Source: Candidatus Nitrospira neomarina
GTDB lineage: Bacteria; Nitrospirota; Nitrospiria; Nitrospirales; UBA8639
Reading direction: 5' to 3'
DNA length: 64,000 bases
Assembly (NCBI RefSeq): GCF_032051675.1
Contig: NZ_CP116968.1
Location: 4,333,001-4,397,000 of the forward strand
Shown: positions 1 to 64,000 of the stretch, piece by piece
Layout: every line of letters starts with the position of its first letter
Numbering within the stretch: the first letter of the stretch is position 1
Made by a program: the position numbers and the translations under genes
The notes under the pieces: generated by a model
What the model was told of the DNA's origin: nothing
The model's database searches: none
What the model saw: the letters and a program-made list of their open reading frames with translations, nothing else

Positions 1-96
1 ATGCAGAATGTTCCTGGGATCTCCTGAAGTCCTATCTGTGAGTGTAGCTTACCGAAAGTTTAAGAAAAGTCAAGTAGTTTTGCTTGAGTAGTCGAG

Positions 97-444
97 CTAG
101 TCGCCTTCGGTGGCAGGCATCCCCATATCCATCTCGTCTGTGTCCATCGCGTCCATGGCCTCGTCCATGTCATCTCCCAGGTCTTCTCCCATCTCCTTAC
201 CCATTTTTTTCATGAAGCGGGCCATGCTCTGTGGGTCGTTTTCGTCGAGGTCCCCGAAGTTACTGGGATCGGCCAAGGCTTCCATTCTGGCTTCTTCCGA
301 TTTGGGTGCAGCAAAGCGGGACATGATGCGTTCAAGGTTGGTACTTTGGCAATGCTTGCAGGATGGGACTGGGGCTTTCGAGGTGAGGATTAAAAAGGAG
401 TTGCGCTTCCGGCAATCCTGACAACGGTATTCGTAAATGGGCAT
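97..444 (-). CDS. FmdB-family zinc ribbon protein
   Basis: A 115-residue protein that opens with the MPIYEYRC signature of the FmdB/CxxC_CXXC_SSSS regulatory-protein family. Two CxxC pairs lie in the first 35 residues (CQDC and CKHC) and should bind one zinc ion. The rest is an acidic, Met- and Asp-rich tail (repeats such as MDTDEMDMG), longer than the usual 70-80 residue family length. The ATG is preceded by AGGAGG at good spacing. FmdB-like proteins are often annotated as putative regulators but their biochemical role is unclear. It is a single-gene unit facing the left window edge. Confidence 0.85.
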   Translation of the reverse strand: MPIYEYRCQDCRKRNSFLILTSKAPVPSCKHCQSTNLERIMSRFAAPKSEEARMEALADPSNFGDLDENDPQSMARFMKKMGKEMGEDLGDDMDEAMDAMDTDEMDMGMPATEGD

Positions 445-826
445 TGAGTCGTTCCTCCTGATCGCAATGTAGGGGCTGTATATATCGCAAAATTGTTTCT
501 TTGGGAAGAGTCGAAAATTGATTTATGCGAATCGCAATATCTCAATTACGTGAATGGTGCGGAGGTATCGGACTTATTCTTCTATGACCCTCATAGAAGG
601 GGCTGGTGAAAAGGACCAATCGAGAAAAGACAGACACGGGGAAAAGTCATGGAGGTGGGGATTTATTCAGAGAAAACAGCCAACAATAGATCCATGTTGG
701 CAGACTATTTTCCTCGTCTTCCAAAAGGAAAATTGGCAACCAATTCCTTACAGGGAGTGTTGAATAATAAATATTTTCAAGGGCATATTGACCTACAGGT
801 ACGTTGCATATCAGAGGCCTCGGGGC
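445..826. other. intergenic region, no gene seen
   Basis: About 380 bases between the fmdB-like gene and the dispersed repeat. Short open frames exist on both strands but none has a ribosome binding site, a recognisable motif or plausible composition. It probably holds the fmdB-like promoter, although I could not pick a convincing -35/-10 pair. Confidence 0.4.
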
Positions 827-990
827 CTTCAAAAAAGTTCGTCCAGTCCTGTCCTGAGGCCCCTCGAAGGAAAGGCCGCAAATTGCCTGTCGTGTCCCGA
901 AGGGCACACCTTTTGTTTTGCGCACAGAGCGTACTTCCAGTACGTGAGTACGAAAAAATGGCGAGAACGCCGCAGGCGGCTTTTTTCAAT
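827..990 (-). repeat. dispersed gene-end repeat, copy A
   Basis: Read on the minus strand, this element begins about 7 bases after the comF stop with an A-run and a GCCGCC..GCGGC hairpin. It has a central small hairpin (CGTACT, three-base loop, AGTACG), then GCGGCC..TTCCTT, and ends with GGACTGGACGaac and a T-run. The same ordered blocks occur in copy B at 37863-37995, also directly after a stop codon and in the same orientation relative to the gene. Copy A is about 30 bases longer in the middle. The blocks that match base for base are short and in the same order, so this is a diverged family and not a recent duplication. Confidence 0.6.
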
Positions 991-996
991 AGCCCC

Positions 997-1722
997 TTAC
1001 ACCATTCTGGCGAGTGTCAGCCCATATACCGGGCCTGAGCCGGCCCGTCGAAGCGTCTTGGCGCATTCATGCAGGGTTGTGCCAGTGGTTAAGACGTCGT
1101 CCACCAATAAGATCCGTTTGCCTTTGATACGGGCCGGCTTGGGGACAGAAAAAGCCCGACGCAGATTCGTGAGTCGCTCTTTCCTTGATAACGATGTTTG
1201 GGGGACTGTGGGACGAATTCGGAGTAAACACGCCAGGAAAAGAGGGATCCCCAGGTGGTGACTCAGCCGGTTTGCGAGCATCAGGGATTGATTGTATTCA
1301 CGTTCTCGTAAGCGTTGCGGATGAAGTGGGACGGGAATGATGACATCTAAGGATGGTAAAGCGGGCAACGCTTCAACTATGGCTTGGGCGAGTGGTTGAG
1401 TCAACGACAGTTTTCCCCGGTATTTGAACAGGGCAATGGCTTCTTTCAGGGGGGATTGATAGGGGAAGAGACTCCAGACTTGCGTAAGAGCCATTGGTCG
1501 TGCGCGGCAGGCGCCACACTGATGAGTGGGACTATGTAAAAGGGCAATGGGGGAGGCAAAGGGGCGTCCACATCGCGGACAAAACGGGCCTGGAATTGGT
1601 TTGAGCCTATCCCAACACCGGCGGCAAAAAAACGGAACGGGATCGTCCTCCAAGGGATTCTGACAACCGGCACAGGCGGTGGGAAAAATGACATGCAGGA
1701 GCCTTCGGAGTAGACGTGTCAT
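997..1722 (-). CDS. comF: ComF-family phosphoribosyltransferase-like protein
   Basis: ComF proteins are needed for DNA uptake in naturally competent bacteria and carry a type I phosphoribosyltransferase fold. The N-terminus has the typical four-Cys zinc site (CAGC, then CRRC) plus a second CPRC/CGAC pair. The C-terminal half has the PRPP-binding loop ILLVDDVLTTGTT. The ATG at 1722 starts MTRLLRRLLHVIFPT, where family members normally start. An in-frame ATG at 1809, with a GAAGG close upstream, would add 29 residues of low similarity. No other competence gene is adjacent. The divergent neighbour is an ABC ATPase gene. Confidence 0.85.
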   Translation of the reverse strand: MTRLLRRLLHVIFPTACAGCQNPLEDDPVPFFCRRCWDRLKPIPGPFCPRCGRPFASPIALLHSPTHQCGACRARPMALTQVWSLFPYQSPLKEAIALFKYRGKLSLTQPLAQAIVEALPALPSLDVIIPVPLHPQRLREREYNQSLMLANRLSHHLGIPLFLACLLRIRPTVPQTSLSRKERLTNLRRAFSVPKPARIKGKRILLVDDVLTTGTTLHECAKTLRRAGSGPVYGLTLARMV

Positions 1723-1894
1723 GGTAAATGGTGGAGCAACGGAGGCGAACTTTCCGTGCTGATGGCAACCGGGAAAGAAACCTAATATTCGTGGGGCGTC
1801 TTGGTCCATTTACCTTCGTTATGATATAGGAGAGATAGTGAATATGCCATGATTCAAGAGCGTAACTAAGGGCAGAAATTTCTGATAGGTTCAC

Positions 1895-2557
1895 GTGATT
1901 CAGTTTCAACATGTCTATAAGGAATATCAGCGCGGACCCACTTCGGTCGTGGCGCTACGGGATGTCTGTGTGGAAATTCAGCAGGGAGAATTCTGTGCGC
2001 TCATGGGACCCAGCGGGAGTGGAAAAAGCACGCTATTGCATTTGGTGGCCGGGCTGGACTGGGTGACCTCTGGAGATATCCTGCTGGATGGGCGTTCCTG
2101 TCTGGGGTTTGGTGATCAGGAATGGACCCGATGGCGTCGGGAGGAGGTGGGGGTCGTATTTCAGGCTTTCCATCTGATCCCGGGATTGACGATCGAAGAA
2201 AACGTGGCGCTTCCCTTGCGTTTACGAGGTGAGGAATCCGGAACGATCCGAACCCGGACCGCTGACATGCTGGAGCGGGTAGGGATGAGTCATCGGCTGG
2301 GTCACCGGTCGCATGAATTATCCGGAGGAGAACAGCAGCGGGTAGCGCTTGCCAGGGCCTTCGGGCATCGCCCCCGACTGATTGTGGCCGATGAACCCAC
2401 CGGCAATTTGGATGGTGAAACCGGAGAGAAAATTGTGTCGTTGCTGCGCCTATGTGCCAAGGAATTTGGCCAGACGGTGCTCTTGGCCACCCATTCATTG
2501 CGCGCCGCTCAGGCGGCGGATCGGATCATCGCGATTCGAGACGGACAATTGGAGTAA
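1895..2557 (+). CDS. ABC transporter ATP-binding protein, LolD/YbbA-like
   Basis: A 220-residue ATPase of the MacB/LolD/YbbA class, which powers extraction or export of lipophilic substrates at the inner membrane. Visible motifs are Walker A GPSGSGKST (residues 38-46), a Q-loop (VVFQAF), the signature LSGGEQQR (from about 142), Walker B with [11 protein letters not shown], and a switch His in ATHS. The start is GTG, preceded by ATAGGT. The dihydroorotate dehydrogenase gene starts 6 bases after its stop. The likely permease partner is the 858-residue FtsX-type protein encoded at 3957-6533; together they resemble E. coli YbbA/YbbP, an inference from size and domain layout. Confidence 0.88.
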   Translation: MIQFQHVYKEYQRGPTSVVALRDVCVEIQQGEFCALMGPSGSGKSTLLHLVAGLDWVTSGDILLDGRSCLGFGDQEWTRWRREEVGVVFQAFHLIPGLTIEENVALPLRLRGEESGTIRTRTADMLERVGMSHRLGHRSHELSGGEQQRVALARAFGHRPRLIVADEPTGNLDGETGEKIVSLLRLCAKEFGQTVLLATHSLRAAQAADRIIAIRDGQLE

Positions 2558-2563
2558 TACGAA

Positions 2564-3493
2564 ATGGATTTCTCAACAGTCATTGCCGGTGTATCGTTTC
2601 CTTTTGGAGTGATGAACGCATCAGGAGCCTTGTGTGTGACACCGGAAGAGCTGGAGGCCCTGGGCATGTCCCATGCCGGTGCGATTGTGACAAAATCGAT
2701 GACGCCGCTAGCCCGTGAGGGGAATCCTCAACCGAGATATGTGGCCTTCGACGGCGGCTCGATCAATTCGATGGGCCTCCCCAATTTAGGATTTCCCGTC
2801 TACGCGAAACTCATTCCAGAGTTGAAGCGGTTTGGGAAACCCGTCATCGCCAGTCTGGCCGGCCTTCATCCCGATGATTTTCTAGAAGGGGCCAAGGCCT
2901 TGGAGATCGCTCGACCGGATTTGGTAGAAGTAAATTTGTCGTGTCCAAATATTCCTGGTAAGCCACAGATCGGCTATGACTTTGAGGAAACGGAACGGTT
3001 ATTAACAGAAATTCGTGCGTTGCTGACGGTGCCGTTCGGAGTGAAACTCCCGCCCTACTTTGATCCGATCCATCATCAGAAGATTGCCGAGGTGCTTCAG
3101 CGAATCGGGGTGGCCTTTGTGACGGTCATCAATTCAGTTGGGAATACCCTGGTGGTCGATCCGGAAAAAGAAGCGGTGGTAATTAAACCCAAGGGTGGTT
3201 TTGGTGGGTTAGGGGGACGAATCATTAAGCCTGTGGCTCTGGCCAATGTTCGCGCGTTTTGGAAGATCTGGGGCGATCAGATTCCTATTATCGGCACAGG
3301 TGGGGTGGAACACGGCGTGGATGTGTTCGAGCATGTGTTGTGTGGCGCCTCGGCGGTTCAGATAGGCACCGTGCTGGTTGAGGAAGGTTGTGAAGTGTTT
3401 GCAAGGCTCGAAGGGGAGATTGCCGATTGCCTGAAGCGAAAAGGTTATCCGTCATTGATGTCGTGTCGAGGGAAATTACGGGAGATGGATTGA
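2564..3493 (+). CDS. pyrD: dihydroorotate dehydrogenase, class 1A type
   Basis: This protein oxidises dihydroorotate to orotate in pyrimidine synthesis with FMN as cofactor. The 309-residue protein aligns by eye along its length with the cytosolic, fumarate-linked class 1A enzyme of Lactococcus lactis. Conserved points are NASG near residue 18, a lysine in VTKS (44), GSINSMGLPNLGF, the catalytic cysteine in NLSCPNIPGKPQ (Cys127), GVKLPPYFD, VIKPKGGFGG, and the IIGTGG flavin-phosphate loop. There is no membrane-anchoring N-terminal helix (class 2) and no pyrK-like iron-sulfur subunit next door (class 1B). It sits 6 bases behind the ABC ATPase gene, so they are probably cotranscribed. Confidence 0.9.
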   Translation: MDFSTVIAGVSFPFGVMNASGALCVTPEELEALGMSHAGAIVTKSMTPLAREGNPQPRYVAFDGGSINSMGLPNLGFPVYAKLIPELKRFGKPVIASLAGLHPDDFLEGAKALEIARPDLVEVNLSCPNIPGKPQIGYDFEETERLLTEIRALLTVPFGVKLPPYFDPIHHQKIAEVLQRIGVAFVTVINSVGNTLVVDPEKEAVVIKPKGGFGGLGGRIIKPVALANVRAFWKIWGDQIPIIGTGGVEHGVDVFEHVLCGASAVQIGTVLVEEGCEVFARLEGEIADCLKRKGYPSLMSCRGKLREMD

Positions 3494-3593
3494 AGAGCAA
3501 TGCGCTTGAACGCCTTCACAGGGTAAAGTCAACTATAGGCGTTCAGCTGCATTTTTCAACGCTTAAAGAACAGGCCAGGTCGAGGCACGTCTC

Positions 3594-3884
3594 TCAGGTC
3601 TTTGTGGTCGGAGTCGCCGGGCCTTGGGGGATGATACGAAGCGCAATGGCTTGCCGGAGTAATTGGGCCACGTTTCTGACCCGTAACCGGCGCATCAAAT
3701 TGAAGCGGTGTACCTCAACCGTTCGCACGCTAATGTCGAGCTTTTCACCAATTTCACGATTGGTAAATCCTTGAGCCACCAGGCTCAGGATTTCTTTTTG
3801 CCGAGCGGTGAGAGATTGTCCCTCGGAATTTGCTTCCAAGAGTTCTTCTGTTGATTCCGATTCAGTCACTTTCTCTTTTGGCAT
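3594..3884 (-). CDS. LuxR-type HTH protein
   Basis: A small protein of about 96 residues that is essentially a GerE/LuxR DNA-binding domain. The sequence LTARQKEILSLVAQG, then the recognition-helix region NREIGEKLDISVRTVEVHR, then LRVRNVAQLLRQA, is diagnostic. There is no receiver or ligand-binding domain, so it would be constitutive or controlled by a partner. A GTG at 3902 could add six residues; neither start has a strong ribosome binding site. It lies convergent to the pyrD-like gene and divergent from the large permease gene, 54-72 bases from the latter's start. It could therefore control that permease, which is an inference from position only. Confidence 0.8.
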   Translation of the reverse strand: MPKEKVTESESTEELLEANSEGQSLTARQKEILSLVAQGFTNREIGEKLDISVRTVEVHRFNLMRRLRVRNVAQLLRQAIALRIIPQGPATPTTKT

Positions 3885-3956
3885 GTTGAGTCCGTGCCCC
3901 ACGCATAATTTTCTAGTTGTTTTAACATACGTCCATTACTTCCGACAACCGCTCCC

Positions 3957-6533
3957 ATGATACGAATTCTTCTTCTATTGGTCCTTGACCATGTGCGCCA
4001 TCGGCCCTTCCGAGCCTTTCTCACAGTGGTCGGGGTGGCGATTGGGGTTTCGGCCTGGTTGGCCATTCGCTTGGCCAATGGCGCAGTGTATCAATCCTTT
4101 GAGGATTCGGTGGTGTCCGTTGTTGGGAAGGCGTCCATCACCCTATCACGCGGGTCGGAGGGGATGGATGAGTCCATTATCGAGGAGATTCAACGTTTTT
4201 CCGGGGTCCAATCGGCTCAGCCTGTTCTGAAAATTGAGTCCGTGATCCAGGAAGGCCCCTCAACGGGTCTCACGCTCGTGATTTGGGGAGTCGATCTTCT
4301 GGAATATGAGGAGGTTAGACCATCAGGGGATTCGACAAATGCGATCACGGATGATCAGTGGAAGCAGGTTTTTTCGCCGAAGACGGTCTTTTTGGGGGAA
4401 GAGTTTGCCGGGGAATTAGGGGTGACCGAAGGGCAGACGCTGACTGTGACGAGTCAGGGCAATTCCCATGATCTGATCGTGGGGGGTCTGTTGAGATCCT
4501 CCGATGCCCTTCTCCAGGGCACCAAACGACAGGCGATCATGGATATTGCTGCTGCCCAATGGGTGTTCAATTGGTTGGGGCGTCTACATTCCATTGCGGT
4601 CGTTTCTGACCCTGGCGTGTCGGGGGCGACCCTCATCCAAGCTTTGAAAACGGTGGTGCCGCCGGATATTCAAATCAACCAATCCTCGCGACGGACGGAG
4701 CAAGTGGAATCGATGTTGAAAGCCTTCCAGTTTAATCTCACCATGCTCAGTGCAATTGCGCTGTTAGTGGGAGTGTTTCTGGTCTATAACACGATGGCAT
4801 TTTCGGTGGCACACCATCGTCGGGAGATTGGCATTCTCCGGGCACTCGGCATGGAACGGCGAGCTATCACGGGATTGTTTCTCTTGGAGGCGGGTCTGCT
4901 CGGCCTCGTGGGTGGAGCCTTGGGCTGCTGGTTCGGGGTCTTCCTGGCCGGCGGATTGACGACGCTCATCGGGCAGAGTGTCGGCGAGTTATATGGGGTC
5001 ACGTCTTTGGCGGTGTCTCAGGTTCATCCCTGGCTGTTTGCGGAGGCGATAGTGATTGGGGCTGGGGTTTCCCTCCTCGGAGCGCTCCGCCCTTCCTGGG
5101 ATGCCAGCACTATAGCTCCGGTTCAAGCCTTATCCGTAGGTCAATCCGAAGATGAAGAAACTGGTTCGTACAGGACGTCAGGGTGGATTGCGGTGATCGC
5201 ATTTGGTGGAAGCGCTTTCCTGAGTACCATTACTCCCGTAGACGGTATTCCGGTCGGAGGGTATGCCGCGGCGTTTTGTCTTCTGGTGGGCGGAACCGCC
5301 CTTGGGCCTGTGCTCTGCGGGTTGATTCATGAGTGGAGGAGAACATGGCAAAGCGGGCGATGGGGCCTCCTGCCGTCCCTCGCGGCGGAACAGATCAGCC
5401 GCAATCCCGGTCGGACCAGTGTGACCATGGCAGCGATTGTCGTCGGGCTGGCCATCATGGTTGGAGTAGGCATCATGATCCAGAGTTTCCGGCATACGGT
5501 AGACATCTGGATTGAGCAAACGATGCTGGCGGATATTATTGTGGCTCCAGTGTCATGGTTGGGGGAACAGGAGGTCGAGAATGATAAGCCGGGTCTGCCG
5601 TTGTCTCTGGTCAAGACGGTCCTGTCGATACCAGGGGTTGAGGCGGTTGATCCCTACATGGAAACCGTGGGTGAGGTTTCAGGGCAGACGGTGTCATTGG
5701 TTGCACGCGACATGGCCCTTCATGCCGGGCGCAGCCAATATCTGTTTGTGACAGGTGATTCCACTCCCATTTTAAAAGAAACAATTGAAGGTGAAGGCGT
5801 GATTGTGTCTGAGGTGTTAGCCGGGCGGCTGGGACTGGCGGTAGGAAACCATATAGACATGAAGATGCCTTCAGGAAGCCACGCCTTTCCCGTGAAGGGC
5901 ATTTTTTATGACTATGCCACCGATGGGGGAAAGGTCGTCATGGACGACAAACTCTTTCGTCGGCATTGGGGAGAGGCCGACGCGACCATCTTTGCGGTCT
6001 ATCTCAAGGCCGGTCAGGCGCTCCCGGTTGTGCGACGTGCAATCGAACAGGTGTTAAAAAATGACATCCCCATCGTCACGATCAGTAACGGGGAACTGAA
6101 AACCGAGATTCTGGAAATTTTTGACCGGACGTTTCGCGTCACCTATGTGTTGGAGTTGATTGCCCTGAGCGTAGCGGTGCTTGGGATTATCAATACCCTC
6201 ATGACCGCCATTACGGAACGCCGGCGGGAACTGGCCACGCTGCGTGCCTTAGGCGTGAGTGGTCCACAAATCCAAGGCCTGATTTTTTGGGAATCCTGCT
6301 ATGTGGCCGGGTTAGGTGCCGGCTTAGGCATTCTGGTGGGGTTGGCGCTGTCGGTGTTGTTGATCAACGTGATCAACAAGCAATCATTTGGATGGACCAT
6401 TCAGTTCACCCTGCCACTTGAAACCTTGGGGATGGCCCTACTGGTGGCATTGTTGGCCGCATTTCTGGGAGCATGGGGGCCAGCCAGATGGGCCAGCCGG
6501 CAACCGATAGCCGAGGATTTACGGTATGAATGA
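3957..6533 (+). CDS. large FtsX-domain ABC transporter permease, YbbP-like
   Basis: An 858-residue inner-membrane protein with duplicated MacB-type architecture. It has an N-terminal membrane helix followed by a periplasmic core (about 50-250), then a first FtsX block of three helices (about 260-390, containing RREIGILRALGMERR). A helix pair follows, then a second MacB-like core starting near AAEQISRNPGRTS and a C-terminal FtsX block (RRRELATLRALGVSG, ending WASRQPIAEDLRYE). Such permeases pair with an LolD-like ATPase and move lipids, lipoproteins or other hydrophobic molecules. The nearest ATPase gene is at 1895-2557, separated by pyrD and the opposing HTH gene. Confidence 0.88.
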   Translation: MIRILLLLVLDHVRHRPFRAFLTVVGVAIGVSAWLAIRLANGAVYQSFEDSVVSVVGKASITLSRGSEGMDESIIEEIQRFSGVQSAQPVLKIESVIQEGPSTGLTLVIWGVDLLEYEEVRPSGDSTNAITDDQWKQVFSPKTVFLGEEFAGELGVTEGQTLTVTSQGNSHDLIVGGLLRSSDALLQGTKRQAIMDIAAAQWVFNWLGRLHSIAVVSDPGVSGATLIQALKTVVPPDIQINQSSRRTEQVESMLKAFQFNLTMLSAIALLVGVFLVYNTMAFSVAHHRREIGILRALGMERRAITGLFLLEAGLLGLVGGALGCWFGVFLAGGLTTLIGQSVGELYGVTSLAVSQVHPWLFAEAIVIGAGVSLLGALRPSWDASTIAPVQALSVGQSEDEETGSYRTSGWIAVIAFGGSAFLSTITPVDGIPVGGYAAAFCLLVGGTALGPVLCGLIHEWRRTWQSGRWGLLPSLAAEQISRNPGRTSVTMAAIVVGLAIMVGVGIMIQSFRHTVDIWIEQTMLADIIVAPVSWLGEQEVENDKPGLPLSLVKTVLSIPGVEAVDPYMETVGEVSGQTVSLVARDMALHAGRSQYLFVTGDSTPILKETIEGEGVIVSEVLAGRLGLAVGNHIDMKMPSGSHAFPVKGIFYDYATDGGKVVMDDKLFRRHWGEADATIFAVYLKAGQALPVVRRAIEQVLKNDIPIVTISNGELKTEILEIFDRTFRVTYVLELIALSVAVLGIINTLMTAITERRRELATLRALGVSGPQIQGLIFWESCYVAGLGAGLGILVGLALSVLLINVINKQSFGWTIQFTLPLETLGMALLVALLAAFLGAWGPARWASRQPIAEDLRYE

Positions 6534-6650
6534 ACAGGAATGAGGTTGGGTAGGTACAGGAATGGGCGCGCGAGTTGCTCAATCGTCGAATATCGACGAA
6601 TAATGACGCACCGGACATAGTAAATTAAAACCAATGGAGGAGGACTGGCG

Positions 6651-6908
6651 ATGGGTAGCAGTTTAAATCTGACCTTAACTGATGAGCTTCGTGCGTTCAT
6701 TGATCGAAATTGTGGAGATGGCACACTCTACGCCACTCCCACGGAATTTATGCGGGATGTCTTGCGTGAGAAAAAACAATGTATGGAGGTTGCGGCTTTA
6801 CGTGCCGGGATACTGGAGGGATACCAAGATGCGATTGCAGGTCGAACGACGACCTTTTCAGGAAAGTTGAAAGACGATATGGTCCGGTTCAAAAAACAGG
6901 GGCAATAA
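6651..6908 (+). CDS. parD: ParD-like ribbon-helix-helix antitoxin
   Basis: An 85-residue protein beginning MGSSLNLTLTDELRAFID, the arginine-repressor-like RHH start of ParD/CopG antitoxins. It continues with YATPTEFMRDVLREKK, the second helix, and a C-terminal tail that would wrap the toxin. An AGGAGG box lies 7 bases upstream of the ATG. In intact modules the antitoxin autoregulates the operon and neutralises a ParE gyrase-poisoning toxin. The downstream toxin frame here is broken, so this may be an orphan antitoxin. Confidence 0.8.
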   Translation: MGSSLNLTLTDELRAFIDRNCGDGTLYATPTEFMRDVLREKKQCMEVAALRAGILEGYQDAIAGRTTTFSGKLKDDMVRFKKQGQ

Positions 6909-6911
6909 CCC

Positions 6912-7310
6912 TGTCGATTGTCGTCAAGCTCACTGACAGAGTTCATTATGACCTTCAAGAGATTGAACGCTATTCTCTCCAACGATGGGGCAGAAAAAGG
7001 GCCAATCGTTATCTAGCGGACATTCAAACCGCATTGTCGCTCCTGCAAGAAGACCCAGATTTACTGCGTCACGACTCCAATATTTCCACATCATTATAAA
7101 TTTTATCGGGTCCGCGAACATTTTCTGATTTGCAGTGAGCTGGAACCCGCGTTGCTTCAAGAAGCCGACCTTCTACAGAAACGACTCGAGGCTGCTGAGA
7201 AAAAACGGAAGAGATCCCACCCCAAGAAAAAAGCATCTGCTACACCGGAACATGCGCATGAGTCTTTTTGTCGCATCCGGCACGTTGGCGGCAGAGGTCA
7301 GTTCTTGTGA
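6912..7310 (+). pseudogene. parE: frameshifted ParE-like toxin
   Basis: Directly after parD an open frame reads LSIVVKLTDRVHYDLQEI..RWGRKRANRYLADI and then DPDLLRHD, a clear RelE/ParE fold. It closes with a stop at 7097-7099. In the frame one base on, the expected continuation appears from base 7077: PIFPHHYKFYRVREHFLICSE, running to a TGA at 7308-7310 with a Lys-rich tail unusual for the family. One extra base near 7076 explains the break. There is also no ATG, GTG or TTG at the expected start; only CTG or ATT are available. It is probably inactive, unless the base is a sequencing error and a rare start is used. Confidence 0.7.
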
Positions 7311-7651
7311 CTTGCCACCACCAAAAACCAACGCATGGTCGCCGAGTGATCAAGAAGGAAGTCCAGGCCGGCCCAGCAGGCCGGCCACCAGGCGATTTCT
7401 TCCGGTTTGCGGAATGAGTGAACCGGTTGGTCGTTGGGAGGAATGTTCAACCTTCTTCTGAAGGTGGTGCATCTTTCAGGTGGGCTGTGAGTGGATGTGA
7501 CAAAAAAATCCCCACTGTAATATTTTTTAACTCGTTCTCTTGAACACGGCTCCCGACCCCGTTTTTGCAGGCCACATTTCTGAGATGAAAACTCTTTCTT
7601 CAACCGGACGTTCTCCGGATTGGCCGTGCGAGGGCAGGCCCATCCCCCGGA
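7311..7651. other. intergenic region with a GC-rich double palindrome
   Basis: About 340 bases between the broken parE and the DsbA-like gene. I see no convincing gene. At 7365-7385 two copies of the self-complementary octamer GGCCGGCC are separated by five bases, which can form a strong hairpin. A minus-strand open frame over 7298-7603 has no recognisable motif. Confidence 0.4.
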
Positions 7652-8473
7652 TTAGGGTTTAGCGGTTTTCTCGCCATTGGCATCCAGCAACGCTTCGATT
7701 TGTTCCTCAAAGGCAGGTAACCCCTGGGCGCCACGAATGAGTTTGACCGCTTTGACGGCACCGTCGGCTTCGGTGCGGCCTAACGCAAACGACGGAGTTC
7801 CCCGGACCCCCGCTTTGGTGCCATCGGTCACCCCGGCTTTCGTCTGCCCTTCATATTTGCCGCTGTCCAGACAGGCTTGAAAGGCCGCAGCATCACCTAC
7901 CCCGGCGGTCGTGGCATATCCCGCGAGGTTGTCGGCTTGCAACGCATTTTGATTGGCAAAGAGCTGGTCGTGCAATTCCCAATACTTGCCCTGCTCTGCG
8001 GCACAATGGGCCGCTTCATGCGCTTTGCCGGCATTCGGATGGATGGCGGCCAGCGGAAAATCCCGGAGCACGTACCGGAGCTTGCCGGTCTCGATAAAAT
8101 TCTTCGCGAGTTGCGGCAATACCATTTGACTATGCCGTGCGCAAAAGGGACATTGATAATCGGTGTATTCCACGAGCGTGACGGGGGCGTCTGCCTGACC
8201 TTGGGTCGGAGCGTCGGCGACATTCAACGTGAGTGAAATGTCTTCAACCGGGCTGGGCGGTTTAACGCGCGAGGTAAGCAGCGCTTTGATCGCTTTGAGT
8301 TCGTCACGAATGCCTTGTTGCTCCTGTTGCAGGGTATCAATTTGCTGCTGCAAGGAGGGTGACTGTTGGGGGCTGGACGACTCGGCCCAAATGCCGGCGG
8401 GGTGGATGATTCCGCCTAGTAATAGCACGATGATGATGAGCCACATTTTCTCGGTTTCTCGTCCTGTGTACAT
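7652..8473 (-). CDS. exported DsbA-like thioredoxin-fold protein
   Basis: A 273-residue envelope protein: an N-terminal hydrophobic signal (WLIIIVLLLGGII), a Gln-rich coiled segment (about residues 35-70), then a DsbA/Thioredoxin_4 domain. The active site is CPFC in YTDYQCPFCARHS, followed by LRYVLRDFPL and the cis-Pro loop GVRGTPSFALG. This layout matches the BdbD/DsbA-like disulfide oxidoreductases common in Nitrospira and actinobacteria. It probably handles thiols in the periplasm, where the cytochromes are assembled. An alternative start nine codons later (8446) sits closer to the signal. No DsbB or VKOR partner is adjacent. Confidence 0.87.
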   Translation of the reverse strand: MYTGRETEKMWLIIIVLLLGGIIHPAGIWAESSSPQQSPSLQQQIDTLQQEQQGIRDELKAIKALLTSRVKPPSPVEDISLTLNVADAPTQGQADAPVTLVEYTDYQCPFCARHSQMVLPQLAKNFIETGKLRYVLRDFPLAAIHPNAGKAHEAAHCAAEQGKYWELHDQLFANQNALQADNLAGYATTAGVGDAAAFQACLDSGKYEGQTKAGVTDGTKAGVRGTPSFALGRTEADGAVKAVKLIRGAQGLPAFEEQIEALLDANGEKTAKP

Positions 8474-8699
8474 GTTTAGCTACCTAATTGGTGGAAGGTC
8501 TTCCTATTTCTGTTGCCATACCAGTCGAAGACACCCCACCCACGTTAAGAGTCTCGCCAGTCACCCTAGCGTCGGGTGTTAATACGTGGGGACACCCAGC
8601 TTAAACAGCAAGAAAAAAGTGAGAGATCCGCAGGACTTCCCCTCACGCTTGGAGCGGATCTGTCGCGGTGGGGCAGGTGGGAAACAGTTGTGGCCTGGC

Positions 8700-10688
8700 T
8701 CACGGCCTTTCCAGGAAGCATGCAGTTGCTTCAGCAGGTTCAGTCATGAACAACGCACACGCCTCGAGGTCCGCGCGTGACAGCCCCTTGCGGCAAGTAC
8801 CGGCGCCAATATCATTCGAAAAATTGGCGTTACATTCGAATAGTTGTAGTTGCGACCCGAAGGTTTGTGGATCAGGTCTCAAGCTGAACCATCCTAAAAG
8901 GTGTTGGTCGTTGGGGAGAGCAGATCGTCCAATATTCCAATAAAACCTATGGTCAATACTACCCTCGCATTGCTTATCCTGTTCAATACGCGGTACCAAA
9001 TCTAATAACCTCAGTGCTTCCGCACACGGGCAAATACCTTCATTCCCCTCCACCTTATTAACACAATTCCAATACTCAGCTCTCACCCTAGTTCCAATTA
9101 CCGCGGCAAGCTCTTTGGCGCCAGCAGAACCAAGTTCGCCTCGAAAGACCACAGGGAGGCGATCACGGGCGTCAAGGTGGTGATAGAATGTATTGAGAGT
9201 GATTTCATCGCCATTGGCGACTTCCTCCATAATCTTCTGACTGTGAACCAGAGTTCGCATGCCATCAGTCCGCCGCTCATAATATACCGACAGTTCCCCC
9301 GGTCCCATGGGAACCCCGGATTGATTGGTGACCGTGACCGTAATGGGCTCGGATAGCTGCCAGTCGGGGTGAGCAGGAAGATAAAAACCCGGGTTGATCC
9401 TCGCCTCAATCTTGCCTCGGAAGAAATACTGCAGCAAAGCTGCCGAGTAGGCCACCGCCCTGGGACCCAACTCCTTGAAGTAATCATCAAAGATCGCATC
9501 ATCAAGCCTGAACGCGCATGACTGTCCCAACGCTTGCAACCCCAAACAATACTGAGGGTACGCAATGGTCAGAATGGCAGAGCCGATGTCATTCTTCAGG
9601 GCATGCTGAAGATTCAGGTGCGTTCCTCGCTGCAAACTCCAGTAGAGCGGGAATCCGCCACTGAGTTCCCCGAATTGGGGATGCGGATAGGTTCTTCCGG
9701 CTAGCACATCGGGTGTTGTATCGTCGGTAAAGAAATTGGCGTTGGCAAACTCCGCAGTGCCCGTCACGCCGGATGTGGTGACTTCGGGATTGGCTCCCGT
9801 GTACTGGTCACTGTCGATCAAATTCCCAGGAGGAGGCATACTCCCGCCGGCGCTCTTGGTCCCGAGCAGGGTCTCAGCCTTTTGCGTATACGATTTAATT
9901 TTATCGTGATTCAGGTCGGAGATTTCCGCTACTTTGTGCAACTGGACGTATTTGTGGAAGTTATCGGGATCGGGGAAGCCACTTAGGCCATAACCCGTGA
10001 GGTCAAGATTGAGAGCTCCCAGGACATCTAGATGATTATCATTTCGGGCATGTGCAGGATTCGCGTTGTCCTGGATCAGGTGCATCACATGCCCGATGGC
10101 CTTAAACATTCGTGCGAAGGCCTCTTCACGGTCGCTCTGCAATGGCTCTGTCAGGGCTTTCTCGAAATCGCTACGCGCATCATTCCATGACATATTATCC
10201 AAATTTTGGTTGCAGCCGAATGCCGGGAAGGATTCAGGCACGAATCCGTCTTTTTCAGATTGTTTTCTGGCGTCAAGGCCGAAACCCCATTTTCGAGCTG
10301 ACGGACCTCTAAATACTGGGTTAGCTAAATATGGTTGAAACCCTTCGTTTCCGATTGGCATAAGGGGATCATGCCAATGGGCAAACACCCGGCAGTCGGG
10401 AGCGTCTTCGCTGTCTGCTCCCTCGATTATCCAACCCATTACGCTTCGGGGTTTGTCCCCCCACTTTACATTTAAAATCTGATCTACGCCATTGGTCAGC
10501 GCATAGTCCGTGGTGAGCCGGGCATTTAGACCTTCCTGACTTACATATTTGGCCGCACGCTTCGCAAATTCCTTGTGCGTACCATTCTCCCACGCCCACG
10601 CGGGTGTGGCTTGCCAGTTCACAAAAGAAATTCCGGCGCAGATGCTAAAAGATAATAGAAACGTCACCACGGTGGAAAAGGGTTTCAT
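8700..10688 (-). CDS. secreted zinc-dependent phospholipase C-like protein
   Basis: About 662 residues from an ATG with AAAGG upstream. An earlier in-frame ATG would overlap the preceding gene. A signal peptide ends near TPAWAW. The mature N-terminus then reads WENGTHKEFAKRAAKY, resembling the N-terminal Trp and first His of zinc phospholipases C and P1 nucleases. Later metal-ligand-like motifs follow: FAHWHDP, and HVMHLIQDNANPAHARND, which fits the H..xxx.D..P.H pattern. The C-terminal half (from about 430) contains a beta-rich part with VTVTNQSGVPMGPGE. The substrate is unknown. It follows the PKD-domain gene by 41 bases on the same strand, so the two are probably cotranscribed and secreted together. 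Confidence 0.65.
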   Translation of the reverse strand: MKPFSTVVTFLLSFSICAGISFVNWQATPAWAWENGTHKEFAKRAAKYVSQEGLNARLTTDYALTNGVDQILNVKWGDKPRSVMGWIIEGADSEDAPDCRVFAHWHDPLMPIGNEGFQPYLANPVFRGPSARKWGFGLDARKQSEKDGFVPESFPAFGCNQNLDNMSWNDARSDFEKALTEPLQSDREEAFARMFKAIGHVMHLIQDNANPAHARNDNHLDVLGALNLDLTGYGLSGFPDPDNFHKYVQLHKVAEISDLNHDKIKSYTQKAETLLGTKSAGGSMPPPGNLIDSDQYTGANPEVTTSGVTGTAEFANANFFTDDTTPDVLAGRTYPHPQFGELSGGFPLYWSLQRGTHLNLQHALKNDIGSAILTIAYPQYCLGLQALGQSCAFRLDDAIFDDYFKELGPRAVAYSAALLQYFFRGKIEARINPGFYLPAHPDWQLSEPITVTVTNQSGVPMGPGELSVYYERRTDGMRTLVHSQKIMEEVANGDEITLNTFYHHLDARDRLPVVFRGELGSAGAKELAAVIGTRVRAEYWNCVNKVEGNEGICPCAEALRLLDLVPRIEQDKQCEGSIDHRFYWNIGRSALPNDQHLLGWFSLRPDPQTFGSQLQLFECNANFSNDIGAGTCRKGLSRADLEACALFMTEPAEATACFLERP

Positions 10689-10729
10689 CGTCAAGAGACC
10701 TTTCTCAGCCAAAGATTGTTCTATCTCGC

Positions 10730-11983
10730 TTAAAGAGACCGGAATCTCCAAATGCCGTCGTGATCCAGAAGGCACTCCACTTCAATAGGAAGGAAGAGGC
10801 CATTGACAAGTACCTCTTCCGTAGAACGCAGAATCGCAAATCGCTCTCGCACTTCATACAGGGTCATCGGAACGCGGAGTGCCCCCGCCAGAAACGCCAG
10901 TTGTTCAGGCGTGGTTGCGTTATATTGACCTCGGAATCGATCCCGGCGGCTGAGGGAGATGAAGGACGCGGCCTCCTCCACCTTTCCCTGCCCGAGCGCG
11001 TCCAGCATGCTGGTCAACTTGGAGACCAGTTCTTGTTCCAATGCCGGTTGAGAGATGATCTGTACGACCCCCTGCTCGGAGACTTGCGTGTTTTGACTAT
11101 CGGTAAGGACCACGGTGGGCAGATAGAGACCCGGCTCAGAATAGGCATGGGAGGTGTCAAAAAGATCGGGTCCGCTTTGGTCTATCTGACCGTCACCGTC
11201 GAAATCCCAGGCAACCGACTGCAGAACATGTTCCAAGAAGGGGTGTATTCCCATGTCAATCGGCTGATTCACCACGCCGAGTTTCGGCGAAATAGACAGC
11301 CCCACGGAATTTCCTGAGAAGGGCTGTGTGGCTTGGATGTTGACCGTCGCTGTGGCTGTGGTTCCCTTGCTGTCGGTCGCGGTGGCGGTGATCGTGTTCT
11401 CTCCCGGCACTAGCTGCACATGGGCGACGGCAAACTCTTTTCCCATGGTCCCTGCAAGAAGGCCATTGACTCGAACCCCAACCTCTCCTTCTACCGCCCC
11501 AGTTATTTGGCCCCGGACTAATGTTTCCAGCGTCGGTACCGTGCTGCCTGGGGTAGGTGACACAATCTCCACCCCAAACCCACAGTTTTTCATACCCGTT
11601 ACGCTCATCGTGATGGAACTGCGGGGTTTGCCTATGAGCAGAATTTCCAGCGTATTGGCAGGTTGGACCGTGATGGGTTGTTCCAACAGCTCAGTCTTTT
11701 TGTTTAAATCCTGTGGCTTCACGATCATGGTGCCATTCAGACGAATCCATCCGATCAGGACGGACATTTTTTGATTGGGCGTGCCATTGGTCACCACCAG
11801 TGTGTAGGGGCCGCTTGGATTGCACACTTGAAAGGTGTCTTTAAAATAGAATTTGGGCGGCTTCAGACTCAGCGTATATTGCTGCGGTCCAAACACGGTT
11901 TCTGTTGCCGCCCAACTTGGCGAGACGGTCGTGACCCCAAGTCCTCCCACGAGTCCAATTACCAGCCATCGAAAAGCATTCAT
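10730..11983 (-). CDS. exported Ig-like/PKD-domain protein
   Basis: About 417 residues starting at the ATG with AGGAG five bases upstream; the ORF extends seven codons further. A signal peptide (FRWLVIGLVGGLGV..SPSWA) is followed by a beta-rich region, then an Ig-like repeat with GENTITATATDSKGTT. A PKD domain follows with WDFDGDGQIDQSG and SHAYSEPGLYLPTVVLTDS, and then a helical C-terminus of unknown type. The WDFDGDG loop is Ca-binding-like. Such proteins act as adhesive or scaffold modules outside the cell. It is the upstream partner of the phospholipase C-like gene. Confidence 0.7.
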   Translation of the reverse strand: MNAFRWLVIGLVGGLGVTTVSPSWAATETVFGPQQYTLSLKPPKFYFKDTFQVCNPSGPYTLVVTNGTPNQKMSVLIGWIRLNGTMIVKPQDLNKKTELLEQPITVQPANTLEILLIGKPRSSITMSVTGMKNCGFGVEIVSPTPGSTVPTLETLVRGQITGAVEGEVGVRVNGLLAGTMGKEFAVAHVQLVPGENTITATATDSKGTTATATVNIQATQPFSGNSVGLSISPKLGVVNQPIDMGIHPFLEHVLQSVAWDFDGDGQIDQSGPDLFDTSHAYSEPGLYLPTVVLTDSQNTQVSEQGVVQIISQPALEQELVSKLTSMLDALGQGKVEEAASFISLSRRDRFRGQYNATTPEQLAFLAGALRVPMTLYEVRERFAILRSTEEVLVNGLFLPIEVECLLDHDGIWRFRSL

Positions 11984-12505
11984 ATACACTCCTGTCATTG
12001 ACACACCGGCCGCATGTGAGCCTTTACATTTTATTTTTGCCTTTTCCCTTTGCCTTCCGGAGCCGCCTGAGGTCGGGTGCCTGTGTATTGCGGAGCGGGC
12101 TGCCTTGCCGGTTGATGCCTTGTGTGATCAAAGGGAGTACATGCCACAGGAGCAACTTCTGCACCGATGGGTCGCTCCGTGTCTCAGACCTCACAAGGGC
12201 AGAAGCCCAATGCAGATCCTGCGGAAATTGTTCGCGTTTTTGGTCAGGGGCTTGGACAGCAGTCCTGCTGGAGATGAGCTGTGGTCACGCGGGTGTCTCA
12301 AAAAGGAAGACTCAAACCAGCGTCAGGTGGCCCTGAATGGAGTCAGTTGAATTGGGGGCTGGCGACCTTTGATTAGGCAGGCACGGTGACTCAGGGAGTG
12401 GAGTTATGGAGGAAGCATAGATGAAGTTGATAATTAATTGTGCTTCAGCAGTTTCCGGCTGCGCTAACATTGGGTATCAAGATCGTTATTTACCAGTCGG
12501 CATCA
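11984..12505. other. intergenic region, no gene seen
   Basis: About 520 bases upstream of the PKD-protein gene and downstream of the NtrC-family gene. Open frames on the plus strand (around 11850-12350) are Cys-rich, motif-free and lack ribosome binding sites. I regard them as noise. The region should hold the promoter of the secreted two-gene cassette but no clear element was found. Confidence 0.4.
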
Positions 12506-13894
12506 TCAACCAATTTTTTCGAGAGGTGGCAGTTTGGCGGGAATCCGTTTTTGCTTCAGCAATTTGGTGAAATGCGTTCTATTTAAATTGAGGAGAGCGG
12601 CCGCTTTGGTTTGATTCCAGCCCGTTTGCCTGAGCGCGGACAGGATCAGTGTTTTGCTATAGACTTCCAGGGCTTCGTGATAGGTAGTCTGACCGAAGGC
12701 AGCAATTGTCTCTGATGTTTCTTTCGCGATGGTTTCCGATCCCAGGCAGATGAATTCCGGGCCGATCTCCTCTTGATCACAGAGAATAGTGGCTCTCGCC
12801 AGAACGTTTTCCAACTCGCGAATGTTGCCCGGCCAGTGATAATTCATGAGCAAGTCCAGGGAATCCTGGCTCAAGGGTTTACTGCCTGTTTTGTTCTCTT
12901 TTTCTTCGCGCTTCAGGATGAAGCTCGCTAAGGCAGGCAGGTCCCTCATATGGTCACGTAAGGGGGGAAGGGTGATGGGGAAACTGTTGAGGCGGAAAAA
13001 CAGATCTTCGCGAAAGGTGCCGGCCTTAACCCCTCGGCCAAGGTCCTTGTTGGTGGCCGCCATGAAGCGGACATCCACCCGGATCGGTCGAGTGCCACCC
13101 AGCCGGTAGAGTTCCTTGTTTTGCAGGAGACGGAGAAACCGGCCTTGAATGGCCAAGGCCATGTCTCCGATTTCATCCAGGAAGACCGTTCCCCCCTCGG
13201 CGGCTTCAATCTTTCCTTCGCGTCTTTCATTCGCTCCCGTAAACGCGCCTTTTTCATGTCCAAACAATTCGTTCTCCAGCAGGCTTTCGGGGAGGGCGGC
13301 ACAATTAATCACCATAAAGGGGTGGGCATGTCGAGGACTCAATCGATGGATGGCCCTTCCCACGAGTTCCTTCCCTGTGCCTGTCTCTCCCAACAAGAGC
13401 ACCGTGGCATTCGTTGGCGCGATTTGTTGGGCCATCTTCATGATGCTTTTCATGGCCGGGCTATCGGCAATGATGGTGTCATATCGGGCATCGACCTGGG
13501 CATGCCAGAATTCGGCTTCCCGTTTGATGGTCTCTTGTTCTAAGGTTTTTTCGATGACCGCCAGCAGGTATTCGTGCGCAAATGGTTTGAGAATGAAATT
13601 CTCGGCCCCAAGCTTCATGGCTTCCACGGCCTGTTCCATGGTGCCGAACGCCGTCAACATAATAATGGGGGGCACATTGTGTTTATGGTGCAGATGCGTG
13701 AGAATTTCAATGCCGGATAGACCGGGGAGCTTCAGATCCAACAGCACCAGGGCCGGCGTGTCTTGTTCTATGAGATTGAGGGCTTGCAGGCCATCATTGG
13801 CTGTGAGGACTTCATAGCACTGTTGTTCTAAACGGTCGGTGAGAGCGAGGAGGATGTCCGGATCATCATCCGCAACCAGAATCTTTTTGGCCAT
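12506..13894 (-). CDS. sigma-54-dependent response regulator, NtrC family
   Basis: A 462-residue regulator with three domains. The receiver (1-120) has the acidic pair DDDPD, phospho-acceptor LLDLKLPG and lysine in LKPF. The AAA+ domain (about 140-375) has Walker A GETGTGKE, the sigma-54 contact loop GAFTGA, Walker [10 protein letters not shown] and the arginine-finger region. The C-terminus is a Fis-type HTH ([22 protein letters not shown]). When phosphorylated it should activate promoters of the -24/-12 type. No histidine kinase gene is adjacent, so its partner and targets are unknown. The ATG start [11 protein letters not shown] is unambiguous. Confidence 0.93.
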
Positions 13895-14147
13895 GGGTGA
13901 CCTGTCAGATTAAGTTGTTGAAAAGATGGGCTGATTATCCTTTATCCACAGCAATAAATGATAGGGGGAATTCGGTATTTATTTAATTAATTTTTAGGGA
14001 GGTTGCGCTCTCTGGGGATGGGTAAGCCGTAAGGCCTCGACTGTCTGGCCGATACCCGATAAGAGGGGTGTTGTTGGAATAGAAAAAAAGCGGATGGCGG
14101 ATTGAATTTGACCAATGAAGGTTATGAATACACCCTAGGAATGGTTA

Positions 14148-15164
14148 TCAGGATGAACAAGTTTCGGCCTTTGTCGCTTCGGCACCTTCGTACTTCACTT
14201 CCACCGTAAAGCCGAGATCTTCGATCATCTTCCAGACTTCCTGGTGTGCCAGGCCCGGTGTCGTCAGATAGCCATCCACGAAGAGGGAGTCGGCGACGTA
14301 GAGCGCCAAGGGTTGGAGCGAGCGGAGGTTTCGTTCCCGTCCGCCGGCCGCCCGGATTTCGGTTTTGGGGTGGAAGAACCTGAAGAGACAGAGGATTTTT
14401 AAGCAACGGACCGGTGTGAGGTTTTTCATGTCGTCAAATGGTGTGCCTTCGACCGGGTACAACATGTTTAACGGAATGGAATCGGGTTGGATGTCCTGTA
14501 ATGCCAGGGCAAGGTCCACCAGATCTTCGTCCCGTTCGCCCATGCCGACGATACCGCCGCTGCAGAGTTCCAATCCGGCTGCGCGGGCATGTTTCAGTGT
14601 GTCTATACGATCTTGATAGGTGTGTGTCGTGCAAATAGCAGGGTGATACGCTTCACTGGTGTTGAGATTATGGTTGATGCGATCGACTCCTGCCGCCTTT
14701 AACTGGCTGGCTTGTTCGCCATTCAAGAGCCCTAGTGAACAACAGATCTGAATCGGTAGTTCCTCTTTAATCTGTTTGACGGCCCTGGTGATGTGTGTGA
14801 TTTCTGATTGCAACGGGGAGCGCCCGCTGATCACGATGCAATACCGTTGGGCTTTGGCCTGTGCGGCCCGCCGAGCGCCTTCCAGCATTTTTTCCGGAGA
14901 GACGAGTGCGTACCGCTCGATAGGGGCGGTGGAAATGGTTGATTGGGAACAATAGTGGCAATCTTCCTGACAGGCTCCGCTTTTGGCATTGAGCAACATT
15001 TGCAGGCGGATGGTGTTGCCAAAATACCGTGACCGAATCCGATAGGCCGCATTGACCAGATCGAGCAGTTTGTCCTGAGGGGTGTCCAGAATGGCCACGC
15101 CTTCCTTCCGGCTTGGGACGATTCCCTCCAGCACGCGATCTGCCAAATCTTGAAATGCGGTCAT
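14148..15164 (-). CDS. bioB: biotin synthase
   Basis: BioB is the radical-SAM enzyme that inserts sulfur into dethiobiotin in the last step of biotin synthesis. The SAM-cluster motif CQEDCHYC is seen (Cys65, 69, 72 from this start). It is followed by the BioB-specific CCSLG and SGGIVGMGE segments and the arginine-containing TEIRAAGGRE near the C-terminus, which matches the [2Fe-2S] site region. I start at the ATG with GGAG seven bases upstream; two earlier in-frame ATGs (15176, 15188) lack such a site. The gene is 75 bases downstream of rsfS on the same strand. No other biotin gene is in the window. Confidence 0.93.
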   Translation of the reverse strand: MTAFQDLADRVLEGIVPSRKEGVAILDTPQDKLLDLVNAAYRIRSRYFGNTIRLQMLLNAKSGACQEDCHYCSQSTISTAPIERYALVSPEKMLEGARRAAQAKAQRYCIVISGRSPLQSEITHITRAVKQIKEELPIQICCSLGLLNGEQASQLKAAGVDRINHNLNTSEAYHPAICTTHTYQDRIDTLKHARAAGLELCSGGIVGMGERDEDLVDLALALQDIQPDSIPLNMLYPVEGTPFDDMKNLTPVRCLKILCLFRFFHPKTEIRAAGGRERNLRSLQPLALYVADSLFVDGYLTTPGLAHQEVWKMIEDLGFTVEVKYEGAEATKAETCSS

Positions 15165-15238
15165 GGGGTTCTCCATTATTTTTTTCAAAAAAATTTGATT
15201 TCCAACCTACGGATAAAAAGATGAAACCTTCTCGTTGG

Positions 15239-15676
15239 TTATGAAAGCCTGGCGATCTTTCCGGGTGCTTTTGGCGCTTGTGCGACCTGTGGAAAAGGTT
15301 TACGGCTTTCAGGAATAGAAATTTGTGGAGCGTCCGCCCACATACTTTCTAAGGCATAATACTTCCGGACGTCTGATTTAAATATATGGACGATGATGTC
15401 TCCATAGTCGAGTAATATCCAATTGGCCGTTTCTTTTCCCTCAATATCCGGGCTTAATGCATAGCCTGTGGACATGACCTTTTCAATGAAGGAGGCAATC
15501 CCTCGCACCTGGCGTTCGGAATCCCCTGAGGCAAAGACGAAATAGTCTGCTATTGACGTCATTGCTCCCACATCAAGCACCAACACCTCTCCTGCTTGCT
15601 TTTCTTGAGCCGCTTGAGCGATGTAGACCGCCTGTTCGAGGGTAGGAGATGGTTTCGGGTGGGTTAGACGGGCCAT
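15239..15676 (-). CDS. rsfS: ribosomal silencing factor RsfS
   Basis: RsfS (Iojap/DUF143) binds ribosomal protein L14 and blocks subunit joining during starvation. The core is present: VLDVGAMTSIADYFVFASGDSERQV, then WILLDYGDIIVHIF and a C-terminal YYALESMWADAP. The start MARLTHPKPS overlaps the last 13 bases of nadD, so translation is probably coupled. An upstream in-frame start exists inside nadD but would add unrelated sequence. The C-terminus carries about 25 extra Pro/Lys-rich residues. The nadD-rsfS pair is the usual order in many bacteria. Confidence 0.9.
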   Translation of the reverse strand: MARLTHPKPSPTLEQAVYIAQAAQEKQAGEVLVLDVGAMTSIADYFVFASGDSERQVRGIASFIEKVMSTGYALSPDIEGKETANWILLDYGDIIVHIFKSDVRKYYALESMWADAPQISIPESRKPFPQVAQAPKAPGKIARLS

Positions 15677-16335
15677 TGGTACAATCGATGGCGAATTATA
15701 TAGGACTCCACCGTGGGCGGCAACCACTGGCGGACGAGGGAACCACTGGCCAGTTGCTCCCGAATTGTCGAGGCCGAGATCTCGCACGGTGGTGCGGACA
15801 GAAGAAAAATGGTCTTGCCGGAGGGAAGAAGCATGTCCAGACGGGTCGTATCCTGTTGGTCAAGGCTTTGAAATGCTTGAAGCTTTGTCGCAGGTAGGAA
15901 CGGCAGGGCTTGAAGTTGGGTGAAGGCAACCCCAGGTCTCGAGCAGACAATAAAATGGCATAGGGTGAGCAAATGATCCACCTGCCTCCAACTGCAGAAA
16001 TCCAAAAAAGCATCAAGCCCCACAATAAACCCCAACTCCGTTCCCTCGGGGCATTCATTTTTGAAATGAGTGACGGTGTCGACACTGTACGACACTGCCT
16101 CAGATTGGATTTCGTAATCGGATACCGTGCAGTAGGGAAACGGGGCAACTGCTTGCTGCACCATGGCTAACCGGTGATGGGCTGGCGCTAGAGATGCCGA
16201 TGGTTTATGTGGAGGATCCCCCGTCGGAATGAAAATTATGCGATCGAGCTGGATTGTGCGGTAGACATACTGGGCAATATGCAAATGTCCATTATGGATG
16301 GGATTGAATGAGCCGCCTAGGAGGCCGATAAACAT
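15664..16335 (-). CDS. nadD: nicotinate-nucleotide adenylyltransferase
   Basis: NadD joins ATP and nicotinate mononucleotide to make deamido-NAD. The nucleotidyltransferase signature is at the N-terminus, GLLGGSFNPIHNGHLHIA, with the HxGH motif. PTGDPPHK follows and the C-terminal ISASTIRE motif matches the family's ISSTxIR. Its length of 223 residues is normal. The gene overlaps rsfS and lies about 30 bases downstream of a small hairpin element at 16365-16405. Confidence 0.94.
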   Translation of the reverse strand: MFIGLLGGSFNPIHNGHLHIAQYVYRTIQLDRIIFIPTGDPPHKPSASLAPAHHRLAMVQQAVAPFPYCTVSDYEIQSEAVSYSVDTVTHFKNECPEGTELGFIVGLDAFLDFCSWRQVDHLLTLCHFIVCSRPGVAFTQLQALPFLPATKLQAFQSLDQQDTTRLDMLLPSGKTIFLLSAPPCEISASTIREQLASGSLVRQWLPPTVESYIIRHRLYQWPV

Positions 16336-16364
16336 CAGTCTAGATTTTTCTCATGTGGAGAGTG

Positions 16365-16405
16365 TTAAAAAAGGCCGCCAGCGGCCTTGCTGTACGGGTC
16401 TTTTA
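16365..16405 (+). repeat. collapsed copy C of the gene-end repeat / terminator hairpin
   Basis: An A-run is followed by a perfect hairpin with arms AAGGCCGC and GCGGCCTT, then CTGTACGGGTCTTTT. The left part matches the start of repeats A and B, and the right part matches their end (GGACGGGC then T-run), as if the middle had been deleted. Read on the minus strand the hairpin is followed by six T, so it can act as a Rho-independent terminator for proB, whose stop lies about 180 bases upstream in that direction. Confidence 0.5.
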
Positions 16406-16567
16406 AGAACACTTCGCCACATTTCTCTGATGAGGCTCGGTCACTCATATGCTGAGGGAACGGCCATATTTTTGAAATATTCGATAGCTCCATGTTTAAT
16501 TTTAGGAGCTAAAGGTGATCCATACCTTTGCCAATGGAGCGTTGTTCATGAGAGGGAGTCACGTCGC

Positions 16568-17704
16568 TTATGAGACCTGCTGCTTAGTCAGAACCAGATT
16601 GTCCCGGTGAATGACTTCCTCATACTCCAACGAGCCTAGGAGTTGTCTGATGTCTGATGTTTTTTTCCCCTTGATGCGATGGAGAGTTTCGGCAGAATAA
16701 TTCGTGAGTCCCTGCGCGAACGGCATTCCCTCCCGGGTGGCGCAGGTGATGGGGTCCCCTGTCAGAAAGATGCCTGTGATGTCCAGAATGCCTGAGGGTA
16801 ATAAGCTTTTTCCTCGAAGGGTGAGGGCGGCCACCGCTCCTTCGTCTAACCGGACCTCCCCTTTTGGTCGAAGGGTATAGGCAATCCACTGTTTTCGACT
16901 GGTCAGGGGTGATTGGTCGGACACAAAAAACGTTCCCCCGGGCTTTCCGTTCAGAACATCTTCCAACGCATGGGGAGTTTCTCCATTTAATAAAAGGGTC
17001 GGAACTCCAAAGCGTCCTGCCTGTTTGGCGGCTCTGATCTTGGTAACCATGCCTCCACGGCTGGCTTGTGTTCGGGAAGTTCCGGCGAGGTCTTCAATGT
17101 CCTTGGTGACGTTGGCAACCAGAGGAATTAATTCTGCCGAAGGATTGAGGTGAGGATCCTGGCTGTAGAGCCCATCGACATCTGATAAAATCACCAGCAG
17201 ATCCGCGTCAACCAAGTGGGCCACTTCCCCTGCGAGGGTATCATTGTCACCAAATCTGATTTCCTCGATAGCTACAGTGTCATTTTCATTAATAATCGGA
17301 ATGACCCTCAGTTGAATAAGGGTATTGAGGGTATGGCGGGCATTCAGGAATCGTCGACGATCGGATAAATCCTGGTGAGTTAAGAGGACCTGGGCAATCT
17401 TATTTTTCGTTTCTTCAAACGCCATCTCATAGGCTCGCATGAGCCGGCTTTGTCCGACGGCAGCGGCGGCTTGCTGAAGGGGTAATTCAGCAGGATAGGA
17501 AAAAATGGCGAGGTGTGAGAGGCCCGCAACAATGGCTCCGGAGGAAACCACGACAATTTGTCGATCCTGAGCCTGCAGGGTGCCCAATTCCTGGGCTAAA
17601 CGGTTGATGCGGTCGAGACGAAGACCGCCTTGCGAGGAAGCCACCAGGCTGCTTCCCACTTTGACGACGATCCTCTTGCACGCCGCTAGCACTTGCTCGC
17701 GCAT
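16568..17704 (-). CDS. proB: glutamate 5-kinase
   Basis: ProB phosphorylates glutamate in the first step of proline synthesis. The 378-residue protein has an amino-acid-kinase domain (IVVKVGSSLVAS at the start; NENDTVAIEEIRFGDNDTLA; VILSDVDGLYSQDP; RGGMVTKIRAAKQA). A C-terminal PUA domain follows (about 285-370). The ATG lies inside the obgE 3' end with a 19-base overlap, so the two genes are translationally coupled. The longer frame into obgE has no support. No proA follows. Confidence 0.94.
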   Translation of the reverse strand: MREQVLAACKRIVVKVGSSLVASSQGGLRLDRINRLAQELGTLQAQDRQIVVVSSGAIVAGLSHLAIFSYPAELPLQQAAAAVGQSRLMRAYEMAFEETKNKIAQVLLTHQDLSDRRRFLNARHTLNTLIQLRVIPIINENDTVAIEEIRFGDNDTLAGEVAHLVDADLLVILSDVDGLYSQDPHLNPSAELIPLVANVTKDIEDLAGTSRTQASRGGMVTKIRAAKQAGRFGVPTLLLNGETPHALEDVLNGKPGGTFFVSDQSPLTSRKQWIAYTLRPKGEVRLDEGAVAALTLRGKSLLPSGILDITGIFLTGDPITCATREGMPFAQGLTNYSAETLHRIKGKKTSDIRQLLGSLEYEEVIHRDNLVLTKQQVS

Positions 17705-18705
17705 GAGGTTTTGGCTTCCAGAACGGCTTTTCCTAAATAGGTCACGAGTGATGGAAGGCCTTCCCTGGTAACGGCCGAAATGGGAAAGAACGGAAAGTGG
17801 TGTGCGCGGCAATACTCCCGAAGGGCTTCCAAGTGCTGGCCGTTTCCCTGAGAATCAATTTTTGTCGCCACGATGGCAAATGGCCGTTCAAGGAGTTCGG
17901 GGTCAAAGGCCTGGAGTTCCCTTTGTAAGGTTTCAACGATCTCGACGGGATCTTCTGCAATCCATTCGGTGATATCGACCAGATATAACAAAAAAGCGGT
18001 TCGCTGGATATGTCGCAGGAATTTAATACCTAACCCTTTCCCCTCATGAGCGCCTTCGATCAATCCCGGAATATCGGCTACCACAAACGACGAATGTTCC
18101 ATCCATTCCACCACTCCCAAATGAGGCCGCAGGGTGGTGAAGGGATAACTCGCAATTTCCGGGTGTGCAGAAGAAATCGCGGAAATCAACGTGGATTTGC
18201 CGGCGTTAGGAAAGCCCACCAAGCCGACATCGGCTAACAGTTTTAATTCCAGATTCACCCATCGCTCTTCGCCGGGAGTCCCTGGTTCGAATTGACGTGG
18301 CGCTCGATTCGTTGACGTGGCAAAACGTGCGTTGCCCTTTCCGCCTTTGCCCCCCTTTGCAACAATGGCGGTTTGTCCTTCCGCAATAAGGTCGGCGATG
18401 ATTTCACCGTCCTCGGTTTTCACGAGAGTTCCGACAGGAAGGGGAATCACGATATCGGAGCCATTGGCCCCGTGGCAGTTGGTCTTGAGGCCTCTTACGC
18501 CGGAAGTGGCCTCATAATGTTTTTGATATCGCAGGTCGAGCAAGGTTGAGACTCTATTGGAGGCCACAAAGACCACATCTCCTCCATCACCGCCGTCGCC
18601 ACCGTTGGGACCGCCAAATTCGGCAAATTTTTCTCGTCGAAAGCTACAGTGTCCAGTGCCACCGTCACCAGCTTTGATGAATATTCGTGCTTGATCGATA
18701 AACAT
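17686..18705 (-). CDS. obgE: GTPase ObgE/CgtA
   Basis: Obg is a ribosome-associated GTPase involved in large-subunit assembly and stress control. The glycine-rich Obg fold fills the first 158 residues (GGNGGDGGDGGDV-like pattern, KGGKGGKGN). The G domain has G1 GFPNAGKST, G3 DIPGLIEGAHEGKGLG, and G4 TKID. At 339 residues it lacks the C-terminal OCT extension seen in some species. AAGGAT precedes the ATG. It sits in the classic order rplU-rpmA-obgE with proB next. Confidence 0.95.
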   Translation of the reverse strand: MFIDQARIFIKAGDGGTGHCSFRREKFAEFGGPNGGDGGDGGDVVFVASNRVSTLLDLRYQKHYEATSGVRGLKTNCHGANGSDIVIPLPVGTLVKTEDGEIIADLIAEGQTAIVAKGGKGGKGNARFATSTNRAPRQFEPGTPGEERWVNLELKLLADVGLVGFPNAGKSTLISAISSAHPEIASYPFTTLRPHLGVVEWMEHSSFVVADIPGLIEGAHEGKGLGIKFLRHIQRTAFLLYLVDITEWIAEDPVEIVETLQRELQAFDPELLERPFAIVATKIDSQGNGQHLEALREYCRAHHFPFFPISAVTREGLPSLVTYLGKAVLEAKTSCASKC

Positions 18706-18785
18706 ACTGATCCTTAAATCCCACCGGATTTACCAGGGAAAAATGAAGGCGATGAGTTTGATAAAGCAGGAAATGGGAAGGGGAG

Positions 18786-19040
18786 CTAGACGGCGGGATA
18801 GACGCTCACCTTCCGGCGGGCGATTCCTCCTTCAAACTTAACGATCCCGTCTACCTTGGCAAAGAGGGTGTAGTCGCTTCCAAGTCCGACATTTGTCCCG
18901 GGGAAGAATTTTGTCCCGCGTTGACGAACGATGATGCTTCCGCCGCTCACCTTTTCGCCGGCATAGGCTTTGACGCCTAAATATTGTGGATTGCTATCGC
19001 GACCGTTGCGGGATGATCCGCCACCTTTTTTATGCGCCAT
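18786..19040 (-). CDS. rpmA: 50S ribosomal protein L27
   Basis: L27 reaches toward the peptidyl-transferase centre. The N-terminus [16 protein letters not shown] and the core [22 protein letters not shown] are diagnostic, and the length of 84 residues is normal. There is no N-terminal cleavage extension of the Firmicutes type. GGAGG lies ten bases before the ATG. It is transcribed after rplU. Confidence 0.97.
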
Positions 19041-19071
19041 GAGTCAAACCTCCAAAGATTTCTATCAAGGA

Positions 19072-19389
19072 TTAAGCCGACGCCACAATTTCAGTGATTC
19101 GAACTTGCGTGAATCCCTGACGATGGCCCTTGGTCCGTCGATAGTTTTTTCGTCGTTTCTTTTTGAAAATGGTAATGGACCGGGTTCGCGCATGCCGGAT
19201 AATTTCTCCTTTGACTACTGCATCTGTAATCATGGGAGAGCCGACAATCGGCGCTTGGTCCGTTTGGACAAATCGCACTGAGTCAAATTGAATGATGGAT
19301 CCGACATCGCCTTCAAGTGACTCGACTTGTAGGATACCGTTCGGTTCCGCCCGGTATTGTTTTCCACCTGTTTCGATAATTGCATACAT
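19072..19389 (-). CDS. rplU: 50S ribosomal protein L21
   Basis: L21 binds 23S rRNA early in assembly. The 105-residue protein begins MYAIIETGGKQYRAEP and contains HARTRSITIFKKKRRKNYRRTKGHRQGFT, the L21 signature region, here described by its ends only (about residues 68-96). The start is the ATG with AAGGAG eight bases upstream; the open frame extends eight codons further without support. It is the first gene of rplU-rpmA-obgE-proB. Confidence 0.96.
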   Translation of the reverse strand: MYAIIETGGKQYRAEPNGILQVESLEGDVGSIIQFDSVRFVQTDQAPIVGSPMITDAVVKGEIIRHARTRSITIFKKKRRKNYRRTKGHRQGFTQVRITEIVASA

Positions 19390-19415
19390 GTTTTTTAGCT
19401 CCTTAACAAACACGC

Positions 19416-19445
19416 ATTTTGCCAGTATGTTTACATTTATGTCAA
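19416..19445 (-). promoter_or_regulatory. candidate sigma-70 promoter of rplU operon
   Basis: On the minus strand, TTGACA (19445-19440) is followed after 18 bases by CAAAAT (19421-19416). Transcription would begin near 19409 and leave a short leader containing the AAGGAG site. The -35 is perfect; the -10 matches four of six positions. Confidence 0.45.
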
Positions 19446-19544
19446 GATTTTAGTATATCATCACGCGTTCTTGATGCTTAGCAAAAAACTCTTCACTCAC
19501 TTGCCTTGTCTAGTTCAGCTACTGTCAATCGGAGAAGTATACCT

Positions 19545-20459
19545 ATGGTGACTGGTTCAAAAAAAATCTGGATGGATGGAGCCTTCGTCGATTGGGATGA
19601 GGCTTCGGTTCATGTTCTTACCCATTCCCTCCATTATGGTTTAGCGGCCTTTGAGGGGATTCGTTGTTATGAGGGCAAGGCCGGATCAAACATTTTTCGA
19701 TTACAAGAGCATGTGGACCGGCTCTTTGAGTCTGCCCATATTACGATGATGCCCATGCCTTTTACCAAAAAAGAGGTGTCGGCCGCCATTGTTGAGACAG
19801 TTCGGGTCAATCAATTGGCCTCCTGTTACATCCGCCCGATCGCCTATGTGGGATATGGCGCAATGGGTGTGTACCCTGGCGACAACCCGATTCGTCTGGC
19901 TATTGCGGCTTGGCCATGGGGATCGTATTTAGGGGAGGATGCCTTGGCGCAAGGCATCAGGGCAAAAATTTCATCCTTCACCCGGCACCATGTGAATGTA
20001 TCCATGACCCGGGCAAAAATCTCGGGATATTACGTCAATTCGATTTTGGCCAAATGGGAGGCGAAGAAGTCAGGATATGCCGAATCTATTCTCCTTGATC
20101 CTGATGGATATGTCTCTGAGGGAACAGGAGAAAACGTGTTTATCGTGAAAAAGGGGGTCTTAAAAACGACTCCCTTGACCTCGATCCTGGACGGGATTAC
20201 CCGGAATTCGATCCTTGAAATGGCAAGAGCCAAAAACATCCCGGTGATTGAGGAGCGGTTTACTCGGGATGGGATGTATGTGGCAGACGAAATATTTCTT
20301 ACCGGAACCGCTGCCGAAGTGACACCGGTTCGCGAATTGGATGATCGAAAAATCGGCGAAGGTAAGCCAGGGGCTCTCACGAAATCCCTGCAGGATGAAT
20401 TCTTTAGAATTGTGCGTGGCGAAGAATCTGCGTATGCCAATTGGCTGACTCCTATTTAG
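19545..20459 (+). CDS. ilvE: branched-chain amino acid aminotransferase
   Basis: IlvE is a fold-type IV PLP transaminase for Leu, Ile and Val. Diagnostic parts are KIWMDGAFVDWDEASVHVLTHSLHYG at the start (given by its ends), FEGIRCY, YIRPIAYVGYGAMG, the PLP-lysine region MTRAKISGYYVNS, and GYVSEGTGENVF and LTGTAAEVTPV. I start at MVTGSKK, which has GGAGAAG upstream; an in-frame TTG at 19506 would add 13 residues. It is a single gene divergent from rplU and convergent with secG, separated by a hairpin overlapping its stop. Confidence 0.95.
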   Translation: MVTGSKKIWMDGAFVDWDEASVHVLTHSLHYGLAAFEGIRCYEGKAGSNIFRLQEHVDRLFESAHITMMPMPFTKKEVSAAIVETVRVNQLASCYIRPIAYVGYGAMGVYPGDNPIRLAIAAWPWGSYLGEDALAQGIRAKISSFTRHHVNVSMTRAKISGYYVNSILAKWEAKKSGYAESILLDPDGYVSEGTGENVFIVKKGVLKTTPLTSILDGITRNSILEMARAKNIPVIEERFTRDGMYVADEIFLTGTAAEVTPVRELDDRKIGEGKPGALTKSLQDEFFRIVRGEESAYANWLTPI

Positions 20460-20467
20460 GAGTCAGC
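20444..20467. terminator. hairpin terminator overlapping the ilvE stop
   Basis: A perfect 9-bp stem (GCTGACTCC, six-base loop, GGAGTCAGC) whose left arm is still coding. The ilvE TAG spans the loop and right arm. It is followed by TCTTCTC on the plus strand, a weak T-tract. It may also serve the convergent secG transcript. Confidence 0.55.
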
Positions 20468-20550
20468 TCTTCTCACTCAGGTGGCCCCCATGATCATGGG
20501 CCATTTCATCAATCAATTGTCAAAATAGTCGCCGACTCAGTAAAGAATAT

Positions 20551-20922
20551 TTACGGAGCAGTCGGGGCGGGAGTCGTTTCTGACGTGGGTTCAGTTGCGT
20601 TGGTTTCAGTTGGAGGAGCTGTCTCCGTAGTCGTTGGAGAAGACGTTTCATGGTGTGAGGTTGGGTGAAGATCTATGACGGTGGACGAGGTATTAGCCTG
20701 TTTAGAAAGTAATGCAAGGCTGAGCGATGTCAGCATAAACACAATAGCAGCTCCCACGGTGATCTTGCTTAAAAACGTACCGGGGCCCCGGCTTCCAAAC
20801 ACCGTTTGAGAAGATCCTCCAAATGAAGCACCGATTTCAGCGCCTTTTCCTGCCTGAAGCAAGATGGCGGCAATCATGAGAAAACAGACAATGATATGAA
20901 GAATGACGGTCAGGGTATACAT
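20551..20922 (-). CDS. secG: preprotein translocase subunit SecG
   Basis: SecG is the small accessory subunit of the SecYEG channel. The 123-residue protein has a first membrane helix (LTVILHIIVCFLMIAAILL), the conserved cytoplasmic loop LQAGKGAEIGASFGGSSQTVFGSRG (given by its ends) and a second helix (ITVGAAIVFMLTSLSLALL). The C-terminal 50 residues are a Thr/Pro/Glu-rich tail. It follows tpiA by about 30 bases, a very common gene order. Confidence 0.93.
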   Translation of the reverse strand: MYTLTVILHIIVCFLMIAAILLQAGKGAEIGASFGGSSQTVFGSRGPGTFLSKITVGAAIVFMLTSLSLALLSKQANTSSTVIDLHPTSHHETSSPTTTETAPPTETNATEPTSETTPAPTAP

Positions 20923-20953
20923 AATGTGTACGTGTTCTTTGGAGTGTTCCTGG

Positions 20954-21712
20954 TTAATTGGAAGAAGCTAATTCGGCTATCTTAACAAAGGATTCGGAAT
21001 TCAAACAAGCTTTTCCCACGAGAGCTCCATTAATTTGTGAAGATTGAAAGAGACTTTTGGCATTGTCCTGGGTCACGCTGCCACCGTATATGATTCTGGT
21101 TTGATCAGGTTTGATGCCCCATTGCATGGCAAGAAAAGACCGGATGTGGCCGTGGACCTCGGCTGCCTGGTCGACGGTAGCCGCCTGGCCGGTCCCAATG
21201 GCCCAGACAGGTTCGTAGGCGATGGTGATCCTCGCAAAATCTTTGGATTCGAGACCTTCAAGGCAGGTTTGTAATTGCTGTTGAATGACGGCCTGCGTGT
21301 TATTGGATTGACGTTCCTCCAGACGTTCCCCGACACATAAAATCGGTAGGAGGTTATGGCGGAAGGCGGCGTGGACTTTTTTGTTAATATCCTGGTCGGT
21401 TTCTCCAAAAATATGCCGTCGTTCGGAATGCCCAATAATGACATAATGACAGCCGACGTCCCGCAGCATGGGTGGCGAAATTTCTCCGGTAAAGGCGCCC
21501 TCGTCACTCGCGCAGGTATTTTGCGCAGCCAATTTGATAGAAGTCGAAGCCAGCAGGCGTGCAACTGCTGGCAACGACACGAAGGGGGGAGCGATGGCCA
21601 ATTCTACCGAAGCTTGCGGTTGATATATCCGGAGAATATCGGTCACAAGGGACTCGGCCTGGGAAATCGTCTTGTGCATTTTCCAATTGCCGACAATGAA
21701 TCGACTGCGCAT
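20954..21712 (-). CDS. tpiA: triosephosphate isomerase
   Basis: TpiA interconverts dihydroxyacetone phosphate and glyceraldehyde 3-phosphate. The active-site residues are visible: Asn and Lys in GNWKMHKT, His in IIGHSERR, Glu in IAYEPVWAIGTG, and the phosphate loop IIYGGSVTQDNA. The length of 252 residues is normal. GAGGT precedes the ATG. It is the third gene of gap-pgk-tpiA-secG. Confidence 0.96.
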   Translation of the reverse strand: MRSRFIVGNWKMHKTISQAESLVTDILRIYQPQASVELAIAPPFVSLPAVARLLASTSIKLAAQNTCASDEGAFTGEISPPMLRDVGCHYVIIGHSERRHIFGETDQDINKKVHAAFRHNLLPILCVGERLEERQSNNTQAVIQQQLQTCLEGLESKDFARITIAYEPVWAIGTGQAATVDQAAEVHGHIRSFLAMQWGIKPDQTRIIYGGSVTQDNAKSLFQSSQINGALVGKACLNSESFVKIAELASSN

Positions 21713-21757
21713 GAGGACCTCTTAACTTTTGGAATTCAAAAAAGGGGGGCGTTGGGA

Positions 21758-22957
21758 TCAAAGACGATCGGGTAAGGCTGCAAGCCCCGGCATATGCTTG
21801 CCTTCCAGGAGTTGGAGTGCCGCACCACCACCGGTTGAAATGAAGGACATACTTTCCGATTCTCCAGCTCGATACACGGCGAGAGCCGTATCTCCTCCTC
21901 CCACAATTGTTTTCGCATAGGCATTGGCCACAGCATGGGCCATTGCATAGGTCCCGCGTGAAAATGCATCACGCTCAAAGACTCCCATGGGGCCATTCCA
22001 CAAAATGGTTTTGGCGTTTTGGACGGCTTCGCTAAACAGGCGGACCGACGCGGGTCCGATGTCCATGCCATACCAGCCCGCGGGGATTTCCTGCACCGGG
22101 ACAATTTTTGTTTCCGCTTCAGGGTCGAGACTGGCGGCGACCACACAATCGACGGGAAGATAGAATTTGATTTTTTGAGCCATCGCCTGTTCGTGAATGC
22201 GTTTGGCAAAGTCCAGCATGTCTTTTTCGACGAGAGACTGGCCGATTTCCAATCCCATGGCCTTAATAAAGGTAAAGGCCATGCCGCCACCGATGATGAC
22301 TTTATCGACCACTTTGCCAAGATTTTCAATGACCCCGATTTTTCCCGAAACTTTGGCCCCTCCCAAAATGGCCACAAACGGACGAACAGGGTTCTCCACT
22401 GTGCCTTCCAGAGCTTCGACTTCCCGTTTCATGAGAAATCCTGCCGCAGATACCTTCACATATTTGGTGACGCCGACAGTGGAGGCATGAGACCGGTGAG
22501 CGGTTCCAAATGCGTCATTGATGTACACCTCTGCCAATGAGGCCAATTGTGCCGAGAAATGGTCGTCGTTTTTCTCTTCTTCCGGATGAAAGCGCAAATT
22601 TTCTAAGACCACCACGTCGCCCGGTTTGGCTTTGTTGACGACAGTTTCAACGGTCGGCCCAATGCAATCGCCGACAAATTCAACCGGTTTATTTAATAGT
22701 CGCTGGAGTCGCTTGGCCACGGGAGCCAGACTGAGGGCCTGGTTGATGGTTCCATCCGGGCGTCCCAGGTGGGAACAGAGAATGACGACAGCGTTTTCAT
22801 CTACAGCACGGTTGATGGTGGGAAGGGCGGCCCGTATCCTTGAATCGTCCGTGATCTGGCAGGAGTCATCGAGGGGAACGTTAAAATCCACGCGAATCAG
22901 TACGCGTTTGTTACGGAGGTCAAGCTGATCAATGGTTTGTTTTTTTAAATGCTTCAT
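21758..22957 (-). CDS. pgk: phosphoglycerate kinase
   Basis: Pgk makes ATP from 1,3-bisphosphoglycerate, or runs in reverse for carbon fixation. The N-domain has RVDFNVPLDDSCQI, SHLGRPDG and ENLRFHPEEEKND. The C-domain has the nucleotide site GGAKVSGKIGV, WNGPMGVFE and GGGDTALAV. The length of 399 residues is normal. AAGGAAGG precedes the ATG. It sits 68 bases downstream of gap. Confidence 0.97.
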   Translation of the reverse strand: MKHLKKQTIDQLDLRNKRVLIRVDFNVPLDDSCQITDDSRIRAALPTINRAVDENAVVILCSHLGRPDGTINQALSLAPVAKRLQRLLNKPVEFVGDCIGPTVETVVNKAKPGDVVVLENLRFHPEEEKNDDHFSAQLASLAEVYINDAFGTAHRSHASTVGVTKYVKVSAAGFLMKREVEALEGTVENPVRPFVAILGGAKVSGKIGVIENLGKVVDKVIIGGGMAFTFIKAMGLEIGQSLVEKDMLDFAKRIHEQAMAQKIKFYLPVDCVVAASLDPEAETKIVPVQEIPAGWYGMDIGPASVRLFSEAVQNAKTILWNGPMGVFERDAFSRGTYAMAHAVANAYAKTIVGGGDTALAVYRAGESESMSFISTGGGAALQLLEGKHMPGLAALPDRL

Positions 22958-23025
22958 GCCTTCCTTTCCCTTCGGATACCGGTGGTTCGCGGGGGAAAGC
23001 CGGATAACACTGCGGTAATGTGTAT

Positions 23026-24030
23026 TTAACGGTGTTGAGCGAGAACATTGATCAGATCATGTAAGCGACACGAATATCCCCATTCATTGTCATACCAGGC
23101 AAATACCTTAACCAGTCGTTTATTGATGACGGATGTGAGAGGTGCGTCCACGGTGGCTGAGTATGAACACCCATTGAGATCACTTGAAACAATAGGGGCT
23201 TCAGAGACCTGCAAATAACCCTTTAACGATCCCTGGGCAGCTTGTTGAAAGGCCGCGTTTACCGTTGCCGCATCACAATCGCGTTCGACTTCAACTGAAA
23301 GGTCAATGAGCGAGACATTGGGGGTCGGTACTCGAATGGCCATGCCATCGATTTTCCCTTTCAATTCCGGGATGACCAGGTACAACGCTTTGGCCGCCCC
23401 GGTTGATGTAGGAATCATGGATAAGGTGGCCGCCCGTGCCCGTCGTAAATCCTTATGAGGCAAATCAAGCAGTTGTTGATCGTTGGTGTACGAATGAATG
23501 GTGGTCATAAATCCGTGCTTGATGCCGAATTCCTGTAAAAGGACTTTCGACACAGGAGCAAGACAATTGGTCGTACAGGAGGCATTGGATATGATGGTGT
23601 GTTGTTGAGGATCGTAGTCGGAGTCATTTACGCCTAACACGATCGTGATATCCGGGTCTTTGGCAGGTGCTGAAATAAGGACCCGTTTGGCTCCGGCGGA
23701 AATGTGTTGTCCCGCGCCTTTCCGGTCGGTAAAACGCCCAGTGGATTCAATGACGAAATCGATCTGGTGTTCTTTCCACGGCAAAGTCTGAGGGTCTTTG
23801 ATGGCCAGGATCTGAATCTTTTTCCCATTGACTGTCAGAAAGTCTGGTCCGTGTTGAATATCGGCCTGAAATTTTCCATGAATCGAGTCATAGGTCAAGA
23901 GATGGGCCAGGGTTTGCGAGTCAGTCAGGTCATTGATGGCCACAATCTCGATGGCAGGATCATTGAAGCAGGTCCGGAAAAAATTTCTTCCTATGCGACC
24001 AAACCCATTAATGGCAACGCGGATACTCAT
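23026..24030 (-). CDS. gap: glyceraldehyde-3-phosphate dehydrogenase, type I
   Basis: Gap oxidises glyceraldehyde 3-phosphate with phosphate and a nicotinamide cofactor, reversibly. The Rossmann start VAINGFGRIGRNFFR and the active-site SNASCTTNCLAP (Cys152) are present, as is WYDNEWGYSCRL at the C-terminus. Asp in INDLTD near residue 34 suggests NAD preference. The gene leads the operon gap-pgk-tpiA-secG behind a near-consensus promoter. Confidence 0.96.
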   Translation of the reverse strand: MSIRVAINGFGRIGRNFFRTCFNDPAIEIVAINDLTDSQTLAHLLTYDSIHGKFQADIQHGPDFLTVNGKKIQILAIKDPQTLPWKEHQIDFVIESTGRFTDRKGAGQHISAGAKRVLISAPAKDPDITIVLGVNDSDYDPQQHTIISNASCTTNCLAPVSKVLLQEFGIKHGFMTTIHSYTNDQQLLDLPHKDLRRARAATLSMIPTSTGAAKALYLVIPELKGKIDGMAIRVPTPNVSLIDLSVEVERDCDAATVNAAFQQAAQGSLKGYLQVSEAPIVSSDLNGCSYSATVDAPLTSVINKRLVKVFAWYDNEWGYSCRLHDLINVLAQHR

Positions 24031-24082
24031 AGTTTGATATACCTAACTAAATGAAAATAAGGGAATCTTTTATAGGAATATG

Positions 24083-24111
24083 ATCGTAATTTCACAATAG
24101 CATGAAGTCAA
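24083..24111 (-). promoter_or_regulatory. candidate sigma-70 promoter of gap operon
   Basis: On the minus strand TTGACT (24111-24106) is followed after exactly 17 bases by TACGAT (24088-24083), about 53 bases before the gap start codon. Both boxes match five or four of six consensus positions at optimal spacing. Confidence 0.6.
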
Positions 24112-24322
24112 GAAAATATCGCGAGTCTGTCTCAAGAAAGTTCCTCGTTTGCCTGGATTGTGAGAGCAATGAGACTTTGAAAAGTCACGCGATTCCCGTG
24201 AACATGGTTTTTGTGTGCCCACTTTGGACTGAGAAACGTGAGGTTGAGCTTTTTATCGGTCGCTCTGGTAGGAGAAGAATTCTTCTTTAGAAGGTGCTCG
24301 AGGATTGTGCGATTTGAGGTTG

Positions 24323-25306
24323 CTAGAGAATTTTCATCGCGGTTTTCACTTCCTGCATCGTCTCCTGTGCCACGTGAGAGGCCCGTTTTCGTCCTTCTTC
24401 TACCATTTCCTGGGTCTGTTCGGGATGTTGAAGGATTGTGGCCCGTTTGTCCCACATAGGTCGGTAGCGTTCCACCATGGCGTCGGCAACTTGGCGCTTG
24501 CAATCAATGCATCCAATGGCAGCGGTGCGGCAATCCTGTTCAACCTGTTTGACGACGTCGGATGATGAATAAATTTTGTGAAAGTCGAAAACCGGGCAGA
24601 CATCTGGATTGCCCTTGTCGGTCCGGCGAACGCGTGCCGGATCCGTCACCATGGTTTTGAGCTTTTGTCGAACGACCGGCTCGGTATCGGAAAGATTGAT
24701 CGTATTGCCGTAACTTTTGCTCATTTTGCGTCCGTCGGTGCCCATGACTTTGGGGAATTGTGTGAGATGTGCCTTGGGTTCAGGAAATACCGGCGAATAG
24801 AGATTGTTGAACCGGCGGCCTATTTCCCGTGTGAGTTCCAAATGGGGAAGCTGATCCTTGCCGACCGGGACAATATCGGGTTTGTATAACAGAATGTCAG
24901 CCGCCTGGAGGACCGGATAGCCCAAAAATCCATAGGTGGAAAGATCTTTTTCTTTGATCTCCTCCTGCTTTTCCTTATACGTAGGATTTCTCTCCAACCA
25001 GGGAATGGGCACAATCATAGAGAACAGCAAATGAAGAATAGCGTGTTCGGGAATGCTGGATTGGACAAATACCGTAGCCCGATCCGGATCAATGCCGGCA
25101 GACAGCCAATCAACCAGCAATTCCTGTGTAAAATCTTTAATCCGGCCGGTGTCGGCATAATTTGTCGACATGGCATGCCAGTCGGCCACAAAAAAATAAC
25201 ATTCATATTGGGCTTGTAAGGATTTCCAATTTTCCAGCGCCCCAAGAAGGTTGCCTAAATGCATGAGCCCGCTCGGTTGCATGCCGCTGAGTACTCGTGT
25301 GGTCAT
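24323..25306 (-). CDS. trpS: tryptophanyl-tRNA synthetase with 4Fe-4S motif
   Basis: A class I aminoacyl-tRNA synthetase. The HIGH-like motif HLGN (16-19) and KMSKS (194-198) are present. Near the C-terminus four cysteines (237, 259, 266, 269) in GNPDVCP..CRTAAIGCIDCK match, almost to the residue, the cluster-binding pattern known from Thermotoga maritima TrpRS, C-x22-C-x6-C-x2-C; here the first spacing is 21. The protein therefore probably carries a 4Fe-4S cluster next to the anticodon-binding surface. It heads the minus-strand run toward gap, with a 290-base gap between. The M50 protease gene lies 20 bases upstream. Confidence 0.95.
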   Translation of the reverse strand: MTTRVLSGMQPSGLMHLGNLLGALENWKSLQAQYECYFFVADWHAMSTNYADTGRIKDFTQELLVDWLSAGIDPDRATVFVQSSIPEHAILHLLFSMIVPIPWLERNPTYKEKQEEIKEKDLSTYGFLGYPVLQAADILLYKPDIVPVGKDQLPHLELTREIGRRFNNLYSPVFPEPKAHLTQFPKVMGTDGRKMSKSYGNTINLSDTEPVVRQKLKTMVTDPARVRRTDKGNPDVCPVFDFHKIYSSSDVVKQVEQDCRTAAIGCIDCKRQVADAMVERYRPMWDKRATILQHPEQTQEMVEEGRKRASHVAQETMQEVKTAMKIL

Positions 25307-25326
25307 AGTCAGTATTCCGGTTCCAG

Positions 25327-26049
25327 TTATGTAATAAAAGCAGGTAAAAAGAGGTGTTGAAATACCTGAAACACCATTCCGATAAAGCTGCTGATTATGG
25401 GGATATACGAATTCAGCATCAGGAGTCCTAAAATAAGAAACATCCCATAGGGTTCCAACCGGTTTAAGACTTCCGCGGAACTGACCGGGAGGAGGCTACG
25501 AAGGACCCGGCTCCCATCCAAAGGAGGAACCGGTAGAAGATTGAACGAAAATAACACGATATTAATGATCATGGAAGATAAGGCCATGGCCGTGAGGGGA
25601 ACCAGGATCATGCCGAGAAGATCGCGGCGTGGTTCAACGCCAGGCTGGGGAGGCCAGTTGGCTTGGAGGGTGGGGTCGAGATACAGAAACAGGGCGAGCA
25701 GCAGGCTGCTGACAATGGCTAAAAACAAATTCATGAGTGGTCCGGCTATGGCCACAAACGCCATATCCCGTCTGGGGTTATGGAGTTGGTCAGGATTGAC
25801 TGGAACGGGTTTGGCCCAACCAAACACAAACCCTCCAGGTATCAGAGACAACATCAGTGGCACAATGATGCTTCCATACAGGTCGATGTGCGGGAGGGGA
25901 TTGATGGTGAGTCGGCCCAGGTTTTTGGCTGTCTGGTCCCCAAAGAAATTTGCGACCCACCCATGGGCGCATTCGTGAAACACCACTGCGGCCATGAGTG
26001 GAACCAGCATGAAAGAGAGGTTATAAAGAAAAGAGGAAAGGGAATCCAT
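25327..26049 (-). CDS. site-2 protease family (M50) membrane metalloprotease
   Basis: A 240-residue polytopic membrane protein of the short M50B/SpoIVFB-like YwhC group, often adjacent to trpS. The zinc motif HECAH sits in the first helix (VVFHECAHGWVANFFGD). The third ligand is in the later NLLPVPPLDGSRV. The family cleaves membrane-embedded substrates; the substrate here is unknown. It is 20 bases from trpS and 5 bases from the upstream TPR/binding-protein gene, so the three are likely cotranscribed. Confidence 0.9.
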   Translation of the reverse strand: MDSLSSFLYNLSFMLVPLMAAVVFHECAHGWVANFFGDQTAKNLGRLTINPLPHIDLYGSIIVPLMLSLIPGGFVFGWAKPVPVNPDQLHNPRRDMAFVAIAGPLMNLFLAIVSSLLLALFLYLDPTLQANWPPQPGVEPRRDLLGMILVPLTAMALSSMIINIVLFSFNLLPVPPLDGSRVLRSLLPVSSAEVLNRLEPYGMFLILGLLMLNSYIPIISSFIGMVFQVFQHLFLPAFIT

Positions 26050-26054
26050 GTGGT

Positions 26055-27998
26055 TTAGTTGAGTTGGGTGAAGGTCTTGTCTTTGACCTGGAGGAGGTAG
26101 AGCCTTCGGTTCAGTATGCCGGCGGAACTAAAAGAGGCAAATCCGCTCAACGCCGGCAAGTCAGAGCGTCGCACAAGCTGGTCCCAGACACCTTGTCCGG
26201 ATTGAGCACCCTGGCGGATGGTTTCCATCACCATGGTTGCCGCATCATAGGCCTGGAAGGCAAAGAGGGAGGGTTCCTTTTGGAACTGATTGCGATACCG
26301 CTGAACAAACATCTGAATATTAGGATCAGGGCTGTTGGGGAAAAAACCATCGACAAAAATATGACCGTCCAGATCGTGTTTGGCCCACCGAAATATCTCA
26401 GAGTTATGCCAGCTATTGCCGCCTAAAATCGGCACATTCATGTCATAAAATGCCAGTTGAGCCGCAATGAGGGCCAAGTGTACTGGTTGTCCCGGGACAA
26501 ACACGGCGTCAAACCCGGGTGTGTAGACTAAGCGATCTTCTCCGGTTCGGGTTTTTTCGTTTTGGGTGGTGCCGTATTTAGCCAGATCTTTCTCCTTCAA
26601 GCGGCGTAATTGTTCACCAATATCGGTCTGGTCATCAGCATAACCTTCTGAGGCGATAATTTCCCCGCCGGAGTGCAACACTTCCTTCGCAAACATATCC
26701 GCCATTTCTCGTCCATACGCTGTTTGGGGATAAATAATGCCAAAACGGTGGTATCCCAGTTTTAGGATGGCATATTCCACCAGTCGTTTGGCCTGGACGG
26801 ATGAGGTCATAGCGGTACTAAACCAAAATGATCCAAACTGCCGAACATTTAAGAGCGTGGATGAAGGGGTGATAAACGGCGTGACATAGTCATCAGGGAG
26901 TCGGCCGAGACCCTGTATCTCACGTGACAATAGGGGCCCTACGACCGCAAGGGGCCGAAATTCATCAAGCATTTGTTGTATCTCGACGCGCAACGGAGCG
27001 GTGAGGGTTGTGGTATCTTTCACGACCAGCCCGATCGAAGTCAGTCCCCATTGTTCCTTGGCAATTTCGAGAGCGAGTCGAATGCCGTTTAACGAATCCG
27101 TGCCATACGTTTTCATGGGACCGGAAAAAGGCAGGGCAGCTGCCAAAATATGCGAATGAAATTTGATTTTGCTGATAAATGATTGCAGGAGGGCCATTGC
27201 CGTTTGAGCATAGGGATGGGTGGGAAAGCGTTTGAGAAATCCCCGGATATCCCGTTCGGCAAGGACCTCATCCCCGTGGGCGGTATGCAGTTCAATCAGC
27301 CGGATGGTGGCGATGTCACCCGGATACCGGGAGGAATAACTCTCAACCAGTTCCTGGAGCGCGGATTCGTCTAACTGCTGTAAAATCAGAGTTTGAGTAA
27401 GACTTTCTAACTCGAGCCGTTCGGTCTGATTGGCCAGACTCATTTCATTTAACAGGGCTTTTACCGCGCCTAGCGGGTTGTGATTGTTTAACTCGGTTTG
27501 ACGAATCAATTGGAATATGGACCGGCGCAGGTCCAGATCCGTGGCATAATCCAATGCCTGATACAGTTGATCCAGGGCAGGCTCATAGTTCTGTAACTCG
27601 ATATAGAGTTCCGCCATTAAGACCCGGGCCGGGTTTGTGGAATGCGAAAAGGGAAATTCTTCCAGGAGTTGCTTTAAAACCGTAAGGGCATCCGTCGGCT
27701 GGTGATCATGTTTCAAGGCGGTGGCTTGCAAAAGATAGGCTTCTTCCAGGATCTCTGGAGGGGGGAATGAATCAATCAGCTTCTCGAGAGTCGTAATGGC
27801 GGCTGCAGGATTATCGGCTTCCAGCTCCAATCTTGCCTGATCCAGAAGAGGAGAAGTGGAAGATTGTTGAGCAAATGCGAGGTTGATGTCTCCGCCCAAG
27901 AAGGGCCACCATCCCTGGTCCATCAGCAATCCCGAGCTTCCCAGGATGAGACACAACAGGGTTCGCAGCAACAGATATGTAAGTCTGACAGTCGTCAA
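26055..27998 (-). CDS. TPR plus periplasmic-binding-fold protein, LpoA-like
   Basis: An exported protein of about 647 residues. The N-terminal half is helical with TPR-like repeats (for example ALTVLKQLLEEFPFSHSTNPARVLMAELY, described by its ends). The C-terminal half is a type 1 periplasmic-binding fold (ILAAALPFSGPM, GPLLSREIQG, HRFGIIYPQTAYGREM, PILGGNSW, AFQAYDAATMVME). The same combination occurs in LpoA, the activator of penicillin-binding protein PBP1A, and in some branched-chain amino acid receptors. The start is uncertain. I use a TTG at 27998 just ahead of the signal-like LLLRTLLCLILGSS. An ATG at 28199 adds 67 residues that look non-coding. Confidence 0.7.
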   Translation of the reverse strand: MTTVRLTYLLLRTLLCLILGSSGLLMDQGWWPFLGGDINLAFAQQSSTSPLLDQARLELEADNPAAAITTLEKLIDSFPPPEILEEAYLLQATALKHDHQPTDALTVLKQLLEEFPFSHSTNPARVLMAELYIELQNYEPALDQLYQALDYATDLDLRRSIFQLIRQTELNNHNPLGAVKALLNEMSLANQTERLELESLTQTLILQQLDESALQELVESYSSRYPGDIATIRLIELHTAHGDEVLAERDIRGFLKRFPTHPYAQTAMALLQSFISKIKFHSHILAAALPFSGPMKTYGTDSLNGIRLALEIAKEQWGLTSIGLVVKDTTTLTAPLRVEIQQMLDEFRPLAVVGPLLSREIQGLGRLPDDYVTPFITPSSTLLNVRQFGSFWFSTAMTSSVQAKRLVEYAILKLGYHRFGIIYPQTAYGREMADMFAKEVLHSGGEIIASEGYADDQTDIGEQLRRLKEKDLAKYGTTQNEKTRTGEDRLVYTPGFDAVFVPGQPVHLALIAAQLAFYDMNVPILGGNSWHNSEIFRWAKHDLDGHIFVDGFFPNSPDPNIQMFVQRYRNQFQKEPSLFAFQAYDAATMVMETIRQGAQSGQGVWDQLVRRSDLPALSGFASFSSAGILNRRLYLLQVKDKTFTQLN

Positions 27999-28251
27999 AG
28001 GGAATGTACCTAAACGCCTTGGAAATGGAAGGGATTGTTCGTATGGAAACAGGCCAATACCCGAATGCTTGGGTGGATAATTCACAAGCAGAATACGGTG
28101 ACGACAATGCTTTTCTTGTTTAGTATACCAGGAAGTCCGCTTACCAAAATAGAAGAATGCAAGAAAATCTCTGGATAGGATTAAGAGCGGTGGGGGCATG
28201 AAAAGGTTTGTGGTTCTTCCATCATGAAGATGAGGATGGCATAAAGAGGCG

Positions 28252-29181
28252 ATGCAGGAATGTATTGATCGTTATCTCACCATGTTGCAAGTCGAGCAGG
28301 GCTATGCGGCGAATACCATTGAGAGCTATCGCCGGGACCTCAGGAAACTCGAAATCTTTTTTCGAACACACGACATTGCCGATCCCACCTATCTTTCCAG
28401 GCCACTGTGGTTTCAATTCTTAAACAGTTTGAAAGCCGAAGGGCTGTCCTCCTCTTCAATTGCCAGGTGCCTGGCTTCTATCAGGGGTTTCTATAAATCG
28501 TTTGAGAGGGGTAAGGACGATCCGACCTTTGCGGGTATCTTGAAAGGGACACCGAAGCAATGGAGTCAATTGCCAAAGTTGTTATCCGAAGCCGAAGTGA
28601 CCAGATTGCTCAACTTGTCGGTGATGAATACCAGGGAAGATCTACGTGATGCCGCCATGGTGGAACTGCTTTATGCCACCGGGCTTCGGGTATCGGAGCT
28701 CATCAATTTGGAAATGGCCCATCTGAATCTGGAGGTGGGGTTTTTGCAAGCGACCGGCAAGCGGGACAAACAACGAATTGTTCCGATCGGAGACAAGGCA
28801 CGCCAGTTGGTCTCGGAGTATCTGCAGTCTTCCCGTCCGGCCTTTGTCAAAAAGCGAACCTCTTCCACGTTATTTCTTACCCGGCTGGGGCGGGCCATGA
28901 GCCGGCAATGTTTTTGGAAAATTCTCAAGGATCGTACGGCTCGTGCAGGCATCACCAAGCCTATTTCACCTCACATGCTTCGCCATTCCTTTGCGACGCA
29001 TTTATTGGATCATGGTGCCGATCTTCGTTCGGTCCAAATGATGCTCGGCCATGCCAGCATTGCCACGACTCAAATCTATACTCATGTGGAGCAAGCCCGC
29101 CTCAAAAAGGTTCATGACCAATATTTTCCGCGTAAACAACGTACGAAGGTCTTTGGAGCCCCTCATGATACTAAGCCTTGA
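28252..29181 (+). CDS. xerD: tyrosine recombinase XerD
   Basis: XerC/D enzymes resolve chromosome dimers at dif. The 309-residue protein has the SAM-like N-terminal core-binding domain (about 1-90) and the catalytic domain with Arg in YATGLRVSELINL, HMLRHSFATHLLDHG (H-x-x-R), LGHASIATTQIYTHV (His and the nucleophilic Tyr). The C-terminus ends shortly after the Tyr, as in housekeeping Xer proteins and unlike most phage integrases. No attachment-site repeats or phage genes are nearby, supporting a chromosomal role. Confidence 0.92.
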   Translation: MQECIDRYLTMLQVEQGYAANTIESYRRDLRKLEIFFRTHDIADPTYLSRPLWFQFLNSLKAEGLSSSSIARCLASIRGFYKSFERGKDDPTFAGILKGTPKQWSQLPKLLSEAEVTRLLNLSVMNTREDLRDAAMVELLYATGLRVSELINLEMAHLNLEVGFLQATGKRDKQRIVPIGDKARQLVSEYLQSSRPAFVKKRTSSTLFLTRLGRAMSRQCFWKILKDRTARAGITKPISPHMLRHSFATHLLDHGADLRSVQMMLGHASIATTQIYTHVEQARLKKVHDQYFPRKQRTKVFGAPHDTKP

Positions 29182-29301
29182 GCAGGTATTTGCCCGGAAG
29201 CCACACTGCGGTAATGGCCCGATCCCAATTTGCAATTGGAAAAAGGCCTATGGCAGGCTAGCACCGACCTTTTATTTTAAAAATTTCTGGAGGGTTTGGT
29301 T

Positions 29302-29487
29302 ATGAAGTATAGAAAGCAGGTGCATTATGTGAAGGGGGTGTTTGCGTGCCCAAAATGTCATCAACATTTTGTACAAGAGAAGTGGTTGGAGGAATTTCGG
29401 GTGCGGTGTCATAAGTGCGATTATCGAGGGGCCTTGACCCATGTATCGGTGGAAGAGCAAATAGACGAAGAAATTGAACGACGGTAG
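29302..29487 (+). CDS. small double-CxxC zinc ribbon protein
   Basis: A 61-residue protein with CPKC and CHKC pairs spaced about 20 residues apart (FACPKCHQHFVQEKW, VRCHKCDYRG), predicted to bind one zinc. The C-terminus is acidic (VEEQIDEEIERR). GGAGG lies eight bases before the ATG. The function is not known; such rubredoxin-like or zinc ribbon proteins are often nucleic-acid or protein adaptors. Confidence 0.75.
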   Translation: MKYRKQVHYVKGVFACPKCHQHFVQEKWLEEFRVRCHKCDYRGALTHVSVEEQIDEEIERR

Positions 29488-29561
29488 CGGGGTTTGATGC
29501 TCTTAAGGATTGGTCTGTCAGGTCCGGACATTTGATTTCTCTCTTCCAGTTTGATTTCCCT

Positions 29562-30209
29562 ATGAAGATTTTTCGAAGAAATACCTTATGGGTAGCTCTG
29601 GCTGTCCTTGTTTGGTGGTGTGGGTATGTGCAAGTTTCCGCTCAACCTTCATCTCCCCAAGCATCTCCTCAGGCTAACGATGGCCTTCAGGTCTTAGTCA
29701 CCTATCATTCTCTGTCGGGGCATACGGCCGAGATGGCCAAAAGTGTGAAAAAGGGTGCTGAATCGATACCAGGGATCACCGTCCTCCTGAAGACCGTGGG
29801 GCAGGTGACCGCCGATGAGTTGTTTGGCAGCGATGCCGTCATCGTGGGTTCGCCAGTCTATTGGTCGAATATGTCAGGTGAAGTGAAATCTTTTTTTGAC
29901 CGCTGGCAGTTTGAATTTGGCGTGTATCCTGAATGGAAAATGCGTAATAAGGTAGGAGCAGCCTTTGCGACCGGTGGGCAAATATCCAGCGGAAAAGAGG
30001 TGACGATGTTGACCATCCTTGCAGCCATGCTTGGAAACAAGATGATTGTCGTGAGTGACGGAGGAGCGTTTGGCGCTTCAGCGACGACGGAAGGCGTTAG
30101 CCCTGGAATTAATGATGCGGAGCGTGCCGATGCATGGGCGTTGGGAAAGCGTGTGGCTGAAGTGGCGTGGATGATTAAGCGAGGGCAGACGATCCCAGGG
30201 CAATCCTGA
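29562..30209 (+). CDS. exported flavodoxin/WrbA-like protein
   Basis: A 215-residue flavodoxin-fold protein with an N-terminal export signal. The signal is MKIFRRNTLWVALAVLVWW up to about VSAQ, and its twin arginine (FRRNTLW) loosely resembles a Tat motif. The mature part has the FMN phosphate loop YHSLSGHTAEMA, then VGSPVYWSNMSGEVKSFFDRW and FATGGQISSGKE, close to the NAD(P)H:quinone oxidoreductase WrbA. WrbA proteins are normally cytoplasmic, so an exported form is unusual. Tat export would let FMN load before transport. The start follows an ORF extension of ten codons that lacks support. The gene ends 10 bases before an unrecognised gene. Confidence 0.8.
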   Translation: MKIFRRNTLWVALAVLVWWCGYVQVSAQPSSPQASPQANDGLQVLVTYHSLSGHTAEMAKSVKKGAESIPGITVLLKTVGQVTADELFGSDAVIVGSPVYWSNMSGEVKSFFDRWQFEFGVYPEWKMRNKVGAAFATGGQISSGKEVTMLTILAAMLGNKMIVVSDGGAFGASATTEGVSPGINDAERADAWALGKRVAEVAWMIKRGQTIPGQS

Positions 30210-30219
30210 AGGGCATTCC

Positions 30220-30924
30220 ATGAGTTCGAAACCGGGAACCACAGACGATAAATGGGTTATTTATTGGGAGCGGGAGTATGCCACCGCCTTTGCTCCGGAA
30301 CGACTCAAGCTTGATTTCCATCCACACCGCCCCTTGATGACCAACATGCCGTTGCCTGAGCAACGGGAGTTAGCGGCCTCCGGATACAAGGTCCTTCCTG
30401 ATGATTGTGGGCCGGTTCGGGCCGTAGGGCAATATGGCTGGCTCATCCGTTCACCGGCGGATTGCCGGTTTCGTCGGAAAGGCACTGGTTTTGAATGGCA
30501 GTCTCCGCCCATCCTTCCTGAAGAGCGGCTTTTGGGGTATAAGTCATTTTCGGGAATGTATGTCGATACGATTTTGAATAGTGGATTTCCCAAGCTTTAT
30601 TGTGGCATACGGTTTTATTACCCCAAACAAGTCGGCATGATGATGAAGGATCTTCCCAATCATTTTTATCATTTCCCCAACCGGACCTTCTCCATCTGGG
30701 AAGGGATCAAAACGCAAGAATATAAACTCACCCCGAATCCCTATGATTTTCTCCCTGACCACGATGCCTTTGTGACGAATTTTCTGCTGCAATTGGACCC
30801 TTCTCCGGATAAGACCACGACCATTTTGCGTGGCGATCCCATTGGTGTGGTGTTCCCGGTCATGCTCCCGAAACACTTTACACTCGAAGAATTGAAGCAT
30901 CCCTCAGAAGCTTCTAGCGCATAA
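30220..30924 (+). CDS. uncharacterised protein
   Basis: A 234-residue soluble-looking protein I do not recognise with confidence. It has no signal peptide or membrane helix. Notable stretches are GQYGWLIRSPADCRF, a Tyr/Phe-rich middle (LYCGIRFYYPKQVGMMMKD, NHFYHFPNR) and GDPIGVVFPVMLPKHF near the end. The pattern of a GW.I.SP element followed by a late P.GVVFP element is reminiscent of the DUF6065 group, but this is memory and not a search. It starts 10 bases behind the exported flavodoxin and may share its transcript. Confidence 0.6.
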   Translation: MSSKPGTTDDKWVIYWEREYATAFAPERLKLDFHPHRPLMTNMPLPEQRELAASGYKVLPDDCGPVRAVGQYGWLIRSPADCRFRRKGTGFEWQSPPILPEERLLGYKSFSGMYVDTILNSGFPKLYCGIRFYYPKQVGMMMKDLPNHFYHFPNRTFSIWEGIKTQEYKLTPNPYDFLPDHDAFVTNFLLQLDPSPDKTTTILRGDPIGVVFPVMLPKHFTLEELKHPSEASSA

Positions 30925-31146
30925 TGCCAGGCAGGTCCTCAGCTTGAGCCTCCTACGTCCTTTTTCCCCTTAGTTTATATACAGTGAATGGCTGTGAGGA
31001 TAAGCTATGGCCCGATTTCCTGCCTAAAGGGAAAGCCTGTTGCCGCTTCAAATTGATATACTGGTTGAGTGTCGAGGGGTACTCGTGGGCCGTAATTGCC
31101 AAAAAATGCATCTGTTGGTTCGATTTCGTGCTTATGATGGAGGAGT

Positions 31147-31908
31147 GTGAAGATACAACCCAAGTCAGATTTGATTCACCACCAATGGCACACTCTTGCC
31201 AGAGCTTGTGATGACGGAGAAAGCCAGACTCGACTGGCGATTTTATGGGAGCACATTCATCGGTTTCCGGTCAGGCAGGCGGCGTCCGCGCATGCCGAGA
31301 TCGAGACCGCGTATTTTCTCGCGCAAGCAGGCTTTTCCGTGGCATTTTTAGAGGCTTCTGGCGGGCGAACGGCGGACCTGGAGTGTTATGAAGGTACGCA
31401 TCGATTTTTTGTGGAAGTCACGGTAATCCAATCGACCCAAGGACCTACTCGCAAATCACCGGCGGTGCGTCTACAACCTCACCAGATTCTAGAATCCTCG
31501 GATGAGTTTTTTGAGCAGGCTTTAGTCAGGCGACTGTTGTCACGCATGGCGGAAAAAGCCAGGCAATTAGAACGGTACTGTGCACCCGTGTTGCTGGCAG
31601 TCAGTGTCCCTGATTTACCATGGAGGAATGGGCGCCCTCAGGACATTCCTCCCTTGGATCTTCAGCGATTGGCTGCGATGTTGGTCGGAGTGGTCGTCGA
31701 CGTCCCTCAGTTCAGTGCGATCCTGCTGACCTTATGGAAGGCACCGGCGCAGGAATTACGTAATCCCATTCGTATTCGTCAGGTCACGTGGGTGACTCGA
31801 CCACCAGGGGATGCACGCGATCCTCGAATTCGATTGTTGGCAGTGAACCCGGTTGCTCGATATCGCCTTACCTCCAAAGAACTCGCGAGTATCAAGGAAA
31901 GGATGTGA
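31147..31908 (+). CDS. uncharacterised protein, possible PD-(D/E)xK-like fold
   Basis: A 253-residue protein starting at GTG with GGAGG immediately upstream. I do not recognise the family. The segment AHAEIETAYFLAQAGFSV..ASGGRTADLECYEGTHRFFVEVTVIQ has the spacing of a PD-(D/E)xK nuclease core (Glu in the first helix, Asp in TADLE, Glu in VEV). However, the catalytic Lys is a Thr, so it may be non-catalytic or a false resemblance. The C-terminal half is Pro/Arg-rich with ILLTLWKAP. It stands alone on the plus strand, with about 220 bases of apparently empty DNA upstream. Confidence 0.6.
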   Translation: MKIQPKSDLIHHQWHTLARACDDGESQTRLAILWEHIHRFPVRQAASAHAEIETAYFLAQAGFSVAFLEASGGRTADLECYEGTHRFFVEVTVIQSTQGPTRKSPAVRLQPHQILESSDEFFEQALVRRLLSRMAEKARQLERYCAPVLLAVSVPDLPWRNGRPQDIPPLDLQRLAAMLVGVVVDVPQFSAILLTLWKAPAQELRNPIRIRQVTWVTRPPGDARDPRIRLLAVNPVARYRLTSKELASIKERM

Positions 31909-31946
31909 AGCGAACCTGCGGGAAGGATTAGAAAAAGTACGAGCGG

Positions 31947-32267
31947 TTAAGATGAAGGCAGGGAGGCTTTGAGGGCTTCCAGGTTTTTAATGACGAGAAG
32001 ATCACCATTCTTGGTTGCCACGGCGATGCCTTGGGTACATATTGTCCGGCATTTTTCAAATTCGCCTGTTTGGTGAAGCGATTGAGCCAACGCAAAATAG
32101 GCGGCTGAATATTCAGGTTTCACTTGAATGCATTGCTCAAGGGCGGGAATCGCCTCTTCCCAATTTTCGTCATTCATGTAGGCTTTCCCCAGGCCGAACC
32201 ACATGGTCTCGTCCTTTGGATCCATTTGGAGCACTTTTTTGAATTGTTCGATCTTAGGATTGGCCAT
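31947..32267 (-). CDS. TPR repeat protein
   Basis: A 106-residue cytoplasmic protein made of about two and a half tetratricopeptide repeats (KDETMWFGLGKAYMNDENWEEA, EYSAAYFALAQSLHQTGEFEKC, each given up to its helix break). It has no signal peptide. TPR units mediate protein contacts; the partner is unknown. It is divergent from the HDAC-like gene. Confidence 0.8.
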   Translation of the reverse strand: MANPKIEQFKKVLQMDPKDETMWFGLGKAYMNDENWEEAIPALEQCIQVKPEYSAAYFALAQSLHQTGEFEKCRTICTQGIAVATKNGDLLVIKNLEALKASLPSS

Positions 32268-32481
32268 GGCTGAAATCCGATCAGAAATAAAGGTGACGGA
32301 ACGTGAATGAAATCGAGCCTATCATGCGGGTGTATTCGTTGTCTAAGCCATTTCCCTGTGCTAGGATCTTTTTCGATTTTCCCTCCTGCTTGTCAGTAGG
32401 CGCAAGGTTTATTCCCGGTAACGGTGATCAGGTTTTTCCTCTTTAGCATGATTTCCTTTTCAAGTTTGGGAGTTCTGTAGC

Positions 32482-33426
32482 ATGGGACGTGTTGGATACG
32501 TATCTCATCCGGCCTATGAGCTCCATGAAATGAGCAGAAGCCATCCGGAGTCACCTGAACGGCTTCGTGCGATACGCGCACAATTAGAGAGTTCGGGAAC
32601 GTGGTCCCGGCTGCATCAGGTTGCCCCGCGACGGGCCGATCTGAAATGGATTGAACTCGTCCACGACTCATCCTATGTGGAGAGTCTTGAACGACGCTCC
32701 CCCTCAACCGGGTATGTCTCCCTGGATCCTGATACGTCGATGTGTCCGGGAACGTTGGAGGCCGCTTATCTGGCAGTCGGCGGGGGTTTGGCGGCGGTGG
32801 ATGCGATCATGAACCACGACATTGATCAGGCGTTTTGCGCCGTGCGGCCTCCCGGGCATCACGCGGAGGCGGATCGAGCGATGGGGTTTTGTTTCTTTAA
32901 TACCGTCGCGATTGCCGCCCGTTATCTTCAGCAACAATATGGACTACAGAGAATTATGATTGTGGATTGGGATGTGCACCATGGTAATGGCACGCAACAG
33001 GCTTTCTATGATGATCCCACAGTCCTTTTTTTTAGTGCCCACCAGGCTCCATTTTATCCCGGGACGGGCCGGGCGACGGAAACCGGGGCAGGTCAAGGAA
33101 AAGGTCTGACCATCAATGTGCCGCTCTCGGGAGGACAAGGAGATGAAAAGTATCGCGAAATATTCCAGAGAATCTTGGTCCCGGCCGCTGAACACTTTCA
33201 ACCTGAATGTATTCTGATTTCCGCCGGATTTGACGGTCACCGGGATGATCCATTGGCGAGTATGGCTTTAACGGAGCAAGGATATGCCGATATGACAACG
33301 ATTGTCTTGAAGATTGCAAAAAAATTTGCAAGTGGGCGAATTGTGTCATGTTTGGAAGGGGGATATCACCTCAAGGCGTTGGCGGGATCCGTGGACCGTC
33401 ATCTCAAGGCTCTGCTGGATAATTAA
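32482..33426 (+). CDS. histone deacetylase-like amidohydrolase
   Basis: A 314-residue zinc amidohydrolase of the HDAC/AcuC/acetylpolyamine deacetylase superfamily. The charge-relay pair is in RPPGHHAEA (His126, His127). Zinc ligands are in DWDVHHGNGT (Asp164, His166) and SAGFDGH (Asp251), and the usual catalytic-loop element LEGGYH is near the end. Bacterial members remove acetyl groups from proteins, polyamines or small molecules, and the substrate cannot be read from sequence. GGGAG lies upstream of the ATG. The cytochrome gene begins 5 bases after its stop, so the two are cotranscribed. Confidence 0.9.
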   Translation: MGRVGYVSHPAYELHEMSRSHPESPERLRAIRAQLESSGTWSRLHQVAPRRADLKWIELVHDSSYVESLERRSPSTGYVSLDPDTSMCPGTLEAAYLAVGGGLAAVDAIMNHDIDQAFCAVRPPGHHAEADRAMGFCFFNTVAIAARYLQQQYGLQRIMIVDWDVHHGNGTQQAFYDDPTVLFFSAHQAPFYPGTGRATETGAGQGKGLTINVPLSGGQGDEKYREIFQRILVPAAEHFQPECILISAGFDGHRDDPLASMALTEQGYADMTTIVLKIAKKFASGRIVSCLEGGYHLKALAGSVDRHLKALLDN

Positions 33427-33430
33427 CGCG

Positions 33431-34753
33431 ATGAAATCAAAGCGATCATGGGGAGGAAAAGCGTGGGTGTTGCTCCTGTTGGTGCTGGGGGTAGGGATCT
33501 ACATTTTTTATACGGAGATTCGTCCCACCGTCATATTCGGCTTACGAGAGGATTACGCGAAACCCATTCCCTATCAACAGATTCCGGTGGGATTGCAGAG
33601 CTTGAAAGCGGAGGAATGTGGAAGTTGTCATGTCGAAATCTACGAAGAGTGGAAATCCAGTATTCATGCCAAGGCCTTTCACGATCCGTTCTTTCAAGCC
33701 TATTGGAAAAAAGATGACAATATCTGGGTCTGTTTGAATTGCCATACGCCATTGGAAAATCAGCAACCGACTCTTATTCAAGATCTTCCCCGTGGGCGTG
33801 TCGAAAAAGCCATTCAAATTCCCAATTACCGGTACGATGCGGAGTATCAACAAGAAGGTGTGACGTGCGCAGCCTGCCATGTTCGCGATGGGAAGATTCT
33901 CGGTCCATATGACGATTCGGCGGCGCCGCATCCCACCCAATTTGATCCTTCCTTCAGAACGACCCAGGTCTGTTATCGCTGCCATAATGTGGTTTCGGGA
34001 CCCATGCAATTTTACAATGCGGGTCCTTGTGGCACGTATCCTGAGTATGAAGGCAAGTTTTTCATGAAGGAAAAGGGACTGATCTGTCAGAGTTGTCATA
34101 TGCCGGAAGTCGAGCGGCCGGTGGCCAAGGGGAGCCCTATCCGATTCGGTCGACGACATCTCTGGCGGGGAGGTCATGATCCGGACATGGTCAAGCGAGC
34201 GGTCGCTGTCCAGGTGCAGGCAGACCCTCCGACACCCCAACCGGGTGACGATGTCAAATTAACGTTGACCCTGATTAATGCAGGGGCTGGGCACAAAATC
34301 CCGACAGGGGACCCGGACCGGTTTTTTACCGTTGAATTTACGGTGCGCGATTCGAACGGCACGGTGGTGCATGAGCAATCTGATACCATGGGCCGTTGGA
34401 TCCTCTGGCAGCCCGTGATTGTGGAAGTATATGATAACCGATTGCTGCCTCTTGCCAGCCGGGATTATTCCTTTGAATATGAAATCCCGGAACATGAAAA
34501 AGGGTGGATCGTTCAGTCGCGGATTCGGTATCATATTCAGACGGATAGTCAAAATCAGATGTTGAGAGATCAGTATGGTCTGACGGGTGAGGATCCATAT
34601 GTCTTTACGATCTATGAACGGGAGTTTCCCTTGGATGCGACCCTTTCTACGGTTGTACAGGATCAGGAACCCGATCTTCGGGTAGGGTGTACGGCACCGT
34701 CCGATGGGCCTACTCCTCATCCCCCGGCAGATGCGTCTTCACTTCATTCATAA
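33431..34753 (+). CDS. membrane-anchored five-haem cytochrome c
   Basis: A 440-residue protein with an uncleaved-looking N-terminal helix (WVLLLLVLGVGIYIFY) anchoring it on the periplasmic side. It has five CxxCH haem sites: CGSCH, CLNCH, CAACH, CYRCH and CQSCH, all within the first 230 residues. The layout resembles the cytochrome c554 / multihaem NrfA-like superfamily. The C-terminal 200 residues are haem-free and beta-rich (LTLTLINAGAGHKIPTGDP, FEYEIPEHEKG). A longer upstream frame overlaps the HDAC gene and is discounted. Electron-transfer partners are unknown. It is cotranscribed with the HDAC-like and rhodanese genes. Confidence 0.88.
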   Translation: MKSKRSWGGKAWVLLLLVLGVGIYIFYTEIRPTVIFGLREDYAKPIPYQQIPVGLQSLKAEECGSCHVEIYEEWKSSIHAKAFHDPFFQAYWKKDDNIWVCLNCHTPLENQQPTLIQDLPRGRVEKAIQIPNYRYDAEYQQEGVTCAACHVRDGKILGPYDDSAAPHPTQFDPSFRTTQVCYRCHNVVSGPMQFYNAGPCGTYPEYEGKFFMKEKGLICQSCHMPEVERPVAKGSPIRFGRRHLWRGGHDPDMVKRAVAVQVQADPPTPQPGDDVKLTLTLINAGAGHKIPTGDPDRFFTVEFTVRDSNGTVVHEQSDTMGRWILWQPVIVEVYDNRLLPLASRDYSFEYEIPEHEKGWIVQSRIRYHIQTDSQNQMLRDQYGLTGEDPYVFTIYEREFPLDATLSTVVQDQEPDLRVGCTAPSDGPTPHPPADASSLHS

Positions 34754-34764
34754 AGGAAAGCACT

Positions 34765-35634
34765 GTGGCCGAAAATTTTTTCATTGATACCGAATCACTT
34801 GCCCAAAATCTGGGCCGCGAAGACTTGGTCATTCTTGATGTACGAGGTCGCGCCGCCTATTCCACACATATTCCCGGTGCCGTTCACAGCACTTGGCATG
34901 AGTACAGCGATCCCTCAGCCGTGGCAAAGGGGGTCTTAGATCCTGACCTTGGGAGAATTGAACAGCGCCTTCGAGCGCTGGGTATTAACCAGTCCAGTGA
35001 CGTGGTTATTTATTGTAATCCCTTCGATAATTGGGGTGATGAGGGACGCATGTTTTGGATGTTGACGTATCTGGGTCATTCAAGTGTCCGAATTCTGGAC
35101 GGTGGGTGGGTCAAGTGGACTGCAGAGCAGCGCCCCTTTGAACATGAAGCGGTTCAACCCAAGCCGGGCGATTTTACTGTCAAGGTTAATCCGGACCTCA
35201 TTGTGAATAAGGATGGATTGAAAAAACTGGTCAAAGGCCCTCATCCGGATACCATCATTCTTGATGCCAGAAGCGTTGAGGAATATGCGGGGAAGGAAAT
35301 CGATGGGTTGCCCCGGGCCGGCCATATTCCTTCTGCCATCAATATCCCCTGGAACCGGTTTTTACAACCGGATGCCACGGTGAAACCTCCGGAGCAGGTC
35401 AAGAAAATATTTGAAGATCACGGGCTACGAAACAATCAGGAAATCCTGACCTATTGCTTGGGTGGGGTGCGGGCGGCTTGGGTTTTTTGTCTATTGCGAT
35501 ACGTCGGGTTTCCACGAGTGAAAGTCTATCCGGGGTCATGGTGGGAATGGTCCCGTGATTTTGCGGCACCGGCCGAAAAAGACGTGAAGTTATTATATCG
35601 GGTCACCAATCAGGATCAAATGAGATCATCTTGA
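34765..35634 (+). CDS. two-domain rhodanese-type sulfurtransferase
   Basis: A 289-residue protein with tandem rhodanese domains, like thiosulfate or 3-mercaptopyruvate sulfurtransferases. The first domain has VILDVRGRAAYSTHIPGAVH and YCNPFDNWG. The second has ILDARSVEEYAGK and the active-site loop YCLGGVRAAW, whose Cys should carry the persulfide. There is no signal peptide, so it acts in the cytoplasm. The start is GTG with AAAGGAAAG upstream and lies 11 bases after the cytochrome stop. Confidence 0.88.
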   Translation: MAENFFIDTESLAQNLGREDLVILDVRGRAAYSTHIPGAVHSTWHEYSDPSAVAKGVLDPDLGRIEQRLRALGINQSSDVVIYCNPFDNWGDEGRMFWMLTYLGHSSVRILDGGWVKWTAEQRPFEHEAVQPKPGDFTVKVNPDLIVNKDGLKKLVKGPHPDTIILDARSVEEYAGKEIDGLPRAGHIPSAINIPWNRFLQPDATVKPPEQVKKIFEDHGLRNNQEILTYCLGGVRAAWVFCLLRYVGFPRVKVYPGSWWEWSRDFAAPAEKDVKLLYRVTNQDQMRSS

Positions 35635-35708
35635 TCTTGTATGTGAGGGATGAGAGGATATTTGAAACTCTCAGCTCAATATTATTTACTTTTTCAAGGA
35701 GGTCAGGG

Positions 35709-36065
35709 ATGAAAAAGCAAGCGGTTGTTAGGGGAATTGGTCTGTTCGCGATTCTGGGGTTACTGATTGCGGGGTCGTGGGGGTCTGTCGCCCTTGCAGG
35801 AGCCAATCCACATGTGGCTGAAGCGATTGCCCATGCTGAAGGCGCTGCCGATCACGGCGGGCAGGGACATGCTGATGCGTTGGTTGAGCATGCACAAGAA
35901 GCCTTGACTCACGCTCAAGCTGCTCAAAAAGACGTGAAAAATCCTCATTTAGACGAGGGAGTTCACGAACTCATGGAAGCGGTGGAACATGGCAAAGCCG
36001 GTCATGCCGATGTCGGGACCAAACATGCGAAAAGCGCCGTGATGCATTTGAAAGAGGTTAAGTAA
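35709..36065 (+). CDS. smbP: SmbP-like small metal-binding protein
   Basis: A 118-residue exported protein. The signal peptide ends near VALAGA. The mature part is a helical, His-rich tandem of about ten-residue units (HVAEAIAHAEGAADH, HADALVEHAQEALTHAQ, HLDEGVHELMEAVEHGKAGHADVGTKHAK, each given in part). This matches SmbP, the periplasmic copper-binding protein first described in Nitrosomonas europaea, a four-helix bundle thought to buffer metal. AAGGAGG precedes the ATG and a strong terminator follows. It is 74 bases downstream of the rhodanese gene and may have its own promoter, though I found no good one. Confidence 0.85.
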   Translation: MKKQAVVRGIGLFAILGLLIAGSWGSVALAGANPHVAEAIAHAEGAADHGGQGHADALVEHAQEALTHAQAAQKDVKNPHLDEGVHELMEAVEHGKAGHADVGTKHAKSAVMHLKEVK

Positions 36066-36090
36066 TCATAACGCCTTAATCTGATGAAGA

Positions 36091-36124
36091 AGCGGGTAGA
36101 GTCTATCTCTGCCCGCTTTTTTTT
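36091..36124 (+). terminator. Rho-independent terminator after smbP
   Basis: An 11-bp stem (AGCGGGTAGAG / CTCTGCCCGCT, one G-T pair) with a short loop is followed by eight T. It closes the transcript of the HDAC-cytochrome-rhodanese-SmbP region just before the nitrilase-family gene. Confidence 0.8.
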
Positions 36125-36135
36125 GTGGGGTGGCG

Positions 36136-36936
36136 ATGTCCAAGATCAGTGGAGGGTATTTTCAATTTTCTCCAGGGTTTGGAGAAATTCAACGCAATCT
36201 AGAGACGATTCTCCGCGCCATCCATCGTTTTGAAGGGCATCTCCTTGTTTTTCCTGAACTAGCCCTTTCGGGATATCAATTTCTTTCAAAAGACGAAGTT
36301 CGGGAGTTGGCAGAGGAAGTTCCTGCTGGCTCCACCATCAAAGCTTTGGAAGAGGCCGTTCGGGGCCGTGATCTGCACGTCGTGATCGGGTTGGCTGAAC
36401 GGGACCATGACCGATTATATAATTCGGCCGTGCTGATCGGACCGAGGGGGTATATCGGGACTTATCGCAAAACCCATTTATTTTTTGAGGAAACCCTCTG
36501 GTTTGATCCTGGAGATACGGGATTTCTTGTCTGGGATATTGGTAAGGCTAAGGTGGGGCTTCTCGTCTGTTTTGATTGGTTTTTCCCTGAAGCTGCAAGA
36601 AGTCTGGCCATTAAAGGCGCCGATATTTTATGTCACCCCAGCAATTTAGTGTTGCCTTATTGTCCTGATGCCATGGTGACGAGATGCTTGGAAAATGGGG
36701 TGTTTGCCATAACAGCCAATCGAGTCGGTCGGGAGCAGCGCGGGGAAAAACCCGCATTGCCATTTATTGGCATGAGTGAGATTGTGGCCCCCAATGGACG
36801 GATTTTGTGTCGCTCTTCCCTCAAAGACGAAGAAGTTGGTCTGTATGAGATGGATATGGCGGAAGCCCGCGACAAACGAATCAATCCTTATAACGATTTG
36901 CTCAAAGACCGACGCCCTCAATTGTATGTTTTGTAA
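36136..36936 (+). CDS. carbon-nitrogen hydrolase (nitrilase superfamily)
   Basis: A 266-residue cytoplasmic amidase-like enzyme. The catalytic triad is visible: Glu in LLVFPELALSGY, Lys in TYRKTHLFF, and Cys in LLVCFDWFFPE. The family hydrolyses amides, carbamoyl compounds or nitriles; omega-amidase or N-carbamoylputrescine amidase are possible but the substrate cannot be fixed. The gene starts 12 bases after the smbP terminator with a GGGGTGG box, so transcription probably begins inside or depends on read-through. Confidence 0.88.
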   Translation: MSKISGGYFQFSPGFGEIQRNLETILRAIHRFEGHLLVFPELALSGYQFLSKDEVRELAEEVPAGSTIKALEEAVRGRDLHVVIGLAERDHDRLYNSAVLIGPRGYIGTYRKTHLFFEETLWFDPGDTGFLVWDIGKAKVGLLVCFDWFFPEAARSLAIKGADILCHPSNLVLPYCPDAMVTRCLENGVFAITANRVGREQRGEKPALPFIGMSEIVAPNGRILCRSSLKDEEVGLYEMDMAEARDKRINPYNDLLKDRRPQLYVL

Positions 36937-37098
36937 GCGGTAGGTAGTTGGAACCCTTAACCCGTGGCGCCGCGAGGCTTGACATAACCGAGAGGATGCC
37001 ATAAATCCTGAAATAAGGGTGTAAACCCAAGAGCCGGACAGGGCAGGAAGAGTTATTCAAGCATGAATCTTTCTATTGGCAGGGACGAGGAGGATATT

Positions 37099-37860
37099 AT
37101 GAACAGGTGGTTGGTTATTGCGGTCGTGCTTCTGTTGGGATTGCCAGGGTGCATGGTTTCGAAGTCGAAATATGAGGCATCGGTGGCGGATATGGAGTCG
37201 GCCAAGGCCGAGTTGGAAAAAAGCCGGATGCATCAGGAAGCCCTTGAAGAACAAATACGCAATTTAAAGGGGCTGAACGAAAAAGTTTCCACAGATTTGG
37301 AGACGATGACCACCGAGGTGCAACGGATTAAAGAAGGGCGAAAAAATGAGCACACCTTACTGGAAACGCGTGAGCGGGAATTAGATCAGGAAAAAGAGCA
37401 GCTCACGTCCAAATTGCGTGTGGTCGTGGACCAATATCAAAAAGTAAAAGCCCAAAACAAAGCCCTGAAAGAGACCGTGTTGCGCTATCAGAAGGAATTA
37501 AAAGATACCCGTGAATCTTCCATAGGAAGTACTGCCGGAGTGATGAAGTCCTCGGAGAAGCCTGACATGCCAAAGACCGAAATGGCCCCGTCAGTGAATT
37601 CCAGCCCGATCGTTTCGTCCAAACCACCTGTGCCCAAGATTGTGACGCCCCCAACCCTGCCAAAAATCGGAGGGGATTTAGTCAATATTAATAAGGCGCC
37701 GGTGAGTGATCTGGTGTTGACGCTGGGGTTAACTCGGGAGGTAGCTGAGGAAGTGGTTTCAAACCGGCCTTATCGGCTCCGTGGCGAACTTGTGGCGAAA
37801 AACATCATTCCCAAGACCACATTTGATGAGATAAAGGACCGTATCACGGCTTCTCCGTAA
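37099..37860 (+). CDS. coiled-coil lipoprotein with C-terminal HhH domain
   Basis: A 253-residue predicted lipoprotein. The signal peptide ends in a lipobox (LLGLPGC, Cys15 or so). A long coiled coil follows (about 20-140, rich in EKSRMHQEALEEQIRNL-type heptads), then a Pro/Ser linker (about 150-195) and a helix-hairpin-helix of ComEA type (VNINKAPVSDLVLTLGLTREVAEEVV). GAGGAGG precedes the chosen ATG; an ATG at 37063 would place the signal too far inside. The HhH module could bind DNA or protein, an unusual pairing with a membrane-anchored coiled coil. Repeat copy B begins three bases after the stop. Confidence 0.75.
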   Translation: MNRWLVIAVVLLLGLPGCMVSKSKYEASVADMESAKAELEKSRMHQEALEEQIRNLKGLNEKVSTDLETMTTEVQRIKEGRKNEHTLLETRERELDQEKEQLTSKLRVVVDQYQKVKAQNKALKETVLRYQKELKDTRESSIGSTAGVMKSSEKPDMPKTEMAPSVNSSPIVSSKPPVPKIVTPPTLPKIGGDLVNINKAPVSDLVLTLGLTREVAEEVVSNRPYRLRGELVAKNIIPKTTFDEIKDRITASP

Positions 37861-37862
37861 TT

Positions 37863-37995
37863 GTGAAAAATGCCGCCAGCGGTGGTTTCGTTGCCTGGCC
37901 GAGCTCACGTACTCCTTCGTACGCTCCGGTCGTCCAAGCAGCTGCGGCCTTCCTTTCGGCATGACTCTGGGCAGGACTGGACGGGCATTTTTAAC
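37863..37995 (+). repeat. dispersed gene-end repeat, copy B
   Basis: It starts with an A-run and GCCGCCAGCGGTGG, has a central hairpin (CGTAC, loop, GTACG, inside ctcACGTACTccttcGTACG), then GCGGCCTTCCTTTCGG and ends GGACTGGACGGGC plus five T. The same blocks in the same order appear in copy A (827-990, opposite strand). Both copies directly follow a stop codon in the sense direction. Confidence 0.6.
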
Positions 37996-38014
37996 CACTC
38001 CCAGCATTCCTTAA

Positions 38015-38058
38015 CAAGGGGAACTTCATCGACAGAGGTGGAGTTCCCCTTGATTTTT
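38015..38058. terminator. strong hairpin terminator between convergent units
   Basis: A perfect 11-bp stem (CAAGGGGAACT / AGTTCCCCTTG) with a 16-base loop is followed by ATTTTTG on the plus strand. It lies behind the HhH lipoprotein gene and repeat B, facing the truncated lolD. Confidence 0.75.
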
Positions 38059-38069
38059 GTGGTGTGGTC

Positions 38070-38690
38070 TTACGACCTGTCCGTCGCGGTTGAGCGATCC
38101 GTCAGACAGCGATCCTCGATAATTAGTCCATCCTGCAGTTGAATCAGCCGGTCGGTCTGAAGGGAGAGTTTTTCGTTGTGGGTCACAATCACGAAGGCTG
38201 TTCCATGGGTATGATTGAGTTTTCGTAAAAGCTCAAATAATTCATCACCGGTATGCGTATCCAGATTGCCTGTCGGTTCATCCGCCAACACCAGGTCAGG
38301 GTGCCGGATTAAGGCTCTGGCCACGGCGACACGCTGCTGCTCTCCTCCTGATAATTCCCCCGGTTTATGGTGCAGACGGTGAGAAAGCCCCACTTCAGAG
38401 AGAAGAGATTTTGCGGCGTCTATAGCCTGTTGCTTGGGAATTTTTTGAATGAGCGCCGGAAGATAGGTGTTTTCCAACGCGGTGAATTCCGGAAGAAGAT
38501 GATGGAATTGAAAGACAAATCCGATGGAGCGATTCCGAAATCCCGCTAATGCGGTTTCGCTGACCCGGAACATATTCTTTCCTTCAAACAATACTTTTCC
38601 ACTTGTCGGGCGATCCAAGGTTCCCATGATGTGGAGCAGGGTACTTTTTCCTGCGCCTGATGCTCCGACAATCGACACCATTTCCTTTTA
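38070..38690 (-). pseudogene. truncated lolD copy
   Basis: An ABC ATPase frame of about 203 residues that lacks the first 46 residues of LolD and starts abruptly at [14 protein letters not shown]. Walker A, the signature LSGGEQQR, Walker B and the His switch are all present. Bases 38127-38688 appear identical to bases 43954-44515 in the intact lolD. Beyond 38127 the 3' end is homologous but diverged (ending DRSTATDRS, not TKA). At 38690 it jumps directly into a lolC remnant, with about 390 bases of lolD/lolC sequence missing. It is probably non-functional: the N-terminal strands and a start site are lost. Confidence 0.75.
38127..38688 (-). repeat. 562-bp identical direct repeat, left copy
   Basis: By eye I found no difference from 43954-44515 (offset 5827). 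It covers most of lolD. Both copies are on the minus strand, so they form direct repeats about 5.3 kb apart around the degraded island. Confidence 0.8.
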
Positions 38691-38890
38691 CATGATGGCT
38701 CCTGGCGTAGCGCCCATGGCTCTGAGGATGGCAATTTCCCGTTGTTTTTCATTGAAAAAACATCGTCAAGGTACCCACGATATTCAAATGAGGCGACCAG
38801 GGTAATTAGGACGAGCAGAAGTAACAACCTCATGGTCTTTTCGAGTTTAAAGAAGTTCCTCAACGATAGAGCTGCGTCGAGGTGCATCTA
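38691..38890 (-). pseudogene. lolC/E permease fragment
   Basis: Bases 38691 to about 38860 resemble 44907-45060 of the intact lolC, with several substitutions and at least two indels. On translation the pieces FKLEKTMRLLLLLVLITLVASF and then MKNN..GKLPS in shifted frames correspond to LolC KLEKTMMFLLLVLITLVASF and its following loop. Only about 55 codons remain. The right end fades out near 38890. Confidence 0.7.
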
Positions 38891-39229
38891 TGCTGCGGCG
38901 AGGCGTTCTGACGCTTCGCACCCACTCTTTGAGCAGCGATAACGGCTGCTTTCTTAAGCGCTTCAGATTAAAGCTATTTTCAGAGGAAGCGCTTCACTCG
39001 GCGGGAAGATCGTCAAAAAGAAAGCTCCGCCTTGTTTCCAGGACGGAGCTTAGTAGAACAGCGCAATTTTTAAATTCCGTTCCTGATAGCGTTTCCGCCA
39101 CCCGTTCAGAATATTTCCACTGCCCTGTTCTGATTGTATGCTATCGCGTTTATGTGTCTGGCCGGTACTGGCAAAACTCCTAGGAACTGAACAGAGCAAG
39201 CTCCCCCACGGTCGCATAGGTGTGCCCTC
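38891..39229. other. degraded intergenic DNA, no gene seen
   Basis: About 340 bases between the lolC scrap and the umuC remnant. One hairpin (AAGCTCCG..CGGAGCTT, near 39025-39052) is visible without a T-tract. Open frames are short and motif-free. Confidence 0.4.
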
Positions 39230-39745
39230 CTATCTCACAAGCAGAATCTCTCCCCACCGCGTCGTATAGCGCGGGCTGCGGAAACCGGCCCGCATGGCCC
39301 ACTGCGGCCTTGCTCAGCCGGGAACACCGAAGTGGAACGTGGTCGCGCCATGGTCTAAATTAATGGCATCGAGCGCTTTCATCAGGCGGGATTGTCTGTG
39401 CCGGTCACGCTCACCGAACAGATCATGCCGGTTACTTCACGCCGGAACCAGATCGGTGAGCATGATGCCGCATTTCTGGTACACGTAACCGGCCCGGTAA
39501 ATCTTCTCCAGGATTGCCCAAGGCGCATCAATGACATCCGGCGTGTAGGCGGTGGGAACAGCAACTTCTTCCCTGCCCGCCCGACGAACTGCAGCAGCGC
39601 CTGCCGAATCGCTTCCCGATCGGTGAGTCGCCTGCCGAACGACCGCGACCCTGATCCCCTTTTGCGGCGGCGCGACCAGCTCAAAATTAAGGCATGCTTC
39701 GCCATTCAGCTCTGAAACATTCCGCTGCCCTCCCACCACCAGGCA
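39230..39745 (-). pseudogene. umuC: decayed umuC (Y-family polymerase) fragment
   Basis: The C-terminal third of UmuC (DNA polymerase V catalytic subunit) in pieces across frames. They are ELNGEACLNFELVAPP, then SRSFGRRLTDREAIRQALLQ, then YTPDVIDAPWAILEKIYRAGY and YQKCGIMLTDL, then SRLMKALDAINL, and WAMRAGFRSPRYTTRWGEIL before a TAG at 39230. At least three frame changes, two internal stops and a deletion of roughly 35 codons separate them. The catalytic N-terminal half is absent. This is a relic of a mobile or SOS-linked umuDC cassette. Confidence 0.8.
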
Positions 39746-39990
39746 CGCGGCCCTGAGTGCGGCGTGCGCTGGCGTGCAGAAGGGCACGCACGTGTTCCAG
39801 AATGGGTGCCGCTCCAAATTGAGCACGCAGCTTCTTTTCTTTCGATGGCGTGCAGATTGAGCTGAGGGTGGCTCCTGACCACAAAGTTGACTGGGGTTTT
39901 AACCAGATGGTAACTATTATCCCTACCCCACACTACGCCCCTTTGGGTCAGCACCTTCCAATAACCGCGAGCTAGACGAAAGGAGCCTTG

Positions 39991-40524
39991 ATGAAACATG
40001 AGACTAAGCCATCCGTCAAAGACTTACCCATGCATCTCGACCGGGACCTTTTTACACGCGTACTCATACGTGAGCTCAGCGGCACATTGCAGGATGTCGT
40101 GGGCCTCGAGGAGGCATCTGGGTTCATCAGCCTCGTCGGGCAAACAATGGGGGAGCAGATTAATCATGAATACCAGAAGGCCTTGAGCGTTGATCGACTT
40201 ACACGCGAAGAAGTCCGGGACGTGCTAGTTGACCTAAAGCGGCGTATCCAGGGAGACTTTTATGTGATCGAGGAAAATGATGACAAAATCGTGTTGGGCA
40301 ATCGGCGGTGTCCCTTTGGAGACAAGGTGCTCGATCGTCCTGCGCTCTGTATGATGACCTCCAATGTATTCGGCTCGATTACCGCAGACAACTTGGGATA
40401 TTCCAAAGTGGAACTCCAGGAGACTATCGCGAAACATGACCAGGAGTGTCGAATTATCGTGCATCTGAGAGCCACACCGGAATCGGCCCATGTTGAAGGG
40501 CGAGAATACTTCAAGGGCCACTAG
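39991..40524 (+). CDS. methanogen output domain 1-type protein
   Basis: A 177-residue cytoplasmic protein. The C-terminal 110 residues read [23 protein letters not shown], then [19 protein letters not shown], and [12 protein letters not shown]. This fits the MetOD1 domain, a Cys-containing output module usually found with methanogen and environmental sensor kinases. Three conserved-looking cysteines (CPFG, ALCMM, QECR) may bind a metal or sense redox. AAGGAG lies six bases before the ATG. The gene is 3 bases ahead of the hybrid kinase gene, so both are cotranscribed and probably act in one pathway. Confidence 0.75.
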
Positions 40525-40527
40525 CTC

Positions 40528-43293
40528 ATGTTTCAGGCGCTGTTGGATTTTTTATCCGACCCCACGGTCCTCGTGACCGCCGATGGGATCGTTCTGTCTT
40601 GCAACAAAGCCTTTGCCGCCCTAGTCGCCGGCTCGGCAGTGGAGCTTACAGGGCGATCGATTTCCTCGGTCACAAACGCACCAGAATCCGACTTCTCTGC
40701 CATTCTCGAACGGTGCTGCCGCTCATCATCCCGTTTACCGTTTGCCATTGGGATTCGGAATTCTCAGGGCCAGCTAAACCAATATCGCGTGGAGGGGGCC
40801 GTCCTGGAACGAGGTCCTAGTAAGAGTTTAACCACGATAGGCCTCCGGATAAAGTCCCATGCCCTAGCAACTCAGGGATTTCAGAGGCTCAACAAAGAAA
40901 TTGCTGCTCTCAAAAAAGAGAACCACGAGCGCCAACGAATCCAGCACAAACTGACAGACCTGCAATCCCGCCTGACGGCCACCTTGGAAAGTATGGGGGA
41001 TGCAGTAGTGACGACAGATGCGCAATCCCGTGTCACGTACCTCAATCCCGTGGCTGTTCAGTTACTTGGATATTCCTCCGAAGAGGCCGTGGGTCAACCC
41101 TTGGACACCGTGTTCCGCATCGTACACCGAGACACTCGAAGCCCGGTTGAAAGCCCTATAGATCGTGTTTTGCGAGAAGGCATTGCTACTGGACTGGCCG
41201 ATCGCACGGTCCTTGTGCGCCGAGATGGCATTGACGTGCCTATCGATGACTGCGCCACCACGATCAAGGATTCGAGCGGTCAAATCCTGGGTGCCGTTCT
41301 TCTCTTTCGTGACGTGTCTGATCGGCAAGATAGCTTTCGTAAAGCCGAGCTTCTCGCAGCGGTGGTCTCGTCTTCGGAAGATGCGATTATGACTAAGGAT
41401 CTGAACGGAACGGTGACCAGTTGGAATGAGGGAGCCGTGCGCATCTTTGGATATACCGCCGAAGAGATGATCGGTCAACCCATACGGCTGCTCTTTCCAC
41501 CAGATCGACAGGATGAAGAAGTGGACATATTGGCACAAATAAGCAGTGGCCAACGGATTACGCCGTACGAGACCGTGCGCCGCAAAAAGAGCGGGCATTT
41601 CTGCGATATATCCTTGAGTGTGTCTCCGATCAGGGATGAGGACGGGCGGATCATTGGCGCCTCAACGATTGCACGTGACATTACGGAACATAAGCGCGCT
41701 CAGCGCGCGCTCTATGAGTCGCTGGAACGGTGGAAAGTCACTCTCGAGAGTATCGGGGATGCGGTACTCGCCACGGATGCACAGGGTCATATCACGTTTG
41801 CCAATGCGGTCGCCCTGAACTTATTGGGGCGGGTGAAGGCAGATGTGATCGGGAGACCGTTGGTTCACGTTTTTAATATTCTGAATGAACACACACGCTC
41901 CACCGTGGCAAATCCTGTGGATCGCGTCCTTCGAGATGGCGTGGTCGTCGGCTTGGCGAATCATACACTGCTGATCCGGCCGGACGGCAGTGAGGTGCCC
42001 ATCGATGACAGCGCTGCTCCCATTTTCGATCTCGAGGGGAGCTTGGTAGGAGTGATACTCATATTTCGAGACATTACTAAACGCAAGGAAGCGGAATCCA
42101 AGCTGCAGCGTTGGAGCACAGAACTGGAAGCCCGAGTGCTCGCACGGACTCAGAAACTTGTCCACTCGCAAGAGCGTCTTCGAGGGCTCGCCTCCCAACT
42201 AAGCTCCGCGGAGAGGCGGGAGCGTCGCCGACTCGCGAATAGCTTACATGATTACCTCGCTCAGCTGCTTGCCTTGGCCCGTATGAAGGTGAGCCAAACA
42301 AAGCAGCTGAGAAACACGCCGATGGAATCGGAGACTGCCCTGACCGAGCTCGACAACGTCTTACAGCAGTGTATGTCTTTTACCCGGTCTCTGATGGCAC
42401 AACTGAGCCCTTCTGTCTTGCACGATTTGGGATTGGTCCCTGCCCTTCATTGGCTCGCTGAGCAAATGAGGCAACAGGGTCTCACCGTCGAGGTTCAAGT
42501 CAATACAGAGGAGCAGCCGCGCTTAGAGGACAATGAAGCGGATATGCTATTTCAGTCTATACGTGAGCTCCTACTAAACGTCATCAAGCATGCAGGTGTT
42601 TTGCTCGCGACTGTTGTGGTTGAGCAAGACGGCGACAAGAACTGGCTGATTTCCGTGCAAGACAGCGGCACGGGTTTCGAGGTAGGAACGATGCCACGGC
42701 CTTCTGCCTCGGGCGAGCGTTTCGGTCTCTTTAGTATCCAGGAGCGCATGGAGTTGATGGGTGGACACTGTTTTATTGATTCCAAGCCTGGCCGAGGGGC
42801 AACAGTCACATTGAGTCTTCCCATATCACGCCCGGCAATGACGCTAGAACCGTCACTATCACCCGCTACCATCGACAAAAAGACAGCTCCAAAACCAACA
42901 GGGACACGCTGGAGAGTATTGCTAGTCGATGATCATGTCATGGTACGTCAAGGACTTCACAGCCTTCTTGAGACATATCCAGATCTGGAAGTGGTTGCGG
43001 TGGCGGCGGATGGGGAGGAAGCCGTCGAGCATGCTCTGCACTGTCAGCCGGATGTCGTCCTTATGGATATCAACTTGCCAAAGTTAAATGGGATTGATGC
43101 GACAAGACGGATTAAACAAAGGGCACCGCATATTCTTGTGATTGGATTATCAGTCCAAACCTCGGCACAGACAACTGAGGCTCTCCTTGAGGCGGGTGGA
43201 GCAATCCTCCTGAGCAAGGAAAAAGCAGCCGATGATCTGTATCGAACCATCGCACAACTTCTTCTGGGCACCAGTAATGCTTACAAAGTCTAA
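40528..43293 (+). CDS. four-PAS hybrid sensor histidine kinase with receiver
   Basis: A 921-residue soluble sensor kinase. PAS-like domains span about 1-110, 149-265, 272-390 and 395-515; the second and fourth are similar to each other (SMGDAVVTTDAQ, SIGDAVLATDAQ). The kinase core is of the NarX/DegS HisKA_3 type, with the phospho-acceptor His in RRRLANSLHDYLAQLLALA, and a HATPase domain (DSGTGFEVG, ERFGLFSIQERMELMGG). A C-terminal receiver (about 793-915) has VDDH, the acceptor Asp in VLMDINLP and Lys in LLSKEKA. There is no membrane helix and no DNA-binding domain. Kinases of this class normally signal to LuxR-type regulators, which are not adjacent here. Confidence 0.9.
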   Translation: MFQALLDFLSDPTVLVTADGIVLSCNKAFAALVAGSAVELTGRSISSVTNAPESDFSAILERCCRSSSRLPFAIGIRNSQGQLNQYRVEGAVLERGPSKSLTTIGLRIKSHALATQGFQRLNKEIAALKKENHERQRIQHKLTDLQSRLTATLESMGDAVVTTDAQSRVTYLNPVAVQLLGYSSEEAVGQPLDTVFRIVHRDTRSPVESPIDRVLREGIATGLADRTVLVRRDGIDVPIDDCATTIKDSSGQILGAVLLFRDVSDRQDSFRKAELLAAVVSSSEDAIMTKDLNGTVTSWNEGAVRIFGYTAEEMIGQPIRLLFPPDRQDEEVDILAQISSGQRITPYETVRRKKSGHFCDISLSVSPIRDEDGRIIGASTIARDITEHKRAQRALYESLERWKVTLESIGDAVLATDAQGHITFANAVALNLLGRVKADVIGRPLVHVFNILNEHTRSTVANPVDRVLRDGVVVGLANHTLLIRPDGSEVPIDDSAAPIFDLEGSLVGVILIFRDITKRKEAESKLQRWSTELEARVLARTQKLVHSQERLRGLASQLSSAERRERRRLANSLHDYLAQLLALARMKVSQTKQLRNTPMESETALTELDNVLQQCMSFTRSLMAQLSPSVLHDLGLVPALHWLAEQMRQQGLTVEVQVNTEEQPRLEDNEADMLFQSIRELLLNVIKHAGVLLATVVVEQDGDKNWLISVQDSGTGFEVGTMPRPSASGERFGLFSIQERMELMGGHCFIDSKPGRGATVTLSLPISRPAMTLEPSLSPATIDKKTAPKPTGTRWRVLLVDDHVMVRQGLHSLLETYPDLEVVAVAADGEEAVEHALHCQPDVVLMDINLPKLNGIDATRRIKQRAPHILVIGLSVQTSAQTTEALLEAGGAILLSKEKAADDLYRTIAQLLLGTSNAYKV

Positions 43294-43375
43294 TCCATGG
43301 TGAGATATCTTAATAGGGGTAGATCCTCGTTAAGAAGGAGTCCTTACAATCGGGTGCTGAAGCCAACGGCCAATG

Positions 43376-43780
43376 TTACCCCGTATTTCTTTCCCACCTC
43401 GGCAATGTATATAGCAGTAACAAGTGCTTCGTTCTGGCAGAAGAAAGTTTCTTCTGGCGGGTGGGATCAGTCCAGTAGGTGAACAATCGTGCCGTAGCCG
43501 GCGTTACACCAACATAACCGCCCTTGCGCCACATTGCGACGCGACGACGGATGTCGTTAACGAGCTTATTTTCTTCAATGCGGTCTTGTGTCCACTCCGG
43601 GTCGAATGGAAGCTGTTGCGCGCCTTTCTTTTTCGGCTTGGTGATAGGCACGAAATACGAACTTGTCCGCCGGCCGTCGTCGATCTCGTTGGAGATGCAT
43701 TCCTCGGTAAATCGAAAATGGCGAGCAGGCTCGTTAAAAGGCGAATTGATGATCGGGTTCTAAATGACAACTTGGCTCAT
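43376..43780 (-). pseudogene. 5' fragment of a restriction-type helicase gene
   Basis: From an ATG at 43780 the frame reads MSQVVI, a TAG stop, then NPIINSPFNEPARHFRFTEE, RRTSSYFVPITKPKKK, EWTQDRIEENKLVNDIRRRV and GGYVGVTPATARLFTYWTDP. This matches the N-terminus of type III-like restriction helicases (BPTD_3080-type). After RQKK a one-base deletion shifts the frame; the expected FCQNEALVTAIYIAEVGKKYG is visible in the next frame. The gene then ends near 43370 without any helicase motif. A nonsense mutation, a frameshift and truncation make it clearly dead. Confidence 0.75.
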
Positions 43781-43917
43781 ACTCACACGTCCAAGGATTG
43801 CAAAGCTCTTTCTCCGCATCCCTCCCCCTTCTTCACCATCAGAAACGACCGAGACCAGTTTCCACCATTACAGTACCTCTCTGCAAACACTATTCGTATC
43901 CTCAGGAAAAGCCTTTT

Positions 43918-44646
43918 TTAAGCCTTTGTGAGGCACCGATCTTCAATGATTTTTCCATCCTGCAGTTGAATCAGCCGGTCGGTCTGAAGGGAGAGTTTTT
44001 CGTTGTGGGTCACAATCACGAAGGCTGTTCCATGGGTATGATTGAGTTTTCGTAAAAGCTCAAATAATTCATCACCGGTATGCGTATCCAGATTGCCTGT
44101 CGGTTCATCCGCCAACACCAGGTCAGGGTGCCGGATTAAGGCTCTGGCCACGGCGACACGCTGCTGCTCTCCTCCTGATAATTCCCCCGGTTTATGGTGC
44201 AGACGGTGAGAAAGCCCCACTTCAGAGAGAAGAGATTTTGCGGCGTCTATAGCCTGTTGCTTGGGAATTTTTTGAATGAGCGCCGGAAGATAGGTGTTTT
44301 CCAACGCGGTGAATTCCGGAAGAAGATGATGGAATTGAAAGACAAATCCGATGGAGCGATTCCGAAATCCCGCTAATGCGGTTTCGCTGACCCGGAACAT
44401 ATTCTTTCCTTCAAACAATACTTTTCCACTTGTCGGGCGATCCAAGGTTCCCATGATGTGGAGCAGGGTACTTTTTCCTGCGCCTGATGCTCCGACAATC
44501 GACACCATTTCCTTTCGAGCTAAGGTCATGGAAATGCCGTTGAGGACATGCACCGTCTGCTTGCCCATCTGAAATGAACGACAGAGATTGTCGATAGAGA
44601 CCAATGGCACCTGGGGGGTGAACTCTGAGTCGGTTGAGTTATTCAT
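43918..44646 (-). CDS. lolD: lipoprotein-releasing ABC ATPase LolD
   Basis: LolD supplies ATP for the LolCDE complex that extracts lipoproteins from the inner membrane. The 242-residue protein has Walker [21 protein letters not shown], signature LSGGEQQR, Walker [12 protein letters not shown] and VTHNEKLS. It overlaps the end of lolC by 8 bases, the normal coupled order. Bases 43954-44515 are repeated identically at 38127-38688. Confidence 0.93.
43954..44515 (-). repeat. 562-bp identical direct repeat, right copy
   Basis: Internal part of the intact lolD; same sequence and orientation as 38127-38688. The flanks on both sides differ from those of the left copy. Confidence 0.8.
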
Positions 44647-45925
44647 AACGAAGGGCGCTGACCGGGTCTAACTTCGCTGCTTGCCATGAGGGGTAGAACG
44701 TGGCGGCAAAACTGATGAGGATGGCCGAAGTGGCGACTAATAGCACATCCAATGGCAGGATGTGCACGGGAATGCGGGATATGTAATAGACGGAGGCGTC
44801 GAAGGTCCAATAGTTCTGAATGAGCCACAAAAAGGTATAGCCGAGAGGGACACCAATGCCCGTTCCCACAATTCCAATTACCAACCCGTTTAACATAAAA
44901 ATCCGCATGATGGCTCCTGGGGTGGCGCCCATGGCTTTGAGGATGGCAATTTCCCGTTGTTTTTCGTTGACAATCATCGTCAAGGTTCCCACGATATTGA
45001 ACGAGGCGACCAGGGTGATCAAGACCAACAAAAGAAACATCATGGTCTTTTCGAGTTTCAATGCCGAAAATAAGTTTCGATTTAGCTGCATCCAATCACG
45101 GGCGATAAAGATGTGACCGAGTGTGGCTTCCAAACGTTGGGCAATCTGCTGGGCCAAAAATACGTCGTTGACTTTGACTTGAATCCCGGTGACCGTCTCA
45201 CCGAGATTAAAAAATTTCTGGGCCTCTTCCAGGCTGATATACGACAATGAAGAATCATATTCGAACATGCCGGATTCGAACACGCCGACGACGGTGTAGG
45301 GCCGAATTTTCGGTGTCATGGTCAACGAGGTCATTGGGCCGACAGGTGAGACGACGTTGATGGTATCGCCGATAAACACGCCAAGCCGAAAGGCCAATTC
45401 CTTCCCCAAAATAATTCCTGGCGGGTTGGAGGGCGCAGGAGTGGGGTTGTCCCGACCGGAATCAGGAGATGTCGATGTGGGTGGGGCAAAAGTGCGGGTC
45501 AGGTCAGCCAAATCCCCAAATTTCATGTTGGCTTCTATATCGGTTACGCGTGTTTCCTGCGAGGGCTGAATACCCCGTAGGATGATCCCTTGCACCGCCG
45601 TTTTGGAGGTGACGAGCACTTGTTTGAAAATAAACGGGGCAGCGGCTATCACATCGGGAACGGCTTCAATTTGATCGACCAGGTCCGCATAGCCTTTCAT
45701 GTCATTGCTGCCTCGTTCCTGGACGATCACATGCGCAGTGGTACCAAGGATTTTCGACTGGAGATCCTCCTTGAAGCCGGTCATGATGCCAAGCGTCCCA
45801 ATGAGTGCTGCGACACCAAGCGTGATTCCGGTGATGGAGATAAACGTGTTCAGCGAAATCGTTCGCTGCCGACGCTTGGCCCGAAGATACCGCAGTCCGA
45901 CTAATATCTCATATGGGAGGGTCAC
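44639..45925 (-). CDS. lolC: lipoprotein-releasing permease LolC/LolE
   Basis: A 428-residue inner-membrane permease. The N-terminal signature is LRYLRAKRRQRTISLNTFIS with a first helix, followed by a periplasmic MacB-like domain (about 50-270). Three helices with the FtsX pattern come next (KLEKTMMFLLLVLITLVASF, KQREIAILKAMGATPGAIMRIFM, and the C-terminal [22 protein letters not shown] region). There is a single lolC/E gene here, so the transporter may be a homodimer (LolF-like). It overlaps lysS by 4 bases and lolD by 8. Confidence 0.93.
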   Translation of the reverse strand: MTLPYEILVGLRYLRAKRRQRTISLNTFISITGITLGVAALIGTLGIMTGFKEDLQSKILGTTAHVIVQERGSNDMKGYADLVDQIEAVPDVIAAAPFIFKQVLVTSKTAVQGIILRGIQPSQETRVTDIEANMKFGDLADLTRTFAPPTSTSPDSGRDNPTPAPSNPPGIILGKELAFRLGVFIGDTINVVSPVGPMTSLTMTPKIRPYTVVGVFESGMFEYDSSLSYISLEEAQKFFNLGETVTGIQVKVNDVFLAQQIAQRLEATLGHIFIARDWMQLNRNLFSALKLEKTMMFLLLVLITLVASFNIVGTLTMIVNEKQREIAILKAMGATPGAIMRIFMLNGLVIGIVGTGIGVPLGYTFLWLIQNYWTFDASVYYISRIPVHILPLDVLLVATSAILISFAATFYPSWQAAKLDPVSALRYE

Positions 45926-47409
45926 AAAGGCCGATCCGGTCGAAGTTGGGGGAAAAGAATGACATCGCGAATTGAGGCCTGATTGGTGAGTAGCATGACG
46001 AGTCGATCAATCCCAATACCTTCTCCTGCTGTGGGAGGCATGCCATATTCGAGGGCTCGAATAAAGTCCTCATCCAGATAATGGGCTTCGTCGTCTCCCG
46101 CATCCCGCAAGGCCACTTGGGCCTCAAAGCGTTGTCGTTGGTCTAATGGGTCGTTTAACTCAGAGAATCCATTGGCTAATTCCCGTCCACCAATGAAGAG
46201 TTCAAATCGGTCGGTCAAGGCTGGGTTGGATTCTTTTTTCCTGGCCAAGGGAGAGATCTCAATGGGAAAATCGGTAATGAATGTTGGTTGAATCAAGGTT
46301 GGCTCGACTGTGGCTTCAAAAAGGTTGACGAGGATGTCGACATGGCTGGCTTGCGGCACATAATCAACGCCTAACCGTTTTGCCGCGTCTATGGCTTTCT
46401 TTTGGTCGGACAGGACCTCAGGGTCCAACTGGTTGACCTCTACGATCGAATCCAGATACGGCACTCGGCGCCAGGGTGGCGCCAGAGAAATGCTTTGGCT
46501 CTGGTATTCCACCATTGAGCCTCCGCATACTTCCAGACTCAAGGTGTGAAACAACTGTTCGGTCAGGTCCATCAGATCATGATAATCCGCATAGGCCTGA
46601 TAAAATTCCAACATGGTAAATTCAGGATTGTGAATGGTGGAAATACCTTCATTGCGGAAATTGCGGTTAATTTCAAAGACGCGCCGGAAGCCCCCGACAA
46701 TGAGGCGCTTGAGGTATAGTTCCGGTGCCACGCGCAAATATAAGTCTACGTCGAGGGTGTTGTGATGGGTCACAAACGGGCGTGCCGTGGCTCCTCCAGG
46801 AATGGAATGCATCATCGGGGTTTCCACTTCGAGGTATTCTCGTTCTGTGAGAAACGAACGAATGATATTAATGATCCGACTGCGCGTGCGGAATACCTGG
46901 TGTACCGATGGATTGGCAATCAAATCCACATAGCGTTGCCGATACCGGGTTTCAATGTCGGTGAGCCCGTGCCATTTTTCCGGAAGCGGCCGTAACCCTT
47001 TCGTGAGAAAGGTGAGGCGATGGACTTCTACCGTGAGTTCGTCGGTTTTGGTGCGAAATAACTTGCCTTCGACACCGATCCAATCCCCTAAATCAAACGA
47101 CTGCGAAAGTTCGTAGGACTGATCCCCAAGCAGATCTTTCTTGAGGTAGACCTGGAGACGATGGCCTTCTTCCTGTAGGGCTGCGAAAGCGGCCTTTCCA
47201 AAACGGCGCATGGCCACAATGCGTCCGGCCACCGTGCACGAAATCGGTGTACCTTCAAGGTCTTCTTTGGTCGAGGCCGTATACGATTGAAGAATGGCCT
47301 CAACCGTGTGGGAGGTGGGAAAACGTGTACCAAAGGGATGAAGCCCTCCATCCTGGAGCGCGTGGAGTTTTTCCAGCCGTTGTTGTTGTTGTTCGTTCAA
47401 TTCTTCCAT
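45922..47409 (-). CDS. lysS: lysyl-tRNA synthetase, class II
   Basis: The 495-residue enzyme has the OB-fold anticodon domain (about 50-150) and class II motifs: motif 1 around FLTEREYLEVETPMM, motif 2 FEINRNFRNEG, TMLEFYQAY, and motif 3 GEGIGIDRLVMLLT. The length is normal. It lies between prfB and lolC on the minus strand, with an ATGA overlap into lolC. Confidence 0.96.
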   Translation of the reverse strand: MEELNEQQQQRLEKLHALQDGGLHPFGTRFPTSHTVEAILQSYTASTKEDLEGTPISCTVAGRIVAMRRFGKAAFAALQEEGHRLQVYLKKDLLGDQSYELSQSFDLGDWIGVEGKLFRTKTDELTVEVHRLTFLTKGLRPLPEKWHGLTDIETRYRQRYVDLIANPSVHQVFRTRSRIINIIRSFLTEREYLEVETPMMHSIPGGATARPFVTHHNTLDVDLYLRVAPELYLKRLIVGGFRRVFEINRNFRNEGISTIHNPEFTMLEFYQAYADYHDLMDLTEQLFHTLSLEVCGGSMVEYQSQSISLAPPWRRVPYLDSIVEVNQLDPEVLSDQKKAIDAAKRLGVDYVPQASHVDILVNLFEATVEPTLIQPTFITDFPIEISPLARKKESNPALTDRFELFIGGRELANGFSELNDPLDQRQRFEAQVALRDAGDDEAHYLDEDFIRALEYGMPPTAGEGIGIDRLVMLLTNQASIRDVILFPQLRPDRPL

Positions 47410-47530
47410 AACTTACATGACTCTACTGGATTCATAGGGGTGAATATCTCGATGGTCGTCTGGTCAGCACAGGAAACACGAGTATGACGGTGATGAATCA
47501 TGAAGGCCGAGTCTCGAATGTGGATGCGTG

Positions 47531-48653
47531 TTAATTGGCCGGCATATGTGAAGCCTTCGAGGCCTTCATGGTTAAATACGCTTCAATGAAAGGGTCCAAC
47601 CCTCCATCCATGACCGCGGCGACATTGCCTGATTCGAAGTTGGTCCGGTGATCCTTGACCATTTGATACGGTTGGAACACATAGGAACGAATTTGGCTAC
47701 CCCAGGCGATATCTTTCTTTTCCCCAACAATATTTTGAAATTCAGCGTCTTTCTTTTGTTGTTCCAGCTCATACAGCTTCGCTTTTAACACTCGCATGGC
47801 GCCGATCCGGTTTTGCAATTGCGACCGTTCATTTTGGCATTGCACCACGGTTCCAGTGGGAAGATGGGTCATGCGAATTGCGGTTTCCACCTTGTTTACA
47901 TTTTGCCCGCCCGCGCCACCAGCGCGAAAGGTATCGACTTTCAGATCCTTATCATCAATCACAATGTCAATGTCGTCGTCCAATTCCGGATAGACCCCCA
48001 CTGCGGCGAAGGAGGTATGCCGACGCTTGTTGGCATCAAAGGGGGAGATGCGAACCAGCCGGTGTACGCCCGCCTCTGAGTGCAGGTATCCATAAGCCAA
48101 TGGTCCGGCAATGGCCAAGGTCACGCTTTTGATGCCGGCTTCATCGCCGGGTTGCAGATCGATGGTTTCCACTTTGTATCCCCGTTCCTGAGCCCATCGA
48201 AGATACATGCGCATGAGCATCTGTGCCCAGTCCTGGGATTCGGTTCCGCCTGCTCCCGGATTAATGCTGAGGATGGCATTGTTCTGGTCATGTTCGCCCG
48301 ATAACAATTGTTCCAATCGCCAGGCTTCCAGCGTGGCCTCAACGTCTTTGATGCCCTTGCTCCACTCGGCTTCTAATTCCGGATCCCCCTGTTGGCCAAT
48401 CAGATCCAGAATGGCGAGAAGGTCATCCCGTTGCTGGTCGAGTTGGTGAAGGCGTGCGAGTTGGCGTTCGATCTCGGCTTGGCGTCGTCCGGCTTTGGCG
48501 GCCTGACGGGGATTGTTCCAAAAGTCCGGCTGGGAGGTCTCCCGCTCGAGTTCTTCCAGTTCAGTTGTTAGCCGAGGAACGTCAAAGATACCTCCGGAAT
48601 TCCAGAATGTAGTCGTTGATTTTATCCATTCGAATGCGAATATCTTCGAGCAT
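47531..48653 (-). CDS. prfB: peptide chain release factor 2 (programmed +1 frameshift)
   Basis: RF2 releases peptides at UAA and UGA. The first 23 codons ([19 protein letters not shown].. to RRYL) run from an ATG with AGGAG upstream to an in-frame TGA at 48584-48582. Reading then continues in the +1 frame as [13 protein letters not shown].. to a TAA at 47531, giving 373 residues. The tripeptide SPF for stop recognition ([11 protein letters not shown]) and the catalytic GGQ ([12 protein letters not shown]) are present. The frameshift is autoregulation: low RF2 favours slippage. It is 21 bases behind lnt. Confidence 0.95.
48581..48597 (-). promoter_or_regulatory. prfB programmed frameshift site
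   Basis: On the minus strand the sequence is CGGAGGTATCTTTGAC: a Shine-Dalgarno-like GGAGG, a short spacer, then the slippery CTT-TGA-C. It matches the classic RF2 site, where the SD pairs with 16S rRNA and the ribosome slips from CUU onto UUU at the UGA. Confidence 0.93.
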
Positions 48654-48673
48654 GGGCAGCACTCCTCTCGCGG

Positions 48674-50302
48674 CTATATCGGTGAAGACCGTGGCTTGGG
48701 GGTGGAAAGCGGTGTGGTAAACCGACACCAAGTGAACAAAATACCAGCCATTATAACACAACCCCAACTAAAGACATCCCCAAATTGCGTGTAAAAGGTG
48801 GGTGATGAGAAACGGAGTGGGAGTAATCCCGTCACCGCCTGTTCGGAGAAAATTGATGTCTGGGAAAGAATGTGTCCGTCCGGGGCAATGAAGCCGGAAA
48901 TCCCGGTGTTGGCGGCCCGGGCAAACCCTAAATGATTTTCCACGGCACGAAAAACGACCATGCCGAAATGTTGATAGGGCGCAGCAGAATCTCCGAACCA
49001 GGCATCATTGGTAATCGTGACGAGAAAATTCGCGCCCTCCTGGGCCATCCGGCGAACCAGATCCGGGAAAATGACTTCGAAACAAATAGCCACCCCGAAT
49101 CTCGGACCATTGTCGGGTGGCGGCGTTGGGACTTGCATGGTCATGACTCCCTGGCCCGATTTGAAGTCGCCGATCCCTACCACGAGCTTATCCAGAAAAA
49201 AGAGAATTGATCGCAAGGGTATGTATTCCCCAAATGGCACCAGATGACGTTTGTCATACCGGTCTGAGGCCCGTCCTTCCGCCGTCACCAGAAAGGCACT
49301 GTTATACAAATACGGACGGCCGTCCTGTTGAAATCGAAGTGTGGGGCTGCCAAATAGCAACGAGTTGTGTGTGTCTTTCGCAATATCAAGGACCTGTTTC
49401 TGGTAGGCGGGTTCCTGCTCGAAAAGAAAGGGGGTGGCTGCCTCCGGCCAAATGAGCAGGTCGGTGTTCTTTCCGGCTTCTTGACTGAGGGAGGCGTAGC
49501 GTCGAAGTGTCTCATCCCGGTAGGCCTCGTTCCATTTAACGGCTTGATCGATATTGGCTTGGACTAACCCAATGGACAAAGTGCGTGCCGAGGCGTCAAG
49601 GTGGGCCTGTTCCTGCACCCTCCAGGTTCCATAGGCGAGGACGAGAGTCAGTGCGCACCCAAAGCCTGTCACCGACACCCAGGGTCCTGGTAGGGCCAGG
49701 CCCCGTCTTTTGCCGTAGATCCATAACAGGAGAGAGGTCAGAGCAACATTTCCCATGACGAGTAAATATGAAACCCCATAGACTCCGGTCACGTCGGCAA
49801 ATTGAATGAGCGGGAGCCATTTGTATTGGGAATAGCCCAAGAGCGCCCAGGGGAACCCGCTCAACGCATGGGTTCGGACAAATTCCAGGGCAACCCACAA
49901 GCCGGGAGCTGCCAGCCACACGAGGTTGGGACATGTGTGTTGGAACTTGGCATACCCCCAGCTATAGATGCCCATATATAGGCCAAGATAGGCAGCCAAA
50001 AGGAGCATCAACAACGCACTCACCATGAACGGCACTTGACCAAATTGATGCATGGCCGTGATGACCCATGTCACGGTCCCTGCAAAGGCGATGGTTCCGG
50101 CCAGCCATCCATAAAACAAGGCCCGCCTTGGCCGGAGGTCATGAATAATCATGTGGAGCGGAACCAACACCAACCAGGCCAGCCATCCGAGATCAAATGG
50201 GGGGAAACTCAGAGGATGAAAAATCCCGATTAAGGCAAAAGCGAAAAAAAGGGCGGCGGTCCTGCGAGTGGGAAAGGATGAAGGTGGAATGGTCTGCCCC
50301 AC
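48674..50302 (-). CDS. lnt: apolipoprotein N-acyltransferase
   Basis: Lnt adds the third acyl chain to lipoproteins in the inner membrane. The N-terminal 220 residues form about six or seven helices (LWVALEFVRTHALSGFPW, LLGYSQYKWLPLIQFADVTGVYG are family marks). The periplasmic nitrilase-like domain has Glu in LLIWPEAATPF, Lys in YDKRHLVPFGEYIP, and Cys in VAICFEVIFPD. A last helix near the C-terminus anchors it. At 542 residues it is slightly longer than usual. It heads lnt-prfB-lysS-lolC-lolD, which links lipoprotein maturation and sorting. Confidence 0.95.
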   Translation of the reverse strand: MGQTIPPSSFPTRRTAALFFAFALIGIFHPLSFPPFDLGWLAWLVLVPLHMIIHDLRPRRALFYGWLAGTIAFAGTVTWVITAMHQFGQVPFMVSALLMLLLAAYLGLYMGIYSWGYAKFQHTCPNLVWLAAPGLWVALEFVRTHALSGFPWALLGYSQYKWLPLIQFADVTGVYGVSYLLVMGNVALTSLLLWIYGKRRGLALPGPWVSVTGFGCALTLVLAYGTWRVQEQAHLDASARTLSIGLVQANIDQAVKWNEAYRDETLRRYASLSQEAGKNTDLLIWPEAATPFLFEQEPAYQKQVLDIAKDTHNSLLFGSPTLRFQQDGRPYLYNSAFLVTAEGRASDRYDKRHLVPFGEYIPLRSILFFLDKLVVGIGDFKSGQGVMTMQVPTPPPDNGPRFGVAICFEVIFPDLVRRMAQEGANFLVTITNDAWFGDSAAPYQHFGMVVFRAVENHLGFARAANTGISGFIAPDGHILSQTSIFSEQAVTGLLPLRFSSPTFYTQFGDVFSWGCVIMAGILFTWCRFTTPLSTPKPRSSPI

Positions 50303-50513
50303 GTTAATAGGGACCAGCGGTCGTTTCCAGGGACGAGCCCTGCTGATTCATCAGAAGTGGGCGTATTTCAGAATGACACCCAAGGATCAGTAGGAAAATC
50401 GGCTGGAAAGGAATGAAGTAATGATGACAGTCGAATAGGTGAATACGATTCAGGGCTACAAGAACATCAAATGTGACATACCGTTCACCTCGCATGAACG
50501 GCCTGAGAAACGA

Positions 50514-50705
50514 CTAGACGGCTTTTTGGACCAATCCGGACCGCAGGCAACGGGTGCAGACTTTAATGCGTTGTGCCGCACCCTTCACGAGCGCGCGAAC
50601 CGTCCGGAGATTCGGCCTAAAGATCCGTTTTGTCCTATTATTCGCGTGACTCACATTATTTCCCACTAAGCGGTTTTTTCCGCATACGTCACATGAAAAA
50701 GCCAT
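50514..50705 (-). CDS. rpmB: 50S ribosomal protein L28
   Basis: A 63-residue L28. It opens [27 protein letters not shown] (given by its ends) and ends with [22 protein letters not shown]. The two CxxC pairs (CDVC, CTRC) make it the zinc-binding C+ form. GGGAGAAG precedes the ATG. It is a lone gene; about 210 bases separate its stop from lnt. Confidence 0.94.
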
Positions 50706-51201
50706 TGTCTTCTCCCTGGATATTTAAAATGACCGAATTGTCGATTAGAATCTGTTTGTTACCACAGGTGCTATTGTACACACAAGTGCTCCATAATGAA
50801 AATCTTCTGTGCTCGCGGAAGGCCTCCACGATGAAACGGTTGTTGTTCCACCTGCGCACTAGAAGGTCACTGGAAGTCGCTCTTACGAAAGAAGGGTAAC
50901 GATCACGGAGTAGTTTAATAGTGTGCGGTAGATAAGCATTAGACTTCTTTGCATTAAACTTTTCCCTAAGAATGCGTTGAGGCCACGTTTTGGAGTAGTG
51001 CCAGTGACAGTCGAAGGACTCGCGTCACTATCGGGAGGACGCTGCGGCCCAACACCTAACCAGGCAAGATGTATCACATGTTGTCACGATCACTTAATCC
51101 GGAGAATCCAAGCTGGAATGTCCGAATTCACACGCCTATCATAACCGCCGGTTCCTTAAACGTGTGACACTAACTTGTTTGTTTTCAACAAAGGAGGATT
51201 C
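50706..51201. other. intergenic region, no gene seen
   Basis: About 500 bases between divergent rpmB and the small lipoprotein gene. It should hold both promoters; candidates are weak. An imperfect inverted repeat lies near 51002-51036 (CAGTGAC..GTCACTA). No RNA gene or coding remnant is recognisable. Confidence 0.4.
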
Positions 51202-51678
51202 ATGATGAATCTGAAATTTCCTGCAAGGGATTGGTATTTTCCGTTTACGATGGGTCTCGTGATTATGAGTCTACTATTCTTGACCCACGGGTGCCAGCAA
51301 CCCAGAGTCGATACGATCGTCATTAAACCCAATACCTGCCCGCTTCCGGAAGACTTGTCGACAGAAGATCAACATAAGGTTAAGAAATTTGGTGCGGAAA
51401 TATCAGGTCTCATGTCTAGCCTGGCCGGGGGCAAGTTGGATGCCGATTTGCAAAGCGCACTCAAAGAAAATTATCCGGACGCCGGAGATGTCAATCGCAT
51501 TTATGCATTGAGTTATGCCGCCTGTGTCTCTTGCCGAGTCGACCCTAATGATGTGAAGGGGTGTGCCCAACGTTTCGATGACATTCTTGATAGGTTCACC
51601 GCGAAAGAAACAGCTCCGGGCCATCCGGCGAAGGTGTATCGTTCCAAACTCCTGACCCCTTTGCGGGGACCGAAGTAG
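51202..51678 (+). CDS. small exported, possibly lipidated, protein
   Basis: A 158-residue protein starting at the first of two ATGs behind AAGGAGG. The hydrophobic segment (FTMGLVIMSLLFLTHGC) ends in a Cys that could be lipidated, though THGC is a poor lipobox. The mature part has a further pair of cysteines (AACVSCRVD) and one in KGCAQRF, suggesting a disulfide-stabilised small helical domain. I do not recognise the family. It stands alone upstream of recG. Confidence 0.65.
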   Translation: MMNLKFPARDWYFPFTMGLVIMSLLFLTHGCQQPRVDTIVIKPNTCPLPEDLSTEDQHKVKKFGAEISGLMSSLAGGKLDADLQSALKENYPDAGDVNRIYALSYAACVSCRVDPNDVKGCAQRFDDILDRFTAKETAPGHPAKVYRSKLLTPLRGPK

Positions 51679-51853
51679 TCTCTCTCCATCAATAGGAGAT
51701 GGTTCTGCGAAGCCTTCGCATTGATGTCATCACAACTTCATTTCCTTCTCTCTTATTTTCCCTAAGCCATTTGCGGCCATTGGGGAAAAATGGTTTCATG
51801 TTTTTTCTTTGAAAATTTGCGAGTTCAATTGTAATAGGATTTTTGTAATCATC

Positions 51854-54079
51854 ATGCCGACTCCTTCCTCTCTTTCTGAGATCCCTATTCAGTTTGCCAA
51901 AGGGGTGGGGCCTCGGAGAGCCCGCCTGCTGGAAAAATTAGACGTGAAAACATTAGAGGATGCTTTCTGGTTTTTACCCTGGCGATATGAAAACCGATTG
52001 GAAGTGTTGCCCATCGGGAACCTTCTCCCAGGCATGAAGGCCACCATTAAAGGCAGAGTGCAGAAAGCGTGGGTGAAAACCACCTATCGAAGACGTCTGG
52101 TCGTGGTCACGGTGACGGTGAGGGATGAGACGGGTCTTATCGAATGCGTGTTTTTTAACCAGCCCTATTTGGAGAAAACCTTTGTGCCTGGTGTCTCTCT
52201 GTTACTAACCGGTCCAGTCCTGTCCAATTCGTCTGGAAGTTCACCGATGACCATGCGGGGCCCGGAGTATGAATTGCTGGATGAGGACGAATTGCCGGAC
52301 ATGTGTGGGGGCCGGATTGTTCCCGTCTATCATGAAACGAATGGGTTGAGTTCCAAGCAGATTCGACGAATTATTCGATCAATTTTTGACCATTATGCCG
52401 ATCAGTTACAAGAGATGTTGCCCTTAACCATGCGAACACAACTCGGAGTGCCAGCCCTTCCGGAGGCATTACCCGTCTTACACTTTCCCAATCAGGAGCG
52501 TTCGGTGGAGGCCTTGAATGCCTACGCGACGCCAGAGCACCAACGCCTGGCGTTTGAAGAATTGTTTCTCCTGCAATTAGCACTCGCCATGCGGCGCCAA
52601 GGGCAGACTCAGGACACTCAGGACATTGAAGGCATCCCATTTGTTGTTCGCAACCCGTTAGTTGAACAGCTGAAAACCGTGCTGCCCTTTTCGCTCACTT
52701 CGGCGCAAGAGCGGGTGATCAAGGAAATTAGCCATGATATGGGACGGCCAATCAGTATGAACCGCTTGCTGCAAGGAGATGTCGGGTGTGGGAAGACCGT
52801 GGTGGCTCTTCATGCCATCGTGATGGCCTGTGGGTCCGGATATCAAGCGGCTCTGATGGCCCCCACGGAAGTGTTGAGCGAACAGCACTATCTGTCGTTG
52901 CTTCCCCTATTTGACGCCCTGGGTGTCCGGTGCCTTTTGTTGAAAGGCGGGCAGACAGGACGCGAGCGCGGAAAGATCCTTGCCGGAATGCAGTCAGGTC
53001 AGGTTCAGGTGGTGGTGGGTACACACGCGTTGTTACAGCCGGATGTGCACTTTGCCAAGCTCGGGTTGGTGATTGTGGATGAGCAACACAAATTCGGTGT
53101 GCTGCAGCGCGCGCAGCTTCGTGGGAAAGCGCCATGGCATCCCGATGTGTTGGTGATGACCGCCACGCCTATTCCCAGGACCTTAGCGATGACGATGTAT
53201 GGGGATTTGGATGTGTCGATAATTGATCAGTTTCCTCCAGGGAAAAAACCCGTGAAGACGATGTTATTCCCGACCGGTCAACGGAAAGACGCGCATCGTT
53301 TGATGCGAAAGGAATTAGAAGCGGGGCGGCAGGCTTATGTGGTGTATCCGCTGGTTGAACCATCAGAAAAAATTGATTTGCAAGCAGCCATTGAGGCTGC
53401 AGAACAATTACGCGAAGAATGTGCTCCCTTTCGTATCGGTTTGCTGCATGGGCGCTTGCCGTCTCGGGAAAAACAAGTGGTCATGGCCCAGTTTAAAAAG
53501 AAAGAGATTGATGTGTTGGTGGCCACTACTGTTGTCGAGGTCGGCTTGGATGTTCACAATGCCACGGTCATGCTCATTGAACATGCGGAACGGTTTGGGT
53601 TGGCCCAATTGCATCAATTACGCGGCCGGGTCGGGCGAGGTCGGGATCAAGGCTATTGTGTGCTGATTCATGGCCTGGGAAAAATTCCTCCCTATTCCCA
53701 GCAAATACCCTTAAAGCTTGAGTCCAGTCGAATGTTGCTCGATGAGATCGGGAGGCGTTCCCCGGGGGAAGCGTTTTCCCCTTCTACAGCGAGGAGACGC
53801 CTTGGGGTATTTGCACAATGTGAAGACGGTTTTGCACTGGCGGAAGAAGATTTGAAAATTCGTGGGCCTGGGCATGTCTTAGGGGTCAAGCAATGGGGGG
53901 AAATGGATTTTCGTGTGGCGGATTTGGCTCGAGATACCGGGTTGTTAATAAAAGCGAAACAAATGGCAGGAAAAATATTGGAAGGTGATCCACGGTTGAC
54001 GCTGCCTGATCATCGCATCCTCAAGGAAGCATTGTTTCGAAAATGGGGTGAAAAGTTCGCACTGGGTTCCATTGGATAA
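51854..54079 (+). CDS. recG: ATP-dependent DNA helicase RecG
   Basis: RecG remodels stalled forks and Holliday junctions. The 741-residue protein has the wedge OB domain (about 60-160), then helicase motifs: I GDVGCGKTVVA, Ia MAPTEVLSEQH, II DEQHKFG, III MTATPIPRT, then the second RecA domain with TTVVEVGLDVHNATVMLIEHAERFGLAQLHQLRGRVGRG (given by its ends) and the RecG-specific LKIRGPGHVLGVKQWG. Between CVLIHG and FAQCEDGFA there is an insertion of about 35 residues (IPPYSQQIPLKLES..STARRRLG) not seen in E. coli RecG. I start at MPTPSS; the upstream 15 codons look non-coding. Confidence 0.94.
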   Translation: MPTPSSLSEIPIQFAKGVGPRRARLLEKLDVKTLEDAFWFLPWRYENRLEVLPIGNLLPGMKATIKGRVQKAWVKTTYRRRLVVVTVTVRDETGLIECVFFNQPYLEKTFVPGVSLLLTGPVLSNSSGSSPMTMRGPEYELLDEDELPDMCGGRIVPVYHETNGLSSKQIRRIIRSIFDHYADQLQEMLPLTMRTQLGVPALPEALPVLHFPNQERSVEALNAYATPEHQRLAFEELFLLQLALAMRRQGQTQDTQDIEGIPFVVRNPLVEQLKTVLPFSLTSAQERVIKEISHDMGRPISMNRLLQGDVGCGKTVVALHAIVMACGSGYQAALMAPTEVLSEQHYLSLLPLFDALGVRCLLLKGGQTGRERGKILAGMQSGQVQVVVGTHALLQPDVHFAKLGLVIVDEQHKFGVLQRAQLRGKAPWHPDVLVMTATPIPRTLAMTMYGDLDVSIIDQFPPGKKPVKTMLFPTGQRKDAHRLMRKELEAGRQAYVVYPLVEPSEKIDLQAAIEAAEQLREECAPFRIGLLHGRLPSREKQVVMAQFKKKEIDVLVATTVVEVGLDVHNATVMLIEHAERFGLAQLHQLRGRVGRGRDQGYCVLIHGLGKIPPYSQQIPLKLESSRMLLDEIGRRSPGEAFSPSTARRRLGVFAQCEDGFALAEEDLKIRGPGHVLGVKQWGEMDFRVADLARDTGLLIKAKQMAGKILEGDPRLTLPDHRILKEALFRKWGEKFALGSIG

Positions 54080-54167
54080 AATTTGGGACTGGTCTTAATG
54101 GGGAATAAATGAGAATGCCCCGCTATGGTTTATTTATAATAGGAGAAGGGGGGGCACCTTTTCCTGT

Positions 54168-54196
54168 TTGACCTGCATAAAGGTTCATGGTAGATA
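54168..54196 (+). promoter_or_regulatory. candidate promoter of tRNA-Leu
   Basis: TTGACC (54168-54173), a 17-base spacer and TAGATA (54191-54196) place a start about 14 bases before the mature tRNA. The -35 is good and the -10 is weak. Confidence 0.4.
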
Positions 54197-54216
54197 TCGC
54201 ATGAAAAAATGGCCTT

Positions 54217-54303
54217 GCCCGGATGGCGGAACTGGCAGACGCGCCGGACTCAAAATCCGGTTCTTTCACGAGAGTGGGAGTTCGACCCTCCCTCCGGGCA
54301 CCA
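54217..54303 (+). tRNA. tRNA-Leu (CAA)
   Basis: The acceptor arms GCCCGGA and TCCGGGC pair perfectly. The anticodon stem CCGGA/TCCGG encloses the loop CTCAAAA with anticodon CAA at 54251-54253, reading UUG. A long variable arm marks it as a class II tRNA, and the T-arm has GTTCGAC. Discriminator A and an encoded CCA end the gene. Confidence 0.95.
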
Positions 54304-54412
54304 TTACTGTCTTTAAGGTTTAATTGAAATTGAGAGAAAATTGGAAAAACAGTGTAAGTCTTTAAGTGAAATTTCTGGTATGTTAACCAAGGATTTAAAG
54401 GCAAGAATTGAC

Positions 54413-54441
54413 TTGACAGGGGCTACCGCCTTGACTATAGT
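54413..54441 (+). promoter_or_regulatory. consensus sigma-70 promoter
   Basis: TTGACA, a 17-base spacer and TATAGT: eleven of twelve consensus positions at optimal spacing. It lies about 85 bases ahead of the exported-protein gene at 54528 and predicts a strong vegetative transcript. Confidence 0.7.
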
Positions 54442-54527
54442 TGGTGCCCTTGATCATGAAATAAAATCGTATATATGTATTCGTTCGTTTTTTTGATTAT
54501 TCACTCACACTTCCAAGGAGGAGCCAC

Positions 54528-55283
54528 ATGCGGAAGGTAGGGTATTTTGGATTAGCAATGATTTTTGCAGGCTCGGTGAGCGTGGCGGTGGCGCAAGAGC
54601 GTCCACCTCAGCATGTAGGGTATGGGACTGGTGTTGGAGACTCTCAAGGTGTAGGCGACAGGTCACGAGTGATGGACCAAGACGACATGTTGCGGTACCT
54701 TTCAGCAGATGAAACGATTCAGGGTGAAGTTGTCGGTATTGATTACGCTGGGGGAAGGCTGTGGCTCGACATGGGAGGAAGTTCCCACGATGAACGGCAA
54801 ACCCTTCGTGGTGCCTTGAACTTAAAAGAGCTGTATTTTGACGACAAAACCAACATGGCAAATCTTAAAGCTATTGGCAAGGGTGATTACGTCACGATCC
54901 AAGCAGGGAATGAAACCTCCGAGGACCAAAAATTTGGAACCGGGCGAAAGTTGGTTCGTGATGTGTATGTGTTAAAGGGAAGTCAATTGTTGGGAGGAGC
55001 CGATAATCCAGGCTTTGGTGGCGGGTTTGGTCAAAAACCAGATCCTTACGCCTCAAGGGGTCTTACCGTAAAGAGTGGTGGTTATACTGGAATGCCAGAG
55101 GGTTCAGTACAGCCAGGGGAAGTCAAGTCAGGAATTACCAGCGAAGTGGGTATGGTGACCGGTGCTGCGCCTTGCTGGCAATGTGCCCCCCAACCTTCCA
55201 CCATCAATGAAAAAACGGATAAGACCATTGCCACCGACTATGGCGATGATCGCAAGAACTTTAACAAGGGTACCGTTCAATAG
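54528..55283 (+). CDS. exported protein of unknown function
   Basis: A 251-residue protein with a clear signal peptide (YFGLAMIFAGSVSVAVAQ). The central part (about 60-150) looks like a small beta barrel: ETIQGEVVGIDYAGGRLWLDMGG, then LYFDDKTNMANLKAIGKGDYVTIQ. This is the pattern seen in periplasmic proteins that relate a metal or redox setting to an OB-like fold; the family is not recognised. The rest is Gly- and Gln-rich and low in complexity, with one CWQC pair near residue 220. AAGGAGG precedes the ATG, and strong promoter and terminator signals frame the gene. It is probably abundant. Confidence 0.7.
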   Translation: MRKVGYFGLAMIFAGSVSVAVAQERPPQHVGYGTGVGDSQGVGDRSRVMDQDDMLRYLSADETIQGEVVGIDYAGGRLWLDMGGSSHDERQTLRGALNLKELYFDDKTNMANLKAIGKGDYVTIQAGNETSEDQKFGTGRKLVRDVYVLKGSQLLGGADNPGFGGGFGQKPDPYASRGLTVKSGGYTGMPEGSVQPGEVKSGITSEVGMVTGAAPCWQCAPQPSTINEKTDKTIATDYGDDRKNFNKGTVQ

Positions 55284-55313
55284 ATTTCTGATTACAAGCC
55301 ATTTTTGTAGTGG

Positions 55314-55352
55314 AAAAGAGCGTGTCGGTCAATATCCGGCACGCTCTTTTGT
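55314..55352 (+). terminator. Rho-independent terminator
   Basis: A 15-bp stem (AAAAGAGCGTGTCGG / CCGGCACGCTCTTTT, one G-T pair) with a seven-base loop; the right arm ends in a T-run. It closes the transcript of the gene at 54528. Confidence 0.8.
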
Positions 55353-55435
55353 TATTAGGCCCATGAAATCAATATGAATTAAAGAAAGTAAAGTTTATCT
55401 GTTCATAGCCGTCGGCGGGAGAAGCTTGAGAGATC

Positions 55436-55660
55436 ATGGAGGAATTGGATCTTCGAGGTGTAATTTGTCCCTATAACTTTGTGAAGACGAAGCTTAAGCT
55501 GGAATCTTTAGAAAGCGGTGATCAGTTGAGGGTGTTGTTGGATGAAGGCGAACCAATTCGAAATGTCCCGCAAAGCATTACCAATGAGGGTCACCAAATC
55601 CTAAAACAAGAAAAGGTTGATCATTATTACCGTGTGGTTATTCAGAAGGTAAGTGTGTGA
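55436..55660 (+). CDS. TusA/SirA-like sulfur-carrier family protein
   Basis: A 74-residue protein with the TusA fold pattern: LDLRGVICPYNFVKTKLKLE, then SGDQLRVLLDEGEPIRNVP and a C-terminal strand. The single Cys that carries persulfide in TusA is kept, but the usual CPxP motif reads CPYN, so the second Pro is missing. It is either a divergent sulfur carrier or a derivative with another role. The 3' end overlaps rsmI on the opposite strand by 23 bases. Confidence 0.82.
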   Translation: MEELDLRGVICPYNFVKTKLKLESLESGDQLRVLLDEGEPIRNVPQSITNEGHQILKQEKVDHYYRVVIQKVSV

Positions 55661-56387
55661 TGGAAGTCGAGCTGGAGCTTTCAAGTAATGGTTCAAATTG
55701 CCTTTTACTCCTTTGAGGTAAGCCTTGTATTAAAAGCGTTATTTCCCCTTTAATCGATTTGCCTTTTAACTGTTGAACCACTTCTTCAATTTCTCCCCGT
55801 AGAATTTCTTCGTTGAGTTTTGTCAGTTCCCGTGTCAGGACGATGTGTCTGTTTCCCATGACAGTAGTGATGACTTGTAATGTTTTAAGAATCCGATGCT
55901 GGGTTTCAAAGACAATAATGGTACCCTTTTCTTCTTTAAGATTTTGGAAAAACTTTTCTCTGGCCCCTGGTTTTCTGGGCACAAATCCCTCAAAAATAAA
56001 TCGATCCGTTGCCAAACCTGACACGCATAATGCGGTAAGAACGGAGGATGGTCCTGGAATTGGGATAAGTGGAATATTTGATTTGATCGCCTGACGAACC
56101 AGATAAAACCCAGGATCACTAATAAGAGGGGTCCCCGCATCGCAAACCAAGGCAACGGAACTTCCTTCCTGGAGCCGATGGAGGAGAATGTCGGTTTTCT
56201 CCTCCTTGTTGAAATCGTGATAACTGGTGAGTGGTGTCCCGATGTGATAATAGGTGCAAAGTTTTTGTGTGCGACGTGTGTCCTCAGCTGCAATAATGGC
56301 TACCTCTTGTAGAATGCGGATAGCCCGGAATGTCATATCTTCCAGATTTCCGATAGGTGTGCTGACAATATAGAGCGTTCCGGCCAT
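55638..56387 (-). CDS. rsmI: 16S rRNA 2'-O-methyltransferase RsmI
   Basis: RsmI methylates C1402 of 16S rRNA. The family marks are LYIVSTPIGNLEDMTFRAI, AAEDTRRTQKL, SYHDFNKEEK, SDAGTPLISDPGFYLVR (here as CDAGTPL), and PGPSSVLTALCVSGL. Its length of 249 residues is slightly short, lacking the C-terminal extension. It is convergent with the TusA-like gene and divergent from the broken dehydrogenase. Confidence 0.93.
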   Translation of the reverse strand: MAGTLYIVSTPIGNLEDMTFRAIRILQEVAIIAAEDTRRTQKLCTYYHIGTPLTSYHDFNKEEKTDILLHRLQEGSSVALVCDAGTPLISDPGFYLVRQAIKSNIPLIPIPGPSSVLTALCVSGLATDRFIFEGFVPRKPGAREKFFQNLKEEKGTIIVFETQHRILKTLQVITTVMGNRHIVLTRELTKLNEEILRGEIEEVVQQLKGKSIKGEITLLIQGLPQRSKRQFEPLLESSSSTSITHLPSE

Positions 56388-56511
56388 GGTCTATTGAGGG
56401 AAAATGATATAGGGCAAGGTTGGAGATGGTACTGCGTGGGCCTGCCATTGTCCAGGAGGATCCAGTCGTACCTACCTTGTCTCTCAGTTGCCATATGAAA
56501 GGATATGAAGG

Positions 56512-57315
56512 ATGGGTGACATCCATAGTTTGCAGGGTCAGGTGGCTCTGGTTACGGGAGGTGGAGTGGGCATTGGACGGGCCATTGCCCAGGCGTTTGT
56601 GGGACAACAGGCGGGAGTCGCTATTTGTGGAAGACGTGTGGAAGAATTAGAGCGCACAGCAGCCGATCTCATTCAGGCTGGCGGAGAAGTGCTTTCGGTA
56701 CTATGCGATGTGACCCAACGGGTCGATGTTGAGCGTACCATGAAGAGGGTGATCCAGAATTTTGTAGGCTGGACATTCTTGTTAATAACGCAGGAGCATC
56801 AGGTCAAACGCCGATCCATGATCCGGATGAGTCCAAGTGGCAGAATATTCTTCAGGTGAATTTAACAGGCAGCAACTTGGTTTCTAAGCTCGCGATTCCA
56901 TGTATGCTTACCCATCATTATGGATGTATCATTAATATCTCCTCCGTCCTGGGACGATTTGGCGTGAGGCAGGGTATTTGGCCTATTGTATAGCCATACA
57001 TGGCATTTTAGGGTTCACCAAAGCTCTGGCACTGGAAGTCGCCTCTCAGGGCATAACGGTGAACGCTATTTGCCCAACGTGGGTGGATACCGCCATGGCC
57101 AGGCAGGGGATTGAAGAAACTGCCTCCAGCCTTGGGGTTTCGCCAGATGAATTTCGTGAAATCGCGATTAGTGCGATTCCGATAAAAAGAATGGCCGCAG
57201 CCGAGGAAGTGGCCAGTGTCGCCCTGTTCTTTGCTCACATGCGGCTAGTGCGATAACCGGTCAAGCCTTAAATGTTTGTGGTGGAACTACCGCGGCACTG
57301 TATAAGCGGATATAA
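56512..57315 (+). pseudogene. broken short-chain dehydrogenase (FabG-like)
   Basis: A complete SDR spread over several frames. Frame one has GQVALVTGGGVGIGRAIAQ and CDVTQRVDVE. After base ~56770 the next frame has LDILVNNAGASGQTP, NLTGSNLVSKLAIP and the catalytic-Ser segment INISSVLGRFGV. Another shift near 56970 leads to AYCIAIHGILGFTKALALEVASQGITVNAICPTW. A last shift near 57240 leads to ASAITGQALNVCGGTTAAL and the stop. The active-site YxxxK reads YCIAI, so the catalytic Lys is Ile. Three frameshifts plus a lost catalytic residue show real decay. Confidence 0.8.
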
Positions 57316-57370
57316 GGTGTGATTTTCCTGGTCTTGGCAACGAATGAATGCTGGTAACTCATTGATTTTC

Positions 57371-57399
57371 TTGACCTTCTCTATGTCCAGTTCTATACT
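57371..57399 (+). promoter_or_regulatory. consensus sigma-70 promoter of haem operon
   Basis: TTGACC, a 17-base spacer and TATACT, ten of twelve consensus positions. A start near 57406 would give a 35-base leader before ccsA, the first gene of the operon. Confidence 0.65.
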
Positions 57400-57440
57400 C
57401 GACATGGGTCATTGTGCATGTTCCTTTACTAGGTTGTTCA

Positions 57441-58250
57441 ATGTCTGAATTACTGCCATATCTCACCATGGGCCTTTATTTTGGAGGCACGCTCCTTTTT
57501 CTTCTGTATCTCTGGCACCGTTCTGATGCCATCTCAAAAATTTCTCTTACGGCCACAGGTTTGGGGTTTGTTTCTCATACCACGGCCCTCATCATGGCTA
57601 TGGTATCGACGGGGCATGTCCCTATCATGACATTTAAGGACGCGATGTCATTTTTTGCCTGGGGGTTAGTGCTGGTCTTTTTGGTTGTTGGCCTGAAACG
57701 AGGGTTGGAAGTGTTGGGCGCCTTTATCCTTCCACTGGCCTTTCTGTCTCTCGTTTCGGCAACCCTGGCTCCTCAGTCAGCCAGCACCCTTTCTCCGGTC
57801 TTTCAAACGGTCTGGGTGCATGTGACCCTGAGTATCCTGGGTACCATCGGATTTGCTGTGGCCTTTGTGGCCGGGCTGATGTATGTGATGCAGGAGCGTC
57901 TCTTGAAGTCCAAACAATTTAATGTGTTAGCTTTCAAGCTCCCACCGCTGGACTTTTTAGATTCTCTCAATCAACGATCTATCCTTTTTGGGTTTCCCTT
58001 ATTGACCTTAGGAATTCTGACAGGGGCCGTTTCAGCCCAATTAACGATTGGGTCGTATTTGAGTTGGAACTCTGAGCAAATTTGGGCGTTAATTACCTGG
58101 TTCTTTTATTTCGCGGTCCTGATGGGAAGGGTGACGGCCGGATGGAGGGCGAAAAAAGCTGCCTATCTAACCATTGTGGGATTTGCCGGAGTAATTTTGA
58201 CTTTTGTCGGCATCCTTATCAAAAGCCCTCAACCGATATCACCGTTATGA
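57441..58250 (+). CDS. CcsA/HemX-type cytochrome c assembly protein
   Basis: A 269-residue protein with about eight membrane helices. The C-terminal GSYLSWNSEQIWALITWFFYF matches the region following the tryptophan-rich haem-handling loop of CcsA/ResC/CcmC proteins. His residues in FVSHTTALIM and VWVHVTLS are candidate haem ligands. Members next to hemA are often called HemX and influence glutamyl-tRNA reductase level or haem delivery. I start at MSELLPY; the listed upstream nine codons lack a binding site. The stop overlaps the hemA ATG by four bases. Confidence 0.88.
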   Translation: MSELLPYLTMGLYFGGTLLFLLYLWHRSDAISKISLTATGLGFVSHTTALIMAMVSTGHVPIMTFKDAMSFFAWGLVLVFLVVGLKRGLEVLGAFILPLAFLSLVSATLAPQSASTLSPVFQTVWVHVTLSILGTIGFAVAFVAGLMYVMQERLLKSKQFNVLAFKLPPLDFLDSLNQRSILFGFPLLTLGILTGAVSAQLTIGSYLSWNSEQIWALITWFFYFAVLMGRVTAGWRAKKAAYLTIVGFAGVILTFVGILIKSPQPISPL

Positions 58251-59605
58251 ATATTATCGTGTTAGGCCTCAATCATCGGACGGCTTCCGTTGAACTTCGT
58301 GAATTACTGGCCATCCAGGATAGCCGGATGGGAGAAGCGTTGGGTCGGCTCATGGCGTATTCCGGAATTAAAGAGGCCATGTATCTGGGGACCTGCAACC
58401 GTGTTGAAGTATATGCCGTCGTGGAAAAAGGAGAATGGGGTTTTCGTCAATTGGAAGATTTTATGGTCTCAACACATTTCTCCTTATCTTCGGAGGATTT
58501 ACTCCCTCACCTGTATCGATATAGTGATGACGAAGCCATCGCGCATTTATTTCGTGTATCGGCTAGTTTAGATTCCATGGTCGTGGGAGAACCACAGGTC
58601 CTGGGGCAAGTCAAAGAGGCCTATGAGCTGGCTCTGACCCATCGTTCGTCCGGAGTCATTCTTAATAAGGTCGTCAAGAAAGCTATTTCGGTAGGAAAAA
58701 GTATCCGGACGAACACGCGGATTGGGGAATATGCGGTTTCTGTCAGCTATGCCGCTGTGGAATTAGCCAAAAAAGTTTTTTCGAATTTAAAACAACGAGT
58801 CGTGTTGTTAGTCGGTGCCGGGGAGATGGGAAAGTTGGCGGCGCAACACCTGGTGAATCAGGGTGTAAAGGAGGTCCTCATTACCAATCGGAATCATCAT
58901 CGTGCTTTCACACTGGCCGAGCGCTTTCATGGACAGGCGGTTCCCTATGAACAGCTTCGAAGCACGTTACCCAAGGTGGATATTGTGATATGCGCCACGG
59001 GGGCTCCTCACTATGTTATTACCAAGGATGATATCGAAATGGCGGTGTATCATCGAATGAATCGTCCCATGTTTTTGATTGATATCACAGTGCCTCGAAA
59101 TATTGATCCGGCGGTCAAGGATGTTGATAACGCCTATGTGTTTGACATTGATGATCTCAAAGCCCATGTGGGGCATAATCAGGAAGAACGATTGAAAGAA
59201 GCCGAAACTGCCGAGCATATGGTCAGGGAAGAAGTCGGAAGTATGGTCGCCTGGGTTCGTGGCCTGGAAGCCACGCCCACTATTGTGGCCTTGAGAAAAA
59301 AAGCGGAAGAGATCAAACAAGGCGAGTTGGAGAAAGTCTTCGGTCGTCTGGGAGAATTGTCGCCGAAGGAGCGAGCTGCTATCGAAGGGCTGGCCTCGGC
59401 GATTGTGAATAAATTGCTCCATGGTCCGGTCGTGACCTTAAAATCAGAAGCGCAATCTCAAAATGGATTTGCGTTTATTGAAGCCGCCCGCCGGTTTTTT
59501 GAACTTCGTGAACGGGAGATTCACTCCGGAGAGATCCCGCTCCTGGAAGAGGAGACAGGTGATGGCGTCACCGAGGAGCCCCTGCCGCAGAAGGATGGTG
59601 TATGA
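58247..59605 (+). CDS. hemA: glutamyl-tRNA reductase
   Basis: HemA makes glutamate-1-semialdehyde, the first committed step of the C5 haem pathway. The 452-residue protein begins MNIIVLGLNHRTASVELRE with the catalytic Cys50 in LGTCNRVEVYA. It has GEPQVLGQVKEAY, the NADPH site LLVGAGEMGKLAAQHL, and the C-terminal dimerisation helices (LSPKERAAIEGLASAIVNKLLHGPV, described by its ends). It is coupled by ATGA overlaps to ccsA upstream and hemC downstream. A longer frame into ccsA is discounted. Confidence 0.96.
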   Translation: MNIIVLGLNHRTASVELRELLAIQDSRMGEALGRLMAYSGIKEAMYLGTCNRVEVYAVVEKGEWGFRQLEDFMVSTHFSLSSEDLLPHLYRYSDDEAIAHLFRVSASLDSMVVGEPQVLGQVKEAYELALTHRSSGVILNKVVKKAISVGKSIRTNTRIGEYAVSVSYAAVELAKKVFSNLKQRVVLLVGAGEMGKLAAQHLVNQGVKEVLITNRNHHRAFTLAERFHGQAVPYEQLRSTLPKVDIVICATGAPHYVITKDDIEMAVYHRMNRPMFLIDITVPRNIDPAVKDVDNAYVFDIDDLKAHVGHNQEERLKEAETAEHMVREEVGSMVAWVRGLEATPTIVALRKKAEEIKQGELEKVFGRLGELSPKERAAIEGLASAIVNKLLHGPVVTLKSEAQSQNGFAFIEAARRFFELREREIHSGEIPLLEEETGDGVTEEPLPQKDGV

Positions 59606-60552
59606 ATCAGGGGAAGAGTCGAACACGGTCTACGCTCATTGTGGGAACACGAGGAAGCCAATTGGCTATATGGCAGGCCGAATGGGTGCAAGGTCAGCTC
59701 AAAGCCCTTGCTCCGGATATTTCTGTCATTCTGAAGCGTATTCAAACCAGCGGAGATAAGATTCAAGATGTGCCGTTGGCCAAAATTGGAGGAAAAGGCC
59801 TGTTTGTCAAAGAAATCGAAGAAGCGTTGCTCAGACGAGATATTGATCTGGCCGTACATAGCATGAAAGATGTACCGTCAGAATTGCCTGAAGGGCTGGG
59901 GATTGTTTGTGTTCCCGAGCGGGAGGATCCCAGGGATGCGTTGATTGCCCGTGAAGGCCATACCTTGGCGACGTTGCCAATCGGTGCACGAGTCGGAACC
60001 AGTAGCTTGCGACGACAGGCGCAGTTGTTACATGCTCGTCCGGATCTTGAGATTGCGATGTTGCGTGGGAATGTTGATACACGACTTCGCAAGGTTCGCG
60101 AGGGTCAGTATGATGCCATTATTCTGGCCGCCTCCGGGCTCAAGCGCTTAGGATGGGATCAGGAAGTGACGGAGTATTTGTCCGTGGATGTGAGTCTGCC
60201 GGCAATTGGCCAAGGTTCATTGGGTCTGGAAGGACGGAACGATGATTCGTGGATTCGAGATCTGGTCGCTCAGTTTGAACATCGGCCAACTCGGATTGCG
60301 GTCACTGCCGAACGGGCGTTGCTTGCAGGGTTGGAAGGCGGATGCCAGGTTCCCATTGCAGGGTATGCGACACTCCAAGGGGACATCCTGACTCTGGATG
60401 GGTTAGTTACAAGCCTTGATGGGAAACGATATATCCGTCAAGTGGTATCGGGACCAGCGGGAGAAGCCGAATCAATTGGCACGCAGATGGCTGAACAATT
60501 GTTGGACGGTGGGGCGCAGCCCATTCTCCAGGAAATTTATGGGATGGCATGA
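59602..60552 (+). CDS. hemC: porphobilinogen deaminase
   Basis: HemC builds hydroxymethylbilane from four porphobilinogens. The 316-residue enzyme has VGTRGSQLAIWQAEWV, KIGGKGLFVKEIEEALL, the catalytic Asp segment AVHSMKDVPSELPEGL, RVGTSSLRRQAQL, and the dipyrromethane-binding Cys in LEGGCQVPIAGYA. It is coupled by ATGA to both neighbours. The first 13 residues are a basic extension. Confidence 0.96.
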   Translation: MNQGKSRTRSTLIVGTRGSQLAIWQAEWVQGQLKALAPDISVILKRIQTSGDKIQDVPLAKIGGKGLFVKEIEEALLRRDIDLAVHSMKDVPSELPEGLGIVCVPEREDPRDALIAREGHTLATLPIGARVGTSSLRRQAQLLHARPDLEIAMLRGNVDTRLRKVREGQYDAIILAASGLKRLGWDQEVTEYLSVDVSLPAIGQGSLGLEGRNDDSWIRDLVAQFEHRPTRIAVTAERALLAGLEGGCQVPIAGYATLQGDILTLDGLVTSLDGKRYIRQVVSGPAGEAESIGTQMAEQLLDGGAQPILQEIYGMA

Positions 60553-62120
60553 CCAAGTCAATTGCAATTCATGGTCGGGTGTTTTTGGTTGGAGCCGGTC
60601 CTGGAGATGCCAAGTTGCTGACCTTGCGAGGGAAAGAGTGTCTCGAGCAAGCTGACGTGGTGCTCTACGATCACCTGGCAAATCCAGAGTTGTTGAAATT
60701 TGCCCCTTCTCACGCCGAGTGTATTTACGTCGGCAGAAAAGGGCGTGGTGCTTATCGGGATCAGGCAGAGATTCACGCCTTGTTGGTTAGCAAAGCTCAA
60801 GAAGGCAAATGTGTCGTGCGACTCAAGGGGGGAGATCCTTTTGTGTTTGGCCGTGGAGGTGAAGAAGCCGAAGTGATCGCTGACGCTGAGATCCCCTTTG
60901 AAGTCGTCCCTGGAGTGACGGCTGCCGTGGCTGTGCCGGCTTATGCCGGCATTCCCGTGACACACCGGACCCTCGCCTCGACGGTTGCATTTGTGACCGG
61001 CCATGAAGATCCGACCAAACCATCGAGTGCCATGGAATGGCCGCGTTTCGCTTCGGCTGAAGGGACCCTTGTCTTTTTAATGGGCATGAAAAATCTTCCG
61101 CAGATTGTGGGCCGGCTCATTCAGGAAGGCAAGCCTGCAACGACTCCCGTTGCGGTGATCCGATGGGGGACCTATGCACGTCAACGAACAGTGGTGGGAA
61201 CGTTATCCGACATTGTGGAATTAGCCTTTCAGGCAGACATGAGTCCGCCATCAGTGATTGTCGTGGGTGAAGTTGTTCGGTTACGTGAACGACTGAACTG
61301 GCATGAATCACGTCCTCTGTTTGGTCAAGGGGTTTTAGTGACCAGACCTCGTGCCCAGGCGCCGGCTCTTTCAAATTTGTTGGCGGCGCAGGGTGCGGAA
61401 CCGGTGGAATGTCCTACGTTGGAGATTCATCCTCCTGATAGCTGGGCACCTGTGGATGAGGCGATTGCTGCGATTTCGACATACGACTGGGTGATTTTCA
61501 CGAGTGTGAATGGCGTGCAATCCTTCATGGAACGTCTCTGGTTTCATCACAAAGATGTGAGGAGCTTGGCCGGAATCCGTCTGTGTTGTATTGGTCCTCG
61601 GACCCGGGAAGAGGCTGCTCGTTGGGGGATTGCCTCGGATCTGGTTCCCCAAGATTTTCAGGCCGAGGGGATTTTGCAGGACCTCGGCGGGTTAGGGGTC
61701 GCCAATCAACGGATATTGATTCCTCGAGCCAAAGTGGCACGGGAAATTCTTCCTGACCAGTTGAAAGCCATGGGTGCCACCGTTCATGTGGTTCATGCCT
61801 ATCAAGCTCTTCCTCCTATCGTCGATATGGGCCCTCTTCGTGATCGACTGCGCAACAGGGAAATTCAATATGTGACCTTTACCAGTTCTTCAACAGTGAA
61901 AAATTTTTGCCAGTTGTTCGAGAATCGTCAAGAATTGCAGGAATTGACACGGCATTTGATCGTGGCCGTTATTGGCCCGATCACCGCTCACACCGTTCAG
62001 GAAGAAGGGCTGTCGGTGGATGTCATGGCGTTGGAAAACACGGTTCCGGCGTTGGTCGATGCCATGATCATTCACGCCCAGCAAAATCCCAAGGATACGC
62101 GATTGGTATCGTCTTCATAA
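60549..62120 (+). CDS. cobA-hemD: fused uroporphyrinogen-III methyltransferase / synthase
   Basis: A 523-residue two-domain enzyme. Residues 1-255 are CobA/SUMT (VFLVGAGPGDAKLLTLRG, VVRLKGGDPFVFGRGGEE, VVPGVTAAVAVPAYAGIPVTHR, GMKNLPQI), which methylates uroporphyrinogen III to precorrin-2. Residues 260-523 are HemD (VLVTRPRAQAPALSNLL, FTSVNGVQSFMERL, VTFTSSSTVKNF), which cyclises hydroxymethylbilane. The fusion places the branch to sirohaem and cobalamin on the same chain as the synthase. It overlaps hemC by four bases. Confidence 0.95.
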   Translation: MTKSIAIHGRVFLVGAGPGDAKLLTLRGKECLEQADVVLYDHLANPELLKFAPSHAECIYVGRKGRGAYRDQAEIHALLVSKAQEGKCVVRLKGGDPFVFGRGGEEAEVIADAEIPFEVVPGVTAAVAVPAYAGIPVTHRTLASTVAFVTGHEDPTKPSSAMEWPRFASAEGTLVFLMGMKNLPQIVGRLIQEGKPATTPVAVIRWGTYARQRTVVGTLSDIVELAFQADMSPPSVIVVGEVVRLRERLNWHESRPLFGQGVLVTRPRAQAPALSNLLAAQGAEPVECPTLEIHPPDSWAPVDEAIAAISTYDWVIFTSVNGVQSFMERLWFHHKDVRSLAGIRLCCIGPRTREEAARWGIASDLVPQDFQAEGILQDLGGLGVANQRILIPRAKVAREILPDQLKAMGATVHVVHAYQALPPIVDMGPLRDRLRNREIQYVTFTSSSTVKNFCQLFENRQELQELTRHLIVAVIGPITAHTVQEEGLSVDVMALENTVPALVDAMIIHAQQNPKDTRLVSSS

Positions 62121-62187
62121 ATATTCTATGGTGGAGAAGGTTCTGAACACCACGTTTTGTTAACCGATAGATGGGAGGAGTAGCGTC

Positions 62188-62580
62188 ATGGTTCCTGTAA
62201 AATCTTGTATGGTCCCGGTAGACAAAATTGTCAAAGTTGACCGGGATATTTTAGTCAAGACCGCTGCAGAAATGATGCGGGATAATGGAATCGGGAGTGT
62301 GATTGTGACCAGTGGAGAGGAAATTATCGGCATTTTAACTGATACGGATTTGGTTCGAAGGGTGGTCGCTGCGGGTGCGGACCCGATGCGGACGACGGTC
62401 GAAAAAATTATGTCCGCTCCGATTGTCAGTATCGAGGCCGATCGAACCCTGTTGGATGCAAATGATTTAATGGCTAAAGAACATATTCGGCACCTGGGAG
62501 TTACCCAGGCTGGAACCATGGTGGGGATGATTTCTGTTCGGGATCTCGTGGTCTTTTTAACAAATCTTCCTCGAAAATAA
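62188..62580 (+). CDS. tandem CBS-domain protein
   Basis: A 130-residue protein of two CBS motifs ([34 protein letters not shown], then [24 protein letters not shown].. with GMISVRDL; both given in part). CBS pairs bind AMP, ATP or SAM and act as energy sensors. Its place between hemD and hemB, with GGAGGAG ahead of the ATG, suggests a role in setting tetrapyrrole flux, but this is inference from position. It may instead be a passenger. Confidence 0.85.
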
Positions 62581-62588
62581 GGACGAGT

Positions 62589-63572
62589 ATGGGATTTCCG
62601 GTTCATCGTTTACGTCGTTTGCGGCAACATGAATCCCTTCGCCGCATGGTCAGGGAGACGCACCTGAGTCCGGCTGATTTCATCTTTCCCTTGTTTGTGA
62701 CCTTTGGGGAGAATAAGCAAGAACCGATCGCTTCGATGCCTGGTCAATGGCGGTGGTCTGTGGATCGGGTCGTTCAGGAAGCCAAAGATGCCTGGGAATT
62801 AGGGATTCCGGCCGTCATCTTATTTGGGATTCCTGAACACAAAGACGAGCGTGGATCTTCCGCCTATGAAAAGGATGGGATTGTTCAGCGTGCAGTTCGG
62901 GCGCTTAAAGACCATTTGCCCGATTTAATGGTGATCACCGATGTGTGTATTGATGAATATACTTCGCATGGTCATTGCGGAATTGTTCGAGACGGACGGA
63001 TTCTCAATGATGAAACGCTGGAGTGCCTTCAGGCAATGGCGCTGAGTCATGTGGAAGCGGGGGTGGATATGGTTGCTCCTTCCGATATGATGGATGGCCG
63101 GGTTGCCGCGATTCGACAGGCATTGGACCAACAGGGATTTTCTGAAATGCCCATCATGGCCTATTCTGCCAAGTATGCTTCGGCGTTGTATGCTCCGTTT
63201 CGTGATGCGGCCTTTTCGAGCCCATCTTTTGGGGACCGACGGTCCTACCAAATGGATGCAGCCAATGCGAGGGAAGCGTTGCGTGAGGTGGAACTGGACA
63301 TTCAGGAGGGGGCCGATATCGTGATGGTGAAGCCAGCCTTGTTTTATTTGGATATTCTGCGACGAGTTCGCGAACTTGTGGCCGTTCCCGTGGCGGCGTA
63401 TCAAGTGAGTGGGGAATACAGCATGATCAAGGCCGGTGCGCAGTTAGGCTGGGTCAATGAAGCTTCGGTGATGATGGAAAGTTTACTCGCGATTAAACGC
63501 GCAGGGGCGGATTTGATCCTCACATATTTTGCCAAAGAGGCTGCATGTCTCCTCACCCGTGACGGTGTATGA
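62589..63572 (+). CDS. hemB: porphobilinogen synthase (ALA dehydratase)
   Basis: HemB condenses two 5-aminolevulinates. The 327-residue enzyme has the metal site segment [17 protein letters not shown], the two Schiff-base lysines in [14 protein letters not shown] and [12 protein letters not shown], and SYQMDAAN. The metal site keeps two of the three zinc cysteines with Asp in place of the middle one. It lies 8 bases after the CBS gene and overlaps ribF by four bases. Confidence 0.96.
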
Positions 63573-64000
63573 AAATTTCTCGAGGATTACCGACGGTTCG
63601 TCCCGCTCCCTGTCCTGTTCTCACCATTGGCAATTTTGATGGCCAGCATTTGGGACACCGTGCTCTTGTACAGGCTGTCGTAGATTGTGCCCGGCAGATC
63701 AATGGATATCCTATGGTGTTGTCCTTTGCTCCGCATCCTGTCGAGGTGTTGCGTCCCGGCTCTGTCCATAAATTTTTATCTGATGACCATGAAAAGATTG
63801 CGTTCTTTGAACGTCTAGGAGTCGGGGAGCTGGTGATTCTCCCTTTCACCAAGGAATTAGCCGGTCTTCGGCCGGATGAGTTTGTTCGTCAGGTTCTCCA
63901 TGACGGGCTTGGAATCCGAAAGCTGTTTGTTGGAGAAAATTTTGTATTCGGTAAGGAACGAAGTGGAGGAGTGAAGGATCTGATTGCATTGGGGACACAA
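63569..64000 (+). CDS. ribF: riboflavin kinase/FAD synthetase, partial
   Basis: The window ends within this gene. The visible 144 residues form the FAD synthetase nucleotidyltransferase domain: [19 protein letters not shown] (HxGH motif), [29 protein letters not shown] and [16 protein letters not shown]. The riboflavin kinase domain would lie beyond the edge. The ATG overlaps the hemB stop (ATGA), so it belongs to the haem transcript. Confidence 0.93.

Follow-up and report, generated by a model that had tools for sequence, protein, structure and literature searches.

Does a small protein that is encoded directly in front of a hybrid kinase feed a signal into this kinase, or does it execute the response? 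The question is raised by two genes within the window analysed here, a stretch of 64,000 nucleotides from Candidatus Nitrospira neomarina. The first of them codes for a stand-alone MetOD1 (methanogen output domain 1) protein. In the part of their work that concerns this domain, Galperin et al. (2018) describe a three-cysteine cluster and a mostly joint occurrence with receivers, and call it an output (PMC5847659). The sequence-only reading of this locus had known of no function for such a pairing outside archaea, and the literature found under MetOD1 or methanogen output domain, as far as its text was accessible, likewise holds no account of the bacterial pair. The two genes and their elements are located as follows.

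39991–40524, plus strand: stand-alone MetOD1 protein of 177 aa, proposed sensor subunit (ORF; PF18546, 77.4 bits; AlphaFold model with a mean pLDDT of 94.4 and a V4R/Bet3/H-NOX fold)
40309–40317, plus strand: Cys107-Pro108-Phe109 motif of MetOD1 (invariant in 82/82 and 86/86 rows)
40348–40350, plus strand: Cys120 codon of MetOD1 (invariant in the same rows)
40447–40449, plus strand: Cys153 codon of MetOD1 (invariant in the same rows)
40528–43293, plus strand: soluble hybrid histidine kinase of 921 aa, four PAS, HisKA_3, HATPase_c and REC
40528–40863, plus strand: first PAS of the kinase, approximately residues 1–112, of a special partner type (held-out profile, 104.8 bits; PAS fold)
40879–40932, plus strand: helix following the first PAS, residues 118–135, with the signature FxxLNxxIxxLxxExxxR, candidate recognition or transmission element (row conservation)
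42247–42249, plus strand: His574, predicted phosphoacceptor in the H-box of HisKA_3, residues 565–631 (motif position)
42916–43251, plus strand: C-terminal receiver, residues 797–908, with phosphoacceptor Asp847 and no effector (PF00072, 83.8 bits; motifs)

The MetOD1 reading frame extends from an ATG at 39991, immediately preceded by an AAGGAG-like ribosome site, to a stop codon ending at 40524, and the curated cut-off of PF18546 (23.8 bits) is clearly exceeded. The ATG of the kinase follows at 40528 after a gap of 3 bases. ORFs, Pfam and hydropathy thus confirm the arrangement that had been read from the sequence, a MetOD1 gene 5' of a soluble hybrid kinase. Pfam assigns to the latter four PAS stretches, HisKA_3 (PF07730, 35.2 bits), HATPase_c and a C-terminal receiver, behind which no effector domain was detected, again as had been read. 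No transmembrane helix was found in the kinase; the highest hydropathy over 19 residues is 1.73 and lies within the HATPase domain. By motif, the catalytic residues His574, Asn684, Asp712 and Gly733 as well as the receiver residues Asp801/802, Asp847, Ser875 and Lys897 are all present. Since H-box, N/G-box and receiver motifs are intact, the protein reads as an active hybrid histidine kinase. Its earlier designation as NarX-type is appropriate for the HisKA_3/HATPase core and fails for the membrane sensor parts of NarX: a transmembrane periplasmic nitrate sensor was detected neither by Pfam nor as a membrane-helix-like hydrophobic segment, and the score against the NCBIfam NarQ equivalog is 72 bits, below the cut-off of 553. 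A scan for promoters and terminators yielded about as many sites as in shuffled sequence.

In order to judge whether the two genes belong together, their neighbourhood was compared across bacteria. A similarity set was found via the motifs G[EQ][QW]IN[EH][EML]Y and KR[RK]IQGDF, whose invariance in this set is consequently due to selection. The best 80 of 108 were kept. MetOD1 and a partner gene are adjacent in 80/80 similarity loci with enough downstream sequence; in two further loci, the sequence ends within 110 and 20 bases, respectively. A Pfam survey covered 1379 genomes of five phyla and was not selected by these motifs. Here, the partner lies directly 3' of MetOD1 in 34/34 strong stand-alone genes, defined by a score of 180 bits or more against a profile built from A3, and in 24/24 once the query and all loci that also belong to the similarity set are removed. 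The 27 of 61 survey places outside the strong class comprise seven fused domains (134–173 bits), 13 places at 19–40 bits, one at 15 bits and six without a hit. All 34 survey partners start with one particular PAS followed by the FxxLNxxIxxLxxExxxR helix; in one of them (L120), the PAS is split over two frames. Because of this recurrence in 80/80 similarity loci and 34/34 survey genes, the adjacency is not due to chance. Co-occurrence elsewhere, on which the sequence-only reading had staked its proposal, extends over nine bacterial phyla when both searches are combined, and the pair is common among bacteria rather than peculiar to the genome of the window. The gene tree is a quick tree with many weak branches.

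The association was also found in the reverse direction. The PAS profile A4 used for both scans had the window kinase and two other, later found Nitrospirota members in its training set, and the best 13–20 candidates per genome were scored. In 194 cyanobacterial genomes, scores of at least 66 bits were confined to 12 genomes, the very ones that contain MetOD1. In 290 Nitrospirota genomes, only three exceeded 48 bits (136–146 bits), and these are the three with a stand-alone MetOD1. Three exceptions speak against a strict unit: a divergent stand-alone MetOD1 of Priestia megaterium lacks such a partner, the partner PAS of a Rhodobacteraceae plasmid MetOD1 reaches only 22 bits (9 of 16 plasmid records were examined), and in one cyanobacterium the PAS occurs a second time, on a GGDEF protein that is not linked to the pair.

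Beyond the pair, the flanks have no gene broadly in common: the clusters of neighbouring genes span at most seven loci, and a shared neighbourhood pathway was rejected as a clue to the signal. In Cereibacter sphaeroides 2.4.1, a heme oxygenase and an EAL protein adjoin the pair. They did not recur as a flank cluster, and a link to tetrapyrroles is not claimed. In the window, the pair belongs to a 5-kb piece recently inserted into lolCD, which is delimited by the following features.

38101–38688, minus strand: truncated second lolD copy, left direct repeat of the insertion (588 bp with 99% identity to the intact lolD, 43918–44646)
38852–43924, plus strand: stretch carrying the MetOD1-kinase pair, missing from the corresponding site of two congeneric genomes (blastn versus L177/G252 and L178/G191)

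MetOD1 is absent from both congeneric genomes.

What the small protein might do was approached via its predicted structure. In the AlphaFold model, the closest bacterial sensor folds are the sensor domains of DmpR, MopR and PoxR (Z 14–15). Superposition with the DmpR/MopR-type sensor domain 6iy8 gave Z 14.9 and an rmsd of 3.0 for 149 residues, tied with Bet3 at 15.0. Since Bet3, a protein of vesicle tethering, matches no worse than the sensors, the fold cannot be taken as proof of sensing. At the sequence level, MetOD1 has no match to Pfam V4R (PF02830) up to E = 1, a range in which filters drop most matches above approximately 0.1. The profile-profile comparison with V4R is weak (29.6%, 22 columns) and aligns solely the last cysteine; alignment to V4R domains was therefore dropped for placing zinc ligands. 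A PDB search with the single sequence gave one chance-level hit, a coat protein (E 0.11), and a search with the MetOD1 profile nothing better than E 0.9, with an archaeal TRAPPC3 at E 1.1. The three cysteines noticed in the sequence are Cys107, Cys120 and Cys153. Their conservation, also at stake in the sequence-only reading, is complete: they are invariant in 82/82 sequences and, with four fused relatives included, in 86/86.

The partners are conserved at their N-terminus and variable behind it. A profile of 71 other partners, which excluded the window kinase, scored its first PAS with 104.8 bits and PAS 2–4 with 7.3–13.5 bits; it also found SpoIIE phosphatases that had been kept out of training (78.5–101.5 bits). 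These held-out scores are lower than those of A4, yet far above background. In the adjoining helix, F118 is conserved in 80/80, L121 in 79/80, L128 in 77/80, E131 in 75/80 and R135 in 75/80 rows. The outputs of 79 partners from the similarity set (best 80 of 108; the partner of L038 was left out, its true partner being identified separately) are HisKA in 59 cases, HisKA_2 in 16, HisKA_3 in one and SpoIIE in three. The survey loci add GGDEF and another HisKA_3. A receiver is present in 33/79 partners, so that most lack one and the effector-less receiver of the window kinase is a local detail. Furthermore, distant MetOD1 domains occur as fusions with sigma-54 AAA, LuxR or RsbW-like domains. MetOD1 is the most conserved piece: its mean pairwise identity is 63%, compared to 34% and 32% for PAS and HATPase, respectively. 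A mirror-tree analysis of 68/79 partners (11 were dropped as the pattern for cutting out the HATPase was absent) gave distance correlations with MetOD1 of 0.72 for the PAS and 0.67 for the HATPase, values that are high and hardly discriminating.

The two genes probably constitute one sensory unit, in which MetOD1 would dock in trans on the PAS or helix of its partner and the signal would be passed to the enzyme that follows. Between the two roles that the sequence-only reading had left open, that of an input acting in trans is most likely, because the output of the partner is exchanged and fused relatives carry outputs of their own. As to how the two proteins associate, which way the signal runs and which metal, ligand and target are involved, we propose the following. 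MetOD1 would be a small cytosolic sensor of the V4R/Bet3/H-NOX fold, whose three cysteines most likely coordinate a metal, which would be zinc if DmpR is a guide, or serve as a thiol switch near a ligand pocket. It would sense a metal or thiol state or a small ligand, and would report its state by docking to the first PAS, the FxxLNxxIxxLxxExxxR helix, or both. The helix would relay the change to the enzyme behind it, whatever its type; in the window this is the HisKA_3 kinase, expected to transfer phosphate from His574 to Asp847 of its own receiver. From there, an unlinked phosphotransfer protein may take over the signal, or the receiver may act by contact.

The opposite assignment, MetOD1 as an output controlled by kinase and receiver, can point to the archaeal fusions of MetOD1 to receivers, which fit such a role as well, and to phosphotransfer to the methanogen REC-MetOD1 response regulator MA2445, as reported in the respective papers (PMC5847659, PMC11784639). 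However, only a minority of the partners has a receiver, SpoIIE or GGDEF partners have no phosphotransfer to give, and the fused MetOD1 domains are joined to outputs that are already complete; we consider this role improbable. A minor possibility is that MetOD1 is an enzyme, for example of the ATC hydrolase type, which makes or removes a small molecule sensed by the first PAS of the partner, so that contact is not needed. Galperin et al. point out a resemblance to ATC hydrolase and propose a related activity (PMC5847659), and an active site would be in line with the very high conservation, which includes the CPF, TSN, C and G residues. Against this stand the fusions to sigma-54, LuxR and RsbW-like modules, which place the domain at a sensor position, and the helix conserved behind the PAS in all partners, which suggests a contact surface.

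The fold comparison gives rise to two further alternatives. Bet3 and BcsD rank high among the matches (Z 10–15), in keeping with a non-sensing, structural subunit for assembly or stabilisation of the partner. This is very improbable for a protein which genomes carry once or twice, almost always together with a signal-transduction enzyme, and which is fused to regulators elsewhere; nor would a scaffold require invariant cysteines. Most improbable of all is gas sensing through haem after the manner of H-NOX (HNOB), in which haem is bound via a proximal histidine; a cysteine of the CP motif would have to replace this residue in MetOD1. H-NOX chains do occur among the fold matches (Z 8.8–9.0), although far below the DmpR-type domains, and an operon of stand-alone sensor and hybrid kinase is known from H-NOX/HqsK (PMC6759604). 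As no histidine is conserved among the 82 MetOD1 sequences, H-NOX-type haem is unlikely, and this option was rejected as the main reading. The redox or gas sensing in general that the sequence-only reading had suggested may still apply.

In bacteria, a domain named after methanogen output thus most likely serves as the input side of a portable sensor made of two proteins. H-NOX and NosP are stand-alone cytosolic sensors for signalling enzymes. Arguments seem evenly balanced as to whether MetOD1 with its dedicated PAS and helix represents a third general kind: one chemical sensor, patchily distributed over at least nine bacterial phyla and connected to histidine kinases, SpoIIE phosphatases and diguanylate cyclases. 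Its cue, a thiol, metal or redox state or a shared metabolite, would have to be common enough to keep the sensor 63% identical while the partners drift to approximately 33%. The annotation "methanogen output domain 1-containing protein" thereby becomes a testable prediction in bacteria, with the first PAS and the FxxLN helix as one candidate recognition element and with Cereibacter sphaeroides 2.4.1 and Nitrospira moscoviensis as model organisms that possess the pair. If a ligand were found, the pair could also be used as a sensor cassette, whose outputs have already been swapped several times in nature.

Compared to known systems, the protein shares with the PF18546 family the profile match and the same three-cysteine cluster as described in PMC5847659; it is stand-alone, bacterial and accompanied by a PAS-headed partner, whereas methanogen MetOD1 is, according to the same source, mostly linked to receivers. 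The window kinase has the HisKA_3 and HATPase_c core of NarX/NarQ and a NarL-like receiver, but four cytosolic PAS instead of a membrane or periplasmic sensor and no effector behind the receiver. DmpR, MopR and PoxR provide the best bacterial sensor fold, and the cysteine cluster recalls the zinc site of DmpR, for which Cys151, Glu172, Cys177 and Cys185 are given as ligands (PMC7264223); moreover, distant MetOD1 domains likewise precede sigma-54 AAA modules at the N-terminus. In contrast to these sensors, MetOD1 has no Pfam V4R match, no match was seen to their pocket residues or to the glutamate ligand, and the paired form is proposed to act in trans. In this last respect it would resemble the H-NOX protein of Vibrio parahaemolyticus, a small stand-alone protein of the same broad fold which is encoded in an operon with the hybrid kinase HqsK and, as described in PMC6759604, regulates it in trans. 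MetOD1 differs from H-NOX in lacking the conserved haem histidine, in having a three-cysteine site of its own, and in having phosphatases and cyclases as partners in addition to kinases.

The pair consists of two adjoining genes, the kinase starting three bases 3' of the MetOD1 stop codon:

39991-40524, + strand, stand-alone MetOD1 protein (Pfam MetOD1, 77.4 bits)
40528-43293, + strand, hybrid kinase of 921 residues (Pfam: four PAS stretches, HisKA_3, HATPase_c and a receiver)

By motif reading, the catalytic residues of the kinase were found; a membrane helix was looked for in this protein, and none was seen. The genome is complete (4.80 Mb) and contains a single MetOD1. A model matching this MetOD1 was not found in NCBIfam. 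Nothing on a bacterial MetOD1-PAS kinase pair was found in the openly available papers searched; the term MetOD1 also occurs in a paper on Borg elements (PMC9879509).

A profile search with three MetOD1 proteins against 84,980 species genomes yielded 108 relatives, the best 80 of which were kept. With the window and a further Nitrospirota locus (L003) added, the set comprises 82 sequences and spans nine phyla: 27 are from cyanobacteria, 18 from alphaproteobacteria, 14 from beta/gammaproteobacteria, 7 from planctomycetes, 6 from myxobacteria or former deltaproteobacteria, 4 from Nitrospirota, 3 from actinobacteria, and one each from Armatimonadota, Verrucomicrobiota and Acidobacteriota. At two loci the contig stops within 110 and 20 bases, so these were not counted for the partner. 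At all 80 loci with downstream sequence, MetOD1 is followed on the same strand by a gene with the same type of N-terminal PAS. The pairing noted in the sequence-only reading is thus confirmed and general, and the two genes adjoin each other across nine bacterial phyla. With the nearest start codon as chosen by script, the partner starts at most 30 bases from the MetOD1 stop in 60 of the 80 pairs, and a four-base overlap occurs in 14; 19 of the 20 more loosely spaced pairs are cyanobacterial. The only families broadly common to the flanks of the 82 loci are MetOD1 itself, present at every one, and the kinase cluster, present at 61; no other broadly conserved family was found there, the next largest cluster comprising seven loci.

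In order to avoid picking by similarity, phylum samples amounting to 1379 genomes were searched by Pfam family (295 Nitrospirota, 194 cyanobacteria, 398 Pseudomonadota, 246 Actinomycetota and 246 Planctomycetota). MetOD1 was matched at 61 places in 60 genomes. Strong stand-alone MetOD1 proteins (at least 180 bits to a profile made from alignment A3) account for 34 of these places, and the gene headed by this PAS is next in all 34. At one of them (L120, genome G715), the partner PAS is divided between two frames that overlap (59 and 25 bits), so that the gene may be frameshifted. Ten of the 34 loci are the query or have their contig (judged by its length) or the locus itself in common with the similarity set; the independent remainder is paired in 24 of 24 cases. 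MetOD1 is therefore patchily distributed, occurring in no more than a few per cent of genomes, yet the stand-alone protein is nearly always paired. The reverse test, from PAS to MetOD1, covered cyanobacteria and Nitrospirota. Among the 194 cyanobacteria, the partner-PAS profile reached at least 66 bits only in the 12 genomes with MetOD1, and 37–42 bits in two others. In 290 Nitrospirota, scores of 136–146 bits were confined to the three genomes that hold a stand-alone MetOD1, and no other genome exceeded 48; this profile had included rows that it re-found, and the Nitrospirota members score 99–128 bits with a profile lacking them.

The constant part of the partner is its N-terminus. Against a profile built from the N-terminal 150 residues of 71 partners, the first PAS of the window's kinase scores 104.8 bits, the other three 7.3–13.5 bits. 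Three SpoIIE phosphatases of actinobacteria, which had been left out of the profile, match it with their N-termini at 78.5–101.5 bits. The most constant residues sit outside the PAS itself, in the helix that follows it (Phe118 in 80, Leu121 in 79, Leu128 in 77, Glu131 and Arg135 each in 75 of 80 rows).

The outputs vary. Among 79 scanned partners, HATPase_c was found in 74, HisKA in 59, HisKA_2 in 16, SpoIIE in 3 and a receiver in 33; the sole HisKA_3 is that of the window's kinase. The survey loci added GGDEF diguanylate cyclases, seen in two cyanobacteria, as well as one further HisKA_3 kinase and one further SpoIIE. In a quick tree, the nearest relative of the window's pair is that of N. 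moscoviensis (support 94); since the partner there is a HisKA kinase without a receiver, the output has changed between sister pairs. More distant MetOD1 domains are fused to sigma-54 AAA modules (L004, L131), LuxR-type HTH domains (L006, L007, L009) or RsbW-like ATPases (L137, L138). The exchanged outputs and the fusions form the pattern expected of an input module.

On a Streptomyces plasmid (L094, 1382-7099), an anti-sigma regulator of the RsbA type is encoded close to a MetOD1-PP2C pair, together with a STAS protein and an ATP-binding protein, which suggests partner switching as the pathway there. A MetOD1-sigma-54 activator on a Methylobacter plasmid (L222, 751-4395) adjoins a metal transporter of the ZIP family and a carbonic anhydrase; these neighbours may hint at zinc. 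On plasmid pDE of Cereibacter sphaeroides 2.4.1 (L091, 1894-8008), the pair is directly 3' of a biliverdin-producing heme oxygenase and an EAL-domain protein; a response regulator follows, and a universal stress protein is near. RSP_4193, a tag that could not be assigned to this locus, is listed in a paper as regulatory in a heat-shock/singlet-oxygen regulon.

The AlphaFold model of MetOD1 has a mean pLDDT of 94.4 (86 alignment rows). In the fold comparison it comes closest to Bet3/TRAPP (Z 15.0) and to the domains with which DmpR, MopR and PoxR sense phenols (Z 14–15), while H-NOX reaches about 9; Foldseek concurs. This kinship and the three-cysteine cluster had been inferred earlier from sequence by Galperin et al. 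(PMC5847659). The cysteines, noticed before as a potential metal site, proved invariant in homologues: Cys107-Pro-Phe, Cys120 and Cys153 are present in 86 of 86 rows, and by eye their spacing is similar in the fused and HTH relatives. Weak matches in Actinomycetota (L139-L151, 19–40 bits) lie at the protein C-terminus; those inspected by eye (L139, L143, L144, L146, L148) show what looks like a winged HTH and retain CPF..C..C. In DmpR, zinc is bound by Cys151, Glu172, Cys177 and Cys185 (PMC7264223), and the MopR-type site is reported to maintain structure (PMC10715001). By this analogy, a metal with a structural role next to a ligand pocket would be as possible in MetOD1 as a redox switch. An H-NOX-type haem is argued against by the absence of a conserved histidine from the MetOD1 alignment.

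Several observations weigh against a paired sensor. Bet3 equals the sensors in the fold comparison. In methanogens the domain occurs with receivers, and MA2445 (REC-MetOD1) accepts phosphate from MA4377 (PMC11784639). A divergent stand-alone MetOD1 on a Priestia megaterium plasmid (L093, 4983-5600), with its own C-terminal extension and near a STAS protein, is without a PAS partner; on a Rhodobacteraceae plasmid, the partner's PAS reaches only 22 bits. In one cyanobacterium (L191, 952-1938; G485), a second partner-type PAS belongs to a GGDEF protein without adjoining MetOD1. Finally, a mirror-tree test hardly told PAS and HATPase apart.

The pair appears to have entered this genome recently, through recombination at lolCD. 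Two congeners (G252, G191) are without MetOD1, and their lolCD region is uninterrupted. The pair-bearing stretch is flanked by a 588-bp direct repeat of lolD (38101-38688 and 43928-44515, 99% identical), and about 5.1 kb between the repeats (38852-43924) has no counterpart in either congener. At the left junction, a 161-bp lolC fragment (38691-38851) is 87–88% identical to both congeners and, in pieces, 80–93% identical to the window's own lolC, as though it had come from a different species. The putative donor is perhaps another Nitrospira.

The conserved MetOD1 pair is most likely a sensory unit of two proteins whose outputs are exchangeable; its interaction, cue, metal and target are inferred. 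Among systems known to work, H-NOX and the kinase of its operon come closest. Vibrio parahaemolyticus has hnoX and the gene for the hybrid kinase HqsK in one operon, NO-bound H-NOX lowers HqsK autophosphorylation, and in the H-NOX system the kinase's receiver hands phosphate to a separate Hpt protein (PMC6759604). If MetOD1 works likewise, it would bind its cue and then contact the first PAS of the partner or the following helix. This contact would change the activity of the enzyme behind, which in the window would be the HisKA_3 kinase with its own receiver. The pair would join the known systems of a stand-alone sensor and an operon kinase, and differs from them in its sensor and in its exchangeable outputs.
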